Source of the DNA: an uncultured Alphaproteobacteria bacterium
GTDB taxonomy: Bacteria > Pseudomonadota > Alphaproteobacteria > CAAHEQ01 > UBA3637
Length of the DNA: 46,302 bases
Direction: 5' to 3'
Assembly (NCBI GenBank): GCA_949292205.1
Contig: CASEYR010000009.1
Span: 1-46,302, forward strand
Shown here: positions 1 through 46,302 of the stretch, in pieces
Layout: each line of letters starts with the position of its first letter
Numbering within the stretch: position 1 is the first letter of the stretch
Notes under the pieces: generated by a model
The model's database searches: none
What the model saw: only the letters and a program-made list of their open reading frames with translations
Told to the model about the DNA's origin: nothing
Position numbers and translations under genes: made by a program

Positions 1-353
1 TCTTTCGGAGCTCCCTCTAAACTCGTTAACTGGTTACCGGAACAACCAAAGTGTCCTCCAACCTCTTTCGGAGCTCCCGCTAAACTCGTTAACTGGTTAT
101 TGTAACAACCAAAGTCTCCTCCAACCTCTTTCGGAGCCCCCGCTAAACTCGTTAACCGGTTAAAGGTACAATCAAAGTTTCCTTTAACCACCACTTTCGA
201 CAAATTGGGTAATTCTTTTAATCCCTGAGTTGATAAATCAACATCCCCTTGAATCACAAATCCTGCCGGCAAATGATTTAAATCATATTCCTGACCATCT
301 TGGGTAAATAAAATTCGACCGTCTTCTTTAAATGATAATTTAACTTTAGCCAT
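1..353 (-). CDS. Leucine-rich-repeat-like protein, 5' end only
   Basis: Open frame from the ATG at 353 to the window edge, 117 codons and incomplete. About 55 N-terminal residues (start MAKVKLSFKEDGRILFTQDG) lead into tandem units of about 21 residues with the pattern GGxFxCxxNQLTSLxGAPKEV; three are visible at 126-188, 63-125 and 1-62. The regular N-L-L-P spacing resembles the short leucine-rich repeats of bacterial surface or effector LRR proteins. No signal peptide is seen, so localisation is unclear. An AGGAGAG Shine-Dalgarno lies about 8 nt before the ATG. The units are very similar at DNA level, which suggests recent duplication. Function unknown; repeat call confident, fold inferred. 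Confidence 0.75.
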   Translation of the reverse strand, partial: MAKVKLSFKEDGRILFTQDGQEYDLNHLPAGFVIQGDVDLSTQGLKELPNLSKVVVKGNFDCTFNRLTSLAGAPKEVGGDFGCYNNQLTSLAGAPKEVGGHFGCSGNQLTSLEGAPK

Positions 354-525
354 TTCTTCTCTCTCCTATAAAAATAAATAAACACCACCGTCGGACGTAT
401 GCTTCCTGCTATCGTTATTTTTTGGCTCTTCAACCTTTAAAGTGTGTGTAGCTTTCCGCCATTTTTGCGGACGCACACGCTCTTTGATATCGGGACCTTT
501 TACACATCATAGCACCCCTTATTAT
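354..525 (-). promoter_or_regulatory. Long structured leader of the LRR gene with possible 26-aa leader peptide
   Basis: The transcript predicted from the 532-560 promoter has about 170 nt before the LRR start. It contains an AGGGG-preceded ATG at 510 that opens a 26-codon frame ending at 430 (begins MMCKRSRYQR, ends THFKG). Within it, GTGTG/CACAC arms (roughly 475 and 442) enclose a CCGC/GCGG stem. Whether the short frame is translated, or the region is only an RNA structure, cannot be decided from sequence. Confidence 0.3.
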
Positions 526-531
526 ATTTTC

Positions 532-560
532 ATTTTATCATAACTTCCTCTGTGTGTCAA
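532..560 (-). promoter_or_regulatory. Predicted sigma70-type promoter for the LRR gene
   Basis: On the minus strand, TTGACA (555-560), a 17-nt spacer and TAAAAT (532-537). Predicted start near 525, upstream of the structured leader. Confidence 0.6.
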
Positions 561-591
561 TTTTTTTTAATTCCTTCCCTGTTACAATAAC

Positions 592-621
592 AAAAAAGGC
601 AGGCGAAATGCCTGCCTTTTT
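592..621 (-). terminator. Intrinsic terminator after rpsD
   Basis: Perfect 7-bp stem GGCAGGC/GCCTGCC (598-604 and 610-616) with a 5-nt loop, flanked by A and T runs on both sides. It lies 15 nt past the rpsD stop and could work in both directions. Confidence 0.85.
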
Positions 622-635
622 GAAAAACAATTGAA

Positions 636-1250
636 TTACCGAGAGTAGAATTCGATAACCAGATTCGGTTCCATTTGAGTTGCATACGGAATGTCTGCCA
701 GTTTCGGAACACGAATGAATTTACCTTTCATGTCCTTAGCATCCACTTCCATATAATCAGGAACTTCGCGTTCTGTAGAAGCCACAGCTTCAACAACCAT
801 AGCCATTTCTTTAGCTTTGCTACGAACGGCAATTTCGTCACCGACTTTAACTAAGTAGGACGGAATATCAACTTTCTTACCGTTAACCAAAACATGACCG
901 TGGCTGACAAATTGACGAGCCGCAAAAACGGACGGAACAAATTTCATCCGATATACAATGGAATCCAAACGGCATTCCAACAACCCGACCAAGTTTTCAG
1001 AGCTATCCCCTTTACGACGAATAGCTTCGGCATAATACTTCCGCAATTGCTTTTCGGAAACGTTTCCGTAAACACCTTTCAGCTTTTGCTTAGCAGCCAA
1101 CTGAATACCATAATCTGTCGGTTTTTTACGATTAGCCCCATGTTGTCCAGGACCATAATTTCTTTTGTTAACAGGGCTTTTAGCTTTACCCCACAGGTTG
1201 ACACCCAAACGGCGATCAATTTTAAATTTTGAACTGAGTCTTTTAGACAT
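636..1250 (-). CDS. rpsD: 30S ribosomal protein S4
   Basis: S4 binds 16S rRNA early in 30S assembly. The 204-residue product starts [20 protein letters not shown], carries the NYGPGQHG segment and the central S4 RNA-binding domain ([18 protein letters not shown] onward), and ends with the usual VIEFYSR-type tail. It lacks the zinc-binding cysteines of the C+ form. The ATG at 1250 is preferred over an upstream in-frame ATG at 1349 because it matches the family N-terminus, has an AAAGGT Shine-Dalgarno, and because the promoter -10 box overlaps 1349. It stands alone, as is usual in Alphaproteobacteria. Confidence 0.97.
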
Positions 1251-1347
1251 TTTTTTACCTTTCTTATTGTCCCCGATAGTATTTATCCATTTGATAAAAC
1301 GTGGCTTTTGGCCCATTCCAACCGCCCGCATTTCAGGGAGTGGGTGC

Positions 1348-1376
1348 ATTATACCGATTTTTTTTCAAAAAGTCAA
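1348..1376 (-). promoter_or_regulatory. rpsD promoter
   Basis: Minus-strand TTGACT (1371-1376), 17-nt spacer, perfect TATAAT (1348-1353). It implies a leader of about 90 nt before the rpsD ATG and rules out the longer reading frame starting at 1349. Confidence 0.8.
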
Positions 1377-1402
1377 GCTCTTTTCAAATTTAATAAGCGT
1401 CC

Positions 1403-2248
1403 TTACCGCCCGCCCGATTTTGCAAGCCACCCAAATAATGCACTGTCTTGACTCTGAGGCTTTAACTTTTCAGCAGTTTCCTTATTTTTCTCGCCACGCC
1501 AAGCAAGTGGTTCACCACTTACTTCCGTTATTTCGGAATTATAGACATCCAATGGTGTCCGACCGGCACTTTTAGCCGACGTATCCGCACCATGCGCAAC
1601 CAATAGCGAAATCATCTGATCATCTCGCAGTTCAGCCATTTGATGCAACGGCGTTGTCCGCGTTTCTTGAATTTCATAACCATATCCTTTTTCGCTCGGC
1701 AACGAGTATGACGTAACAATATTTGGATTTGCACCGGCTTTTAATAAAGACTCTATTTGTTCCTTTGGGACAGATACATCCAGACCTTCTTTTTTTAAGT
1801 TACTATAATTATTAATGGCCTTAGCCAGCGGGGAATCCGGTCCAGGAGCTTGGCCTATCCGTCCAATGTCCGGATTAACACCAGCGTCCAAACACTGATG
1901 CATCAAATCCAAGTCATTATTGAGAGTAGCACAAGCCAACGGCGTCTGAAACCCATACGCACCCGAAGCATATATATGATCCTTTAAAGAGGGGTTCTTT
2001 AAAACTGCCTCTAAAGAATCAACTTTCTCGGTACGAAAACCAGAGCCGACAGGAACGCGTGTCACCCATTTTACATCTGAAGCCATTGAAGATTTCTCTC
2101 TGGTGGAATCAACAGTCCGAGCATCACTCATTACAGCCACGATACCGTCCGAAGCGGAAGTAACATTAGGATTAGACCTCGCCTGAGCCGGCGATCCCAA
2201 AACGACTCCAGCAGAAACGGCAAGCAATGTATTTTTAAGGCTACCCAT
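1403..2248 (-). CDS. Exported ankyrin-repeat protein
   Basis: 281 residues. The N-terminus (MGSLKNTLLAVSAGVVLG then SPAQARS) reads as a Sec signal peptide cleaved after AQA, so the protein is probably periplasmic or secreted. Ankyrin repeats follow: TPLACATLNNDLDLMHQCLD (about residues 100-120), an SPLAKAI / LLKAGANPNI repeat (about 150-185) and a TPLHQMAELRDDQMISLLVA repeat (about 205-225), then GRTPLDVY. Ankyrins mediate protein-protein contact; the partner is unknown. GGGAGG precedes the ATG and a sigma70-type promoter lies upstream, so it is a single-gene unit. Confidence 0.85.
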   Translation of the reverse strand: MGSLKNTLLAVSAGVVLGSPAQARSNPNVTSASDGIVAVMSDARTVDSTREKSSMASDVKWVTRVPVGSGFRTEKVDSLEAVLKNPSLKDHIYASGAYGFQTPLACATLNNDLDLMHQCLDAGVNPDIGRIGQAPGPDSPLAKAINNYSNLKKEGLDVSVPKEQIESLLKAGANPNIVTSYSLPSEKGYGYEIQETRTTPLHQMAELRDDQMISLLVAHGADTSAKSAGRTPLDVYNSEITEVSGEPLAWRGEKNKETAEKLKPQSQDSALFGWLAKSGGR

Positions 2249-2269
2249 AACAACCTCCCGTATCAGGTT

Positions 2270-2298
2270 ATTTTACCACGAAACAAACCGTTCGTCAA
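2270..2298 (-). promoter_or_regulatory. Promoter of the ankyrin-repeat gene
   Basis: Minus-strand TTGACG (2293-2298), 17-nt spacer, TAAAAT (2270-2275), about 20 nt before the start codon at 2248. Confidence 0.6.
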
Positions 2299-2338
2299 GT
2301 TTTACAAAAAAAAGCTTTTTTAAATCATAAAAAGCAAG

Positions 2339-3980
<1,642 letters not shown>

Positions 3981-4032
3981 CTATAACGTAACCAATTTTA
4001 GGGATTATAACAGATAAAGGATAAAAATTCAA

Positions 4033-4770
4033 ATGGAAAAAAAGAAACGGAAAGATAGCTTCTGGTCAAATGTTCGTGGTCTTTTTTGGGCTCTTTTAAT
4101 TGCATTGGCAATTCGTTCTTTGGTTTTTGAACCATATAACATACCTTCCAGCTCTATGGTTCCGACACTATTGATCGGCGACTATTTATTTGTATCAAAA
4201 TATGATTACGGATATTCAAAGCACTCATTTCCATTATCGATTCCTCTGATTCCCAAGGGACGCCTTTTTGCTTCAGAGCCAAAGCGAGGAGATGTTGTCA
4301 TTTTCAAACTGCCGACGGATAACAGAACCGATTATATCAAACGCGTTATCGGATTGCCGGGAGACCGCATTCAAATGGTCGGCGGACGGTTATACATCAA
4401 TGAGCAGCTGGTGCCTCGGGAAAAGATTGCAGAGGAAGATTGGCGGGTTGAAATAGAGGGGCTGGTCCATTACACCAAGTATCTTGAAACGCTTCCGAAT
4501 GGAGTCCAACATCTGATTTATGAGCAAGGCGACAATAAAATGCTGGATGATACGGAGGTTTTCACCGTTCCCGAAAATCACTACTTTATGATGGGAGATA
4601 ATCGAGATAACTCATCCGACAGTCGGATATTCGGATTTGTTCCGGCTCAAAATCTGGAAGGTAAAGCTCGGTTTATTTTCTACTCGAATAATGGTACCGG
4701 TTCATTCTGGCAATTCTGGAAATGGGGAGATTCTTTGCGTCTGGAACGCTTTTTTAAAGGAATCATTTAG
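4033..4770 (+). CDS. lepB: Signal peptidase I
   Basis: Cleaves Sec/Tat signal peptides at the outer face of the inner membrane. 245 residues with a single N-terminal TM segment (about 14-32, ending FEPYNIPSS). Catalytic Ser41 lies in SSSMVPTLLIGD and the general-base Lys103 in DYIKRVIGLPGD; the C-terminal GDNRDNSSDSR box is intact. First gene of lepB-rnc-era-recO, an order common in Proteobacteria. The start has AAAGGA about 10 nt upstream. The rnc start follows the stop codon by only 2 nt. Confidence 0.97.
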   Translation: MEKKKRKDSFWSNVRGLFWALLIALAIRSLVFEPYNIPSSSMVPTLLIGDYLFVSKYDYGYSKHSFPLSIPLIPKGRLFASEPKRGDVVIFKLPTDNRTDYIKRVIGLPGDRIQMVGGRLYINEQLVPREKIAEEDWRVEIEGLVHYTKYLETLPNGVQHLIYEQGDNKMLDDTEVFTVPENHYFMMGDNRDNSSDSRIFGFVPAQNLEGKARFIFYSNNGTGSFWQFWKWGDSLRLERFFKGII

Positions 4771-4772
4771 TA

Positions 4773-5408
4773 ATGCAAAACTTGATTGATTTATTCCATA
4801 ATAAAAAACTGTTCAATAAAGCGCTTCAGCTAGCACGTGACGGACGTCCTGCAGGATACGAACGATTAGAGTTTTTAGGGGATCGCGTCATCGGAATCGT
4901 CGTGGCCGAGATGCTGTATCATGCCTTTCCAAACGAAAAAGAGGGAGATTTAGCTAAGCGTTTTGTGGCTTTGGTTCGTGAAGAAACACTGGCAGAAGTC
5001 GCCGCTCAAATCGGATTGCCCGCTTTATTAAAAACAACGGAAAATGAATTGCGTCATAACGCATCGGTTCTGTCTGATGTTTGTGAATCTGTTTTAGGTG
5101 CTTTATATCTTGATGCAGGTCTGGACGCTGTCAAACAATTTATGGAACCGATTTGGAAGCCCTTACTTTTATCCAAACGACAAGCACCGCAGGATCCCAA
5201 ATCCGCCGTACAAGAGTGGGTTCAAAAAACATTCAAAGAGCTACCTGTTTATCAATTAACAGATAAGACAGGTCCTGATCATCAACCTGTTTTTACGGTA
5301 ACGCTGTCTGCCGGTCCTTATACTGTTATGGGGCGAGGATATTCTAAAAAAGAAGCTGAACAACAGGCAGCTCAATCTTTTCTGGAGACATACTGTCATG
5401 GACATTAA
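4773..5408 (+). CDS. rnc: Ribonuclease III
   Basis: Double-strand-specific endoribonuclease for rRNA and mRNA processing. 211 residues: the nuclease signature ERLEFLGDRVIG (residues 30-41) supplies the metal-binding Glu/Asp residues, with a second acidic motif SDVCESVLGALYLD, then a C-terminal dsRNA-binding domain (about 142-208, ending KKEAEQQAAQSFLETY). Slightly shorter than the E. coli enzyme at its N-terminus. Its last 11 nt overlap the start of era, implying coupled translation. Confidence 0.96.
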   Translation: MQNLIDLFHNKKLFNKALQLARDGRPAGYERLEFLGDRVIGIVVAEMLYHAFPNEKEGDLAKRFVALVREETLAEVAAQIGLPALLKTTENELRHNASVLSDVCESVLGALYLDAGLDAVKQFMEPIWKPLLLSKRQAPQDPKSAVQEWVQKTFKELPVYQLTDKTGPDHQPVFTVTLSAGPYTVMGRGYSKKEAEQQAAQSFLETYCHGH

Positions 5409-6297
5409 CCAACAACATTTTGCTTTTGTTGCGGTTTTAGGAGCTCCCAATGCCGGAAAATCAACTTTAGTCAACCGATTAGTCGGTGCAAAAGTATCTA
5501 TCGTATCCCCCAAGGTTCAAACCACAAGATCTCGTATTCGGGGTATTTTCGTTGAAGATAACACGCAAATTATTTTAGTTGACACACCGGGAATTTTTAA
5601 ACCATCCAGACGATTGGATCGAGCCATGGTCGCTTCGGCATGGACAGAATCGGAAGAGTCCGATTTACGTCTATTGCTTGTTGATGTATCAAAAGGAATT
5701 GATAAGAACACACGTTCCATTGTTGATAGTTTAGTTGCAAATAAGCAAAAAGCCATTTTAGTACTCAACAAAATTGATTTAATTTCAAAAGAAAAACTCC
5801 TCCCTTTAATTGCCGAGCTGAATCAAACACCCATTTTTACGGACACCTTTATGATTTCGGCAGAAACGGGAGAAAACGTTGACGATTTGAAACATTATTT
5901 AACACAACGTGCTCCCAAGGGTATGTGGATGTTTCCGGACGATCAACTATCTGATTTGCCGAACAGATTATTTGCTTCGGAAATTACGCGAGAAAAACTG
6001 TTTATGAATTTACAACAAGAATTGCCTTATACACTGGCTGTTGAAACAACTCGCTTTCAAGAGCAAGAAAACGGCATTCGGATTGAACAAACAATCTATG
6101 TTGAGCGAACGGGACAAAAATCCATTGTTCTGGGCAAAAAAGGAAGCATGATCAAAAAAATCGGTGAGCTGGCTCGGCACGAGATGACTCGTTTATTTGA
6201 AAAACCGGTTCACTTATTTTTATTTGTCAAAGTCAAAGAGAATTGGTCAGAAGATCCGGGGCAATATGCAGATTGGGGACTGGACTTTAATGCCTGA
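5398..6297 (+). CDS. era: GTPase Era
   Basis: GTPase that binds 16S rRNA and assists 30S maturation. 299 residues: G1 GAPNAGKST, the QTTRSRIRG effector region (G2), G3 DTPGIF, G4 NKID, G5 near MISAETGENV, then the KH RNA-binding domain (about 215-290, with SIVLGKKGSMIKKIGELAR). Start at 5398 within the end of rnc, with GGAGA upstream. The end overlaps recO by 8 nt. Confidence 0.97.
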   Translation: MDINQQHFAFVAVLGAPNAGKSTLVNRLVGAKVSIVSPKVQTTRSRIRGIFVEDNTQIILVDTPGIFKPSRRLDRAMVASAWTESEESDLRLLLVDVSKGIDKNTRSIVDSLVANKQKAILVLNKIDLISKEKLLPLIAELNQTPIFTDTFMISAETGENVDDLKHYLTQRAPKGMWMFPDDQLSDLPNRLFASEITREKLFMNLQQELPYTLAVETTRFQEQENGIRIEQTIYVERTGQKSIVLGKKGSMIKKIGELARHEMTRLFEKPVHLFLFVKVKENWSEDPGQYADWGLDFNA

Positions 6298-6967
6298 TTT
6301 TAAAACGGATAAAGCACTTGTTTTGTCTGCCCGAAAATTAGGGGAAAGATCTTATATTATCAGTTTATTAACACGAGAGAACGGTCGCGCCCTTGGTGTT
6401 CACCAAAAAAAGATACCTCCGGAAATGGGAACCTTTGTTGCCGTTCGCTGGCAAGCTCGCTTAGCAGAGCAGCTTGGGTCTTTCTACCTTGAAGAAGTAT
6501 GTCCTTTTTCCATTCGTTTTTTAGATGATCGAAAGCGATTGGCTTGTTTAGCTTCTTTATGTGCTTTACTGGATGACCTACTACCGGAAAGACAGGCGTT
6601 TCCAGAGTTATATGATGAAGTCTTTTCTTTTTTGGATAGACTTGAGCAGATCGATTTTATGGAGTTATATGTGCAATTGGAAGTTAGCTTGTTAGGTGCT
6701 ATCGGCTTCGGACTGGACACATCTTGCTGTGCCAGAGGCGGAGATAGAAATAATCTGGCTTATATATCTCCCAAAACAGGACGGGCAGTCAGTTTGGAAA
6801 AAGGACGCCCTTATCATAATAAACTGCTTCCGCTACCTCGATTTATCTGGCAAAAAGCACCAGCGACCGATACAGACATCCGAAACGGACTCCGCCTGAC
6901 CGGTTTTTTCCTAAGTACCTACGCCTTAAGACACCCTCTTCCCAAAGTACGCGAGCAATTATTTTAA
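6290..6967 (+). CDS. recO: DNA repair protein RecO
   Basis: RecFOR-pathway protein that loads RecA on SSB-coated DNA. 225 residues: an N-terminal OB-fold (start MPDFKTDKALVLSARKLGE, then ENGRALGVHQKK) and a helical C-terminal domain ending in a segment typical of alphaproteobacterial RecO (ISPKTGRAVSLEKGRPYHNK, LLPLPRFI). The start inside the era stop region (ATG at 6290) matches the family N-terminus better than in-frame starts further upstream. Last gene of the lepB operon; it faces the Gtr-like cassette convergently with only 6 nt between stops. Confidence 0.92.
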   Translation: MPDFKTDKALVLSARKLGERSYIISLLTRENGRALGVHQKKIPPEMGTFVAVRWQARLAEQLGSFYLEEVCPFSIRFLDDRKRLACLASLCALLDDLLPERQAFPELYDEVFSFLDRLEQIDFMELYVQLEVSLLGAIGFGLDTSCCARGGDRNNLAYISPKTGRAVSLEKGRPYHNKLLPLPRFIWQKAPATDTDIRNGLRLTGFFLSTYALRHPLPKVREQLF

Positions 6968-6973
6968 AGTTCA

Positions 6974-8917
6974 TTATTGCTCTGCTTTGACCCGAAAAAT
7001 CTTAATGTGCGTTTTCGGATCTTCATATTCCAAAGTCAACCAGCTCGGCATATGCTTTGTTTCATGATAGACTGCAAAGTGAAACATTGTTTCAGTATCC
7101 GGCATATTCTTTCCTTCATGGTTTTTAAATAAAACCGTTTGACAATCCGGATGAAACAAATAAAGCTGACTCACTTGATGCTTTTTTAACAAAGCTTTTG
7201 CTCTATTATATGGCGGGCGATCTATTTGAATCGTAAACAAGTCCGTTAATCCTTCAATGTTTGTATGATAAGGACCTCCCAAAGTCGGCTTACCCGTTTC
7301 CCAAACTAATTGAGGTGCCGAAAAAATATCCGTAAACAAAGCACCGTTCTGATTATCCTTACGAATGATTTCCCATATTTTTTCATTAGAAACACACTGA
7401 AAATCACTATTTTTTTCAGAATTTTTTTGTTCATTTAAAGACGAATTTAATTCGGAATCATTATTCTCCTTTTCCGGAATCGCTTGATTTTCATCTTCCT
7501 GAACAGCTTTTTCAAACAGAGGCTTTAAATAATCAGGCACTTCTATTGTCTTGTCTTTTTTATATAACTCTAAATAATGCTGAACGCCCCAGTTCTTTAT
7601 GCGGGTTAAAATAGCATCTCCCTTGATATGAGATCCGATAAAAATCAAGTAAAAAATAATAAAAACAAAAGACCTGCTAAATGATTTCTCTCGCGGAAAG
7701 AACACCAGACTGAAAAAGATAGCCCCCAAGTAAACAAAAAACGCATTCAAACTAATCCCCGTCCGAACATGAAGAATGGTTAAAACGCCATAAAACAGGA
7801 CTCCGCTTGCACCGATAATAATCAATGGCGTGTATCTGCTTTTTAGGTGAGCAAATGCCCATATCAGCAAGCCCAAAGCCAATATCGGTTGTAATATACC
7901 ATACTCTAACAACCCGGACCAATCTTCCCACAACGGCCTCATTTCGGAAACATATTTTGTCCAAATGTGATACATGAACGGATCAACCATAGGGATCATC
8001 AACACGTCCGAAAATCCCAAGAGTAAAACAACGCCCAAAATACTCACGCCCAATACACCATAAATCAAACGTCGAATAAACGTCGTTTGAATAACTTTAA
8101 ACAAACCTGCCAACCCAAGCAACATTAACGTATTTAATCCACCTAATATAACATGCATCATAGAAACACGATAAAAATCAAGTGTCATCAAACCAGCCAT
8201 CGGATGATCAAACGTCATTGCCAAAAACAAACAAACCGTGTAAGAAAAGGAATAAACAACGGCAGGTCGCAGTGACTTACCATAAAATAACCAATATAAG
8301 ATGAACGGCGTTATAACCAGATAGGTATTAATAAAAAACTCGGCCGTCATCCATGTACCAATTGCCGTCAAGACACCGGCCAAAACCAAATAATGCCGAT
8401 TATCTTTAACACGAAAGCTTCTTGCGATTAAAGCAACAACCCATATCAACAGAGCAAAGTGAAAAATATGGTGATCAAAGTAGCCGACAGTCGCCTGTCC
8501 CCAACTATACCCAATACCAAAGAAAAACAGCCAGAATGAAAAGAACGCCGTTCGCGGCGTCATATATCCGCGAAGCCCAAAAAAATAGCCCTTAATAGCG
8601 ACAATCATTGTCAGGATAGGAACATACCAAGCCATTATTTCCAAAGCTTTTTTCAATCCCCAATTTGGAATAAACGGCCAAGCAAAAGCATATCCGATAA
8701 AGTCTAAGGGTCTGGTCCAATGCATTTCAAGACCAAATGGATAATTTTGAGCCATCATTAACTGCTCTTGCCACGGAAAATCAGCGGCGGCCCATTCTTG
8801 AATACGAACCAATCGCATCCAAACATCTGTTGAAAATCCGGTTACATAAAACGGCACAAAAATGAAGACTGCCATGACAGCAGACAACCAAAATGGCTTT
8901 TTCCAATCTGAAAACAT
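6974..8917 (-). CDS. GT-C / STT3-like membrane glycosyltransferase (GtrC position)
   Basis: 647 residues with about a dozen hydrophobic segments over the first 440 residues, then a soluble domain of about 190 residues. It has GT-C-like features: an acidic residue in the first periplasmic loop (GFSTDVWMRLVRIQEW) and a GYFDHHIFHF motif reminiscent of the DHH loop of archaeal-type STT3 oligosaccharyltransferases. A Glu/Asn/Ser-rich linker (about 455-500) joins the two parts. Third in a run with a GtrA flippase and a GtrB-type transferase (5-nt gap), so it most likely transfers a sugar from a polyprenyl-phosphate donor to a periplasmic acceptor. Acceptor and sugar unknown; STT3-like versus generic GT-C is unsettled. 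Confidence 0.65.
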   Translation of the reverse strand: MFSDWKKPFWLSAVMAVFIFVPFYVTGFSTDVWMRLVRIQEWAAADFPWQEQLMMAQNYPFGLEMHWTRPLDFIGYAFAWPFIPNWGLKKALEIMAWYVPILTMIVAIKGYFFGLRGYMTPRTAFFSFWLFFFGIGYSWGQATVGYFDHHIFHFALLIWVVALIARSFRVKDNRHYLVLAGVLTAIGTWMTAEFFINTYLVITPFILYWLFYGKSLRPAVVYSFSYTVCLFLAMTFDHPMAGLMTLDFYRVSMMHVILGGLNTLMLLGLAGLFKVIQTTFIRRLIYGVLGVSILGVVLLLGFSDVLMIPMVDPFMYHIWTKYVSEMRPLWEDWSGLLEYGILQPILALGLLIWAFAHLKSRYTPLIIIGASGVLFYGVLTILHVRTGISLNAFFVYLGAIFFSLVFFPREKSFSRSFVFIIFYLIFIGSHIKGDAILTRIKNWGVQHYLELYKKDKTIEVPDYLKPLFEKAVQEDENQAIPEKENNDSELNSSLNEQKNSEKNSDFQCVSNEKIWEIIRKDNQNGALFTDIFSAPQLVWETGKPTLGGPYHTNIEGLTDLFTIQIDRPPYNRAKALLKKHQVSQLYLFHPDCQTVLFKNHEGKNMPDTETMFHFAVYHETKHMPSWLTLEYEDPKTHIKIFRVKAEQ

Positions 8918-8922
8918 AAACC

Positions 8923-9843
8923 TTACTCCTCTGTCAAAAAGGGAACCGATAAATACTTCATTCGTCTGATTTCTTGTCGTGTTTTAGCTACCGTATCCAA
9001 AATCAATGCAATTGCAAAGCAAACACCGGCACAAACACCCAAACCAACCGACACCAAAAGCGTCGGGATTCTGGGAACCAAGCCTGTTTCAAAATAATGT
9101 AAAAAGACAGGAACGGCACACACAAACGACAAGATGAAAAATAACAACGCAATAAGACCGAAAAACAAAAGCGGTTTTTCTTCTTTAATTAAAATTGCAA
9201 TCATTTTCAAAATACGATAACCGTCCTTTACAGTTGATAATTTACTGACAGAACCATCGGGACGAGCAAAATAAGGCGTTTTAAAATCAGCCACCGGTAA
9301 CCTCATGGACGAAGCAAAAACCGTTAACTCCGTTTCTATTTCAAAACCGAAAGAGTTAGCCGGATAAGACTTTACAAAACGTCTTGAAAAAACACGCAAC
9401 CCCGAAAGCATATCATCCGTTTTCTTTCCAAAAAACAAGTGAACAATACGCGTCATTAAATAATTTCCAAACTGATGTCCGGGACGATACGCTTCTTTTG
9501 CAACACTTTGACGCACACCGGTAACCATATCTAAATGTTCGTTTTGTAATTTTAAGATCATGGCAGGGACACTTGCTACATCATACGTCGCATCTCCGTC
9601 AATCATCACATAAACATCAGCTTCTATATCGGCAAACATTCGCCGAACGACACTGCCTTTTCCTTGGTTTTTTTCAGAATAAACAACCGCTCCGGCCTCT
9701 TTAGCCACCTGCACCGTGTTATCCGTCGAATTATTATCATATACATAGACACAAGCATCTGGAACATACCGATGACAATCTTGAACAACCTGTTGAATGG
9801 ATAGCTCTTCGTTATAACATGGAATTAAAATTACCGTCTTCAT
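8923..9843 (-). CDS. GtrB-like polyprenyl-phosphate glycosyltransferase (GT2)
   Basis: 306 residues. An N-terminal GT-A domain (VILIPCYNEELSIQQVVQDC; DNNSTDNT; the DxD-containing VMIDGDATYD) resembles dolichol-phosphate mannosyltransferases and bacterial GtrB. Two C-terminal TM hairpins (about 222-290) anchor it to the inner membrane. Family members move a sugar from a nucleotide donor to undecaprenyl phosphate on the cytoplasmic face. The middle position between gtrA-like and GT-C genes matches the gtrABC layout. Gaps are 15 nt upstream and 5 nt downstream. Confidence 0.85.
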   Translation of the reverse strand: MKTVILIPCYNEELSIQQVVQDCHRYVPDACVYVYDNNSTDNTVQVAKEAGAVVYSEKNQGKGSVVRRMFADIEADVYVMIDGDATYDVASVPAMILKLQNEHLDMVTGVRQSVAKEAYRPGHQFGNYLMTRIVHLFFGKKTDDMLSGLRVFSRRFVKSYPANSFGFEIETELTVFASSMRLPVADFKTPYFARPDGSVSKLSTVKDGYRILKMIAILIKEEKPLLFFGLIALLFFILSFVCAVPVFLHYFETGLVPRIPTLLVSVGLGVCAGVCFAIALILDTVAKTRQEIRRMKYLSVPFLTEE

Positions 9844-9858
9844 AAAGCTCCCCTCCGT

Positions 9859-10278
9859 TTAATTTTGAAAAGCAATATATTTTAACATCAAATAGCTGTT
9901 TATCGTTACCAGGGCCAAAGCAATGAATTGAGCAACATATGGATTTAAGCCCAACCATAAAAACCCTTGCAATAAACACATATTCATCAGATAACTAATC
10001 CCCCAAGAAAACAAGCACCGAACATATTCACGTTTCCAGTTTCCTTTTGTCCCAAAAACATAGATTTTCTGAGTCCAATAGCTGTTGACAGATGACACCA
10101 AAAACGAGGCAAATAAAGCCAACTGCGGATACCGATTACCTGACATATATAAAAAAAGAGCATACAAAGCATATGACACAACCGTATTGTAACCACCAAC
10201 CAACAAATAGCGTAATTTCTCAGGAAATCGCATCCAAATATGAAACAGTTTTAAATACAGTTCTATGAGTTTTCTCAT
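9859..10278 (-). CDS. GtrA-family membrane protein (putative lipid-linked sugar flippase)
   Basis: 139 residues with four hydrophobic helices (about 25-45, 52-68, 85-105, 112-135). The GtrA hallmark YLLVGGYNTVVSYALYALF follows a short cytoplasmic N-terminus. GtrA proteins are thought to flip polyprenyl-phosphate sugars. First gene of the three-gene cassette. No Shine-Dalgarno precedes the ATG; the -10 box ends 6 nt before it, so the mRNA is probably leaderless. Confidence 0.85.
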   Translation of the reverse strand: MRKLIELYLKLFHIWMRFPEKLRYLLVGGYNTVVSYALYALFLYMSGNRYPQLALFASFLVSSVNSYWTQKIYVFGTKGNWKREYVRCLFSWGISYLMNMCLLQGFLWLGLNPYVAQFIALALVTINSYLMLKYIAFQN

Positions 10279-10284
10279 AGTCGG

Positions 10285-10313
10285 AGAGTATCAAGATTCA
10301 CTCTCTCTGTCAA
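10285..10313 (-). promoter_or_regulatory. Promoter of the Gtr-like cassette, leaderless arrangement
   Basis: Minus-strand TTGACA (10308-10313), 17-nt spacer, TACTCT (10285-10290), then six bases and the gtrA ATG. A normal +1 would fall on or next to the A of the start codon. Confidence 0.65.
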
Positions 10314-10320
10314 CCCCTTA

Positions 10321-10349
10321 TTGCATTTTAAAGTAATTTTAGATATACT
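10321..10349 (+). promoter_or_regulatory. queH promoter, leaderless arrangement
   Basis: TTGCAT (10321-10326), 17-nt spacer, TATACT (10344-10349). The queH ATG at 10356 lies where transcription should begin, and no Shine-Dalgarno is visible. Confidence 0.6.
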
Positions 10350-10355
10350 ATAAGT

Positions 10356-10892
10356 ATGACTAATGATAAATTACTGTTACTCTCTTGTTGCGCTCCGTGT
10401 TCCGTCGGTGTTATACAGGATTTGCACGATCAAGGACAAGACTTTACCGTTTTGTTTTATAATCCAAATATTCGCCCGAAAGACGAGTATGAAAAACGAC
10501 GGGATGAAAATAAACGTATCTGTGCTGAATTAGGTGTTCCATTTGTAGAGCTCCCCTATGATCCCGACACCTGGACACAAGCAACAAAAGGATTGGAAAA
10601 TGAACCGGAACGCGGAAAACGATGTGATATCTGTTTCTTTATTCGGTTAAAACAAGCCGCTAGCTATGCTCGAAAAAATGGCTTTACACGATTTTCATCT
10701 GTTTTAGGGATATCAAGATACAAAGATTTTGACCAAGTTTGTCGCGCCGGATTAAAGGCAGCTCAAGAAGAACAAATCGATTATGATGTAACGAATTGGC
10801 GTAAAAACGGCGGAGAAGAAAAAAGAGCCCGCCTGACAAAAGAAAGAGGGCTCTATTCTCAAAAATACTGTGGATGCAAACCGCGTCCCTAA
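10356..10892 (+). CDS. queH: Epoxyqueuosine reductase QueH
   Basis: Reduces epoxyqueuosine to queuosine in tRNA, the last step of the pathway started by Tgt. QueH is the cobalamin-independent, iron-sulfur alternative to QueG, common in anaerobes. 178 residues with the family cysteines: LLLSCCAPCS near the N-terminus, RCDICFFIRL in the middle and QKYCGCK at the C-terminus, plus the YNPNIRPKDEYEKRR segment. Probably translated from a leaderless mRNA. Its stop overlaps the stop of the convergent LOG gene by 3 nt. Confidence 0.93.
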   Translation: MTNDKLLLLSCCAPCSVGVIQDLHDQGQDFTVLFYNPNIRPKDEYEKRRDENKRICAELGVPFVELPYDPDTWTQATKGLENEPERGKRCDICFFIRLKQAASYARKNGFTRFSSVLGISRYKDFDQVCRAGLKAAQEEQIDYDVTNWRKNGGEEKRARLTKERGLYSQKYCGCKPRP

Positions 10893-11500
10893 CTCTCTTC
10901 TCTTAATTTTTTTTCTTTTTCATTAGCATCTAGGCGATTTTGAACTTTTTCCAAAGCCTCAAAAATCTCCTCAGGATGATCAACGAACTCTACGAAATCC
11001 ACCTTATCTTGATTCAAAGTCCCCTCCTGAAGCATATTTAGAATAAGTTCTTGAAAAGGCTTCCAAAAATCATTATAGTTTAAGAAAATAAGCGGTTTTT
11101 TCTTAACTTCCCCCGTTTGAATCAAAACAGCGAATTCGGAAAACTCATCTATCGTTCCCCAACCACCGGGACCAACTAAAACAGCATCCCCCATTTGAAA
11201 CATATCCATTTTCCGTCTTGACAAATTCGGAACAATTTTAATCTCACCCAGTCTGAAAACAGATGGATCTTTACATTGCAGCTCTAATAATTTCAAGGTT
11301 GTAATTCCAACAACACGCCCGTCTTTATTACGCACCCCCTGAAACATACTTCCCATCATGCCTTCATCACCGATACCGAAAACGACGGTAATCCCGTGTT
11401 CCGCAAGCAATTCTCCGGTTCGACGCATCGGCGCATGATGAACCGATGAAATAGAAGCCGCCGCACCGGCAAAAACAGTAATCATATCATATCTTTTCAT
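10889..11500 (-). CDS. LOG family protein (TIGR00730-like)
   Basis: 203 residues, Rossmann-like fold. The LOG/lysine-decarboxylase-like motif PGGWGTIDEF is intact, preceded by SRRKMDMFQMGDA, which corresponds to the RK element of the family. Characterised LOG enzymes cleave ribose 5-phosphate from cytokinin nucleotides or other nucleoside monophosphates; the bacterial substrate here is unknown. Monocistronic, with its own promoter at 11526-11553 and AAAGGA before the ATG; converges on queH. Confidence 0.8.
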   Translation of the reverse strand: MKRYDMITVFAGAAASISSVHHAPMRRTGELLAEHGITVVFGIGDEGMMGSMFQGVRNKDGRVVGITTLKLLELQCKDPSVFRLGEIKIVPNLSRRKMDMFQMGDAVLVGPGGWGTIDEFSEFAVLIQTGEVKKKPLIFLNYNDFWKPFQELILNMLQEGTLNQDKVDFVEFVDHPEEIFEALEKVQNRLDANEKEKKLREES

Positions 11501-11525
11501 TTTTGTTCCTTTGTTGAATGCTTGT

Positions 11526-11553
11526 ATTATAAGCTTTTTGATTTCTTTTTCAA
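11526..11553 (-). promoter_or_regulatory. Promoter of the LOG gene
   Basis: Minus-strand TTGAAA (11548-11553), 16-nt spacer, consensus TATAAT (11526-11531), about 25 nt before the start at 11500. Confidence 0.65.
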
Positions 11554-11562
11554 TAAAAAAAG

Positions 11563-11591
11563 TTGCACCGAAATTTGTTTTACGCTATCTT
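11563..11591 (+). promoter_or_regulatory. Promoter of the flavin reductase-rubredoxin gene
   Basis: TTGCAC (11563-11568), 17-nt spacer, TATCTT (11586-11591). The predicted start near 11598 gives a leader of only about 14 nt before the ATG at 11612. It lies back to back with the LOG promoter. Confidence 0.5.
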
Positions 11592-11611
11592 AAAAAAGGA
11601 TGGAAAAAAAA

Positions 11612-12220
11612 ATGAATTTAGAGGCTCTTTTTAAAATCTCACATGGACTATATATAACAGGGGCACGTGATACACAAAATCGGTTAATTGGTAGCTGTGT
11701 AGATGCGGTTATGGTTGTTGAAGCCTCTCCGGCACAAATCATGATATCTTTGGGAAAAAACTCATTTACATGTCAAAATGTTTTGACATCTCAAAAATTG
11801 TCTTTATCCGTTTTACCAATGGATATAGCAGATAGCATCATTCAAACTTTTGGCATGAAATCTTCCAAAACAGTGGATAAATGGAGCAATACACCTTATC
11901 ATTTATATCAAGATCTTCCCGTATTAAATCAGGCAAGCGCTTATATGACTCTTAAGGTTGTTCAAAAAATTGAAACAGCCACACACTGGGTTTTCTTGTG
12001 TGACGTCCAATCGGTTGAAGCGGGTTCAATGGCTCCGGTTTTAACTTATGCAAATTATCAAAACAACAAAAGAAAGGAGAAAAAAATGACAGAATCAAAG
12101 AAATGGGTTTGCACCGTCTGTGGATATGTTTATGACGGAGAAACACCTTTTGAAGATTTACCGGATGATTGGGTCTGTCCTTTATGTGGAGAACCTAAAT
12201 CCGTTTTTGTTCAAGAATAA
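11612..12220 (+). CDS. Flavin reductase-rubredoxin fusion (Hrb-like)
   Basis: 202 residues. The first 145 or so form a flavin-reductase-like FMN-binding domain (start [39 protein letters not shown]). A Lys/Asn-rich linker follows, then a full rubredoxin with [11 protein letters not shown] and CPLCGEPK as iron ligands. The layout matches high-molecular-weight rubredoxin, which passes electrons from NAD(P)H to flavodiiron proteins for O2 or NO reduction; no flavodiiron gene is in the window. ATG at 11612 (alternative 11600) matches the family start. The linker encodes a strong internal Shine-Dalgarno and in-frame ATG. Confidence 0.88.
12073..12088 (+). promoter_or_regulatory. Internal ribosome binding site and start for free rubredoxin
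   Basis: AAAGGAG (12073-12079) lies 6 nt before an in-frame ATG (12086-12088) at the fusion boundary. Initiation here would give a 44-residue rubredoxin beginning [12 protein letters not shown], a natural rubredoxin N-terminus. The linker codons around it are A-rich and may exist mainly to form this site. Confidence 0.5.
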
Positions 12221-12225
12221 AAAAC

Positions 12226-12253
12226 AAAAATCCCTGTTAAATCGGGGATTTTT
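12226..12253. terminator. Bidirectional intrinsic terminator
   Basis: AAAAATCCC (12226-12234) pairs with GGGATTTTT (12245-12253) around a 10-nt loop. It sits between the rubredoxin fusion (+) and the small lipoprotein gene (-), 13 nt from the latter's stop, and can serve both strands. Confidence 0.8.
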
Positions 12254-12266
12254 CGTTAAGTTTAAC

Positions 12267-12392
12267 TTAAGGTTTTTGAGTAACCACATATGGATAAGGA
12301 TAAACACTATTATCCGGAGGAATAGGTCTTGAAACTTTTCCGCATGACACCAAAAGGAAAAGACAAATAATACACCCTATGATTTTAACCAT
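12267..12392 (-). CDS. Small LptM/YifL-like lipoprotein
   Basis: 41 residues: a short hydrophobic signal (MVKIIGCIICLFLLVSC) whose LVSC fits a lipobox, then CGKVSRPIPPDNSVYPYPY. The CGxxxPxxPP pattern right after the lipidated Cys is that of LptM (YifL), which helps mature the LptDE LPS translocon. Start at 12392 is set by AGGGCGG about 9 nt upstream; the longer frame upstream runs through the neighbouring gene. LptM usually sits near lysA or argH, so the neighbourhood gives no support; homology is plausible but rests on a short motif. Confidence 0.6.
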   Translation of the reverse strand: MVKIIGCIICLFLLVSCGKVSRPIPPDNSVYPYPYVVTQKP

Positions 12393-12411
12393 TATACATT
12401 CCGCCCTTTTC

Positions 12412-13086
12412 TTAAACGTTGCTTCCACTTGCAGAATCATTTTGATCCGATGAAATACTACCATCATCTTGATCCGATGTACCGGCATCCGGAGTTGTTC
12501 CACAATCATCACCCTGACAAAGATCTAATTCGCGATGAAACCAGAAAAACATTTCAACTGTTCCGGAATTATCATCATCGGAATCTGCAGATACAAACTT
12601 AGAGCAAAGATCGTGATCGGGATTTGAAAAGTCAAAATAATTATCTTCACTACCTGCCGCCCCTGGGATCGGACCAAAACGATCATTACTATTAGAATCA
12701 ACCATTAACCATTCAACCATGCGCCAATCCCGTAAAATTTTTTCACACACTTTCAAGGGAACATTCCGAACAGCAAACACAAACATACCATCATTATATG
12801 TCGTCATTGTAATCGGATACCCATGATTTGTCGTATCTCCGAACTCCTGCAACTCTACAGGTTGATTTATCGGCCATTCAGAGCGCCCCAACAAGGTTGC
12901 TAAAGTTGTTGCCCGAACCTCCATTTCATTCATGGTTTCACTGGCATGATACATATCCATAGCCCACACATATCCCCGAATAAAAGCGAGAGATAAAAAC
13001 CCCATAATAGCCAGGACAACAACAAGCTCCATCAGAGTTCTACCAGATTCATTTTGAGAAATACTTTTATGCGGTTCAGCCATCAT
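12412..13086 (-). CDS. Type IV pilin-like protein with class III leader
   Basis: 224 residues. After a short charged leader (MMAEPHKSISQNESG) comes RTLMELVVVLAIMGFLSL, the prepilin-peptidase site and hydrophobic helix with the conserved Glu at +5. The globular part has paired cysteines (VCEKIL; DLCSKF; LDLCQGDDCG), and the last 30 residues are Asp/Ser/Gly-rich. Similar in plan to the protein at 44901. No secretin, PilB or PilC genes are in the window, so whether it builds a pilus or pseudopilus is unknown. AGGGG precedes the ATG pair at 13081-13086; a longer start at 13164 lacks a site. Confidence 0.75.
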   Translation of the reverse strand: MMAEPHKSISQNESGRTLMELVVVLAIMGFLSLAFIRGYVWAMDMYHASETMNEMEVRATTLATLLGRSEWPINQPVELQEFGDTTNHGYPITMTTYNDGMFVFAVRNVPLKVCEKILRDWRMVEWLMVDSNSNDRFGPIPGAAGSEDNYFDFSNPDHDLCSKFVSADSDDDNSGTVEMFFWFHRELDLCQGDDCGTTPDAGTSDQDDGSISSDQNDSASGSNV

Positions 13087-13146
13087 TTTCAATCCCCTTA
13101 AATTAAGCATATGTGACAAAGTATCATGTGACACAAAAATTGTCAA

Positions 13147-13177
13147 TAAAAAAAGCGTGCCCAAAGGACACGCTTTT
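13147..13177 (-). terminator. rpsA terminator
   Basis: AAAAGCGTG (13151-13159) pairs with CACGCTTTT (13169-13177); on the minus strand a run of seven T follows. It lies 17 nt past the rpsA stop. Confidence 0.85.
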
Positions 13178-13193
13178 AAAACAAAGATACAAA

Positions 13194-14969
13194 TTATTCT
13201 TCTGTTTTTTCAGATTCATCATCAGCTTGATCTTTTTTAGCTTTTTTCTTAGCTGATTTTTCCTCTGCTTCTTCTTTCTTGGTTGATTTTTTAGCTTTTT
13301 TAGCCAATGCAGCCCCTAAAATATCACCCAAAGAAGCACCGGCAGAAGTTGAACCGAATTCTTCCATCGCTTGCTTTTCTTCATCCACTTCGCGAGCCTT
13401 AATGGACAAGTTCAGCTTACGTGTTTTTGCATCAAACAGAGTCACTTTAGCATCTACCTTTTCGCCGATAGCAAAGCGTTCTGTTTTTTGTTCGGAACGA
13501 GCTCTGGATAAATCAGAACGTTTGATGTATCCTTTAACACCGTTCACATCAACTTCAATTCCGTTTTCTTCAATTGCAGAAACAACACCTGTGACAACTG
13601 CGCCTTTTTTCAATGTTTCGGAAACACCCGCAAACGGATCTTCGGACAATTGCTTGACACCCAAAGAAATGCGTTCTTTTTCAACATCAATGTCCAAGAT
13701 TTTAGCTTTAACGACCATACCTTTTTTATAGTCTTTAATAGCTTCTTCACCCGGTTTGTCCCAAGACAAATCTGATGTATGAATCATACCGTCCAAATCT
13801 TCATTCAAAGCGATAAAAATACCGAATTCAATCATATTCTTAATTTCGCCTTCAACGATATCTCCGACATTATGTGTGTCGGCAAAAGCTTTCCACGGAT
13901 TTTCTTGTAATTGCTTCATGCCTAAGGAAATACGACGTTTGGATTCATCAACATCCAAAATAATCACATCAACTTCTTGGCTCATAGAAACAATCTTGCT
14001 GGGATGAACGTTTTTCTTTGTCCAGCTCATCTCAGAAACATGAACCAAACCTTCAACACCCGGAGCAATTTCAATGAAAGCACCGTAATCCGTGATATTG
14101 CTGATTTTACCTTTCAAGGTTGTTCCGACAGGGAAACGTTCGTTAATACCAATCCAAGGATCATTTTCCAATTGCTTCATACCCAAGGAAATACGACCGG
14201 TATCCGTATTAAATTTGATGATCTGAACCTTAACCGTTTGTCCGACAGACAAAATTTCGGCCGGATTCGTAACACGTTTCCAAGAAATATCCGTAACATG
14301 CAACAAACCATCAACACCGCCCAAATCAATAAAAGCACCGTAATCCGTAATATTCTTAACAGTTCCTTCAACAACTTGACCTTCAGACAAATTCTTAATG
14401 ATCTCGGAACGTTGTTCGGCACGCGTTTCTTCCAAAACAGCACGACGAGACACAACAATATTTCCGCGTAATTTGTCCATTTTTAACAAAGCAAACGGTT
14501 GAGGAATTCCCATCAACGGGCTCATATCCCGAATCGGACGAACATCAATTTGGCTACCCGGCAAGAAAGCCGTTGCACCGTTTAAATCGACGGTAAAGCC
14601 GCCTTTAACACGACCAAAGATTGTTCCGGTAACATGTTCACCTTTTTCCATTGCTTTTTCCAAATCGCCCCAAGCTTCTTCACGACGAGCTTTTTCACGA
14701 GACAAAACGGCATTTCCGTTCTTATCTTCATAGCGATCAATAAAAACTTCAATCACATCACCGATATGCAGTTCCTGAGCACCACATTCGGACAGAGGGA
14801 TACGACCCTCAGATTTCAAACCGACATCAACGATGACAACATCATCATCAAAACCAACGACTTTACCGGAAACAACCTTACCTTGAAGAGCCCCTTTTCC
14901 CATAAATTCATCAAGTAATGCGCCAAAATCTTCGGATACGCCCGGCATTTGGTTTTCTGTTTTATTCAT
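13194..14969 (-). CDS. rpsA: 30S ribosomal protein S1
   Basis: 591 residues containing six S1 RNA-binding repeats; for example DYGAFIDLGGVDGLLHVTDI and DYGAFIEIAPGVEGLVHVSE mark repeats 3 and 4, each ending near RISLGMKQL. S1 unfolds mRNA and brings it to the 30S subunit. The C-terminal 45 residues are a Lys/Glu-rich tail (KKAKKSTKKEE-type) not needed for the fold. AGGAAT lies about 9 nt before the ATG. The cmk gene often found upstream is absent; here a FYDLN-acid gene diverges from it. Confidence 0.97.
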   Translation of the reverse strand: MNKTENQMPGVSEDFGALLDEFMGKGALQGKVVSGKVVGFDDDVVIVDVGLKSEGRIPLSECGAQELHIGDVIEVFIDRYEDKNGNAVLSREKARREEAWGDLEKAMEKGEHVTGTIFGRVKGGFTVDLNGATAFLPGSQIDVRPIRDMSPLMGIPQPFALLKMDKLRGNIVVSRRAVLEETRAEQRSEIIKNLSEGQVVEGTVKNITDYGAFIDLGGVDGLLHVTDISWKRVTNPAEILSVGQTVKVQIIKFNTDTGRISLGMKQLENDPWIGINERFPVGTTLKGKISNITDYGAFIEIAPGVEGLVHVSEMSWTKKNVHPSKIVSMSQEVDVIILDVDESKRRISLGMKQLQENPWKAFADTHNVGDIVEGEIKNMIEFGIFIALNEDLDGMIHTSDLSWDKPGEEAIKDYKKGMVVKAKILDIDVEKERISLGVKQLSEDPFAGVSETLKKGAVVTGVVSAIEENGIEVDVNGVKGYIKRSDLSRARSEQKTERFAIGEKVDAKVTLFDAKTRKLNLSIKAREVDEEKQAMEEFGSTSAGASLGDILGAALAKKAKKSTKKEEAEEKSAKKKAKKDQADDESEKTEE

Positions 14970-15120
14970 ATAATATTCCTAAATATTCAAAATTGGCCGA
15001 CAAAGTCATTCTCAATCAAACTTTGCGGACTTAGCTTGCGCCCATTAACAAATCGACTGCCGCGAGCACCTCTGGCAAATCGCATTCACCGACGATCGGA
15101 GAACGGCATTTATATACCAT
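14970..15120 (-). promoter_or_regulatory. Probable structured rpsA leader
   Basis: Between rpsA and the divergent FYDLN gene the minus strand is richer in GC than nearby spacers and can form nested stems: TGCCG/CGGCA (near 15058 and 15104) around a CCGA/TCGG hairpin. Such folded leaders are known for S1 autoregulation in other bacteria, so that role is suggested only by analogy. A 29-codon frame (15120-15031) has no ribosome site. Confidence 0.3.
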
Positions 15121-15259
15121 ACTTTATCTTAAATTGCAATCATTAAATTAAAATGAAATAATCAAATATTTTTTACGACTTTTGTGCATTTTTTTATTGA
15201 CAAAAACAAAAGAATGTGTAAAAGGCTTCTGAAAAGACTTTGACTATATGGAGGAAAAA

Positions 15260-15622
15260 ATGACAAAACCGGAATGGGGTCTAAAAAGAAAATGTGCAAA
15301 ATGTGGCTCTTTTTTCTACGATATGCGCAAAGAAACCTTTTCTTGTCCTAAATGTGGCAAGGAATATTCTTTGGATACATATGAAGAGGCTAAAACAAAG
15401 CAACTAATGAAATTGGCAAAAAAAGCAGCCCCAAAAATTGATGATGAAAATCTGGATGAGGAAACTTTGTTGCAGATGACCGAGGATGTTCCCTTAACAG
15501 AAGATGACATTGGATCAGACGATATAGATCTATTAGATGATTCAGAAGATATGGGCGAGAACCAATCGGATTTAAGTAATCTGGTTGAAGACTTTGATGA
15601 TGACGACAAAAATGAACGATAA
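15260..15622 (+). CDS. TIGR02300 / FYDLN-acid family zinc-ribbon protein
   Basis: 120 residues. The N-terminal half is a zinc ribbon (RKCAKCGSFFYDM, then SCPKCGKEY), in the position of the FYDLN motif that names this alphaproteobacterial family; FYDM here is a variant. The C-terminal half is a strongly acidic tail (about 25 Asp/Glu in 60 residues). Function unknown. ATG at 15260 is chosen because GGAGG lies at the right distance, while an upstream in-frame ATG at 15248 overlaps that site. The end overlaps yqgE by 11 nt. Confidence 0.88.
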   Translation: MTKPEWGLKRKCAKCGSFFYDMRKETFSCPKCGKEYSLDTYEEAKTKQLMKLAKKAAPKIDDENLDEETLLQMTEDVPLTEDDIGSDDIDLLDDSEDMGENQSDLSNLVEDFDDDDKNER

Positions 15623-16190
15623 TCCATCAGCTTCGTTTATTCCTTTGACCGGTCAGTTTTTAGTAGCTGTTCCGGGGATGGGTGATATTCGTTTTGACAG
15701 AAGTGTTGTTTATATTTACAATCACAGTGAACAGAATGGGGCTCAAGGCATTGTCATCAATCGTCCTGCCGAGCATCTCTTTTTTCAAGAGTTATTGATT
15801 CAGATGCATATTCCGGTTCCGGATATGGCACTGCCTCCGCTGTTAATTGGTGGACCCGATCAAGTTACGCGTGGTTTTATCTTACACTCCTCTGATTATA
15901 ACAGTCTGCTAACGCAACGTATTTCATCAGATATTTCCCTGACTGCGACCCAAGAGATTCTTCAGGATATTATTGAAAAACGGGGACCTCAAGAGTTTTT
16001 ATTGGCTTTAGGATGTGCTACATGGCGACGCGGACAATTAGAGGATGAGTTAATGAGTAATGTCTGGTTAACGGTGCCAGCCAATCGTCAAATTTTATTT
16101 CATACGCCATATCCTGATAAATGGCGCGAAGCCTTAAAATCCGTTGGAATAGATGCTTACCGTTTTTCGGGAACAGCGGGAAAGGCCTAA
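15612..16190 (+). CDS. YqgE/AlgH family protein (DUF179)
   Basis: 192 residues matching the DUF179 plan: FLVAVPGMGDIRFDRSVVYI, the NGAQGIVINRP segment, LLIGGPDQVTRGFILHS, and LALGCATWRRGQLEDEL near the C-terminus. The family is widespread in Proteobacteria and has no agreed biochemical role. The start at 15612 lies inside the last codons of the FYDLN gene, so the two are likely co-translated; the GT2 gene follows after 1 nt. Confidence 0.88.
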   Translation: MNDNPSASFIPLTGQFLVAVPGMGDIRFDRSVVYIYNHSEQNGAQGIVINRPAEHLFFQELLIQMHIPVPDMALPPLLIGGPDQVTRGFILHSSDYNSLLTQRISSDISLTATQEILQDIIEKRGPQEFLLALGCATWRRGQLEDELMSNVWLTVPANRQILFHTPYPDKWREALKSVGIDAYRFSGTAGKA

Positions 16191-16191
16191 C

Positions 16192-17334
16192 ATGAAATTA
16201 TTCAGAAAACAACACCGGATCATCCTATTGGGAATTGTTTTCATCGGCATATTATTCTTGTTATATCCCTATGTTAAGCAATTTATTCAGAGAACCTTTT
16301 TTCCTCCGACCGTATCTGTTGTTATGCCGACCTATAATCGCGCGAACTTATTGCCTCGAGCCATAGAATCCATTCTACATCAAACTTTCAGGGATTTTGA
16401 ATTAATTATCGTTGATGATGGGTCTACCGATCACTCTAAAGAAGTTTTACAATCTTATGCTGATTTGGATGATCGCATTATCGTATTATATAACTCCGAA
16501 AACAAAGGAATTTCTTACTCCCGCAATCGCGGAAATAACGCAGCACGCGGGAAATATATTGCCATTATGGATAGTGATGACATTTCATTACCCAAGCGGC
16601 TAGAAAAATCGGTTGACTTTCTGAAAAAACATCCGGATATAACTGCCGTTAATTCCACTTACACAAAAACCAGCTCTCCGAAAACGAACAACTGGGTACC
16701 TAAAAAGCGATTGGATATTCTGATGAATCTGGGAAATTATTTTACTCATCTGGCATTGGTTCGCCGTGATTTTATCGAGCAACATAATATCCATTATGAT
16801 GAAGCTTTTATCAGTTCCGAAGACTATGATTTTTGGCGTCAGGTTATCTTTGCCGGCGGACAGCTTGCCATGATTAATGAGCCTTTATTGACTCTGCGTC
16901 GCCATAAGACAAATACACCAGAGTATTATCAAGCCATTAAAGATAATCGTAAAATCATCTCGGCTCAATTTCTGGAACGCTTTGGTATTTCTAAAGAAGA
17001 TGCCTTTCGGGGAAATCGATGCGATTTACTTTACCAAATGCGTCTAAACAATCCGAGAGTGCAATTAGTAGATCAAGAAACACTTGATTTTACTTATCGA
17101 AAAGAATGTACGAATGAACAATTACCAATGGACAGTCTTTATTTAAAACATACAGATTATGTGGATAATTTAATTCCGGATGGACCAAACAAGTTTAAGC
17201 GACAGAGAACGGGAGAAACCGCGACAGTCATGTATCAAAGTCCCTCTTTGATCGTTCTACGCTGGGAAAACGGGAAAGAAGAGACGTTTGAACATCAAGA
17301 AAATGCATGGGCTTTAACCGACAAGAAAATCTAA
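16192..17334 (+). CDS. Membrane-anchored family 2 glycosyltransferase
   Basis: 380 residues. One N-terminal TM segment (about 10-27) precedes a GT-A domain: VSVVMPTYNRANLLPRAIES, LIIVDDGSTDHSKEV, the DxD-containing IAIMDSDDISLPKR, and a SSEDYDFWRQ acceptor-side motif. The last 130 residues or so match nothing I recognise. Nucleotide sugar and acceptor unknown. The start has AAAGG 9 nt upstream and lies 1 nt after yqgE. The stop codon overlaps the stop of convergent miaB (TAA and TAG share two bases). Confidence 0.85.
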   Translation: MKLFRKQHRIILLGIVFIGILFLLYPYVKQFIQRTFFPPTVSVVMPTYNRANLLPRAIESILHQTFRDFELIIVDDGSTDHSKEVLQSYADLDDRIIVLYNSENKGISYSRNRGNNAARGKYIAIMDSDDISLPKRLEKSVDFLKKHPDITAVNSTYTKTSSPKTNNWVPKKRLDILMNLGNYFTHLALVRRDFIEQHNIHYDEAFISSEDYDFWRQVIFAGGQLAMINEPLLTLRRHKTNTPEYYQAIKDNRKIISAQFLERFGISKEDAFRGNRCDLLYQMRLNNPRVQLVDQETLDFTYRKECTNEQLPMDSLYLKHTDYVDNLIPDGPNKFKRQRTGETATVMYQSPSLIVLRWENGKEETFEHQENAWALTDKKI

Positions 17335-18659
17335 TCAGCCTTGGGATTAATTATTTCGCCCGACAAAGATGTTGCCGTTGCACCGGTAATACGAACCGTT
17401 ACAATTTGTCCCAAGTTGGATTTATCCCCTTCAACATGTGTATTTTGTAAGTAAGGGGTATAACCTGAAATTTGTCCTTTTTCACGTCCCTTTTCAATCA
17501 TCAGAACGTCTAATGTTTTACCAACCGTTGCAACATTAAAAGCCTTCTGTTGACTCAACAACAACTCCTGCAACCGCATCAGGCGTTCTGTTTTGATACG
17601 CTCATCTATTTGATTCTTCATCAAGCTGGCCGGCGTTCCGGGACGAGCACTGAACTTAAAAGAAAAAGAACTGGCATACTGAACTTGTCGAACAACGTCC
17701 ATCGTTCCTTCAAAATCGGCATCTGTTTCCCCCGGAAAACCAACAATAAAGTCAGATGAAATCGCAATATCCGGTCTGACGGCTCGGAAACGATCAACAA
17801 TATCCAAATACTCCCGCACGGTGTATTGACGATTCATTGCCTTTAAAACCGCATCACTCCCCGATTGAATCGGCAAGTGAATATAGGGCATCAACTGGGG
17901 CACATCTCGATGAGCCGTAATAATGTTATCTGTCATTTCGGATGGATAAGATGTCGTATAACGAATACGCTCTAGCCCTTGTATATCAGCCATCATACGG
18001 ATAATATCACCTAAATCTCTAGCCCCTTCACCATGCCAGCCATTTACATTTTGCCCCAACAACATAATTTCTTTGGCACCTGTTTCAACTAATCTACGTG
18101 CTTCGGCCAATATCTCATCAGCCGGTCGAGAGTATTCACACCCCCTTGTATACGGAACGACACAATAGGAACAGAAGTGATCACAACCTTCTTGAACAGC
18201 CAAGAAACAGGAAGCTCCTGTCGCCCGAGTTTCAGGCAAAAAGTCAAACTTTGACTCTGCCGGAAAATCAGCAACGACAACTCGCCCTTTTTTCCGATTA
18301 AACTTGGTAACCAGCTCGGGCAATCGATGATAGTTTTGAGGACCAACCGCAATATCAACCGCATGAGCTCGGCGAAGCAACTCTTCACCGCCGGCTTGAA
18401 CGACACAGCCTGCGACAATCAACAAAGTATCCAAACCTTTTGCTTTACGAGCCTGTTTAACCTCATTCATACGACCCACTTCGGAGAATAGTTTTTCGGA
18501 AGCCTTTTCGCGAATATGACACGTATTCAACAACAGAATATCAGCTTCTTCCTTTCTATCCGTTTCCTGATATCCCAAAAAGCCCAAAGCATCCCGCATC
18601 CGAGCGGAATCATACATATTCATTTGACATCCGAATGTTTTAATATAAACTTTTTTCAT
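17331..18659 (-). CDS. miaB: tRNA-i6A37 methylthiotransferase MiaB
   Basis: Radical-SAM enzyme that adds a methylthio group to i6A37 of tRNAs. 442 residues: N-terminal UPF0004 domain with the three auxiliary-cluster cysteines (TFGCQMN, LLNTCHIREKASEKLF, VAGCVVQ), the radical-SAM CxxxCxxC in GCDHFCSYCVVPYTRG, and a C-terminal TRAM domain (about 375-440). Directly follows the Sel1-type gene with no intergenic base, so the two are probably co-transcribed. Confidence 0.97.
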   Translation of the reverse strand: MKKVYIKTFGCQMNMYDSARMRDALGFLGYQETDRKEEADILLLNTCHIREKASEKLFSEVGRMNEVKQARKAKGLDTLLIVAGCVVQAGGEELLRRAHAVDIAVGPQNYHRLPELVTKFNRKKGRVVVADFPAESKFDFLPETRATGASCFLAVQEGCDHFCSYCVVPYTRGCEYSRPADEILAEARRLVETGAKEIMLLGQNVNGWHGEGARDLGDIIRMMADIQGLERIRYTTSYPSEMTDNIITAHRDVPQLMPYIHLPIQSGSDAVLKAMNRQYTVREYLDIVDRFRAVRPDIAISSDFIVGFPGETDADFEGTMDVVRQVQYASSFSFKFSARPGTPASLMKNQIDERIKTERLMRLQELLLSQQKAFNVATVGKTLDVLMIEKGREKGQISGYTPYLQNTHVEGDKSNLGQIVTVRITGATATSLSGEIINPKAD

Positions 18660-19382
18660 TTACTTTACCGATTCTAATTTTTCTTTTAATTCATTTATTG
18701 CTTGCGATCGCGTAAAAGGATCTGCCGCCCCTTGTTTCGGATATAACCGATCATAGAAGGAGACATATTCCGATACGGAAAAAACATCACGAGCCACATC
18801 CAACATTTTCCGTTGCTTCCAAGCTGTTGCTTCGGCATATGATGTCTTTTGTTTATCCGGAGTGATTTCATATTGTTTCAACAACCGCTGAGCCTCAGGA
18901 TCACTGGTAACAGTTGTTGGATAAAACCACTTTGCCGATGGCTTTTCGGCAGCTAATAGCAAGAGTGTATAAGGATGTAACATTTGCCCTTTAAACGAGG
19001 TCTGACTGCGATTTTGTAACTGTCCTTTTATTTTTTCCATATAAGAACGAATTTCCGGTCGAGTGGCATCACTTTCATCCAACCGAGTCAAGAGTTTTGA
19101 CAGTCCGACCTGAGCCGTTGCATTACCGTTTTCGGCACTTAAATGGTAAAACAGCAACGAACGCTGAACATTACGTGCAACACCTGATTGCCCTCGGTCA
19201 TATAATTGAGCCAAATACAACTGCGTTTCATCATCGTTTTTTTGAAGAGCACATACCTCATAAACAGGCATTGCGGCTAATAATCCGCGAGAGCGAGAAG
19301 CTTCATCTCCGGCAGGACATCCGGCCAGAGAAATTTTTGATCCTAAAATCAAGCTTAAAATTAACAATCCGATAAACCGCAT
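18660..19382 (-). CDS. Exported Sel1/TPR-like repeat protein
   Basis: 240 residues with a signal peptide (MRFIGLLILSLILGSKISLA, cleaved about residue 20). A Sel1-like pair of helices is visible at about 50-95 (QLYLAQLYDRGQSGVARNVQ followed by RSLLFYHLSAENGNATAQVG). The rest is helical and charged. Sel1 proteins are adaptors; no partner can be named. It lies between the zinc-ribbon/DUF3426 gene (9 nt upstream) and miaB. Confidence 0.7.
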   Translation of the reverse strand: MRFIGLLILSLILGSKISLAGCPAGDEASRSRGLLAAMPVYEVCALQKNDDETQLYLAQLYDRGQSGVARNVQRSLLFYHLSAENGNATAQVGLSKLLTRLDESDATRPEIRSYMEKIKGQLQNRSQTSFKGQMLHPYTLLLLAAEKPSAKWFYPTTVTSDPEAQRLLKQYEITPDKQKTSYAEATAWKQRKMLDVARDVFSVSEYVSFYDRLYPKQGAADPFTRSQAINELKEKLESVK

Positions 19383-19391
19383 CCATCACCT

Positions 19392-20708
19392 CTAAAATGT
19401 CACATCAACATGGCTGACACCTTCAGGAGCCGGTGTAAAGCTAGTATAGAAGGATATAACCTGTCCTGCCTCAATCTGATCTTGTGTTACATGAACTTTT
19501 TTTTGCCCTAAAATCTGACTGTTAACATCCCAAACAGTGGCTTTTAAAACAGGCACACTACGTTTCTCGGCGGCTGTATTATGTAATGTTCCCTCAATCA
19601 GCAACTGAGATTTCCCCTGTTCATCAGGGAAAACCTGAAAACGAACATTTTGAACAATCAGTTCACTTTCTAAAGCTGTCGGAACCGGATCCGTTACCAC
19701 ATCAAACAACGGGGTCGTATCCGCCTTTGTTTCCGCATTAGATGGCACATTTGATGAATCGGTCATACTATGCCCTTTAATGGGTTGTTGTTCTGACAGA
19801 GGCTCTGAATTAATCCTCTCATCGCTCTGTTGGTTAAATGTATTTTTTTGAACCAGTTCACCCTTGTTTTGTCCCAAATTTAATTCCGTTTCTGCCGGAT
19901 TAACAGTAGCCAAAGGCACTGGCGCAACAGCAACAGGAACTGCTCTTTCTTGCAAAACATCATTTTGCTTTACCTGTGGCCCAGAACTATCCGACGATTT
20001 TTTAGGTTCTATTTGGATACTCTGATTCTGCCCTTTTTCCTGCTTTTTCACAAGACGATTACCTGTTGTTTCGGCTGGTGTTTTGGGGATCATCTTCCCA
20101 TCTTCAGAAACACTTGCGACATCGGCCTTGACTTTGTTGATTTTAACGACAGGAGGAACAAATCGTTCTTTAGCCGGAGGTGGCATAAACGAATAAAAAG
20201 CCGGCATCAACATTTCACGATAATGCCAAGCTGCACCGCAAAATACGACAATCGCCAATAGGTATACAACTACCAAAAATAAGCTTCCTTTTTTCAGATT
20301 CTTCTTATCTTTCTCGCCAACGGGAACAAATGCCTCGGGAATAACATCACAAGGGCGATCCAAAGAAGCCGGCAACACATTTAACCCAGCAGCCTCTTGA
20401 TTACTCATTGCAGCGGCATGACTAAACATAGGGGTATTAAAAACATCTCCATCCAACGACTCTTGAGTTTTTTTATCTAAACCAGCAGAGTCCGGTTTTG
20501 TCCATTCCGGAGGTGGATTATTTAAAGGTCTTTCGTCTACCTCCATAGATGTCTTCCGGGGAATCGGATTCTCTAAAACAAAAGGTGCTTCTTGTCCTTT
20601 TTCAAAAATTAAACCACACGCAGAACACTTTAATTTCTGTCCTTCTTTCAGATCAATATTGCACGGTAATTTATATTTTGCAAAACATTTTGGACATATA
20701 ATAAACAT
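19392..20708 (-). CDS. MJ0042-type zinc-ribbon membrane protein with DUF3426 domain
   Basis: 438 residues. N-terminal zinc ribbon (IICPKCFAKYKL, KCSACGLIFEKG), a Pro-rich cytoplasmic stretch, one TM helix at about 143-165 (SLFLVVVYLLAIVVFCGAAW), a long low-complexity periplasmic linker, and a C-terminal DUF3426-like beta domain (about 340-438). Zinc-ribbon proteins of this plan sit next to ftsE in many Alphaproteobacteria, as here (divergent). Function unknown. The start at 20708 places the CPKC ribbon at the very N-terminus and has AAGGGA upstream. Confidence 0.8.
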   Translation of the reverse strand: MFIICPKCFAKYKLPCNIDLKEGQKLKCSACGLIFEKGQEAPFVLENPIPRKTSMEVDERPLNNPPPEWTKPDSAGLDKKTQESLDGDVFNTPMFSHAAAMSNQEAAGLNVLPASLDRPCDVIPEAFVPVGEKDKKNLKKGSLFLVVVYLLAIVVFCGAAWHYREMLMPAFYSFMPPPAKERFVPPVVKINKVKADVASVSEDGKMIPKTPAETTGNRLVKKQEKGQNQSIQIEPKKSSDSSGPQVKQNDVLQERAVPVAVAPVPLATVNPAETELNLGQNKGELVQKNTFNQQSDERINSEPLSEQQPIKGHSMTDSSNVPSNAETKADTTPLFDVVTDPVPTALESELIVQNVRFQVFPDEQGKSQLLIEGTLHNTAAEKRSVPVLKATVWDVNSQILGQKKVHVTQDQIEAGQVISFYTSFTPAPEGVSHVDVTF

Positions 20709-20794
20709 TTGTCTTTCCCTTTTCAAAAAAATAGTGTAAATGTACTATATACGATTTCAAAAAAAGATACAACTATTTTGATAAGGATTTGAGA

Positions 20795-21541
20795 ATGGCC
20801 AAACAAAATAAATTGTCATCGCCCGTTGCCGAATTTAACGGCGTTTCATTCCGGTATGATTCCGGACCAGAGGTTTTGAAAGATATTCAATTCACATTGG
20901 ATCCAGGATCTTTTTATTTTATGACCGGCGAAAGCGGGGCCGGCAAAACATCATTGCTTAGCCTATTGTATCTTTACCACCTACCGACAAAAGGACGTGT
21001 TCGTTTGTTCGGACACGCTGTTGATGAGCTGACTCGTCCGGCAAAAGCACGCATCAGAAGGCAAATGGGCGTTGTTTTCCAAGACTTTCGCTTGTTAAAT
21101 CACTTAACCGCCTTTGATAATGTGGCACTACCGTTGCGGATAGCTGGCGCAAAAGAATCTGAAATAAGGCGACATGTATCTGAATTATTGGTTTGGGTGG
21201 GGTTAGAAAATCAAATGCGAGCTTATCCACCGGAACTATCCGGAGGAGAAAAACAACGTGTTGCTATTGCCCGTGCTGTTATTAACCGCCCAACTCTTTT
21301 GATGGCAGACGAACCGACCGGAAATGTAGACGATAGCATGGCAAAAAGATTGTTGCACTTATTTTTAGAGTTAAATAAATTAGGTACAACGGTTGTTATT
21401 GCTACACATAACGAAGGTCTTATTAAACACTTTAATTTCCCCAGATTGCATCTGGAAAAAGGGCGACTAAATGTCATTCAGCCAAACCAATACAAAGAGA
21501 TGGCATCAAAACTATTTAATCGAGGGGCAGAAAATGACTAA
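20795..21541 (+). CDS. ftsE: Cell division ABC transporter ATP-binding protein FtsE
   Basis: ATPase of FtsEX, which activates septal peptidoglycan hydrolases. 248 residues: Walker A GESGAGKTS, Q-loop VVFQDFRLL, ABC signature LSGGEKQRVAIARA, Walker B LLMADEPTGN and the switch His in IATHNE. ATG at 20795 has AAGGAT at good spacing; an upstream TTG (20789) is less likely. Overlaps ftsX by 8 nt. First gene of the ftsE-ftsX-DUF218-plsC-AnmK run. Confidence 0.96.
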   Translation: MAKQNKLSSPVAEFNGVSFRYDSGPEVLKDIQFTLDPGSFYFMTGESGAGKTSLLSLLYLYHLPTKGRVRLFGHAVDELTRPAKARIRRQMGVVFQDFRLLNHLTAFDNVALPLRIAGAKESEIRRHVSELLVWVGLENQMRAYPPELSGGEKQRVAIARAVINRPTLLMADEPTGNVDDSMAKRLLHLFLELNKLGTTVVIATHNEGLIKHFNFPRLHLEKGRLNVIQPNQYKEMASKLFNRGAEND

Positions 21542-22424
21542 ATCAAACATTTTTTTCACAACTGATCCAGCAAAACTATTTCTGCCTTGGATGAGTATGT
21601 TAATGACATTTATTGCTGTATTGGTATTAGCTGGCGGTATGGCCACATATTCATCGGTCACTCGCTGGCAGAGAACTGTTTCGGGTTCTTTGACGGTTCA
21701 AATCCCAACTTATACAGAGCTAGGCGCTTCCCGAGGGGAAATGGTAGATCGAGAAATAGAAACGACCTTAACGATTTTACGCTCTAGCGAGGGGGTCTTG
21801 GGTGCAACCGTTTTATCGGATCGTCAAATGAGCGATCTAATGGCACCTTGGTTAGGGGAAAATGCCGTTATTACGGAACTGCCTCTACCGAAGTTAATTG
21901 ATGTAACGGTAGATCCGAATAGCCGGTTAGATATTGCTCAAATCAAGTCTGATTTAGCAACACAAGTTCCATCTGCCATTCTGGACAGTCATCGAATCTG
22001 GTTAACACCCCTGTTGCGAATTTCTTCTGGCATTATCAAGTTAATTGGCTTTATTCTTGTTTTATTAAGTCTGACAGCCGCTTTTACGGTTATCTATGCA
22101 ACTCGGACCAGCTTAACGGTTCATGAGCCTGTAATTGCCTTGGTTCATATGATGGGTGCCGGTGATTTATATGTAACACAACAATATGCAAGTCGCAGTT
22201 TTCAATTAACGTTATTGGGCAGTCTATTTGGATTTTTTCTGACTCTTCCCATCATGGCAGGTGTTTCATTTTTTATCCAGGGTGCCTCCTTTGATTTTAT
22301 ATTAAAACAGTCATTATCTTTGGGACAATGGGCTGTGTTATTAAGTGTTCCCTTTTTACTATCCGTCTTAGCATTTATTACAACATTCAAAACTGTCATG
22401 AATTATTTGAAACGGTTTTTATAA
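21534..22424 (+). CDS. ftsX: Cell division protein FtsX
   Basis: 296 residues with four TM helices: one near 20-42, a periplasmic domain of about 120 residues, then three at about 160-185, 215-240 and 260-290. This is the FtsX topology. It joins FtsE at the septum and relays its ATPase cycle to periplasmic amidase regulators. The start overlaps ftsE (shared ATGACTAA) and has GAGGGG upstream; the stop overlaps the next ATG (TAATG). Confidence 0.93.
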   Translation: MTKSNIFFTTDPAKLFLPWMSMLMTFIAVLVLAGGMATYSSVTRWQRTVSGSLTVQIPTYTELGASRGEMVDREIETTLTILRSSEGVLGATVLSDRQMSDLMAPWLGENAVITELPLPKLIDVTVDPNSRLDIAQIKSDLATQVPSAILDSHRIWLTPLLRISSGIIKLIGFILVLLSLTAAFTVIYATRTSLTVHEPVIALVHMMGAGDLYVTQQYASRSFQLTLLGSLFGFFLTLPIMAGVSFFIQGASFDFILKQSLSLGQWAVLLSVPFLLSVLAFITTFKTVMNYLKRFL

Positions 22425-23029
22425 TGACAAAAAAGAAAATAACCCCCCTGCTTTCCTCTTACTGTTTCATTATCGGTATAAGCGTTTGGATTATCGGCTT
22501 TGGTTTATTCAGTCTATATGCACTCAGCTTTCGCTTTACACCGGCAGAACAAACCGATGCTATCGTTGTTCTAACCGGCGGTGGAGATAGAATTAAAACA
22601 GCATTCAAATTGCTTAAAGAAAATTATGCCGATGATTTACTCATTTCAGGAGTTAATGAATCCGTGCAACCAACAGATTTAGTTCGTTCCCTGCCAACAG
22701 ACTTAGCAGAGAAAGTTACACTGGGATATGATGCGAAAGATACCCGAGGAAATGCCAGAGAAACAGCCGACTGGATCAGTGAAAAAAATATTAAATCCGT
22801 CCTGTTGGTAACTAGTTTTTACCATATGCCTCGTAGTATTTTTGAGGTATTAAACAAAAATCCTGACCTCAAAATAGTGCCCCTACCCGTATTTCCGAAG
22901 TCATTTGATAACTCCGTAGAGTGGGTCAGGACACGCTATGCATGGCTTTTATTTGTCGAATACCACAAATTTATTGCAACCCATTTACAAAAACTACTTG
23001 AAAGGATATGGTGCTTTGTTCATGATTAA
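22424..23029 (+). CDS. DUF218 (YdcF/SanA-like) membrane protein
   Basis: 201 residues: an N-terminal TM helix (about 13-35), then a DUF218 domain with DAIVVLTGGGDRIKTAF, LLISGVNES, the DTRGNARETADWI segment and LLVTSFYHMPRS. Relatives act in envelope barrier functions, for example SanA and ElyC, without a settled reaction. Embedded in the ftsEX-plsC run with overlapping start and stop codons, which supports an envelope role. Confidence 0.85.
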   Translation: MTKKKITPLLSSYCFIIGISVWIIGFGLFSLYALSFRFTPAEQTDAIVVLTGGGDRIKTAFKLLKENYADDLLISGVNESVQPTDLVRSLPTDLAEKVTLGYDAKDTRGNARETADWISEKNIKSVLLVTSFYHMPRSIFEVLNKNPDLKIVPLPVFPKSFDNSVEWVRTRYAWLLFVEYHKFIATHLQKLLERIWCFVHD

Positions 23030-23744
23030 TCTGATACGTTCCGTCTTGTTTACCCTGACTTTTTATTTAATGACGCTGATTTTATTCTTTGTTATGGCAC
23101 CAACCCTGTTTATGCCTCGGCGGATTGCCTTATACTTCCCGATTTACTGGACAAAGATGACGGCTATTTTACTTCGCTTTTTTTGCGGAGTTAATGTTCA
23201 ATTTCAAGGTTTGGAAAATCTGCCGAAAGAAAATGGTTATATTGTCGCATCAAAACATCAATCAGCATTGGAAACAACCATTTTTCATCGAATTGTTCCA
23301 AATACTTTTTACGTTTTAAAACGGGAATTATTGTTAATTCCTTTAGCCGGCTTATACTTTATCAAGACGGGCTGTATTCCGATTGATAGAAAAGGCGGAG
23401 CAAAGACCATGCGAAAAATGCTGTCCGGCGTTCAAAAAAGATTGGCCGAAGGAATGAATTTAATTATTTTCCCCGAAGGAACCAGAACGAAACCAGGGAC
23501 AAAGAAACCTTATAGTCCTGGGGTTGCATTTCTATACGAGCAATGCCAAGTGCCGGTTGTTCCCGTTGCGTTAAATACAGGTTATTGTTGGCCAAAAAAC
23601 AAAATTACCAAGTATCCCGGAACCGTTACCGTTCGCTTTTTAAAACCGATTCAACCGGGACTTCACCGACGTGCTTTTCTGGATGAGTTGTATGATCGGA
23701 TTGAAGAAGCTCAAGATACATTACCGCCACCGATAAAGGGATAA
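23022..23744 (+). CDS. plsC: 1-acyl-sn-glycerol-3-phosphate acyltransferase
   Basis: Makes phosphatidic acid in phospholipid synthesis. 240 residues with two N-terminal hydrophobic segments. The HX4D motif appears as SKHQSALE, with Glu in place of Asp, a variant I believe occurs in several alphaproteobacterial PlsC proteins; block III FPEGTR is intact, as is the VPVVPVALNTG block. The start overlaps the end of the DUF218 gene by 8 nt. Confidence 0.9.
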   Translation: MINLIRSVLFTLTFYLMTLILFFVMAPTLFMPRRIALYFPIYWTKMTAILLRFFCGVNVQFQGLENLPKENGYIVASKHQSALETTIFHRIVPNTFYVLKRELLLIPLAGLYFIKTGCIPIDRKGGAKTMRKMLSGVQKRLAEGMNLIIFPEGTRTKPGTKKPYSPGVAFLYEQCQVPVVPVALNTGYCWPKNKITKYPGTVTVRFLKPIQPGLHRRAFLDELYDRIEEAQDTLPPPIKG

Positions 23745-23747
23745 ATT

Positions 23748-24920
23748 GTGAAAGTATTAGAACCTAAAATCGCTCTCGGCATCTACTCGGACTCATCTGC
23801 CGTTTACATTGATGCCTGCATTTTAAAAACAGATGGATTGGATATTCTGGAAGAGCCTCTTACCTTGACACGAACATACTCACCTGAATTGCGAGATGAT
23901 ATTTTAAAACTGTCATATCCCAAAGATTTCACGGATATGAACCTACTAAAATCACTGGATGAAAGAATTACAAAAGAACATCTGACTGTCGCTGAAGAGT
24001 TAATCAATAAAACAATACGTCATGTACCTCACATAGACATTATCGGCTACTCGGGACATTCTGTTCGCCATCACACGGCTGATCGTCTGGATATCAAACT
24101 GGGAAACAGTGATACTATTGCAAAACAGCTAAAAATACCTGTGATTGATCGCTTTATTCAAACAGACTTAAAAGCCGGCGGGACAGGAGGTCCTGTTTTG
24201 CCGACGTTTATTGAAGCCATTACAAGAGGACAACCCAAACCTTTGGGCGTCATTTCACTCAGCGGTATTTCGACGGTAACTTTTATTGGTCAGCTTGGGG
24301 AGTTACAGTCCTTTGATATCGGAGTTGGCTGTCTATTATTAGATCGTTGGCTACGCAGACATGCTGGTTTTGATATGGATTTTGACGGACAATGGGCTGC
24401 AAAGGGAACGGTCAATCAAAGACTTTTAGACTATTTGCTTAAAACGCCCTATCTGCTTCAACCACCACCCAAGACATTGGATAGGGATGACTTCAATCAC
24501 TTACTAGAGCAAGTTGAAGGTTGTTCTCCAGCAGACGGAGCCGCCACCTTAACGGCCTTCATTGTGCAAAGCATTGTACAGGCTCAATCATTCCTACCTG
24601 AAAAACCTGTTAAGTGGATTCTGACCGGGGGCGGAACATTAAATCCGACATTAATTCTTTGGCTAAAAAAAGCGCTTGGAGCCGAAACGGAAACAATTAC
24701 GGAAGCCGATATGCCTCATTATAACTTGGATGCTGCCGGTTACGCCTTTTTAGCCGTCCGCTCCTTAATGGAGTTACCAATTACTTTCCCAAATACGACA
24801 GGCGTTTCAGAGCCAATCTCGGGCGGTCAATACCACAGCATTCCGTCTGACGAGGAATCAGAAACCTCAGAATCCTCCGACACAGAAAATCATCCAGCCT
24901 TACCGGATTTGGATTTTTAA
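23748..24920 (+). CDS. Divergent AnmK-like protein (anhydro-MurNAc kinase family)
   Basis: 390 residues, GTG start at 23748 with AAAGGG upstream. The AnmK fold is recognisable, but key motifs are altered: the N-terminal MSGTSxDGxD loop reads IYSDSSAVYID (residues 12-22), GCHGQT reads GYSGHS (100-105), GGIANL reads SGIS, and YDTGPGN reads FDIGVGC. The probable catalytic-base region D140-LKAGGTGGPVLP and the C-terminal TGGGTLNP remain. AnmK recycles cell-wall anhydro-MurNAc; with these changes kinase activity is doubtful and a regulatory or altered role is possible. The acidic Ser-rich tail of about 35 residues is unusual. Last gene of the ftsE run; overlaps the convergent lipoprotein gene by 21 nt. 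Confidence 0.75.
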   Translation: MKVLEPKIALGIYSDSSAVYIDACILKTDGLDILEEPLTLTRTYSPELRDDILKLSYPKDFTDMNLLKSLDERITKEHLTVAEELINKTIRHVPHIDIIGYSGHSVRHHTADRLDIKLGNSDTIAKQLKIPVIDRFIQTDLKAGGTGGPVLPTFIEAITRGQPKPLGVISLSGISTVTFIGQLGELQSFDIGVGCLLLDRWLRRHAGFDMDFDGQWAAKGTVNQRLLDYLLKTPYLLQPPPKTLDRDDFNHLLEQVEGCSPADGAATLTAFIVQSIVQAQSFLPEKPVKWILTGGGTLNPTLILWLKKALGAETETITEADMPHYNLDAAGYAFLAVRSLMELPITFPNTTGVSEPISGGQYHSIPSDEESETSESSDTENHPALPDLDF

Positions 24921-25544
24921 AGCCGGATAATCCGGAGTGTTTTCATCAAAATGAGATAAGACCACCGTTTGTGGTATTGTTGTCGTCAAAATGGATTTAA
25001 ACGGCGTTCCGGCGTTAACGGGTGGATCAAATGAATAATGGTAAAAATCAGCCGGCGTATCATTCATCAGCAAGATATCCTCTGGTCGTTGCCCACACCG
25101 ACGAATAGTTAAAACTCCTTTTTCAACATCTGAAATCGGGACAATTCGTATATTCGGGAACAAAGAACGAACTTCATCTACGGCTAACTCTTCCGATTCC
25201 ATGGATCTGTTTTTCATATCTATCTCATAAAACTTAAACGTATGAGCACTATATCCGATCAGACGACCGTTGATAATAAACTCCTGCGTTGAACTGAGCC
25301 CTATATTTTGATTTGGACAGGCATATTCAGAATAGCTCCCCGTTCCGGATGATACCTTTCGAGTGCAAACAATCTGATCATCGGCCATACTGCCACGCAC
25401 CCACATCTGGGACGTCGACAAATAAGCAATTTGAGCCCCCTCATCCACATTTTCCAAGATAACCTCCTCCGGCAACTGCCCCGATAATGAATGGCAACAA
25501 GCCCCTAACAACAAACATCCGATAATAATACTGGCTTTTTTCAT
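24900..25544 (-). CDS. Uncharacterised lipoprotein
   Basis: 214 residues with a lipoprotein signal (MKKASIIIGCLLLGACC; lipobox LLGAC). The rest is a beta-rich periplasmic domain with scattered cysteines (IVCTRKV, EYACPNQN, RRCGQRP) that may form disulfides. No family recognised. The start at 25544 is fixed by AAGGAGG 6 nt upstream. The 3' end overlaps the AnmK-like gene. It shares style (small Cys-containing lipoprotein) with the genes at 26653 and 27992. Confidence 0.7.
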   Translation of the reverse strand: MKKASIIIGCLLLGACCHSLSGQLPEEVILENVDEGAQIAYLSTSQMWVRGSMADDQIVCTRKVSSGTGSYSEYACPNQNIGLSSTQEFIINGRLIGYSAHTFKFYEIDMKNRSMESEELAVDEVRSLFPNIRIVPISDVEKGVLTIRRCGQRPEDILLMNDTPADFYHYSFDPPVNAGTPFKSILTTTIPQTVVLSHFDENTPDYPALKIQIR

Positions 25545-25617
25545 GCAAACCTCCTTATTTGGCAATCAGTATTCCATACCCATATCCAAAAGTCAACAAA
25601 GAAAATAATCTTCTAAA

Positions 25618-25633
25618 AAGGAAAATTTTCCTT
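25618..25633. promoter_or_regulatory. 16-bp perfect palindrome overlapping a -35 box (candidate operator)
   Basis: AAGGAAAATTTTCCTT is perfectly self-complementary, and its last two bases are the first two of the TTGACA that drives the lysozyme gene. Placement is typical of a dimeric repressor site. No second copy was noticed in the window, and the regulator is unknown. Confidence 0.5.
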
Positions 25634-25660
25634 GACATTTACTCTAATCTATGATAAACT
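25632..25660 (+). promoter_or_regulatory. Promoter of the lysozyme gene
   Basis: Consensus TTGACA (25632-25637), 17-nt spacer, TAAACT (25655-25660). The predicted start near 25667 puts two terminator hairpins between it and the gene. Confidence 0.65.
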
Positions 25661-25673
25661 GGCCATTAGTTAG

Positions 25674-25700
25674 TCGGGACAAGTGTATCCCGATTTTTTT
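25674..25700 (+). terminator. First leader terminator before the lysozyme gene
   Basis: TCGGGA (25674-25679) pairs with TCCCGA (25688-25693) and is followed by seven T. It starts only a few bases after the predicted transcription start. Confidence 0.75.
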
Positions 25701-25702
25701 AT

Positions 25703-25737
25703 GCCTGTCTGAATTTAAAGTTCAGCAGGCTTTTTTT
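25703..25737 (+). terminator. Second leader terminator before the lysozyme gene
   Basis: GCCTG (25703-25707) pairs with CAGGC (25726-25730) and CTGAA (25709-25713) with TTCAG (25721-25725), one bulged T, then seven T. It ends 13 nt before the lysozyme ATG, immediately upstream of its AAAGGA. Confidence 0.75.
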
Positions 25738-25750
25738 GAAAGGAATAATT

Positions 25751-26659
25751 ATGGAAACACAATCGCTCGGAAACATCTTTAGCACAAAAGCCGCCTCAGG
25801 GAATAACAACTTAAACAAAAGTATCTTTTCTTTTTTTCTGAATAATAGCGTAAATACGTCCAATGGACATGATACATCAGGACATTGTCAAAAGATGATT
25901 CATGTTCCGGCACATATGCGTGCGGGAAAACGAATTGATGCTTATGATCGTATCTGCGGTCAAGATCATGACGCTAAAGAAGCTCAACAAAAAAATATGG
26001 AAGAAGCCGGACAACAAATATCTTCCTCTAAAAAAAGCACTTCACCCCACATGCAACAAAAGTATGGCGATCTGATCCAATCGTATTGGCCTTACTTAAA
26101 AGAACATGAAGGACCACTGAATTATGCGTATTTAGATACTCTGGGTAAAATAACAGCAGGTGCCGGCTTGTATATCCCAGATGAGGCATCTTTTATATCT
26201 CTTCCTTGGATATATCAGGGAAGAGAGGCAACAATAGCCCAAAAGCAAGCCGAATACAAAAGACTGAAATCTTTTCAGAATAGAGGTGCTTTTGGGACAA
26301 ACCATAATGCACGAGACTTCCGGGTAAAGGATTTATCTAAAGAGTTTACATTATCCGAACACATCATTATTGACAAAGCGTTAGAGCATTTAGAAAACGA
26401 TTTACAAGCCCTTGAATCAAAGTTCATCGACTTTGATTCATATCCCAGAGCATTACAAATGGTTTTATTAGATATGCAATATAATATGGGAGGGAATTTT
26501 AATGCAGAAAAATGGCCTCGATTTTTTGAAGGTATTCGTCAAAAAAATATTTCTCAAATGATTGAACAGGTAAACCGATATCAAGTTGGGAAAAACCGTA
26601 ACGATTGGAGTCGAGACACATTACGCAATATCCCTTTAATCAACGGATGGCATTACTGA
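25751..26659 (+). CDS. GH24 (T4-type) lysozyme-like protein
   Basis: 302 residues. The first 100 or so are an unrecognised Asn/Ser/Lys-rich region without a clear signal peptide. A GH24 domain follows: Glu120 in KEHEG, Asp129 in YLDTLG and Thr135 in KITAGAG, with the same spacing (9 and 6) as T4 lysozyme E11/D20/T26. LLDMQYNMGGNF near residue 240 matches the conserved structural Asn-x-Gly loop. It should cleave peptidoglycan. No holin, spanin or phage gene is adjacent, so it may be a domesticated phage lysozyme, an envelope-remodelling enzyme or an effector. Transcription appears gated by a palindrome and two leader terminators. Ends overlapping the convergent lipoprotein gene by 7 nt. Confidence 0.82.
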   Translation: METQSLGNIFSTKAASGNNNLNKSIFSFFLNNSVNTSNGHDTSGHCQKMIHVPAHMRAGKRIDAYDRICGQDHDAKEAQQKNMEEAGQQISSSKKSTSPHMQQKYGDLIQSYWPYLKEHEGPLNYAYLDTLGKITAGAGLYIPDEASFISLPWIYQGREATIAQKQAEYKRLKSFQNRGAFGTNHNARDFRVKDLSKEFTLSEHIIIDKALEHLENDLQALESKFIDFDSYPRALQMVLLDMQYNMGGNFNAEKWPRFFEGIRQKNISQMIEQVNRYQVGKNRNDWSRDTLRNIPLINGWHY

Positions 26660-27027
26660 TTCTGACGAATACAAAACCAAGCCTCTCCACCGTGCATTTC
26701 CAAGCGAACGGGTAGACAGTTTTTGCGGAGCGGATCCTCTTCCTCAAGAACGTATCTATAAAACACATCCGAAAAATGACCACTTAAAGGATTGTCGTAT
26801 TCACACGAAAATTCAAGAACTCTCTCTGTATTTTTTAACAATCGACAATCCTCTTCTGGAATAGCACTATCCGTATATATCTTTGTCGGTGTCAGGCGCG
26901 TCTCACTGACTGTTTTTGAAATGGGATACAATGTGTTATAGAAAATAGGGTTAACAAATCGTTCTTCCCGTACCCGACAAGACATTAAAAATAGCCCACA
27001 CACCGCAATTAAAAATGAATACTTCAT
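26653..27027 (-). CDS. Small lipoprotein, unknown function
   Basis: 124 residues with lipoprotein signal MKYSFLIAVCGLFLMSC. The mature part contains Cys in EEDCRLL, EFSCEYD, KNCLPVRL and WFCIRQ, suggesting two disulfides. AGGGGG lies 7 nt before the ATG at 27027; an in-frame TTG just upstream is less likely. It converges on the lysozyme gene and overlaps its end. It could be a periplasmic partner of the lysozyme, for example an inhibitor, but that is a guess from position alone. Confidence 0.65.
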   Translation of the reverse strand: MKYSFLIAVCGLFLMSCRVREERFVNPIFYNTLYPISKTVSETRLTPTKIYTDSAIPEEDCRLLKNTERVLEFSCEYDNPLSGHFSDVFYRYVLEEEDPLRKNCLPVRLEMHGGEAWFCIRQNQ

Positions 27028-27189
27028 CAAATATCCCCCTATTAAAGGCTAAAAAATTATATCTTACCCAACAATAAAAAACAAGATTTATGACAACCGC
27101 TCTTTATTTTCATTTCTTGTAAAAAAGAGTGAGCCAATTAAATCCTCTATTCAATCGTTCACCATCAGAGTATACGACCAAACACATAC

Positions 27190-27213
27190 AAAAAAACCCC
27201 GTATAAACGAGGT
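27190..27213 (-). terminator. tRNA-Ala terminator
   Basis: Minus-strand ACCTCG/CGGGGT stem (27208-27213 with 27196-27201, one G-U pair), then seven T. It lies 3 nt past the CCA end. Confidence 0.75.
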
Positions 27214-27216
27214 ATT

Positions 27217-27292
<76 letters not shown>

Positions 27293-27367
27293 ATTAAAAA
27301 TGCAGAGTATTTATACTCTTATTTTTTAATCTTGTCAAGGATTCTTTTTTACTCTATACTTCACCTT

Positions 27368-27982
27368 ATGAAAAAATCGTTGAAATATCTGTTCATTATT
27401 TTTCTTATCCTTTTTTCGGCACTTTTTATTTTTTGTCGTGTTTTAGAGTATCAAATTATCAAAAAAACACCTGATTTCCTGAATGCTTCAATAACTCCTT
27501 TAGGAACCCTTACAACCGATGATATCAGCCGAGATTCAAGCTGTTTTTTTAAAGTATGTATTTGTCTTAACAATATAACACTTTATCGGTCCGACCATCC
27601 CAAGCAATCTTTGGGAGATTTAAAAATAATTATTCCACCAGCGTGGCCACCTTTTTTGCTCTTGACAACAAAATCCTCTGGTAATCCTTTTCGCTTGGAT
27701 GCAGACCTATTCTTTAATGAATTTCATATCCGAACATTACAAGGACAGTTCGGAAACTTTTCTTTTAATATAACCGGCAAAATCAATACCAAGCAAGAAA
27801 CGGGGCAGCTATTGGTTCAAACCATTGGACTTAAATCTTTTATTCAATCCATTCCAAATTTAAGTCTGCCAGATATGTTTTATTTAGTGATAAGTGATAA
27901 ACCGCAAACCATCACCTTAATCCCCAAGAACGATTTTTTAACAATACAAGGGATCCCGCTTATACCTCTTTTTAAAGAATAA
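27368..27982 (+). CDS. Membrane-anchored hypothetical protein
   Basis: 204 residues: Lys-rich start MKKSLKYL then a TM helix (about 7-25, IIFLILFSALFIFC), and an otherwise beta-rich extracytoplasmic domain with many Phe and Ile residues and two Cys (SSCFFKVCICLNN). General plan resembles small periplasmic AsmA/DUF2125-like proteins, but no motif confirms this. The start lacks a clear Shine-Dalgarno; an upstream alternative start (27332) would add 12 residues. It is the only plus-strand gene between tRNA-Ala and MscS. Confidence 0.55.
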   Translation: MKKSLKYLFIIFLILFSALFIFCRVLEYQIIKKTPDFLNASITPLGTLTTDDISRDSSCFFKVCICLNNITLYRSDHPKQSLGDLKIIIPPAWPPFLLLTTKSSGNPFRLDADLFFNEFHIRTLQGQFGNFSFNITGKINTKQETGQLLVQTIGLKSFIQSIPNLSLPDMFYLVISDKPQTITLIPKNDFLTIQGIPLIPLFKE

Positions 27983-27991
27983 GATAAAAAG

Positions 27992-28291
27992 TTAACGACA
28001 TTTGTAAAAAGCCGTACTAGGTGTTACCAAACGGCAATTGAAATAAGTAATACCATCTGGAACGGCTTTTTTACCCTGTTTAGCACATTCGGCTTCAGCC
28101 AACTTTAAAACATCGGAAGAATCATCCCACCAAGCATTATAGCAAACTGCTATTCTGTCAGGGCGAGATTGTCCAACAGGCTCTGTTTGCCCCGCCTCTC
28201 TTCTTGCATCAACAAACGGACGCACTTCGGCACAACCACTGATAAGGATAAAAAGAACAAACAAGATTGTCTTCTTAACGACGTTTTTCAT
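27992..28291 (-). CDS. Small Cys-containing lipoprotein
   Basis: 99 residues, lipoprotein signal MKNVVKKTILFVLFILISGC. The mature part has CYNAWWDDSSDVLKLAEAEC and FNCRLV...FYKCR; the CYNxWWDD...AEAEC pattern looks conserved, but I cannot name the family. The start at 28291 overlaps the end of mscS by 17 nt and has AAGGAGG, so translation is coupled to the channel gene. Role unknown. Confidence 0.7.
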   Translation of the reverse strand: MKNVVKKTILFVLFILISGCAEVRPFVDARREAGQTEPVGQSRPDRIAVCYNAWWDDSSDVLKLAEAECAKQGKKAVPDGITYFNCRLVTPSTAFYKCR

Positions 28292-29273
28292 TATCAACCT
28301 CCTTGTCGACACGAACTATACGTTGAGGTAGTGAAATTTCTATTCCCGCGGCCTTAAAAGCTTTAAATATGGCAAACATCAATTGACTTTGAATACTTCC
28401 CTTGTTCATCACATCATTCGTAATACCACGCAATTCAAAGTTGATACCAGTCACACCAAAAGATGTAATCCAGACATATGGCTTTGGATTTTTCAACAAC
28501 CCCTTTTCCCTTGATGCAACTTTCAACAAAATATCCTTCACTTCATTCAAATCAGCTTCATAAGAAACAGAAACGGCAACAATCACACGTCCATACATAT
28601 CATTATGAGTCCAATTCAAAACATTACTTGATAGAATATCTGCATTTGGAATTAAAACGCTGGCTCGATCAAAAGTTTCCAGCTCTGTCGAACGAATACG
28701 GATATTTTTCACAATACCTTCCTGTCCGTTGATAACGACCCAGTCCCCTTCTTTAATTGGGCGTTCAAACAAAATCAGCACCCCTGATACAAAGTTATTC
28801 ACCACATTTTGTAATCCGAAACCGATACCAACCGACAAAGCCCCGAAAACAATAGCCAAGTTTTTCAAATTAATGCCGATGATGGACAAGGTCATTAAAC
28901 CGATAAAAAACCATCCAATATATCCGACCAATGAAACGACAGCATGTCGAGAACCAACATCAAGCGAAACATGAGATAATATCTTTCTATCTAAAAATGA
29001 TTTCAATTTGCGAATCAGATAGGCAGAGAACAAAAAGAAAAGAACAGCTTGAAAAAGTGATTCAAAAGTAATTTTAAAGCCTGAATCTCCCGAATAATTT
29101 CGCAACCCACCCCATATTTTATCCAAAACATCCGGATAAACATATAAATATAAAGCCAAAAAAACAGCAATTATAGCCAGCATATATCGGTTTATAAAAT
29201 GGTAGAGATACCTCCACTTAGAAACGACACCCTCACCCATCGTTGCACAAGGCATCGAATTCTTCCGCGCCAT
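28275..29273 (-). CDS. Small-conductance mechanosensitive channel (MscS family)
   Basis: 332 residues. TM helices at about 35-50, 75-95, 110-135 and the pore-lining segment LAIVFGALSVGIGFGLQNVVNNFVSG (quoted in parts: GALSVGIGFGLQ, VVNNFVSG), then the beta domain with FERPIKEGDWVVINGQEG and RSTELETFDRASVLIPNA. MscS channels release solutes on hypo-osmotic shock. ATG at 29273 has AAGGGGGA close upstream. Confidence 0.93.
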   Translation of the reverse strand: MARKNSMPCATMGEGVVSKWRYLYHFINRYMLAIIAVFLALYLYVYPDVLDKIWGGLRNYSGDSGFKITFESLFQAVLFFLFSAYLIRKLKSFLDRKILSHVSLDVGSRHAVVSLVGYIGWFFIGLMTLSIIGINLKNLAIVFGALSVGIGFGLQNVVNNFVSGVLILFERPIKEGDWVVINGQEGIVKNIRIRSTELETFDRASVLIPNADILSSNVLNWTHNDMYGRVIVAVSVSYEADLNEVKDILLKVASREKGLLKNPKPYVWITSFGVTGINFELRGITNDVMNKGSIQSQLMFAIFKAFKAAGIEISLPQRIVRVDKEVDNEKRR

Positions 29274-29293
29274 CACTCCCCCTTCATAAAAAA

Positions 29294-29824
29294 TTAACCA
29301 ACATCTGCTTTCACGGAATCAGACTTATTCTTTAAAATGGATTCCAATCGTGTTGTTGCTTCGGTTTCGTTAATATCATTGACGATGGCATACTCCGAAG
29401 CAAAGCGTCCCAAAGCTTGTTCATAAATCTGGCGTTCACTATACGTTTGCTCGGAAACCGCCGGATTTTTATACAAATCCCGCAAAACCTCAGCAACAGC
29501 GACCGGATCTCCCGAGTTAATTTTTGTTGCATATTCTTGGGATCGTTTACTCCACTGAGCCCGCTTAGCCTTTGCCTTCCCCTGTAAGGTATGAATAGCG
29601 ACATCCATCATCGCCGGTGTTGCCACTTGACGCAAACCGCTCTTCTGGGCATTTGCCAAGGGTATACGCAGCATCATTTTATCTTTGGTAAAGTTAATAG
29701 CAATTAAATCCAAACTCTGACCGGCAACAGCTGTTTTTTGAATCTCGGTCACTTGCCCGACACCATGAGCCGGATAAACAACGAAATCTCCAGGATTAAA
29801 TGTGTAGTCTTTAGACATATTCAT
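29294..29824 (-). CDS. CarD/CdnL-family RNA polymerase-binding regulator
   Basis: 176 residues: N-terminal CarD_CdnL_TRCF Tudor-like domain (NPGDFVVYPAHGVGQVTEIQ, then KMMLRIPLANA) that binds the RNA polymerase beta subunit, and a helical C-terminal domain (about 70-160, with RSQEYATKINSGDPVAVAEV and ARFASEYA-like helices). CdnL-type proteins stabilise open complexes at rRNA and growth promoters in Alphaproteobacteria. AAAGGAG precedes the ATG. Confidence 0.93.
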   Translation of the reverse strand: MNMSKDYTFNPGDFVVYPAHGVGQVTEIQKTAVAGQSLDLIAINFTKDKMMLRIPLANAQKSGLRQVATPAMMDVAIHTLQGKAKAKRAQWSKRSQEYATKINSGDPVAVAEVLRDLYKNPAVSEQTYSERQIYEQALGRFASEYAIVNDINETEATTRLESILKNKSDSVKADVG

Positions 29825-29960
29825 GTTCTCCTTTTGTTAATGACAGAAGGGATTATATCACACTTTTTCCATTTTTAGAAGCCCTAAAATACACTTTTTT
29901 CGTATTATTCTCTAAAAAAATACACTCTTATGAGAAGGATACATTTTTCAAAAAAAAGTC

Positions 29961-29989
29961 TTGCTTTTTGTTTGTTTTTTTTGTATGAT
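29961..29989 (+). promoter_or_regulatory. tRNA-Ile2 promoter
   Basis: TTGCTT (29961-29966), 17-nt T-rich spacer, TATGAT (29984-29989), 12 nt before the tRNA 5' end. Confidence 0.6.
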
Positions 29990-30001
29990 GATTCGACATG
30001 G

Positions 30002-30078
30002 GGGCCTGTAGCTCAGTTGGTTAGAGCTGTCCGCTCATAACGGATAGGTCGTGGGTTCAAGTCCTACCGGGCCCACCA
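30002..30078 (+). tRNA. tRNA with CAT anticodon, probably tRNA-Ile2 (lysidine type)
   Basis: 77 nt with encoded CCA: acceptor GGGCCTG / CGGGCCC, anticodon loop CTCATAA, T-loop TTCAAGT. The G1-C72 acceptor and GGGCC start resemble alphaproteobacterial tRNA-Ile2, whose C34 is converted to lysidine by TilS; elongator tRNA-Met is the alternative. It is not the initiator, which has an unpaired 1-72 end. Confidence 0.9.
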
Positions 30079-30081
30079 AAC

Positions 30082-30106
30082 ACCTCGTTTCAAGCGAGGT
30101 TTTTTC
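30082..30106 (+). terminator. tRNA-Ile2 terminator
   Basis: ACCTCG (30082-30087) pairs with CGAGGT (30095-30100), followed by a T run, 3 nt after the CCA end. Confidence 0.85.
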
Positions 30107-30288
30107 ATATTTGCCCCTTCAAACACTACAATTATAATGTTAATTTATCCGTTTTTTATAACCAACACTCATCTTATAAAATCATATTTTGATAAGATAT
30201 AAATAGATTAAGATATTGTTTAGACATATAACCTTGCATATCGTATATAAAAGAGTTAATCTATCTTCGTATAATCAATGGAGATAAA

Positions 30289-30873
30289 ATGAAAAAATTG
30301 ATTTACTTGACAACAAATCCGCATAAAGCAGAAGAAGTTAATCATTTTTTAATTAAAAAATACGGTTTTGGCATTGAGATTATGAATCCTTCTTTTGAGG
30401 TTTTGGAAATTCAAGCTAAAACATGTGCCGAAGTAGCTGCCTTTAGCGCCAAATATGCCGCAGAGAAGTTAGGGAATCCCGTATTAAAATCTGACAGTGG
30501 TTTATATATTGATGCTTTAGGAGGACTTCCCGGTCCTTATAACGCCTACTTCGACAAACAAATCGGCATTGATCTGTTTTTAAAAATGATGACTCCAATT
30601 GAAAATCGACAGGCTCGATTAGAACATTGCTTTGCTTATTGTGAACCAAACAAAGAGCCTGTCATCTTCTCGGGAAGCAGCACAGGAACTATTGCCTTTG
30701 AAGCACGAGGACATAGAGGACGTTGGCATGACAAATTCTATATTCCGGACGGAGAAAGTAAAACTTTGAGCGAGCTACGCGAGTTGGATTATGCCCATGA
30801 AGCTAAGTTCTGGGGAAATGCATTAGATGATTTTGCTCAATGGTATAAAAAAATCAATAATCGGAAAGAGTGA
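30289..30873 (+). CDS. HAM1/RdgB-like non-canonical purine NTP pyrophosphatase
   Basis: 194 residues. Family motifs: YLTTNPHKAEEV at the N-terminus (nucleotide loop), LKSDSGLYIDALGGLPGPYN (the DSGL substrate motif) and GSSTGTI. The usual GFGYDPIF loop is replaced by GRWHDKFYIPDG, and the C-terminal helix carries EAKFWGNALDDF. Relatives hydrolyse dITP/XTP to keep them out of nucleic acids. The altered loop makes specificity uncertain. GGAG precedes the ATG. Confidence 0.82.
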   Translation: MKKLIYLTTNPHKAEEVNHFLIKKYGFGIEIMNPSFEVLEIQAKTCAEVAAFSAKYAAEKLGNPVLKSDSGLYIDALGGLPGPYNAYFDKQIGIDLFLKMMTPIENRQARLEHCFAYCEPNKEPVIFSGSSTGTIAFEARGHRGRWHDKFYIPDGESKTLSELRELDYAHEAKFWGNALDDFAQWYKKINNRKE

Positions 30874-30910
30874 AATAAAACTTTTAAAAATCCAGCCTCA
30901 AAAAGCAACA

Positions 30911-31792
30911 TCATTTTAAATTTAACGAGTTCAACTCCTTTAAAATTTGTCTCATTCTTAGAATCTGTTTTTGCCATTGATTCGGCATTTTCTTTTTCAT
31001 TTCGGGATTCTCTATAAAATATTGAACACAGAACAAACTATCAGCTTTATCAAGTGCTTCTAAATAGTGCAAATCTATTTTAAAATCACTCAACTTTTCA
31101 TAAAAAGATATAACTTTTTCCAACAAAGATAGGTATTGTGGGTGATAGAGCGTACGAAAATCCCAAGCACGATCACCCAAACAAGCATTAGCAAAATCAA
31201 AAACACCCATCAGATGATGATGATCATCAACCAAAGAATTTGCTTCCCAAAAATCCTTATGAAGCAATACGGGATCCGTTTTTAAAGAATATGTATCATA
31301 ACAAAAATCATAAATTTTATTCACATCAGATTCAGAAAAGATACTCTTTAAATCAGAATACATTACCTCACGCGGACATAACGAATAACTTTTCAGATCT
31401 TTTTCAGGGATAGCGTCAATAATATCGGATACGGGAATTTGATGTAGTTCGTAAAAAAAGTTGGCAATCTCATAACAAAAATCATTTTGAACTTGCTCAG
31501 ATAACGCATTGTATGTCTTAATACTCCAAGATTTTCCTGTTATTTTTGTATGAATAGCATATGTCAACTCCCCTTCCACAAGATAAGGATGAGGTATTTG
31601 AACACTCAACTTTCCCTGTAAAAAGTCCAAGAGTTTAACCTCTTTTTTATATTGTTCAATGTTTACTTTGGGAATACGTATAATTTTGTCATTTACACAA
31701 AAGGCAATACTGCTCCACCCCTCCCCTATGCATTGAACACAAGCATCCGGAAATTGATGTTGAAGCCTTTCTTTAAGTTCTGATATTGTCAA
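30911..31792 (-). CDS. Aminoglycoside phosphotransferase (APH) family kinase
   Basis: 293 residues with a protein-kinase-like fold: nucleotide loop IGEGWSSIAFCVNDKIIRIP, catalytic loop LLHKDFWEANSLVDD (Asp and Asn of HxDxxxxN), and metal-binding GVFDFANACLGDRAWDF. APH relatives phosphorylate aminoglycosides, macrolides, choline, homoserine or fructosamines; the substrate cannot be inferred, and resistance is not implied. No clear Shine-Dalgarno. Lies in a run of small-molecule-modifying genes on the minus strand. Confidence 0.8.
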   Translation of the reverse strand: MTISELKERLQHQFPDACVQCIGEGWSSIAFCVNDKIIRIPKVNIEQYKKEVKLLDFLQGKLSVQIPHPYLVEGELTYAIHTKITGKSWSIKTYNALSEQVQNDFCYEIANFFYELHQIPVSDIIDAIPEKDLKSYSLCPREVMYSDLKSIFSESDVNKIYDFCYDTYSLKTDPVLLHKDFWEANSLVDDHHHLMGVFDFANACLGDRAWDFRTLYHPQYLSLLEKVISFYEKLSDFKIDLHYLEALDKADSLFCVQYFIENPEMKKKMPNQWQKQILRMRQILKELNSLNLK

Positions 31793-31867
31793 TCCCTACT
31801 CCTTTATATAAGCTCTCATAAACATTTATAGTTCTTTTCTAAATTGAACAATTTAATGTAAGACGTA

Positions 31868-31987
31868 TCAGCCCCTTGTGTCTACCTCTTCTAAATCATA
31901 GCAAGGAATATCTAACTTCTGCGCCAACCTTTTTGCATAAGTTGTCTTACCACTTCCGGGGCCACCCGTAATATAGAGTTTTGTCAT
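31868..31987 (-). pseudogene. Truncated P-loop nucleoside-kinase-like gene
   Basis: 39 codons beginning MTKLYITGGPGSGKTTYAK and ending at TGA (31868). The Walker A GGPGSGKTT and following helix match adenylate-kinase-like/AAA_17 P-loop proteins of about 165-200 residues, but the frame stops after the second strand (YDLEEVDTRG). No continuation was recognised in the next 70 bp, so the rest seems deleted. It starts 3 nt after the Nudix stop, so it was probably the next gene in that operon. Confidence 0.65.
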
Positions 31988-31990
31988 AAT

Positions 31991-32404
31991 TTAATCCTTA
32001 CTTAAAAAGTATTGTCCTCTTTCAATTGCCCGTATTTCCGACAAACAATCAGGATAGATATCTTGATGATTAAGCGGTAAAAATACAGCTTCGGAATGCT
32101 TATTGGGCTCATTATTTTGAATTACTCCCTCATAATGAGTAATTTCAAAAAAGAAATTAATATGCGTTTTACCAGACTCAACAAGCCTAAAAATAAAATC
32201 ATCCGGTGTAACTTGAATATTTAATTCCTCTTTTAGCTCTCGTACAGCCGCTTGCAATACAGGCTCCCCTTTATTCACATGTCCACCCGGAAACATATAA
32301 TATCCGTCTCCGGCATTTGTATGCTCTCTTTTTAAAAAGAGGAACTCATCATTTTTTTTAATAATAAAAACAACTGCTACTTTCTTAATTTCATACTCCG
32401 TCAT
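31991..32404 (-). CDS. Nudix hydrolase
   Basis: 137 residues with a nearly canonical Nudix box (GHVNKGE, seven residues, then RELKEELNI; Asn replaces the usual late Gly). It hydrolyses a nucleoside diphosphate linked to another moiety; substrate unknown. N-terminal strand KKVAVVFIIKKNDEFLFLKR is typical. Sits 8 nt after a GNAT gene and 3 nt before the truncated kinase gene, so these are probably co-transcribed. Confidence 0.88.
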   Translation of the reverse strand: MTEYEIKKVAVVFIIKKNDEFLFLKREHTNAGDGYYMFPGGHVNKGEPVLQAAVRELKEELNIQVTPDDFIFRLVESGKTHINFFFEITHYEGVIQNNEPNKHSEAVFLPLNHQDIYPDCLSEIRAIERGQYFLSKD

Positions 32405-32412
32405 AAAAATCC

Positions 32413-32811
32413 CTATTTTTTCAAACGCATCGCATTAGATATTTTTTGAAACCCAAATTTGCTGTAAAAACTATCCAACCCTTTATTATTGATATCATAA
32501 AACAAACTAACCGTTGCAAATTGATTTGCTTGAACGTATTTCAAAATCTCCCTCATAAGAAGAGTACCAATTCCTTTTTTTTGATACTTCGGATGTACAA
32601 TCACATCATAAATCATACACATTTCAGAATCATCTACACACCTAGCAAAACCAAGCACTTTTTTATTTTCCATCACCTGAACCATAAAGGTAGATTGCTT
32701 TTTAATCATAGACCATTGCTCGGGACGATAGTTTCCCCAATTCAATAATCGATGAATTTCATCAATATCCTTCGTATGTATCTTTTTTCCCAATTGAATA
32801 CGATAAGACAT
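32413..32811 (-). CDS. GNAT acetyltransferase
   Basis: 132 residues from the ATG at 32811, set by AAAGGAG. The acetyl-CoA-binding core is VIVHPKYQKKGIGTLLM (Q/RxxGxG/A), followed by the FYSKFGFQK beta-bulge region. Acceptor unknown. The longer frame upstream runs into the next GNAT gene and lacks a ribosome site. Adjacent to a second, unrelated GNAT gene with a 1-nt gap. Confidence 0.85.
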   Translation of the reverse strand: MSYRIQLGKKIHTKDIDEIHRLLNWGNYRPEQWSMIKKQSTFMVQVMENKKVLGFARCVDDSEMCMIYDVIVHPKYQKKGIGTLLMREILKYVQANQFATVSLFYDINNKGLDSFYSKFGFQKISNAMRLKK

Positions 32812-32812
32812 T

Positions 32813-33340
32813 TTATTCTCCTTTAATTTTAGAGAAAATGGCAACGCCATCAAAATGTTCATCTATACATTCATATTCGCGCATAACACCATCCAAATGG
32901 TATCCAAGTCTTTTAGCAACAGCAACAGAGGGTAGATTTGTTTCATTACAAAAAATTTCCACCCGATGCCCACCATTTTTCCAAAAAACCTTTGTCAAAG
33001 CAGTTAATGCTTTTGAAATATACCCATATCCAGTGTATTTTTTATCCAGAAAATAACTCATTTCACCGACCAACCCGCCTGGTCTAATCTTGATGCCAAC
33101 ACACCCCATCAATTGACTACCATGAAAAAGAAAGTAACTATACTGCTCTCCCTTATCCCATTTTTCTAAAGCATTTTTCAAATAAATTTCAGCTTTAGAA
33201 ACATCGATCAGTGTTTTTGTAAAATAAATGTATTTGAACTCCTGCTGATTTTCAGAAACCAACAAAGACAAAGCCAGAGCAAACTCACTGTTTGGCTTAA
33301 CAAGATCGAAATTTTCACAGTCTATTTTATCCGGAAACAC
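32813..33340 (-). CDS. RimJ/RimL-type GNAT acetyltransferase
   Basis: 175 residues, GTG start at 33340 with AAGGAGG upstream. YFLDKKYTGYGYISKALTAL provides the acetyl-CoA loop, and NLPSVAVAKRLGYHLDGVMR is the characteristic C-terminal motif of RimJ/RimL relatives that acetylate protein N-termini or small molecules. Substrate unknown. It is the first gene of the minus-strand GNAT-GNAT-Nudix run. Confidence 0.85.
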   Translation of the reverse strand: MFPDKIDCENFDLVKPNSEFALALSLLVSENQQEFKYIYFTKTLIDVSKAEIYLKNALEKWDKGEQYSYFLFHGSQLMGCVGIKIRPGGLVGEMSYFLDKKYTGYGYISKALTALTKVFWKNGGHRVEIFCNETNLPSVAVAKRLGYHLDGVMREYECIDEHFDGVAIFSKIKGE

Positions 33341-33451
33341 AGTTATTTTTCCTCCTTAATCAATAAGATATCCAAATTTTTAATAAAACACAAGACAAAA
33401 ACGATATCTTACTAAAAAATGTATTTAATATTGAAACAGAAAAAGGAAATA

Positions 33452-34027
33452 TTAGAGTGTAATTAATTCAAATTTTTTAGATTTAGATAAATCTAATTTG
33501 AAGATATCTGTATTGTTTATTTTTAAAAATTTGTAGGTAGCAGCATATTTTTCTTGATCAAATTTTTGCGGATTTTCTGTATAATACATCATCATCCGCA
33601 TGGAACCACCATGGGTTACAAGCAAAATATGTTCATCCATATTTAGCTGACTCAACAAACTTCCAACACGATTAAAAACTGACGACATTGATTCTGCATG
33701 CAGTTGATGAGGCGCATTATCAAAAAGACACCAAGTTTCTTGAGTAATCATACTTCCCAAAACTCCTTCCAAATCACCATAGTTAACCTCGCGTAGCCGG
33801 ATATCTCTTATCAACGGAGCATTCCGTTTACGGTTGATGATTTGAGCCGTTTCAAAAGCTCTTAATAAATCAGAGGAAATAATTTTATCAATTTTCAAAC
33901 ACGTCATTTTTTCTGCCAGTATCTCTGCCTGCTTTCTACCAACGTCATTCAAAGGAATATCCATATGACCTTGCGTTCTATGTACAACATTCCAATCTGT
34001 CTGTCCGTGTCGAACAAGATATATCAT
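33452..34027 (-). CDS. Histidine phosphatase family protein
   Basis: 191 residues. LVRHGQTDWN carries the phosphoacceptor His and Arg, REVNYGDLEG the catalytic Glu region, and LLVTHGGSMRMM the second His. Closest in style to small-molecule phosphatases such as CobC or phosphoglycerate-mutase-like enzymes; substrate unknown. GGAGG lies about 8 nt before the ATG, and its own promoter is at 34054-34082. Confidence 0.88.
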   Translation of the reverse strand: MIYLVRHGQTDWNVVHRTQGHMDIPLNDVGRKQAEILAEKMTCLKIDKIISSDLLRAFETAQIINRKRNAPLIRDIRLREVNYGDLEGVLGSMITQETWCLFDNAPHQLHAESMSSVFNRVGSLLSQLNMDEHILLVTHGGSMRMMMYYTENPQKFDQEKYAATYKFLKINNTDIFKLDLSKSKKFELITL

Positions 34028-34053
34028 AGAAAACCTCCAATTTTATTAGCAAT

Positions 34054-34082
34054 AGTTTAACTTTAAAAACAATCCAAGTCAA
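34054..34082 (-). promoter_or_regulatory. Promoter of the histidine phosphatase gene
   Basis: Minus-strand TTGACT (34077-34082), 17-nt spacer, TAAACT (34054-34059), in the 67-nt gap after the acetyltransferase gene; this makes the phosphatase a separate unit from the glycan operon. Confidence 0.6.
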
Positions 34083-34094
34083 CCTCATCAATGT

Positions 34095-34577
34095 CTAGTC
34101 TTGACCACTTTCGCTTATCGTCTTATTTAAACAAGTCTTTCTCTTTTGAATTAGCTGCTCAACGGTTCCTATGACTTTAGCCGGATTTCCCGCAACGACA
34201 CAACCGAAGGGAATATCATGAGTCACCACACTACCGGCTCCGACAATACAATTATCGGCAATATTAACGCCAGCCAAAATAATGGCTTGCCATCCAATAA
34301 AGCACTGATTACCTATAATTGTTTTTTTAAAATAGGTTTGATATCCATGTGTTGACAGTGCAGCATCGTGAGCCAAAATCGTACACCCTGTTAAAACACA
34401 TTTTGATCCAATACAAATTTTTGATCCTTGTGATGTATCCAAATGACAATTCCCATAAATCCATGTTTCATGTCCGATATCTAACCCTTTGAAACGGTAT
34501 TTCTGCGCATTGATCAGGGGATTCGGATATCTTTTTGCTTTCAAAAGCAATAAATATAGTAACTGATTTATCTTCAT
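34095..34577 (-). CDS. Hexapeptide-repeat acetyltransferase (LbH type)
   Basis: 160 residues. Left-handed beta-helix repeats run from about 35 to 140 (CIGSKCVLTGCTILAHDAAL; GNQCFIGWQAIILAGVNIAD; NCIVGAGSVVTHDIPFGCVV; AGNPAKVIG). The last block is the signature of maltose/serine O-acetyltransferase-like enzymes that act on sugars in glycan synthesis. Overlaps the GT4 gene by 4 nt (ATGA), so it is translationally coupled and probably decorates the same glycan. Confidence 0.88.
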   Translation of the reverse strand: MKINQLLYLLLLKAKRYPNPLINAQKYRFKGLDIGHETWIYGNCHLDTSQGSKICIGSKCVLTGCTILAHDAALSTHGYQTYFKKTIIGNQCFIGWQAIILAGVNIADNCIVGAGSVVTHDIPFGCVVAGNPAKVIGTVEQLIQKRKTCLNKTISESGQD

Positions 34578-35629
34578 TTTTCATCCATAAGTTCCAAAAC
34601 AGTTTTATGAAGAACTCTTTTTTGAATATCAATATGATAAAAATCCATAAAAGTTTTATGGCTTCTTTCAGATAACAAATGACGATAATCAGCATTCTGA
34701 ATCAGCAATCGTAATTTATTAAACAATCCGAAAGAATCATCTAAGGCCACAACTTCACCGCAACCAAGTTGAGAAACAACTTCAACCATACCGGGACACG
34801 ATGTAACCACAACCGGCTTTCTATAAGCACAGCTTTCAATCAAAGACAAAGGTAAGGCTTCGGATCTTGACGGAAAAGACATTATATCCACCTGATTAAA
34901 AAAAGCACCTTTATCCTGAACCCATCCCAAGAATGTAACACAATCTTGAATATCATATTGATGACACAATTCTTCATAAAGCAATCTCTGACTACCATCA
35001 CCGCCAATCAACAGATGAAACGATATCCGGTGCTTTTTCAATAACGAACATGCCCGTATTAAAAGATCGCATCCCTTTACAGACTCCAACCGTCCTAAAA
35101 AACCAATACAAGGAACTTCTTTATGATAGTTTGAAAAACTCCGAGAAATAGGATAGGCAACATTTGGGCACAAAATAATTTTACGTTCGTCAATTTTCCA
35201 ATACTCAATCAATCTCTTCTTCAAGTATTTGGTAATAGAAAGTATTTTATCCAGCCGATAAAACAAACGATTTCTATCGTTGTGCGTTGTTCCAACTAAC
35301 TTTATCTGTTTTCCGACAAGTAAACGAACCCATTTGGCAGAACAACAGAAAATTGCTCTGTTTCCATGCAACCATATTATATCCGGATGGAAGCGTTTTA
35401 TTTTCCAAACCAACAGAACCCAAAAAATAGGATTGTATAATTTCGGAGAACAAATCGTTTCAACCTGAGAAAAACCCCTTCTTTTAAATTCATCCTCCGA
35501 AGCAGACTTGTGAACACACAAAGCCTTGCTGACAAATCCAAGATCTTCAAAAATACAGGCATGTTGAATAAAGACATTTTCTAATCCGCCCCGCTTTTTT
35601 CCAAGCATCACATTCAAGATTCTAACCAT
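34574..35629 (-). CDS. Family 4 glycosyltransferase
   Basis: 351 residues, GT-B fold. N-terminal donor-independent half starts ILNVMLGKKRGGLENVF; the C-terminal half has GFLGRLESVKGCDLLIRA and the EX7E motif in SRSEALPLSLIESCAY. It transfers a sugar from a nucleotide donor with retention of configuration to a growing glycan. Overlaps the ParB-like gene upstream by 16 nt and the acetyltransferase downstream by 4 nt. Confidence 0.9.
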   Translation of the reverse strand: MVRILNVMLGKKRGGLENVFIQHACIFEDLGFVSKALCVHKSASEDEFKRRGFSQVETICSPKLYNPIFWVLLVWKIKRFHPDIIWLHGNRAIFCCSAKWVRLLVGKQIKLVGTTHNDRNRLFYRLDKILSITKYLKKRLIEYWKIDERKIILCPNVAYPISRSFSNYHKEVPCIGFLGRLESVKGCDLLIRACSLLKKHRISFHLLIGGDGSQRLLYEELCHQYDIQDCVTFLGWVQDKGAFFNQVDIMSFPSRSEALPLSLIESCAYRKPVVVTSCPGMVEVVSQLGCGEVVALDDSFGLFNKLRLLIQNADYRHLLSERSHKTFMDFYHIDIQKRVLHKTVLELMDEK

Positions 35630-36270
35630 TGTTTTCCCTTTCCGAAAGGAGTAAATATCTTAACAGATGAAGCATAACAAAAACGAACAAAAACCGTTTC
35701 AACACCGCCGTCAATACAAGCGGATAAACGATGATGCCCATCATCTAAAGAATCTTTAAGCCCCCAGTGCCGACATAACATCACACTGATGGGCTTTTGA
35801 GAATCATATCCTTTTTTCAAACTTTCTTTTAACTGATCATATTTTTTATCTCGCTGTTGCTTATTTAAAGGATATCTTTTTAAAAGATATGCGTTTTCCG
35901 ATGTCCTGACGCATCGTTCTATCCCCATATTCCGCAAATCGGAACAAGGAACCTGATAAACACGACTGCTCCACCGTTTGTTTTTGCAACGATATATCTT
36001 CATCAGATTCAAAATGGATTGAAATGAACAAGTCGTTGGAAAACAAAAACGAACCCAAATCAAACTGTTTTCTTGATATTTTTCCTTTTGAAACAACAAA
36101 GTATAATCATATAAAAAACAGTCTTGTTGAACATACTGATTATTTCCCAAGATAATAATAATTTCTTGTTTATCAGCTACTTTATTTGGATTAAGACAAG
36201 GTAAATTTTGAATATCTTTCCAATAAACAGGGTACATTTCAGATGAAGAAATTAAACAACATCGCGTCAT
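35614..36270 (-). CDS. ParB-like-domain protein in a glycan operon
   Basis: 218 residues. The C-terminal part has SLDDGHHRLSACIDGGVETV, the DGxHR motif of ParB/Srx-like nucleotide-binding domains, preceded by KPISVMLCRHWGLKDS. The N-terminal 130 residues match nothing I know and contain several Cys (TRCCLISS, LPCLNPN, PCSDLRN). Such domains occur as ATP/CTP-using modules outside plasmid partition, and some lie in polysaccharide clusters. Biochemical role unknown. Start overlaps the 51-aa ORF (ATGA) and its end overlaps GT4, so all four genes are coupled. Confidence 0.65.
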   Translation of the reverse strand: MTRCCLISSSEMYPVYWKDIQNLPCLNPNKVADKQEIIIILGNNQYVQQDCFLYDYTLLFQKEKYQENSLIWVRFCFPTTCSFQSILNLMKIYRCKNKRWSSRVYQVPCSDLRNMGIERCVRTSENAYLLKRYPLNKQQRDKKYDQLKESLKKGYDSQKPISVMLCRHWGLKDSLDDGHHRLSACIDGGVETVFVRFCYASSVKIFTPFGKGKQWLES

Positions 36271-36422
36271 CTGTTATCGCCCACAAATTTTCTGACCAAA
36301 GCTTCAATCATATCCGCTAAAACGGTCTTATGCTCTGCAAGCAAAATCCTTTTATCTCGTGTTTCTAAATAAATACGGATTATTTCCTCTATTTCATACT
36401 GATATTCTAAATTAGCTCCCAT
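36267..36422 (-). CDS. 51-residue helical protein, first gene of the glycan operon
   Basis: ATG at 36422 with a perfect AGGAGG 6-7 nt upstream; stop at 36267 overlaps the next start (ATGA). The product starts MGANLEYQYEIEEIIRIYLE and is predicted mostly helical with alternating charge, no TM segment. It matches no family I know. The strong Shine-Dalgarno and coupling argue that it is real. It may regulate or chaperone the ParB-like protein; that is speculation. Confidence 0.65.
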   Translation of the reverse strand: MGANLEYQYEIEEIIRIYLETRDKRILLAEHKTVLADMIEALVRKFVGDNR

Positions 36423-36434
36423 TGTGACCTCCTA

Positions 36435-36729
36435 AAAAAATTAAAACCACCCGTTTTCAGGTGGTCGGAGAGTTCACAAATCAAATCCTTCTGATGATCC
36501 CTATAGTCTTTAAAGTCGTTACAAAAAACAGACTTCTGAACATACACCACAGGCTCCCCGACCGAAGTCAAGGAATAGCCATATCTATATGTATCCTTTG
36601 ATTAACCAAAAGATACATCTTTCAAGCAACGGATGGATAACTAACCGTTGCTCTAGAAGGATTTTAAGCTTGTGACAGCCCTCTTGCACCCAAACAGGCA
36701 CTCAGGATACAAAAATAATTTAATATCCG
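36435..36729 (-). ncRNA. Structured leader RNA with competing helices and terminator (6S-like alternative)
   Basis: From a predicted start near 36729, the minus-strand RNA can form: a hairpin AGCAACGG/CCGTTGCT (36652-36645 with 36632-36625); a 12-bp hairpin (36618-36607 with 36600-36589); a cUUCGg hairpin (36580-36552); a 10-bp long-range stem pairing GGTCGGGGAG (36563-36554) with CTCTCCGACC (36472-36463); and an intrinsic terminator ACCACC/GGTGGT (36465-36446) with a T-run ending at 36434. The T-run abuts the AGGAGG of the 51-aa ORF. The UUCG hairpin and the long-range stem share one strand, and the long-range stem takes 3 bases of the terminator, so they are mutually exclusive. This reads as an attenuator/antiterminator for the glycan operon. 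A stem-bubble-stem plan also fits a 6S-like RNA. Confidence 0.55.
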
Positions 36730-36735
36730 ACAAGA

Positions 36736-36764
36736 AATATAAAATAAATCCAATTAAAATGCAA
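36736..36764 (-). promoter_or_regulatory. Promoter of the leader RNA and glycan operon
   Basis: Minus-strand TTGCAT (36759-36764), 17-nt spacer, TATATT (36736-36741). It lies in the 398-nt gap between the LD-carboxypeptidase stop and the 51-aa ORF. Confidence 0.55.
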
Positions 36765-36820
36765 GTTAAAAAACAGCTTATTGATATGCCAAGCATAAAA
36801 CTCTCTGGATAGATTACATT

Positions 36821-37900
36821 TTATTCGGTTACACCGCTTTCCAAAAGGCAAACGGTCCGAGCTTGCGGGTTAATTTCACACAACACCCCATACGGCAAGA
36901 TAACTTGTGGAACCGTATGCCCGAAATCCATACGCGTAACAACAGGCATATTCTGTCGTCCGAATTCAGCTAACACTTTCAAAATAGCCGTATCATATGT
37001 TGAATAATTTGAAATCCACTCTTTTTGCTTTAGATAATCCTCTGAAAAAAACTCTCCGCCGGGGCGTGCAAACAAAATCCCCCTAAGTCTATCCAAAATA
37101 CCATTGACACCCAAAATTCGTAACCAATAAACGAACTGATCAGAACCAGGCATTTCTTCAGAAGTTTCCAAAAATAAAATAGCATTATCAAAAGCCTCTT
37201 TCTCCGGAAAAAGACTCGTCCCGTTCATACAGGAAAACAAGCTATCGGCACAGCCACCTATTAACCGTCCTTGAACAGTGTTTTGACCACCAATATATTG
37301 CCAAGATGTTGATGGCTCTCGACGACGTATGATATGTTCTTGCCCGAATAAAACACACTCTGCAATAAACGATTCACTTTCCGGCAATACGCCGATCGGC
37401 TTGGTAGAAAACAACACTTTTTTCGTGTTTTCAATCATGTAGTTCGGAATACCTCCGTTTTCGGCATATCCAAACATAACACAAGGACTGTAGAAAGTAG
37501 ATATCCCCGCTTTCAAACACATAAAATGATTAACCGTCGTATCCGACATTCCCATAAAAATTTTGGGATGATGATGAATAATTTCAAAATGCTTGTCTGT
37601 CATCAGAGGCAAAAGACGTATAGTATCGTCACCACCGATGGTGGTCAAAATAGCCTTAATTTCAGGATTCTGAAAAGCCCACATTAAATCAGACAACCGC
37701 CAATCGGGATGAGCATAGACCTCTTCCGGAGTCGCCAACGTATGCGGAGCTTCAACTATCTTAACGTTAAAAGCCTCCTCAAATTGATGTTTTCCCTGAT
37801 TGTAACGCTCTTTATACAATCCGGCGCCACCCCAAGACAAAGAAACTGTTGCAACCTTATCTCCTGCCTTTAAAGCTTTTGGTTTAATCAGAGAAAGCAT
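36821..37900 (-). CDS. S66-family LD-carboxypeptidase / MccF-like peptidase
   Basis: 359 residues. The serine-peptidase triad is visible: Ser119 in MGMSDTTVNH, Glu in LFLETSEEMPGS, and His in MDFGHTVPQVILPYG. S66 enzymes either trim the D-Ala from murein tetrapeptides (LdcA) or cleave peptide-nucleotide antibiotics (MccF). The length and the ETSEE segment lean to the MccF-like branch; without a search both remain possible. It lies 8 nt after thpR, so they are probably co-transcribed. Confidence 0.85.
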   Translation of the reverse strand: MLSLIKPKALKAGDKVATVSLSWGGAGLYKERYNQGKHQFEEAFNVKIVEAPHTLATPEEVYAHPDWRLSDLMWAFQNPEIKAILTTIGGDDTIRLLPLMTDKHFEIIHHHPKIFMGMSDTTVNHFMCLKAGISTFYSPCVMFGYAENGGIPNYMIENTKKVLFSTKPIGVLPESESFIAECVLFGQEHIIRRREPSTSWQYIGGQNTVQGRLIGGCADSLFSCMNGTSLFPEKEAFDNAILFLETSEEMPGSDQFVYWLRILGVNGILDRLRGILFARPGGEFFSEDYLKQKEWISNYSTYDTAILKVLAEFGRQNMPVVTRMDFGHTVPQVILPYGVLCEINPQARTVCLLESGVTE

Positions 37901-37908
37901 TTGAAAAC

Positions 37909-38460
37909 CTAGACTAACATTAACGGATACTCTTCAATTTCCTTATAGTATTTTCCCTCTCCGTTTTCACGAGCAATACTCTGATACAACGTAAACGAAG
38001 AAGCTTCAAATACCTCGGAATGGAATAAATTGTTTTCCTGAATAAATCGAAAAACATCAGCTATATCTGTCCCAATAAGCTTACCTAGTGTCACATGAGG
38101 AGTAAACTTAAATCGATCTTCCTGTCCTGCGCCGGCTTTTTTAACGGCATTATCCACTTTTTCCTGCAGTTCCCGGATAGCTTTATCCTCATCAACCCCA
38201 GCCCATATGTGGTGCGGAATATCGCCCCGAGCAAAATATCCGATTCCTTTTAAAGAGTAATGAAATGCAGGAAACCGAACATACCGCAACTCTTTTAAAA
38301 CTTCTTCGGCGACAGGCTCTTCCAAATTCCCAATAAATCGCAAGGTCAAGTGCATTTTTTCTGCCGGTCGCCACAAAGCCCCCGGCAAATTGGTTTGTAA
38401 GTCAGTTAACTGTTCTTTTATTTTTTCAGGAAGACTTAATCCGGCAAATAAACGTATCAT
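37909..38460 (-). CDS. thpR: RNA 2',3'-cyclic phosphodiesterase (ThpR/LigT)
   Basis: 183 residues with the two HxTx motifs of the 2H phosphoesterase fold (MHLTLRFIG and PHVTLGKLIG), about 75 residues apart. It opens 2',3'-cyclic phosphates on RNA ends. The start is typical (MIRLFAGLSLPEKIK). Divergent from def, so the 65-nt gap between the coding regions holds both promoters. Confidence 0.92.
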   Translation of the reverse strand: MIRLFAGLSLPEKIKEQLTDLQTNLPGALWRPAEKMHLTLRFIGNLEEPVAEEVLKELRYVRFPAFHYSLKGIGYFARGDIPHHIWAGVDEDKAIRELQEKVDNAVKKAGAGQEDRFKFTPHVTLGKLIGTDIADVFRFIQENNLFHSEVFEASSFTLYQSIARENGEGKYYKEIEEYPLMLV

Positions 38461-38525
38461 AAAATTCTCCTTTGCAATTTAACTGGTTTTATTATATAAT
38501 AGGGAATAAAAAAAGGAAAGAAAAA

Positions 38526-39056
38526 ATGTCAAAATTGAAAGTATTTGAAGTTCCCCATCCTGTGTTACGCCAAACGGCAGAGCCCGTTAAGGTTGTAACG
38601 CCCGAAATAAAACAACTCTTATCTGATATGTTAGAGACCATGTATGCAACACACGGCGTCGGACTGGCTGGTAATCAGGTAGGCGTATTAAAACGTGTCG
38701 TTGTTGTTGATTGCGGTGATGAGAAACCGGAGCCCATTAAACTGGTCAATCCCGAAATTATTGAAAAATCACCGGAGATTATCTGCCATAACGAAGGGTG
38801 TCTGTCTGTTCCAAGAGAGTATGCCGATGTAGAGCGTCATGCCCAAGTTACCGTTCGTTATCTGGATGAAAATGGCTGTGAAAAGACCAGAACGGCAGAT
38901 GGCTTATTAGCTATTGCTTTTCAACACGAGATTGATCATTTGGATGGGAAGCTGTTTATTGATTATCTATCCCCTCTGAAACGTAAACTATTACTCAAAC
39001 ACCTTGAAAAGCGACGTAAAAAAGCAGCGCGTCTGGCTGAAGAAAGAGAGGATTAG
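38526..39056 (+). CDS. def: Peptide deformylase
   Basis: Removes the N-formyl group from nascent proteins. 176 residues: motif 1 GVGLAGNQVG (Gly for the usual second Ala), motif 2 EGCLSVP with the metal Cys, motif 3 QHEIDHLDG with HExxH. The start at 38526 has AAGGAAAG; a longer in-frame start at 38472 precedes that site and does not match the family. Followed by fmt after 1 nt, the usual def-fmt pairing. Confidence 0.96.
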   Translation: MSKLKVFEVPHPVLRQTAEPVKVVTPEIKQLLSDMLETMYATHGVGLAGNQVGVLKRVVVVDCGDEKPEPIKLVNPEIIEKSPEIICHNEGCLSVPREYADVERHAQVTVRYLDENGCEKTRTADGLLAIAFQHEIDHLDGKLFIDYLSPLKRKLLLKHLEKRRKKAARLAEERED

Positions 39057-39057
39057 A

Positions 39058-39969
39058 ATGAAAGTTGTTTTTATGGGAACACCCGAAATTGCCGCGACTG
39101 TTTTAAAAGCCATAGCGACAAAGCATGAGGTTATCTGCGTCTACACACAACCGCCCAGACCCGCCGGCAAAGGATTAAAACTAACGCCATCCGCCGTTCA
39201 AACAACGGCCGAGCAGATAGGAATCCCTGTTCGTTGTCCGACAAGCCTGCGTCAACCGGAAATTCAAGCTGAATTTGCTGCACTGAATGCTGATGTCGGG
39301 ATTGTTTGTGCTTATGGCTTAATTTTACCGCAACCGATTTTAGATGCACCGCATTTAGGGTGTTTAAATGTTCATGCCTCCCTACTACCTCGTTGGCGCG
39401 GAGCCGCTCCGATTCAACGAGCCATTCAAGCCGGAGATGCCGAATCGGGGATTACAATTATGCAAATGGACGCAGGGCTGGATACGGGAGATATGCTGTT
39501 AAAAGGAGTTGTTCCCATTACACCTGATATGACAGCCGGTGATTTACACGATCAGTTAGCTCTTGTCGGATCAGATTTGATGCTTAAGACATTAGCTGAA
39601 AAGCCAAGTCCAATTCCGCAACCAAGTGAAGGAGCAACTTATGCCGAAAAAATCAAAAAGGAAGAAGCTCTGATCCATTGGACGGAATCAGCTATGCAAA
39701 TTGAACGAAATATTCGTGCTTTCAATCCGTTTCCGATAGCATATTTTATGTATAATGAAGAACGAATTCGGGTCTTCGGTGCCGAGGTAGAGGAAGTAAA
39801 AACAAACGCTCTTCCCGGAACAGTCCTAGATGACAAATTATTAATCGCTTGCGGAAACGGAACTTGCTTACGACTAACCGTTTTACAGCGTGCCGGCAAA
39901 AAAACAATGCCGGCTGAAGAGCTATTAAAAGGCTGGACTCTGCCGAAAGGAATATGCCTTGCGGTATAA
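39058..39969 (+). CDS. fmt: Methionyl-tRNA formyltransferase
   Basis: Formylates initiator Met-tRNA. 303 residues: MKVVFMGTPEIAATVLKA start, the folate-binding core NVHASLLPRWRGAAPIQ (catalytic Asn/His), TIMQMDAGLDTGDML with the catalytic Asp, and the C-terminal OB domain (about 205-300). Lies between def (1-nt gap) and truA (11-nt overlap); the three form one operon. Confidence 0.97.
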   Translation: MKVVFMGTPEIAATVLKAIATKHEVICVYTQPPRPAGKGLKLTPSAVQTTAEQIGIPVRCPTSLRQPEIQAEFAALNADVGIVCAYGLILPQPILDAPHLGCLNVHASLLPRWRGAAPIQRAIQAGDAESGITIMQMDAGLDTGDMLLKGVVPITPDMTAGDLHDQLALVGSDLMLKTLAEKPSPIPQPSEGATYAEKIKKEEALIHWTESAMQIERNIRAFNPFPIAYFMYNEERIRVFGAEVEEVKTNALPGTVLDDKLLIACGNGTCLRLTVLQRAGKKTMPAEELLKGWTLPKGICLAV

Positions 39970-40693
39970 GCTTACAATAGAGTATGACGGCACACCGTTC
40001 GTCGGCTGGCAAAAGCAAGAGAATCGTTTATCGGTTCAAGGTGTTTTGGAAAAGGCTATATCCGTCGCCGTTCGAGAACCTGTAGATGTTCAAGGAAGCG
40101 GACGAACCGATGCCGGTGTTCATGCTTTGGGACAAGTTGCTCACTTTGATTGTTCAACGGAACAAAATACGTATAAACTTCGAGAATCAATCAATGCTCT
40201 TGTCCGCCCGCATCCGATTTCCGTCAAGGAGATAGAGCTTGTTCCAGATGATTTTCATGCTCGGTTTAGTGCTCGTCAAAGGAGCTACTTATATAAAATT
40301 CAAAATACACGCTTTCCACCGGCATTAGATCGTAATCGCGTTTGGTGGTTTGTTCATCCGCTAGACGAGATCAAAATGCAACAAGCAGCTAATTTGCTGA
40401 TAGGCAAGCACGATTTATCCACTTTTCGGGCGGCTCAGTGTCAAGCAAAATCTCCCGTTAAAACAATTGACAGCCTTACCGTTTCTCGAGAAGGTAATTT
40501 TATCCTGATTCAAATAAAAGCTCGTTCTTTTTTATATCATCAAGTCAGAAACATTGCCGGTAGTTTAGCCTATGTCGGTTGCGGTAAATGGACGGTTGAG
40601 GATTTTAAAGAAGCTTTTGAAGCCTGCGATAGAAAGAGGGGCGGAGAAACAGCCCCCGCACAAGGGCTTTACTTTGTTTCTGTTTGTTATTAA
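39959..40693 (+). CDS. truA: tRNA pseudouridine synthase A (TruA)
   Basis: Makes pseudouridine at positions 38-40 of tRNA. 244 residues: YDGTPFVGWQKQ, the catalytic Asp in GSGRTDAGVHALGQVAHFD, and SFLYHQVRNIAGSL near the C-terminus. The start is TTG at 39959, giving MRYKLTIEYDG; AAAGGA lies 7 nt upstream and no in-frame ATG fits. The start is inside the end of fmt, so translation is coupled. Confidence 0.95.
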   Translation: MRYKLTIEYDGTPFVGWQKQENRLSVQGVLEKAISVAVREPVDVQGSGRTDAGVHALGQVAHFDCSTEQNTYKLRESINALVRPHPISVKEIELVPDDFHARFSARQRSYLYKIQNTRFPPALDRNRVWWFVHPLDEIKMQQAANLLIGKHDLSTFRAAQCQAKSPVKTIDSLTVSREGNFILIQIKARSFLYHQVRNIAGSLAYVGCGKWTVEDFKEAFEACDRKRGGETAPAQGLYFVSVCY

Positions 40694-40716
40694 AAAAACC
40701 GCCCGTTTTGGGGCGG
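40692..40716 (-). terminator. Terminator of the 49-aa gene
   Basis: CCGCCC (40699-40704) pairs with GGGCGG (40711-40716); on the minus strand seven T follow. On the plus strand no T-run follows, so it serves the minus-strand small gene rather than truA. Confidence 0.75.
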
Positions 40717-40742
40717 AAAGTGAAATCCGACTGTATTACAAA

Positions 40743-40892
40743 TTACGATCGGCAATAAGATAACTCTCTGCGACGCGGGGTCCTTTTATTGTTTCTGGTA
40801 ATTGCCTTATTTATAAACTTGTCCGTTTTATAAACCGCTTCAATAACGGCCGCAATCGTTAAAATAGAATCTAATACCTTTAATCCTGTCAT
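40743..40892 (-). CDS. 49-residue basic protein behind a strong promoter
   Basis: ATG at 40892 with GGAGGTC 5-6 nt upstream, stop at 40743. The product starts MTGLKVLDSILTIAAVIEAV, an amphipathic or weakly hydrophobic helix, and ends in a basic tail (NNKRTPRRRELSYCRS). It has its own near-consensus promoter and a strong terminator, so it looks like an independent, well-expressed small gene. No family recognised; membrane-associated or nucleic-acid-binding roles are both conceivable. Confidence 0.6.
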   Translation of the reverse strand: MTGLKVLDSILTIAAVIEAVYKTDKFINKAITRNNKRTPRRRELSYCRS

Positions 40893-40919
40893 ATTGACCT
40901 CCACTCTATCTATACATAT

Positions 40920-40948
40920 ATGATATCAGATATTATTTTTTTTGTCAA
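40920..40948 (-). promoter_or_regulatory. Near-consensus promoter of the 49-aa gene
   Basis: Minus-strand TTGACA (40943-40948), 17-nt spacer, TATCAT (40920-40925). Among the best matches in the window; predicted start near 40913. Confidence 0.75.
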
Positions 40949-40949
40949 C

Positions 40950-40977
40950 AAAAATCCCTCTCTGAAATAGAGAGGGA
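40950..40977 (-). terminator. Terminator of the gyrA-cyclophilin run
   Basis: Perfect 9-bp stem TCCCTCTCT/AGAGAGGGA (40955-40963, 40969-40977); on the minus strand five T follow. It sits 18 nt past the cyclophilin stop and directly before the small gene's promoter. Confidence 0.8.
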
Positions 40978-40995
40978 CTTAAAAGAGAATCTAAG

Positions 40996-41541
40996 TTATT
41001 CTTTTACGTCGGATGCAACCTGCATTTTGACGATAATATCCGGATTTGCAACAGCTCCGTTATTAGCCGAAGTACCGGCTTTAATCATATCAACATACTC
41101 CATACCGGAAACAACTTTCCCGAAAACAGTATATTGACCATCCAAAAAACGCGCATCGTCAAAACAAATAAAGAATTGACTGTCTGCACTATCCGGATCC
41201 ATTGCCCGAGCCATAGAAACCGTCCCACGAACATGCGGTTCTTTGTTAAATTCGGCTTTTAATTTTTGACCAGAGCCTCCCATACCGGTTCCCGTCGGAT
41301 CACCTGTCTGAGCCATAAAGCCGGGGATAACACGATGAAACTTGACACCATCATAAAATCCCTGTCGCGTTAATTCTTTAATCCGAGCCACATGATTCGG
41401 AGCAATTTCCGGATTTAATAAAATCTCGACACGACCATAGTCTAAATCCATATATAGTAAATTTTCCTTATCCATAGTTTCTGCCTTTCCTGTTGTTGTT
41501 AAAAATAAGCCCATTAAAAGAGCAATCAGATATTTTTTCAT
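40996..41541 (-). CDS. Periplasmic cyclophilin-type peptidyl-prolyl isomerase
   Basis: 181 residues with a signal peptide (MKKYLIALLMGLFLTTTGKA). Cyclophilin motifs: FYDGVKFHRVIPGFMAQTGD (catalytic Arg and the FMAQ pocket), GTVSMARAMDPDSADSQFFI and LDGQYTVFGKVVSGM. It speeds proline isomerisation of exported proteins. ATG at 41541 has GGAGA; its start overlaps the stop of the 55-aa TM gene (ATGA). The longer frame upstream is an artefact that crosses that gene. Confidence 0.92.
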   Translation of the reverse strand: MKKYLIALLMGLFLTTTGKAETMDKENLLYMDLDYGRVEILLNPEIAPNHVARIKELTRQGFYDGVKFHRVIPGFMAQTGDPTGTGMGGSGQKLKAEFNKEPHVRGTVSMARAMDPDSADSQFFICFDDARFLDGQYTVFGKVVSGMEYVDMIKAGTSANNGAVANPDIIVKMQVASDVKE

Positions 41542-41705
41542 GAAAGATTCTCCTGTGTTTGATTGATTTGCGTTATTTCTGTTTTGGATGTATCCTGTTT
41601 CGAAGCCGGTTGTCGCAACCCCAAAACAACCCCGATAAGCAATCCGATTAGGAACAACCAAAAAATGTTCATTTTTGTTTTTCTGATACCAAATTTTGAT
41701 TTCAT
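41538..41705 (-). CDS. 55-residue single-TM protein between the Cys-rich gene and cyclophilin
   Basis: ATG at 41705 (one base after the upstream TAA), stop overlapping the cyclophilin ATG. Product: Lys/Arg-rich start MKSKFGIRKTKMN, TM helix (about 13-30, IFWLFLIGLLIGVVLGL), then a polar Gln/Thr-rich tail of 25 residues likely in the periplasm. AAAGG lies 10 nt upstream. An internal ATG (MNIFW, at 41672) could also serve. No family recognised. The stop-start overlaps on both sides argue that it is translated. Confidence 0.65.
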   Translation of the reverse strand: MKSKFGIRKTKMNIFWLFLIGLLIGVVLGLRQPASKQDTSKTEITQINQTQENLS

Positions 41706-41706
41706 T

Positions 41707-41958
41707 TTATTTTTTCCTTTTATTTTTCACAGTTGATTTTTTGTTGTTTTTACGAGAAACCGCTTGACATGCCTTACAATGGCAAACCGTATGTTCTTTC
41801 AAACAGGCTTCATGTTCGGCATGCTGACACACATCACACGAACAATGATGACGTTTGACTTTCTTTTTCAACCAGTCGCGTGTTGGTTTAAATAACAGTA
41901 ACGGAGCCAGCAAAATAGCGATAGTGGCACAAAACGGGCATGGACACATTCTATTCAT
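41707..41958 (-). CDS. Cys/His-rich small membrane protein
   Basis: 83 residues: CPCPFC at the N-terminus, a TM helix (about 10-24, [13 protein letters not shown]), then a Cys/His cluster ([28 protein letters not shown]) and a Lys-rich tail. The 11 Cys and several His suggest metal binding, perhaps two zinc sites or a copper site; no known family fits. The start overlaps the end of gyrA by 8 nt, so the gene is translationally coupled to gyrase. Confidence 0.7.
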
Positions 41959-44752
41959 CTCCTTCCGTTATTGTTTCTTGATTATTCGCCACGGATGACA
42001 CATCGGCTGTTACATCAGCGTTTTCCGAAACATCCTCAGAATCCGAAGCTTCCTCTCCGATATCCGTGATACATGTTGCAGAGACGACTTTCTCATTTTT
42101 ATCCAACCGGAACAAAATCACCCCCATCGTTGAACGCCCAGCGATTCGGATATCATCCGTCCGCATACGAATCAACTTACCGCCATCGGTTACCAACATA
42201 ATATGAGATCCTGCCGGCACAGGCATAGAGGCAACAACATCAGCCGCACGCTTCCCTTCATCTGTCTTAATATTGACCACACCGGATGTTCCGCGAGACG
42301 TAATCCGATACTCATAAGCGCTAGAGCGTTTACCATATCCTGCGGAGGTCAAGGTTAAAATGAACTCCTCATCAGCAGCCATCTTATCAAATTCTTCCGA
42401 GGTCAAAACAGTATTTGTCATAGATTCTGTTTCAATAGTCTCCGTTTCATCGGAAGCACCGACGGCTTTTCTGCGAGCCGAAGCTTCTTTCAGATAAGCA
42501 TCTCGCTTATCAATATCCGCCTTAGCGTGCTTGATGACAGACATAGAGATAACACTGTCATCTTCACTTAACTTCATTCCGCGAACGCCGGTTGAAGCGC
42601 GTGATTCAAAGATACGCACATCGCTGACAGGGAATCGGACACACTTTCCTTTTCTGGCAGATAATAAGATATCATCTTCATCTGTACAAATAGACACTCC
42701 GACAAGCTGATCCCCTTCATCCAGCTTCATGGCAATTTTACCGTTTTGGTTAACGCGCCAGAAGTCAGACAATCGGTTCCGACGCACCCCACCGCTAGCC
42801 GTTGCAAACATAACGGTTAAATTATTGCATTCATCTTCCGTTTCAGGTAAGGTCAAAATCGTTGAAATTGTTTCCCCTTGTTGCAGTGGAAGCAAGTTAA
42901 TCAGAGCCTTTCCTAAAGACTGGGGCGAACCTTCCGGCAACCGGTACGTTTTAATTTTGTAAACAATACCCCGGCTAGAGAAGAACAATAACGGACTATG
43001 TGTACAAGCGACAAACAAATTCGCGACGGTATCCTCATCCCGAGTACTCATACCCGAGCGACCTTTACCACCACGATGTTGAGCACGATAAGTGGACAAC
43101 GGAACACGTTTGATATACCCCGTATTTGTAACCGTTACGACCATTTGCTCACGCGGGATTAAATCTTCCATATCCTGTTCAAATTCAGCATCTTCAATTG
43201 TCGTCCGACGTGCATCCGGATATTGAGCTTTCAAAGCCTCCAGCTCTTCACGAATAATGGCATAGATTTTTTCATGCGAACCCAATGTAGCCAAATATCC
43301 CTTAATCAGAGCAGCCAGCTCACCCACTTCTCCGTGAATTTTATCACGTTCCAAGCCGGTCAAGCGATTCAACTTCAAATCCAAGATTGCTTTAGCCTGA
43401 GCCTCAGAAAGCATATAGACGCCATTTTCGACCTTACGATCCGGCTCGTCAATTAAAGCGATTAAGGATTCAACATCTTGAGCCTCCCAGCGTGTTTCCA
43501 TCAAGCGTTGTTTTGCCGTCATCGGATCCGGAGCCGTCTTAATCATTTCAATCACTTTATCCAAGTTTGCGACGGCAATAGCCAAGCCGACCAACACATG
43601 AGCCCGATCCCGTGCTTTATTCAGTTCAAAGATAGTCCGACGACGAACAACCTCTTCACGGAACAAAATAAAAGCATCAATCATTTGCTTTAAAGTCATT
43701 AGCTCCGGTCGTCCGTTATTCAGAGCCAGCATATTCATACCAAAGCTGGTTTGAAGCGGTGTATATTTATACAGTTGATTCAAAACAACATCCGGATAGG
43801 CATCTTTTTTCAATTCAATAACGACCCGAACACCTTGACGATCGGATTCATCTCGTAAATCCGAAATCCCATCAATAACCTTATCTTTGACCAATTCGGC
43901 AATCCGAATAATCATTTGGGCTTTATTGACCTGATAAGGGATTTCGGAAACAATAATTGCCGTCTTGTCCTTTTTAATTTCCTCAATCGTGCAACGGCCA
44001 CGCATAATGACCGACCCACGCCCCGTCAAATAAGCGGAGCGAGCCCCACCACGGCCTAAAATAATACCCCCCGTCGGAAAATCAGGCCCCGGAACATACT
44101 CCATTAACTCCTCCGGAGTAATAGCGGGATTATCAATCGTTGCAATACAGGCCGAAACAACTTCGCCTAAATTATGTGGCGGGATATTTGTTGCCATACC
44201 GACAGCGATACCGCCGGAACCGTTAACCAACAAGTTCGGGAAACGAGCTGGCAAAACCTCCGGTTCCTGACACGTCTCATCATAGTTCGGGCGAAAATCG
44301 ACCGTATCACGATCAATATCCTCCAACAACCAATGAGCTGTTTGTGCAAGACGAGCCTCTGTATATCGCATTGCAGCGGCTTTATCTCCGTCCATAGACC
44401 CAAAGTTACCCTGTGAGTCAATTAAGGGAACACGCATTGAAAATGTCTGAGCCATCCGCACCATAGCTTCATAAATCGAGCTATCTCCGTGCGGGTGATA
44501 TTTACCCATAACATCACCAACGATACGAGCAGATTTACGAAACGGCTTGTTATAATCGTATCCGTTTTCATTCATTGAGAACAAAATACGCCGATGAACC
44601 GGCTTTAAACCGTCACGCACATCGGGCAAAGCCCGAGAAACAATCACGCTCATCGCATAATCCAGATATGATTTGCGCATTTCCTCTTCAATAGCAGTCG
44701 GCATTACATCAACAACACCTGTCGTAATCGCTGTTTCATTCAGTTCTGTCAT
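41951..44752 (-). CDS. gyrA: DNA gyrase subunit A
   Basis: Breaks and rejoins DNA to introduce negative supercoils, with GyrB. 933 residues: catalytic Tyr in [10 protein letters not shown], quinolone-determining segment [19 protein letters not shown] (Ser at E. coli position 83, Glu at position 87), and six-bladed C-terminal domain. The GyrA box is QHRGGKG (usually QRRGGKG), which still keeps the wrapping motif. An extra charged insert of about 55 residues ([17 protein letters not shown] onward) lies within the C-terminal domain, as in other Alphaproteobacteria. The acidic tail ends in EGDE. Confidence 0.97.
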
Positions 44753-44812
44753 TGTCTTTATTTCCTTTTCAACGCTTCAAAAATAACTGAAAACAGCGTA
44801 TCATTTTTTCAC

Positions 44813-44911
44813 TTTTTTCGCAAGAGAAAAAAGCTGTTGTCGGGATTTTTTTACCCCTTCAATTCCAATCTGAAACCAAGGGGTAAAAGCTTTTTAAAAA
44901 TCAATGACAGA
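44813..44911. repeat. Inverted repeats between gyrA and the pilin-like gene
   Basis: TACCCCTT and AAGGGGTA (about 44850 and 44881-44888) form an 8-bp stem around 22-24 nt, enclosed by AAAAAGC/GCTTTTT arms; CTTTTTTC/GAAAAAAG form a further stem near 44813-44834. On the minus strand the outer stem ends in a T-run, so it may terminate the pilin-like transcript. The gyrA promoter must also lie here, but I see no good match. Confidence 0.4.
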
Positions 44912-46019
44912 GTGCTTTATTTTTATTGTAGAAATATCCCAAATTAAAACTACCCCAATTCATTTTTTTATTTGGTTGGATGTAAATAAGAGCGCGCGAC
45001 CCTTTTCCCCACGGATCAGTTCCTTGAATCCAATAATTTCCCGTACCCAGCCACGCCAAAAAGTCAGGAGTTGTCATTGTTTTATTAGCCTCCAAATCTG
45101 CTATACCGACATCCTCGGCCGTTGGATCAGATTTGCCATACTTATCACAAAAATCTGCAGCTGTTTCCTGTCTCATTGTCACGCTGGAAGCCATCCATCC
45201 GCCGGGACTTGTATCACTACCCGGAGCAATATCGGCTCGACCGGAGCAAGTATAATGTGTTTTTTCCTGCCAAACACAATATGACTCTTCATTACAATCC
45301 CGCCAGCTACGACATCCACAAACACCATCAGAAAAACAAATACCGTTATCACAATCACGATCACTTGTGCAGCCCTGAACAGCCGAGCAAGCGCCATTAA
45401 TACACATCTCTCCGCTCGGACAACAAGCCTCACCACATGGAATCGCACAATAACAAATACCGTTTTTACAATCGTAATTTGCCCCACAATCCGCATTTGA
45501 AGAACAAGTCGTTATATTATCCAAACAATCCTCACAAGGAGTTAACAATTTAGAAAATGTATATTCCAAAGAACTACTGTTTTTTTGACAAATTTGTCTA
45601 TCTCCGGTAGAAACTTGTCCATCAATCCGCAAGAGTAACGCTGATTTTAAATTTAAATCCACAAGATGTCCGCAAACTTCTTTTTCTACATTTTCAACAG
45701 TAATTGAAAACAAATTGTTTTCCAGAGGTCTTGCCGAAAAAGTATATCCTCCCTCTATTGTTTCAGGCATTTCCGACGAATTAAAAGCAGACAACGTTGC
45801 ATTACTCATCATCTGCTGAGCATAAACAACAGATCGCTTATTCACCTCATTTAGAATTCGCGTCGAAGCAACTCTCTCCATCGCTATGTTATAGCCTTTA
45901 GCACCAAGAATAGTCAACAGCCCCATCAAAGCCAGAACACCCAACATTTCGACCATCGATTTTCCCGACTCATTTTGACAAGATTGCTTTTTTAGATTAG
46001 CATTTTGTTTTTTATCCAT
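44901..46019 (-). CDS. Pilin-like protein with Cys-rich middle and lectin-like C-terminus
   Basis: 372 residues. A leader (MDKKQNANLKKQSCQNESGK) is followed by SMVEMLGVLALMGLLTILGA, a class III prepilin cleavage region with Glu+5-type residue. The middle (about 165-260) has more than 20 Cys in short CxxxxDC / GxC blocks, EGF- or TIL-like in spacing. The C-terminal 90 residues (DFLAWLGTGNYWIQGTD, then NWGSFNLGYFY) recall lectin-like domains of bacterial surface proteins. It may be a minor pilin with an adhesive head. ATG at 46019 has AAAGGAAG; an upstream frame start at 46094 lacks a site. Confidence 0.72.
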   Translation of the reverse strand: MDKKQNANLKKQSCQNESGKSMVEMLGVLALMGLLTILGAKGYNIAMERVASTRILNEVNKRSVVYAQQMMSNATLSAFNSSEMPETIEGGYTFSARPLENNLFSITVENVEKEVCGHLVDLNLKSALLLRIDGQVSTGDRQICQKNSSSLEYTFSKLLTPCEDCLDNITTCSSNADCGANYDCKNGICYCAIPCGEACCPSGEMCINGACSAVQGCTSDRDCDNGICFSDGVCGCRSWRDCNEESYCVWQEKTHYTCSGRADIAPGSDTSPGGWMASSVTMRQETAADFCDKYGKSDPTAEDVGIADLEANKTMTTPDFLAWLGTGNYWIQGTDPWGKGSRALIYIQPNKKMNWGSFNLGYFYNKNKALCH

Positions 46020-46212
46020 AAAAAATCTTCCTTTCAGTATAAAAATAATGAACAATATTTTTTTACACTTTTTAGAAAGATTCACAAACTCCACTTTCTC
46101 TTTAAAATTTAATAAAATTTTCTTGCCTAATAATTATTTTCTATGCTATAAAACTTATAACATTTTAATGTTCATTTTTGTGTTATGATTAAAAGCGGTA
46201 TTGAATAAACTT

Positions 46213-46292
46213 CCACTCGCTAACGCAAGTGGTGTTATCTGTTCCGAACGACGTTCGCCCAGCCCAAAAGCTTCGCAAGCCTAACGGCTGGG
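46213..46292. repeat. Three adjacent hairpins at the right edge
   Basis: Hairpin 1: CCACT...AGTGG (46213-46232) with inner GC pairs and a TAAC loop. Hairpin 2: CGAACG-A-CGTTCG (46245-46257). Hairpin 3: CCCAGCC (46258-46264) with GGCTGGG (46286-46292), containing an inner GCTT/AAGC stem and a CTAAC loop. No reading frame. It may be a repeat element, the end of a structured RNA, or part of a feature that continues beyond the window. Confidence 0.4.
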
Positions 46293-46302
46293 CTGGTATG
46301 TC

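Follow-up and report, generated by a model that had tools for sequence, protein, structure and literature searches.

A probable riboswitch-like two-state leader RNA of an uncultured alphaproteobacterium, proposed to act by attenuation and distantly related to sRNA-Xcc1

Comparative analysis of the window (the whole stretch of DNA that was analysed, 46,302 nt from an uncultured alphaproteobacterium) suggests that a ~300-nt RNA encoded on its minus strand is a cis-acting, riboswitch-like two-state leader that belongs to a large uncatalogued superfamily and would act here by attenuation, a reading to which we assign a probability of about 0.7. Riboswitches as a kind combine a conserved knotted core with a variable output platform (terminator or RBS), occur before several genes per genome and are positioned in cis. 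The window RNA shares with them the knotted core, variable outputs, multiple genes and cis position, and sequence comparison among its relatives bears out the conserved alternative pairings, the terminator overlap and the cis position; the comparative evidence is thus for a structured cis-element with alternative folds that are coupled to a terminator or RBS. It differs from riboswitches in the non-uniform function of the genes it precedes and in its hypervariable private loop pairings.

On the minus strand, the leader occupies the interval between an LD-carboxypeptidase gene (37900-36821) and a small operon. The promoter boxes, competing strands, terminator and Shine-Dalgarno (SD) sequence described in the initial annotation were all present at their places on this strand, and the elements of the locus are as follows.

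About 36729-36428, minus strand: leader RNA, ~300 nt
36736-36764, minus strand: sigma70-like promoter, -35 TTGCAT (36764-36759), -10 TATATT (36741-36736), 17-nt spacer (sequence; clade-wide enrichment)
36705-36728, minus strand: 5' hairpin P1 (GGATA...TATCC), near the inferred transcript start (sequence and fold; like hairpins in homologues by inspection)
36686-36701, minus strand: hairpin H1 (GUGCC/GGUGC), counterpart of the rhizobial kissing hairpin (fold; homologues)
36666-36681, minus strand: P2 hairpin GGGCU-GUCACA-AGCUU, loop pairing with PK2' (stem covariation by inspection; loop pairing)
36655-36664, minus strand: P3 5' strand AAAUCCUUCU, hypervariable among copies (exact 10-bp complement at 36492-36483; 139-element swap test)
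36589-36653, minus strand: two variable hairpins within the P3 domain (fold)
36567-36575, minus strand: upstream competitor UUCCUUGAC, forming a UUCG-capped local hairpin with GUCGGGG (fold and pairing tests)
36554-36563, minus strand: pivot strand GGUCGGGGAG (the same as GGTCGGGGAG, 36563-36554), 5' strand of the long stem (invariant in 31 seed copies)
36500-36553, minus strand: P4/P4b hairpin, conserved internal loop GUAUGUUCA / UAAAG (two-sided changes in 12 of 14 pairs)
36483-36492, minus strand: P3 3' strand AGAAGGAUUU, in the loop of a small UCA/UGA hairpin (swap test)
36474-36480, minus strand: PK2' UUUGUGA, complementary to the P2 loop (swap test)
36463-36472, minus strand: long-stem 3' strand CUCUCCGACC (10-bp distal partner CTCTCCGACC, 36472-36463; all pairs formed in 31 of 31 copies)
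36445-36466, minus strand: intrinsic terminator hairpin with a 4-nt overlap with the long stem, then TTTTAATTTTTTT (T-run) (sequence; clade survey)
36428-36433, minus strand: Shine-Dalgarno AGGAGG of the first gene (sequence)
36267-36422, minus strand: first gene, 51 aa, without Pfam match (Pfam search; congeneric-genome comparison)
35614-36270, minus strand: second gene, 218 aa, without Pfam match (Pfam search)
34574-35629, minus strand: family 4 glycosyltransferase (Pfam search)
34095-34577, minus strand: hexapeptide-repeat transferase (Pfam search)

The first gene of the operon begins with an ATG at 36422 on the minus strand. It had been labelled 'ParB-like', a name we do not retain for its 51-aa product without Pfam match. 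A congeneric genome carries the same leader before a gene whose product is related in its N-terminal half, at 59 % identity over the first 27 residues. Downstream of the operon, a phosphotransferase (APH/choline kinase-like) gene (window 30911-31792) is located near two GNAT genes. Taken singly, the promoter of the leader is weak, as its -35/-10 pair is not the top-scoring pair within its own segment; among terminator-type copies, promoter-like pairs are enriched (19 % vs 6 % scoring at least 10 of 12), and across copies the -10 box ends a median of about 157 nt 5' of the pivot strand.

Folding of the 300-nt leader yielded a predicted energy of -102.4 kcal/mol (z -6.2 against dinucleotide shuffles), and none of 200 shuffles was equally stable. 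The minimum-energy fold of the window copy (-103.6) combines the local UUCG hairpin, in which the pivot strand is paired with CCUUGAC (36573-36567, minus strand), with a complete terminator, and the 10-bp long stem can be imposed only at a cost of about 12 kcal/mol in an energy model without pseudoknots. Four nucleotides, GACC (36466-36463), are common to the long stem and the 5' arm of the terminator; with the long stem formed, the terminator loses three Watson-Crick pairs plus one G-U, in line with the claim of the initial annotation that the long stem sequesters three bases of this arm. Without GACC, the predicted energy of the terminator hairpin changes from -12.9 to -4.0 kcal/mol. The window pairings that would link distant parts of the leader are AAAUCCUUCU/AGAAGGAUUU for P3 and UCACAAG/UUUGUGA for PK2.

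R1, a covariance model of the 3' core of the leader, was built from 31 sequences. In the seed alignment, 95 % of cells were paired, compared with at most 57 % in slid controls, and the covariation score was 0.42 vs 0.22 shuffled. Two-sided changes were found in 15 pairs of the P4, P4b and terminator stems, and the ten long-stem pairs are intact in all copies, where changes are confined to one side. For the two long-range pairings we exchanged partners among 139 distinct copies, and found a Watson-Crick helix of at least 7 bp in 87 % of native vs 11 % of swapped pairings for P3 and PK2. Here P3 joins a 9-nt hypervariable loop 3' of P4 to the 9 nt following hairpin P2, whilst PK2 joins the P2 loop to the nucleotides immediately 5' of the 3' strand of the long stem. 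Both cross the long stem, and the RNA must therefore be knotted or alternating. An earlier swap test, which allowed G-U pairs and a wide search region, had given 9.1 vs 8.2 bp, and was resolved by restriction to Watson-Crick pairs and the correct segment; swap tests control only partly for relatedness, such that control segments themselves reach z -1.8 to -2.5.

Competition between the UUCG-capped local hairpin and the 10-bp long stem was also supported, with both partners of the pivot strand conserved in comparative tests. The segment immediately 5' of the pivot pairs with it at a mean of -14.7 kcal/mol; the segment beyond that reaches -7.8 and shuffles -8.6, and the adjacent segment was the better one in 134 of 139 copies. 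As the pivot strand is near-invariant in the window's subfamily, both pairings rest there on one-sided changes, and full covariation comes from a sister subfamily (the sRNA-Xcc1 type described below) with a variable pivot strand. In 55 copies of that type the upstream partner tracks changes in the pivot (z -7.9, vs -1.8 for a control segment), as does the downstream partner (z -16.6). Furthermore, a terminator lies directly 3' of the long stem in 91 of the 140 copies of the terminator-bearing clade; its 5' arm begins within the 3' strand of the long stem in 90 of these 91, most commonly with an overlap of 4 nt (51 copies) or 3 nt (17 copies), and the T-run is short (TTTT) in some copies. The overlap seen in the window is therefore usual for the clade, and the attenuation-like layout that had been proposed gains support from the conserved competing helices together with the terminator overlap.

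Other branches of the family carry different outputs. Elements of the sRNA-Xcc1 type frequently have a second copy of the P3 partner at the RBS; L285, for example, has CUUAUCAG upstream and again, as CUUAUCAG-GAG, ahead of the start codon, and repeats of the P3-partner octamer at the RBS of the next gene were noted in L285, L270, L225, L268, L263 and L271. Among elements of this type, the P3 loop forms a helix of at least 7 bp with its own RBS in 45 % of the phylum set and 23 % of the class set, compared with 1.7 % and 2.4 %, respectively, for the RBSs of other copies, and with 9 % and 2 % for coding-region controls. No such helix was found in any of 81 copies of the window's subfamily. Near the start codon, rhizobial copies possess the hairpin GCGGGGRCGNACCGC, and its loop by inspection matches that of a 5' hairpin; again by inspection, this kissing pair covaries, with ACGC/GGCG replaced by ACGU/GACG in L068, L081, L097 and L131. 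One core with several outputs is the pattern expected of a cis-acting switch.

DNA comparison located the same RNA at two more places in the source genome, with a near-identical 41-nt stretch in two copies. Among 96 genomes searched, 27 also contained it in the form of two conserved blocks; most of them were members of the window's family. R1 matched in 31 of 43 genomes of the window's family (1-18 copies each) and, in a sample of 289 genomes from across the class, in 26. The largest number, 18 window-type copies, was observed in one family genome (G026), where several lie at contig ends. A DNA pattern derived from the core matched 114 stretches in a named genome collection, and R1 confirmed such matches in gut alphaproteobacteria, Rhizobium, Agrobacterium, Shinella, Methylobacterium, Sphingomonadales and Rhodobacterales (E <1e-6), as well as five acidobacterial loci, including Granulicella rosea (E <1e-6). 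Additionally, one Agrobacterium copy had relatives in 222 plasmid records, of which 184 were typed as conjugative. A window-type copy was also observed in a bin of cyanobacteria relatives (L164, a Candidatus Gastranaerophilales MAG), and is most likely mis-binned alphaproteobacterial DNA.

A search of Rfam with all families, at gathering and relaxed thresholds, returned no known family for the window type, nor did any of 18 searched loci from the pattern set match a family at its cut-off; for the leader itself, the Rfam check that had been called for gave no 6S, EAR or riboswitch match. A search of the available literature likewise found no described riboswitch class for these taxa. The statement that no described class applies thus stands for the window copy, but not for its wider kin: an acidobacterial copy matched RF02221 below threshold, which led us to the closest catalogued relative, sRNA-Xcc1, an 88-nt Xanthomonas RNA whose ends were mapped by Northern blot and RACE (PMC2996969). 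Within the class, 38 of 289 genomes had RF02221 matches; for the phylum the figure was 52 of 397, with 35 above the curated cut-off of 53 bits. The Rfam model, at 87 nt, covers only the 3' half of the RNA, yet the matched loci also possess the upstream domain, P3 and PK2 of the window type. Both types share the order of the core, namely closing stem, conserved-internal-loop hairpin, small variable-loop hairpin and closing strand. They differ in the internal loop (GUAUGUYCA/UAAAG in the window type vs GAAUA(C)AA/GAAUA in sRNA-Xcc1) and in output (terminator vs RBS repeat).

The window leader gave no RF02221 match up to E 10, and the best scores in its own subfamily, in other genomes, were 20.8-42.5 bits; with the window copy below the cut-off, we regard its type as a sister subfamily of RF02221 rather than a member. 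R1 in turn matches Xcc1-type RNAs at E 1e-4 to 1e-3, consistent with a core architecture common to both, and intermediate RNAs match both models (L260 804-888: 56.2 bits for RF02221, 32.1 bits for R1). Cores of this intermediate kind, with an AUGUCCA- or GGUCCA-like loop and an Xcc1-type small hairpin, were seen in L249, L257 and L260, bridging the two subfamilies. Outside the window, the source genome holds four weak RF02221 relatives, with near-repeats on C4 and C14, and two of these (C14:9584 and C6:30176) by inspection have the terminator-SD-start layout of the window.

C14:9584-9665, minus strand, and C14:9911-9992, minus strand: weak RF02221-type relatives (L209)
C6:30176-30257, minus strand: weak RF02221-type relative (L210)
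C4:5806-5887, plus strand: weak RF02221-type relative (L211)

The kinship with sRNA-Xcc1, described as a trans-acting sRNA in contrast to our cis-leader reading of the window RNA, raises the alternative of a mainly trans-acting small RNA with no tie to the downstream gene beyond a common promoter region, its terminator ending a free-standing transcript. Such an RNA would account for the terminator at its end, for the mapping of sRNA-Xcc1 as a discrete 88-nt species (PMC2996969) and for the detection of its homologues in cells and vesicles of Xylella (PMC12189769); in X. fastidiosa Temecula1 there are seven of these homologues, five of them clustered (PMC12189769). A terminated leader would, however, likewise show up as a small RNA, and sRNA-Xcc1 itself is found upstream of symE, in integron cassettes (PMC12444791). 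Of 133 copies, 111 have an SD sequence and a same-strand start codon no more than 130 nt downstream (median 47 nt), compared with 44 of 130 on the divergent side, and the RBS complementarity of the Xcc1 type is cis-specific. Moreover, the most variable parts of the RNA are those that pair in cis, unlike a conserved trans-pairing seed. We thus consider a role in trans unlikely for the window RNA. The RF02221 model starts at the pivot strand; if the mapped 5' end of the 88-nt RNA coincides with this start, the Xanthomonas transcript may have been processed from a longer leader.

Rather less probable is a leader for protein-dependent or processive antitermination (EAR-, ops/RfaH- or LoaP-like) dedicated to envelope operons, of the kind that the initial annotation had in mind in linking the RNA to glycan genes. 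The leader does contain one terminator, and many downstream genes in the clade encode surface proteins or glycosyltransferases. EAR (epsC, RF01735) and JUMPstart (RF01707, ops/RfaH) are alike in preceding polysaccharide genes, as is the wcaG motif (RF01761), a candidate cis-regulatory RNA before exopolysaccharide genes (PMC2864571). The window leader matched neither RF01735 nor RF01707; it also has no Rfam match to wcaG, which has a marine and cyanophage distribution. A NusG paralogue was not found, with one NusG-domain protein in each complete genome of the family, which speaks against the proposed route via such a paralogue but leaves room for another RNA-binding protein. Nor was a special tie to glycan genes supported, and targets extend beyond polysaccharide genes: by inspection of the predicted products, the downstream genes include signal-peptide proteins, lipoproteins, autotransporter-like and pilin-like proteins, glycosyltransferases, nucleases, and XRE and AraC regulators, and in the Rhizobiales they encode regulators and small proteins. 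These rhizobial targets, together with the RBS or distal-hairpin outputs of other branches, argue for a local switch. No common function pointing to a ligand emerged among the downstream genes. Cyclic di-GMP, considered as a universal ligand, was rejected, as GGDEF is present in 39 of 40 family genomes but six RNA-bearing genomes show no GGDEF protein.

It is slightly less probable again that the element is an intergenic mobile repeat whose structure serves its own spread, with gene control incidental. The patchy distribution, the multiple copies per genome, many of them on conjugative plasmids, the relatives in integron cassettes and the 41-nt stretch shared by two source-genome copies would all suit such a repeat, but sequences have diverged highly among copies whilst structure is kept, orientation and spacing to the start codon are strongly biased, and output modules are tuned to the adjacent RBS. 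Finally, 6S RNA (RF00013) or another housekeeping RNA, the main alternative offered at the outset, is very improbable: the RNA is long and hairpin-rich and the source genome has no other recognisable 6S, but neither the leader nor the rest of that genome matches RF00013, the leader has no Rfam match even at E 10 save a spurious one to a lincRNA, its pseudoknots are unlike 6S, and it occurs in up to 18 copies per genome, mostly before genes and with a conserved tie to them.

Under the preferred reading of a two-state cis-acting leader, the pivot strand GGUCGGGGAG pairs, as the comparisons show, either with the upstream local strand or with CUCUCCGACC just 5' of the terminator, and the P3 and PK2 loop pairings tie the 5' domain to the core. 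In the putative OFF state, the fold favoured by 12 kcal/mol in the pseudoknot-blind energy model, the upstream hairpin forms, such that the terminator could close fully and transcription would stop. In the putative ON state, a signal would stabilise the long stem, thereby removing the base of the terminator and permitting read-through into the operon. The conserved internal loop of P4 is the likeliest site at which a small ligand or protein might act. On the same core, relatives of the sRNA-Xcc1 type would control translation through the P3-partner repeat at the RBS, and rhizobial copies would use the kissing hairpin near the start codon.

Copies precede hundreds of unrelated genes in a wide range of proteobacteria and in some acidobacteria, and the RNA thus probably serves as a genetic switch in common use. 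More tentatively, and at somewhat short of even odds, we propose a new superfamily of cis-switches across Pseudomonadota and Acidobacteria that includes sRNA-Xcc1 and in which each copy has a private, fast-changing loop code: in one state the variable loop would bind a 5' decoy, and in the other, for many relatives, it would bind a second copy of that decoy placed at the RBS, so that hundreds of copies could rely on a single sensor without interfering with one another. The decoy and its repeat at the RBS yield direct predictions for compensatory mutation. Such a switch would change how sRNA-Xcc1 is read: no longer as an sRNA acting in trans on predicted targets, but as the 3' portion of the cis leader of an adjacent gene (symE, in Xanthomonas integron cassettes). 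It would also add a large and widespread orphan riboswitch-like class, the window form of which is absent from Rfam, and which is present on rhizobial and agrobacterial chromosomes and conjugative plasmids and in gut bacteria.
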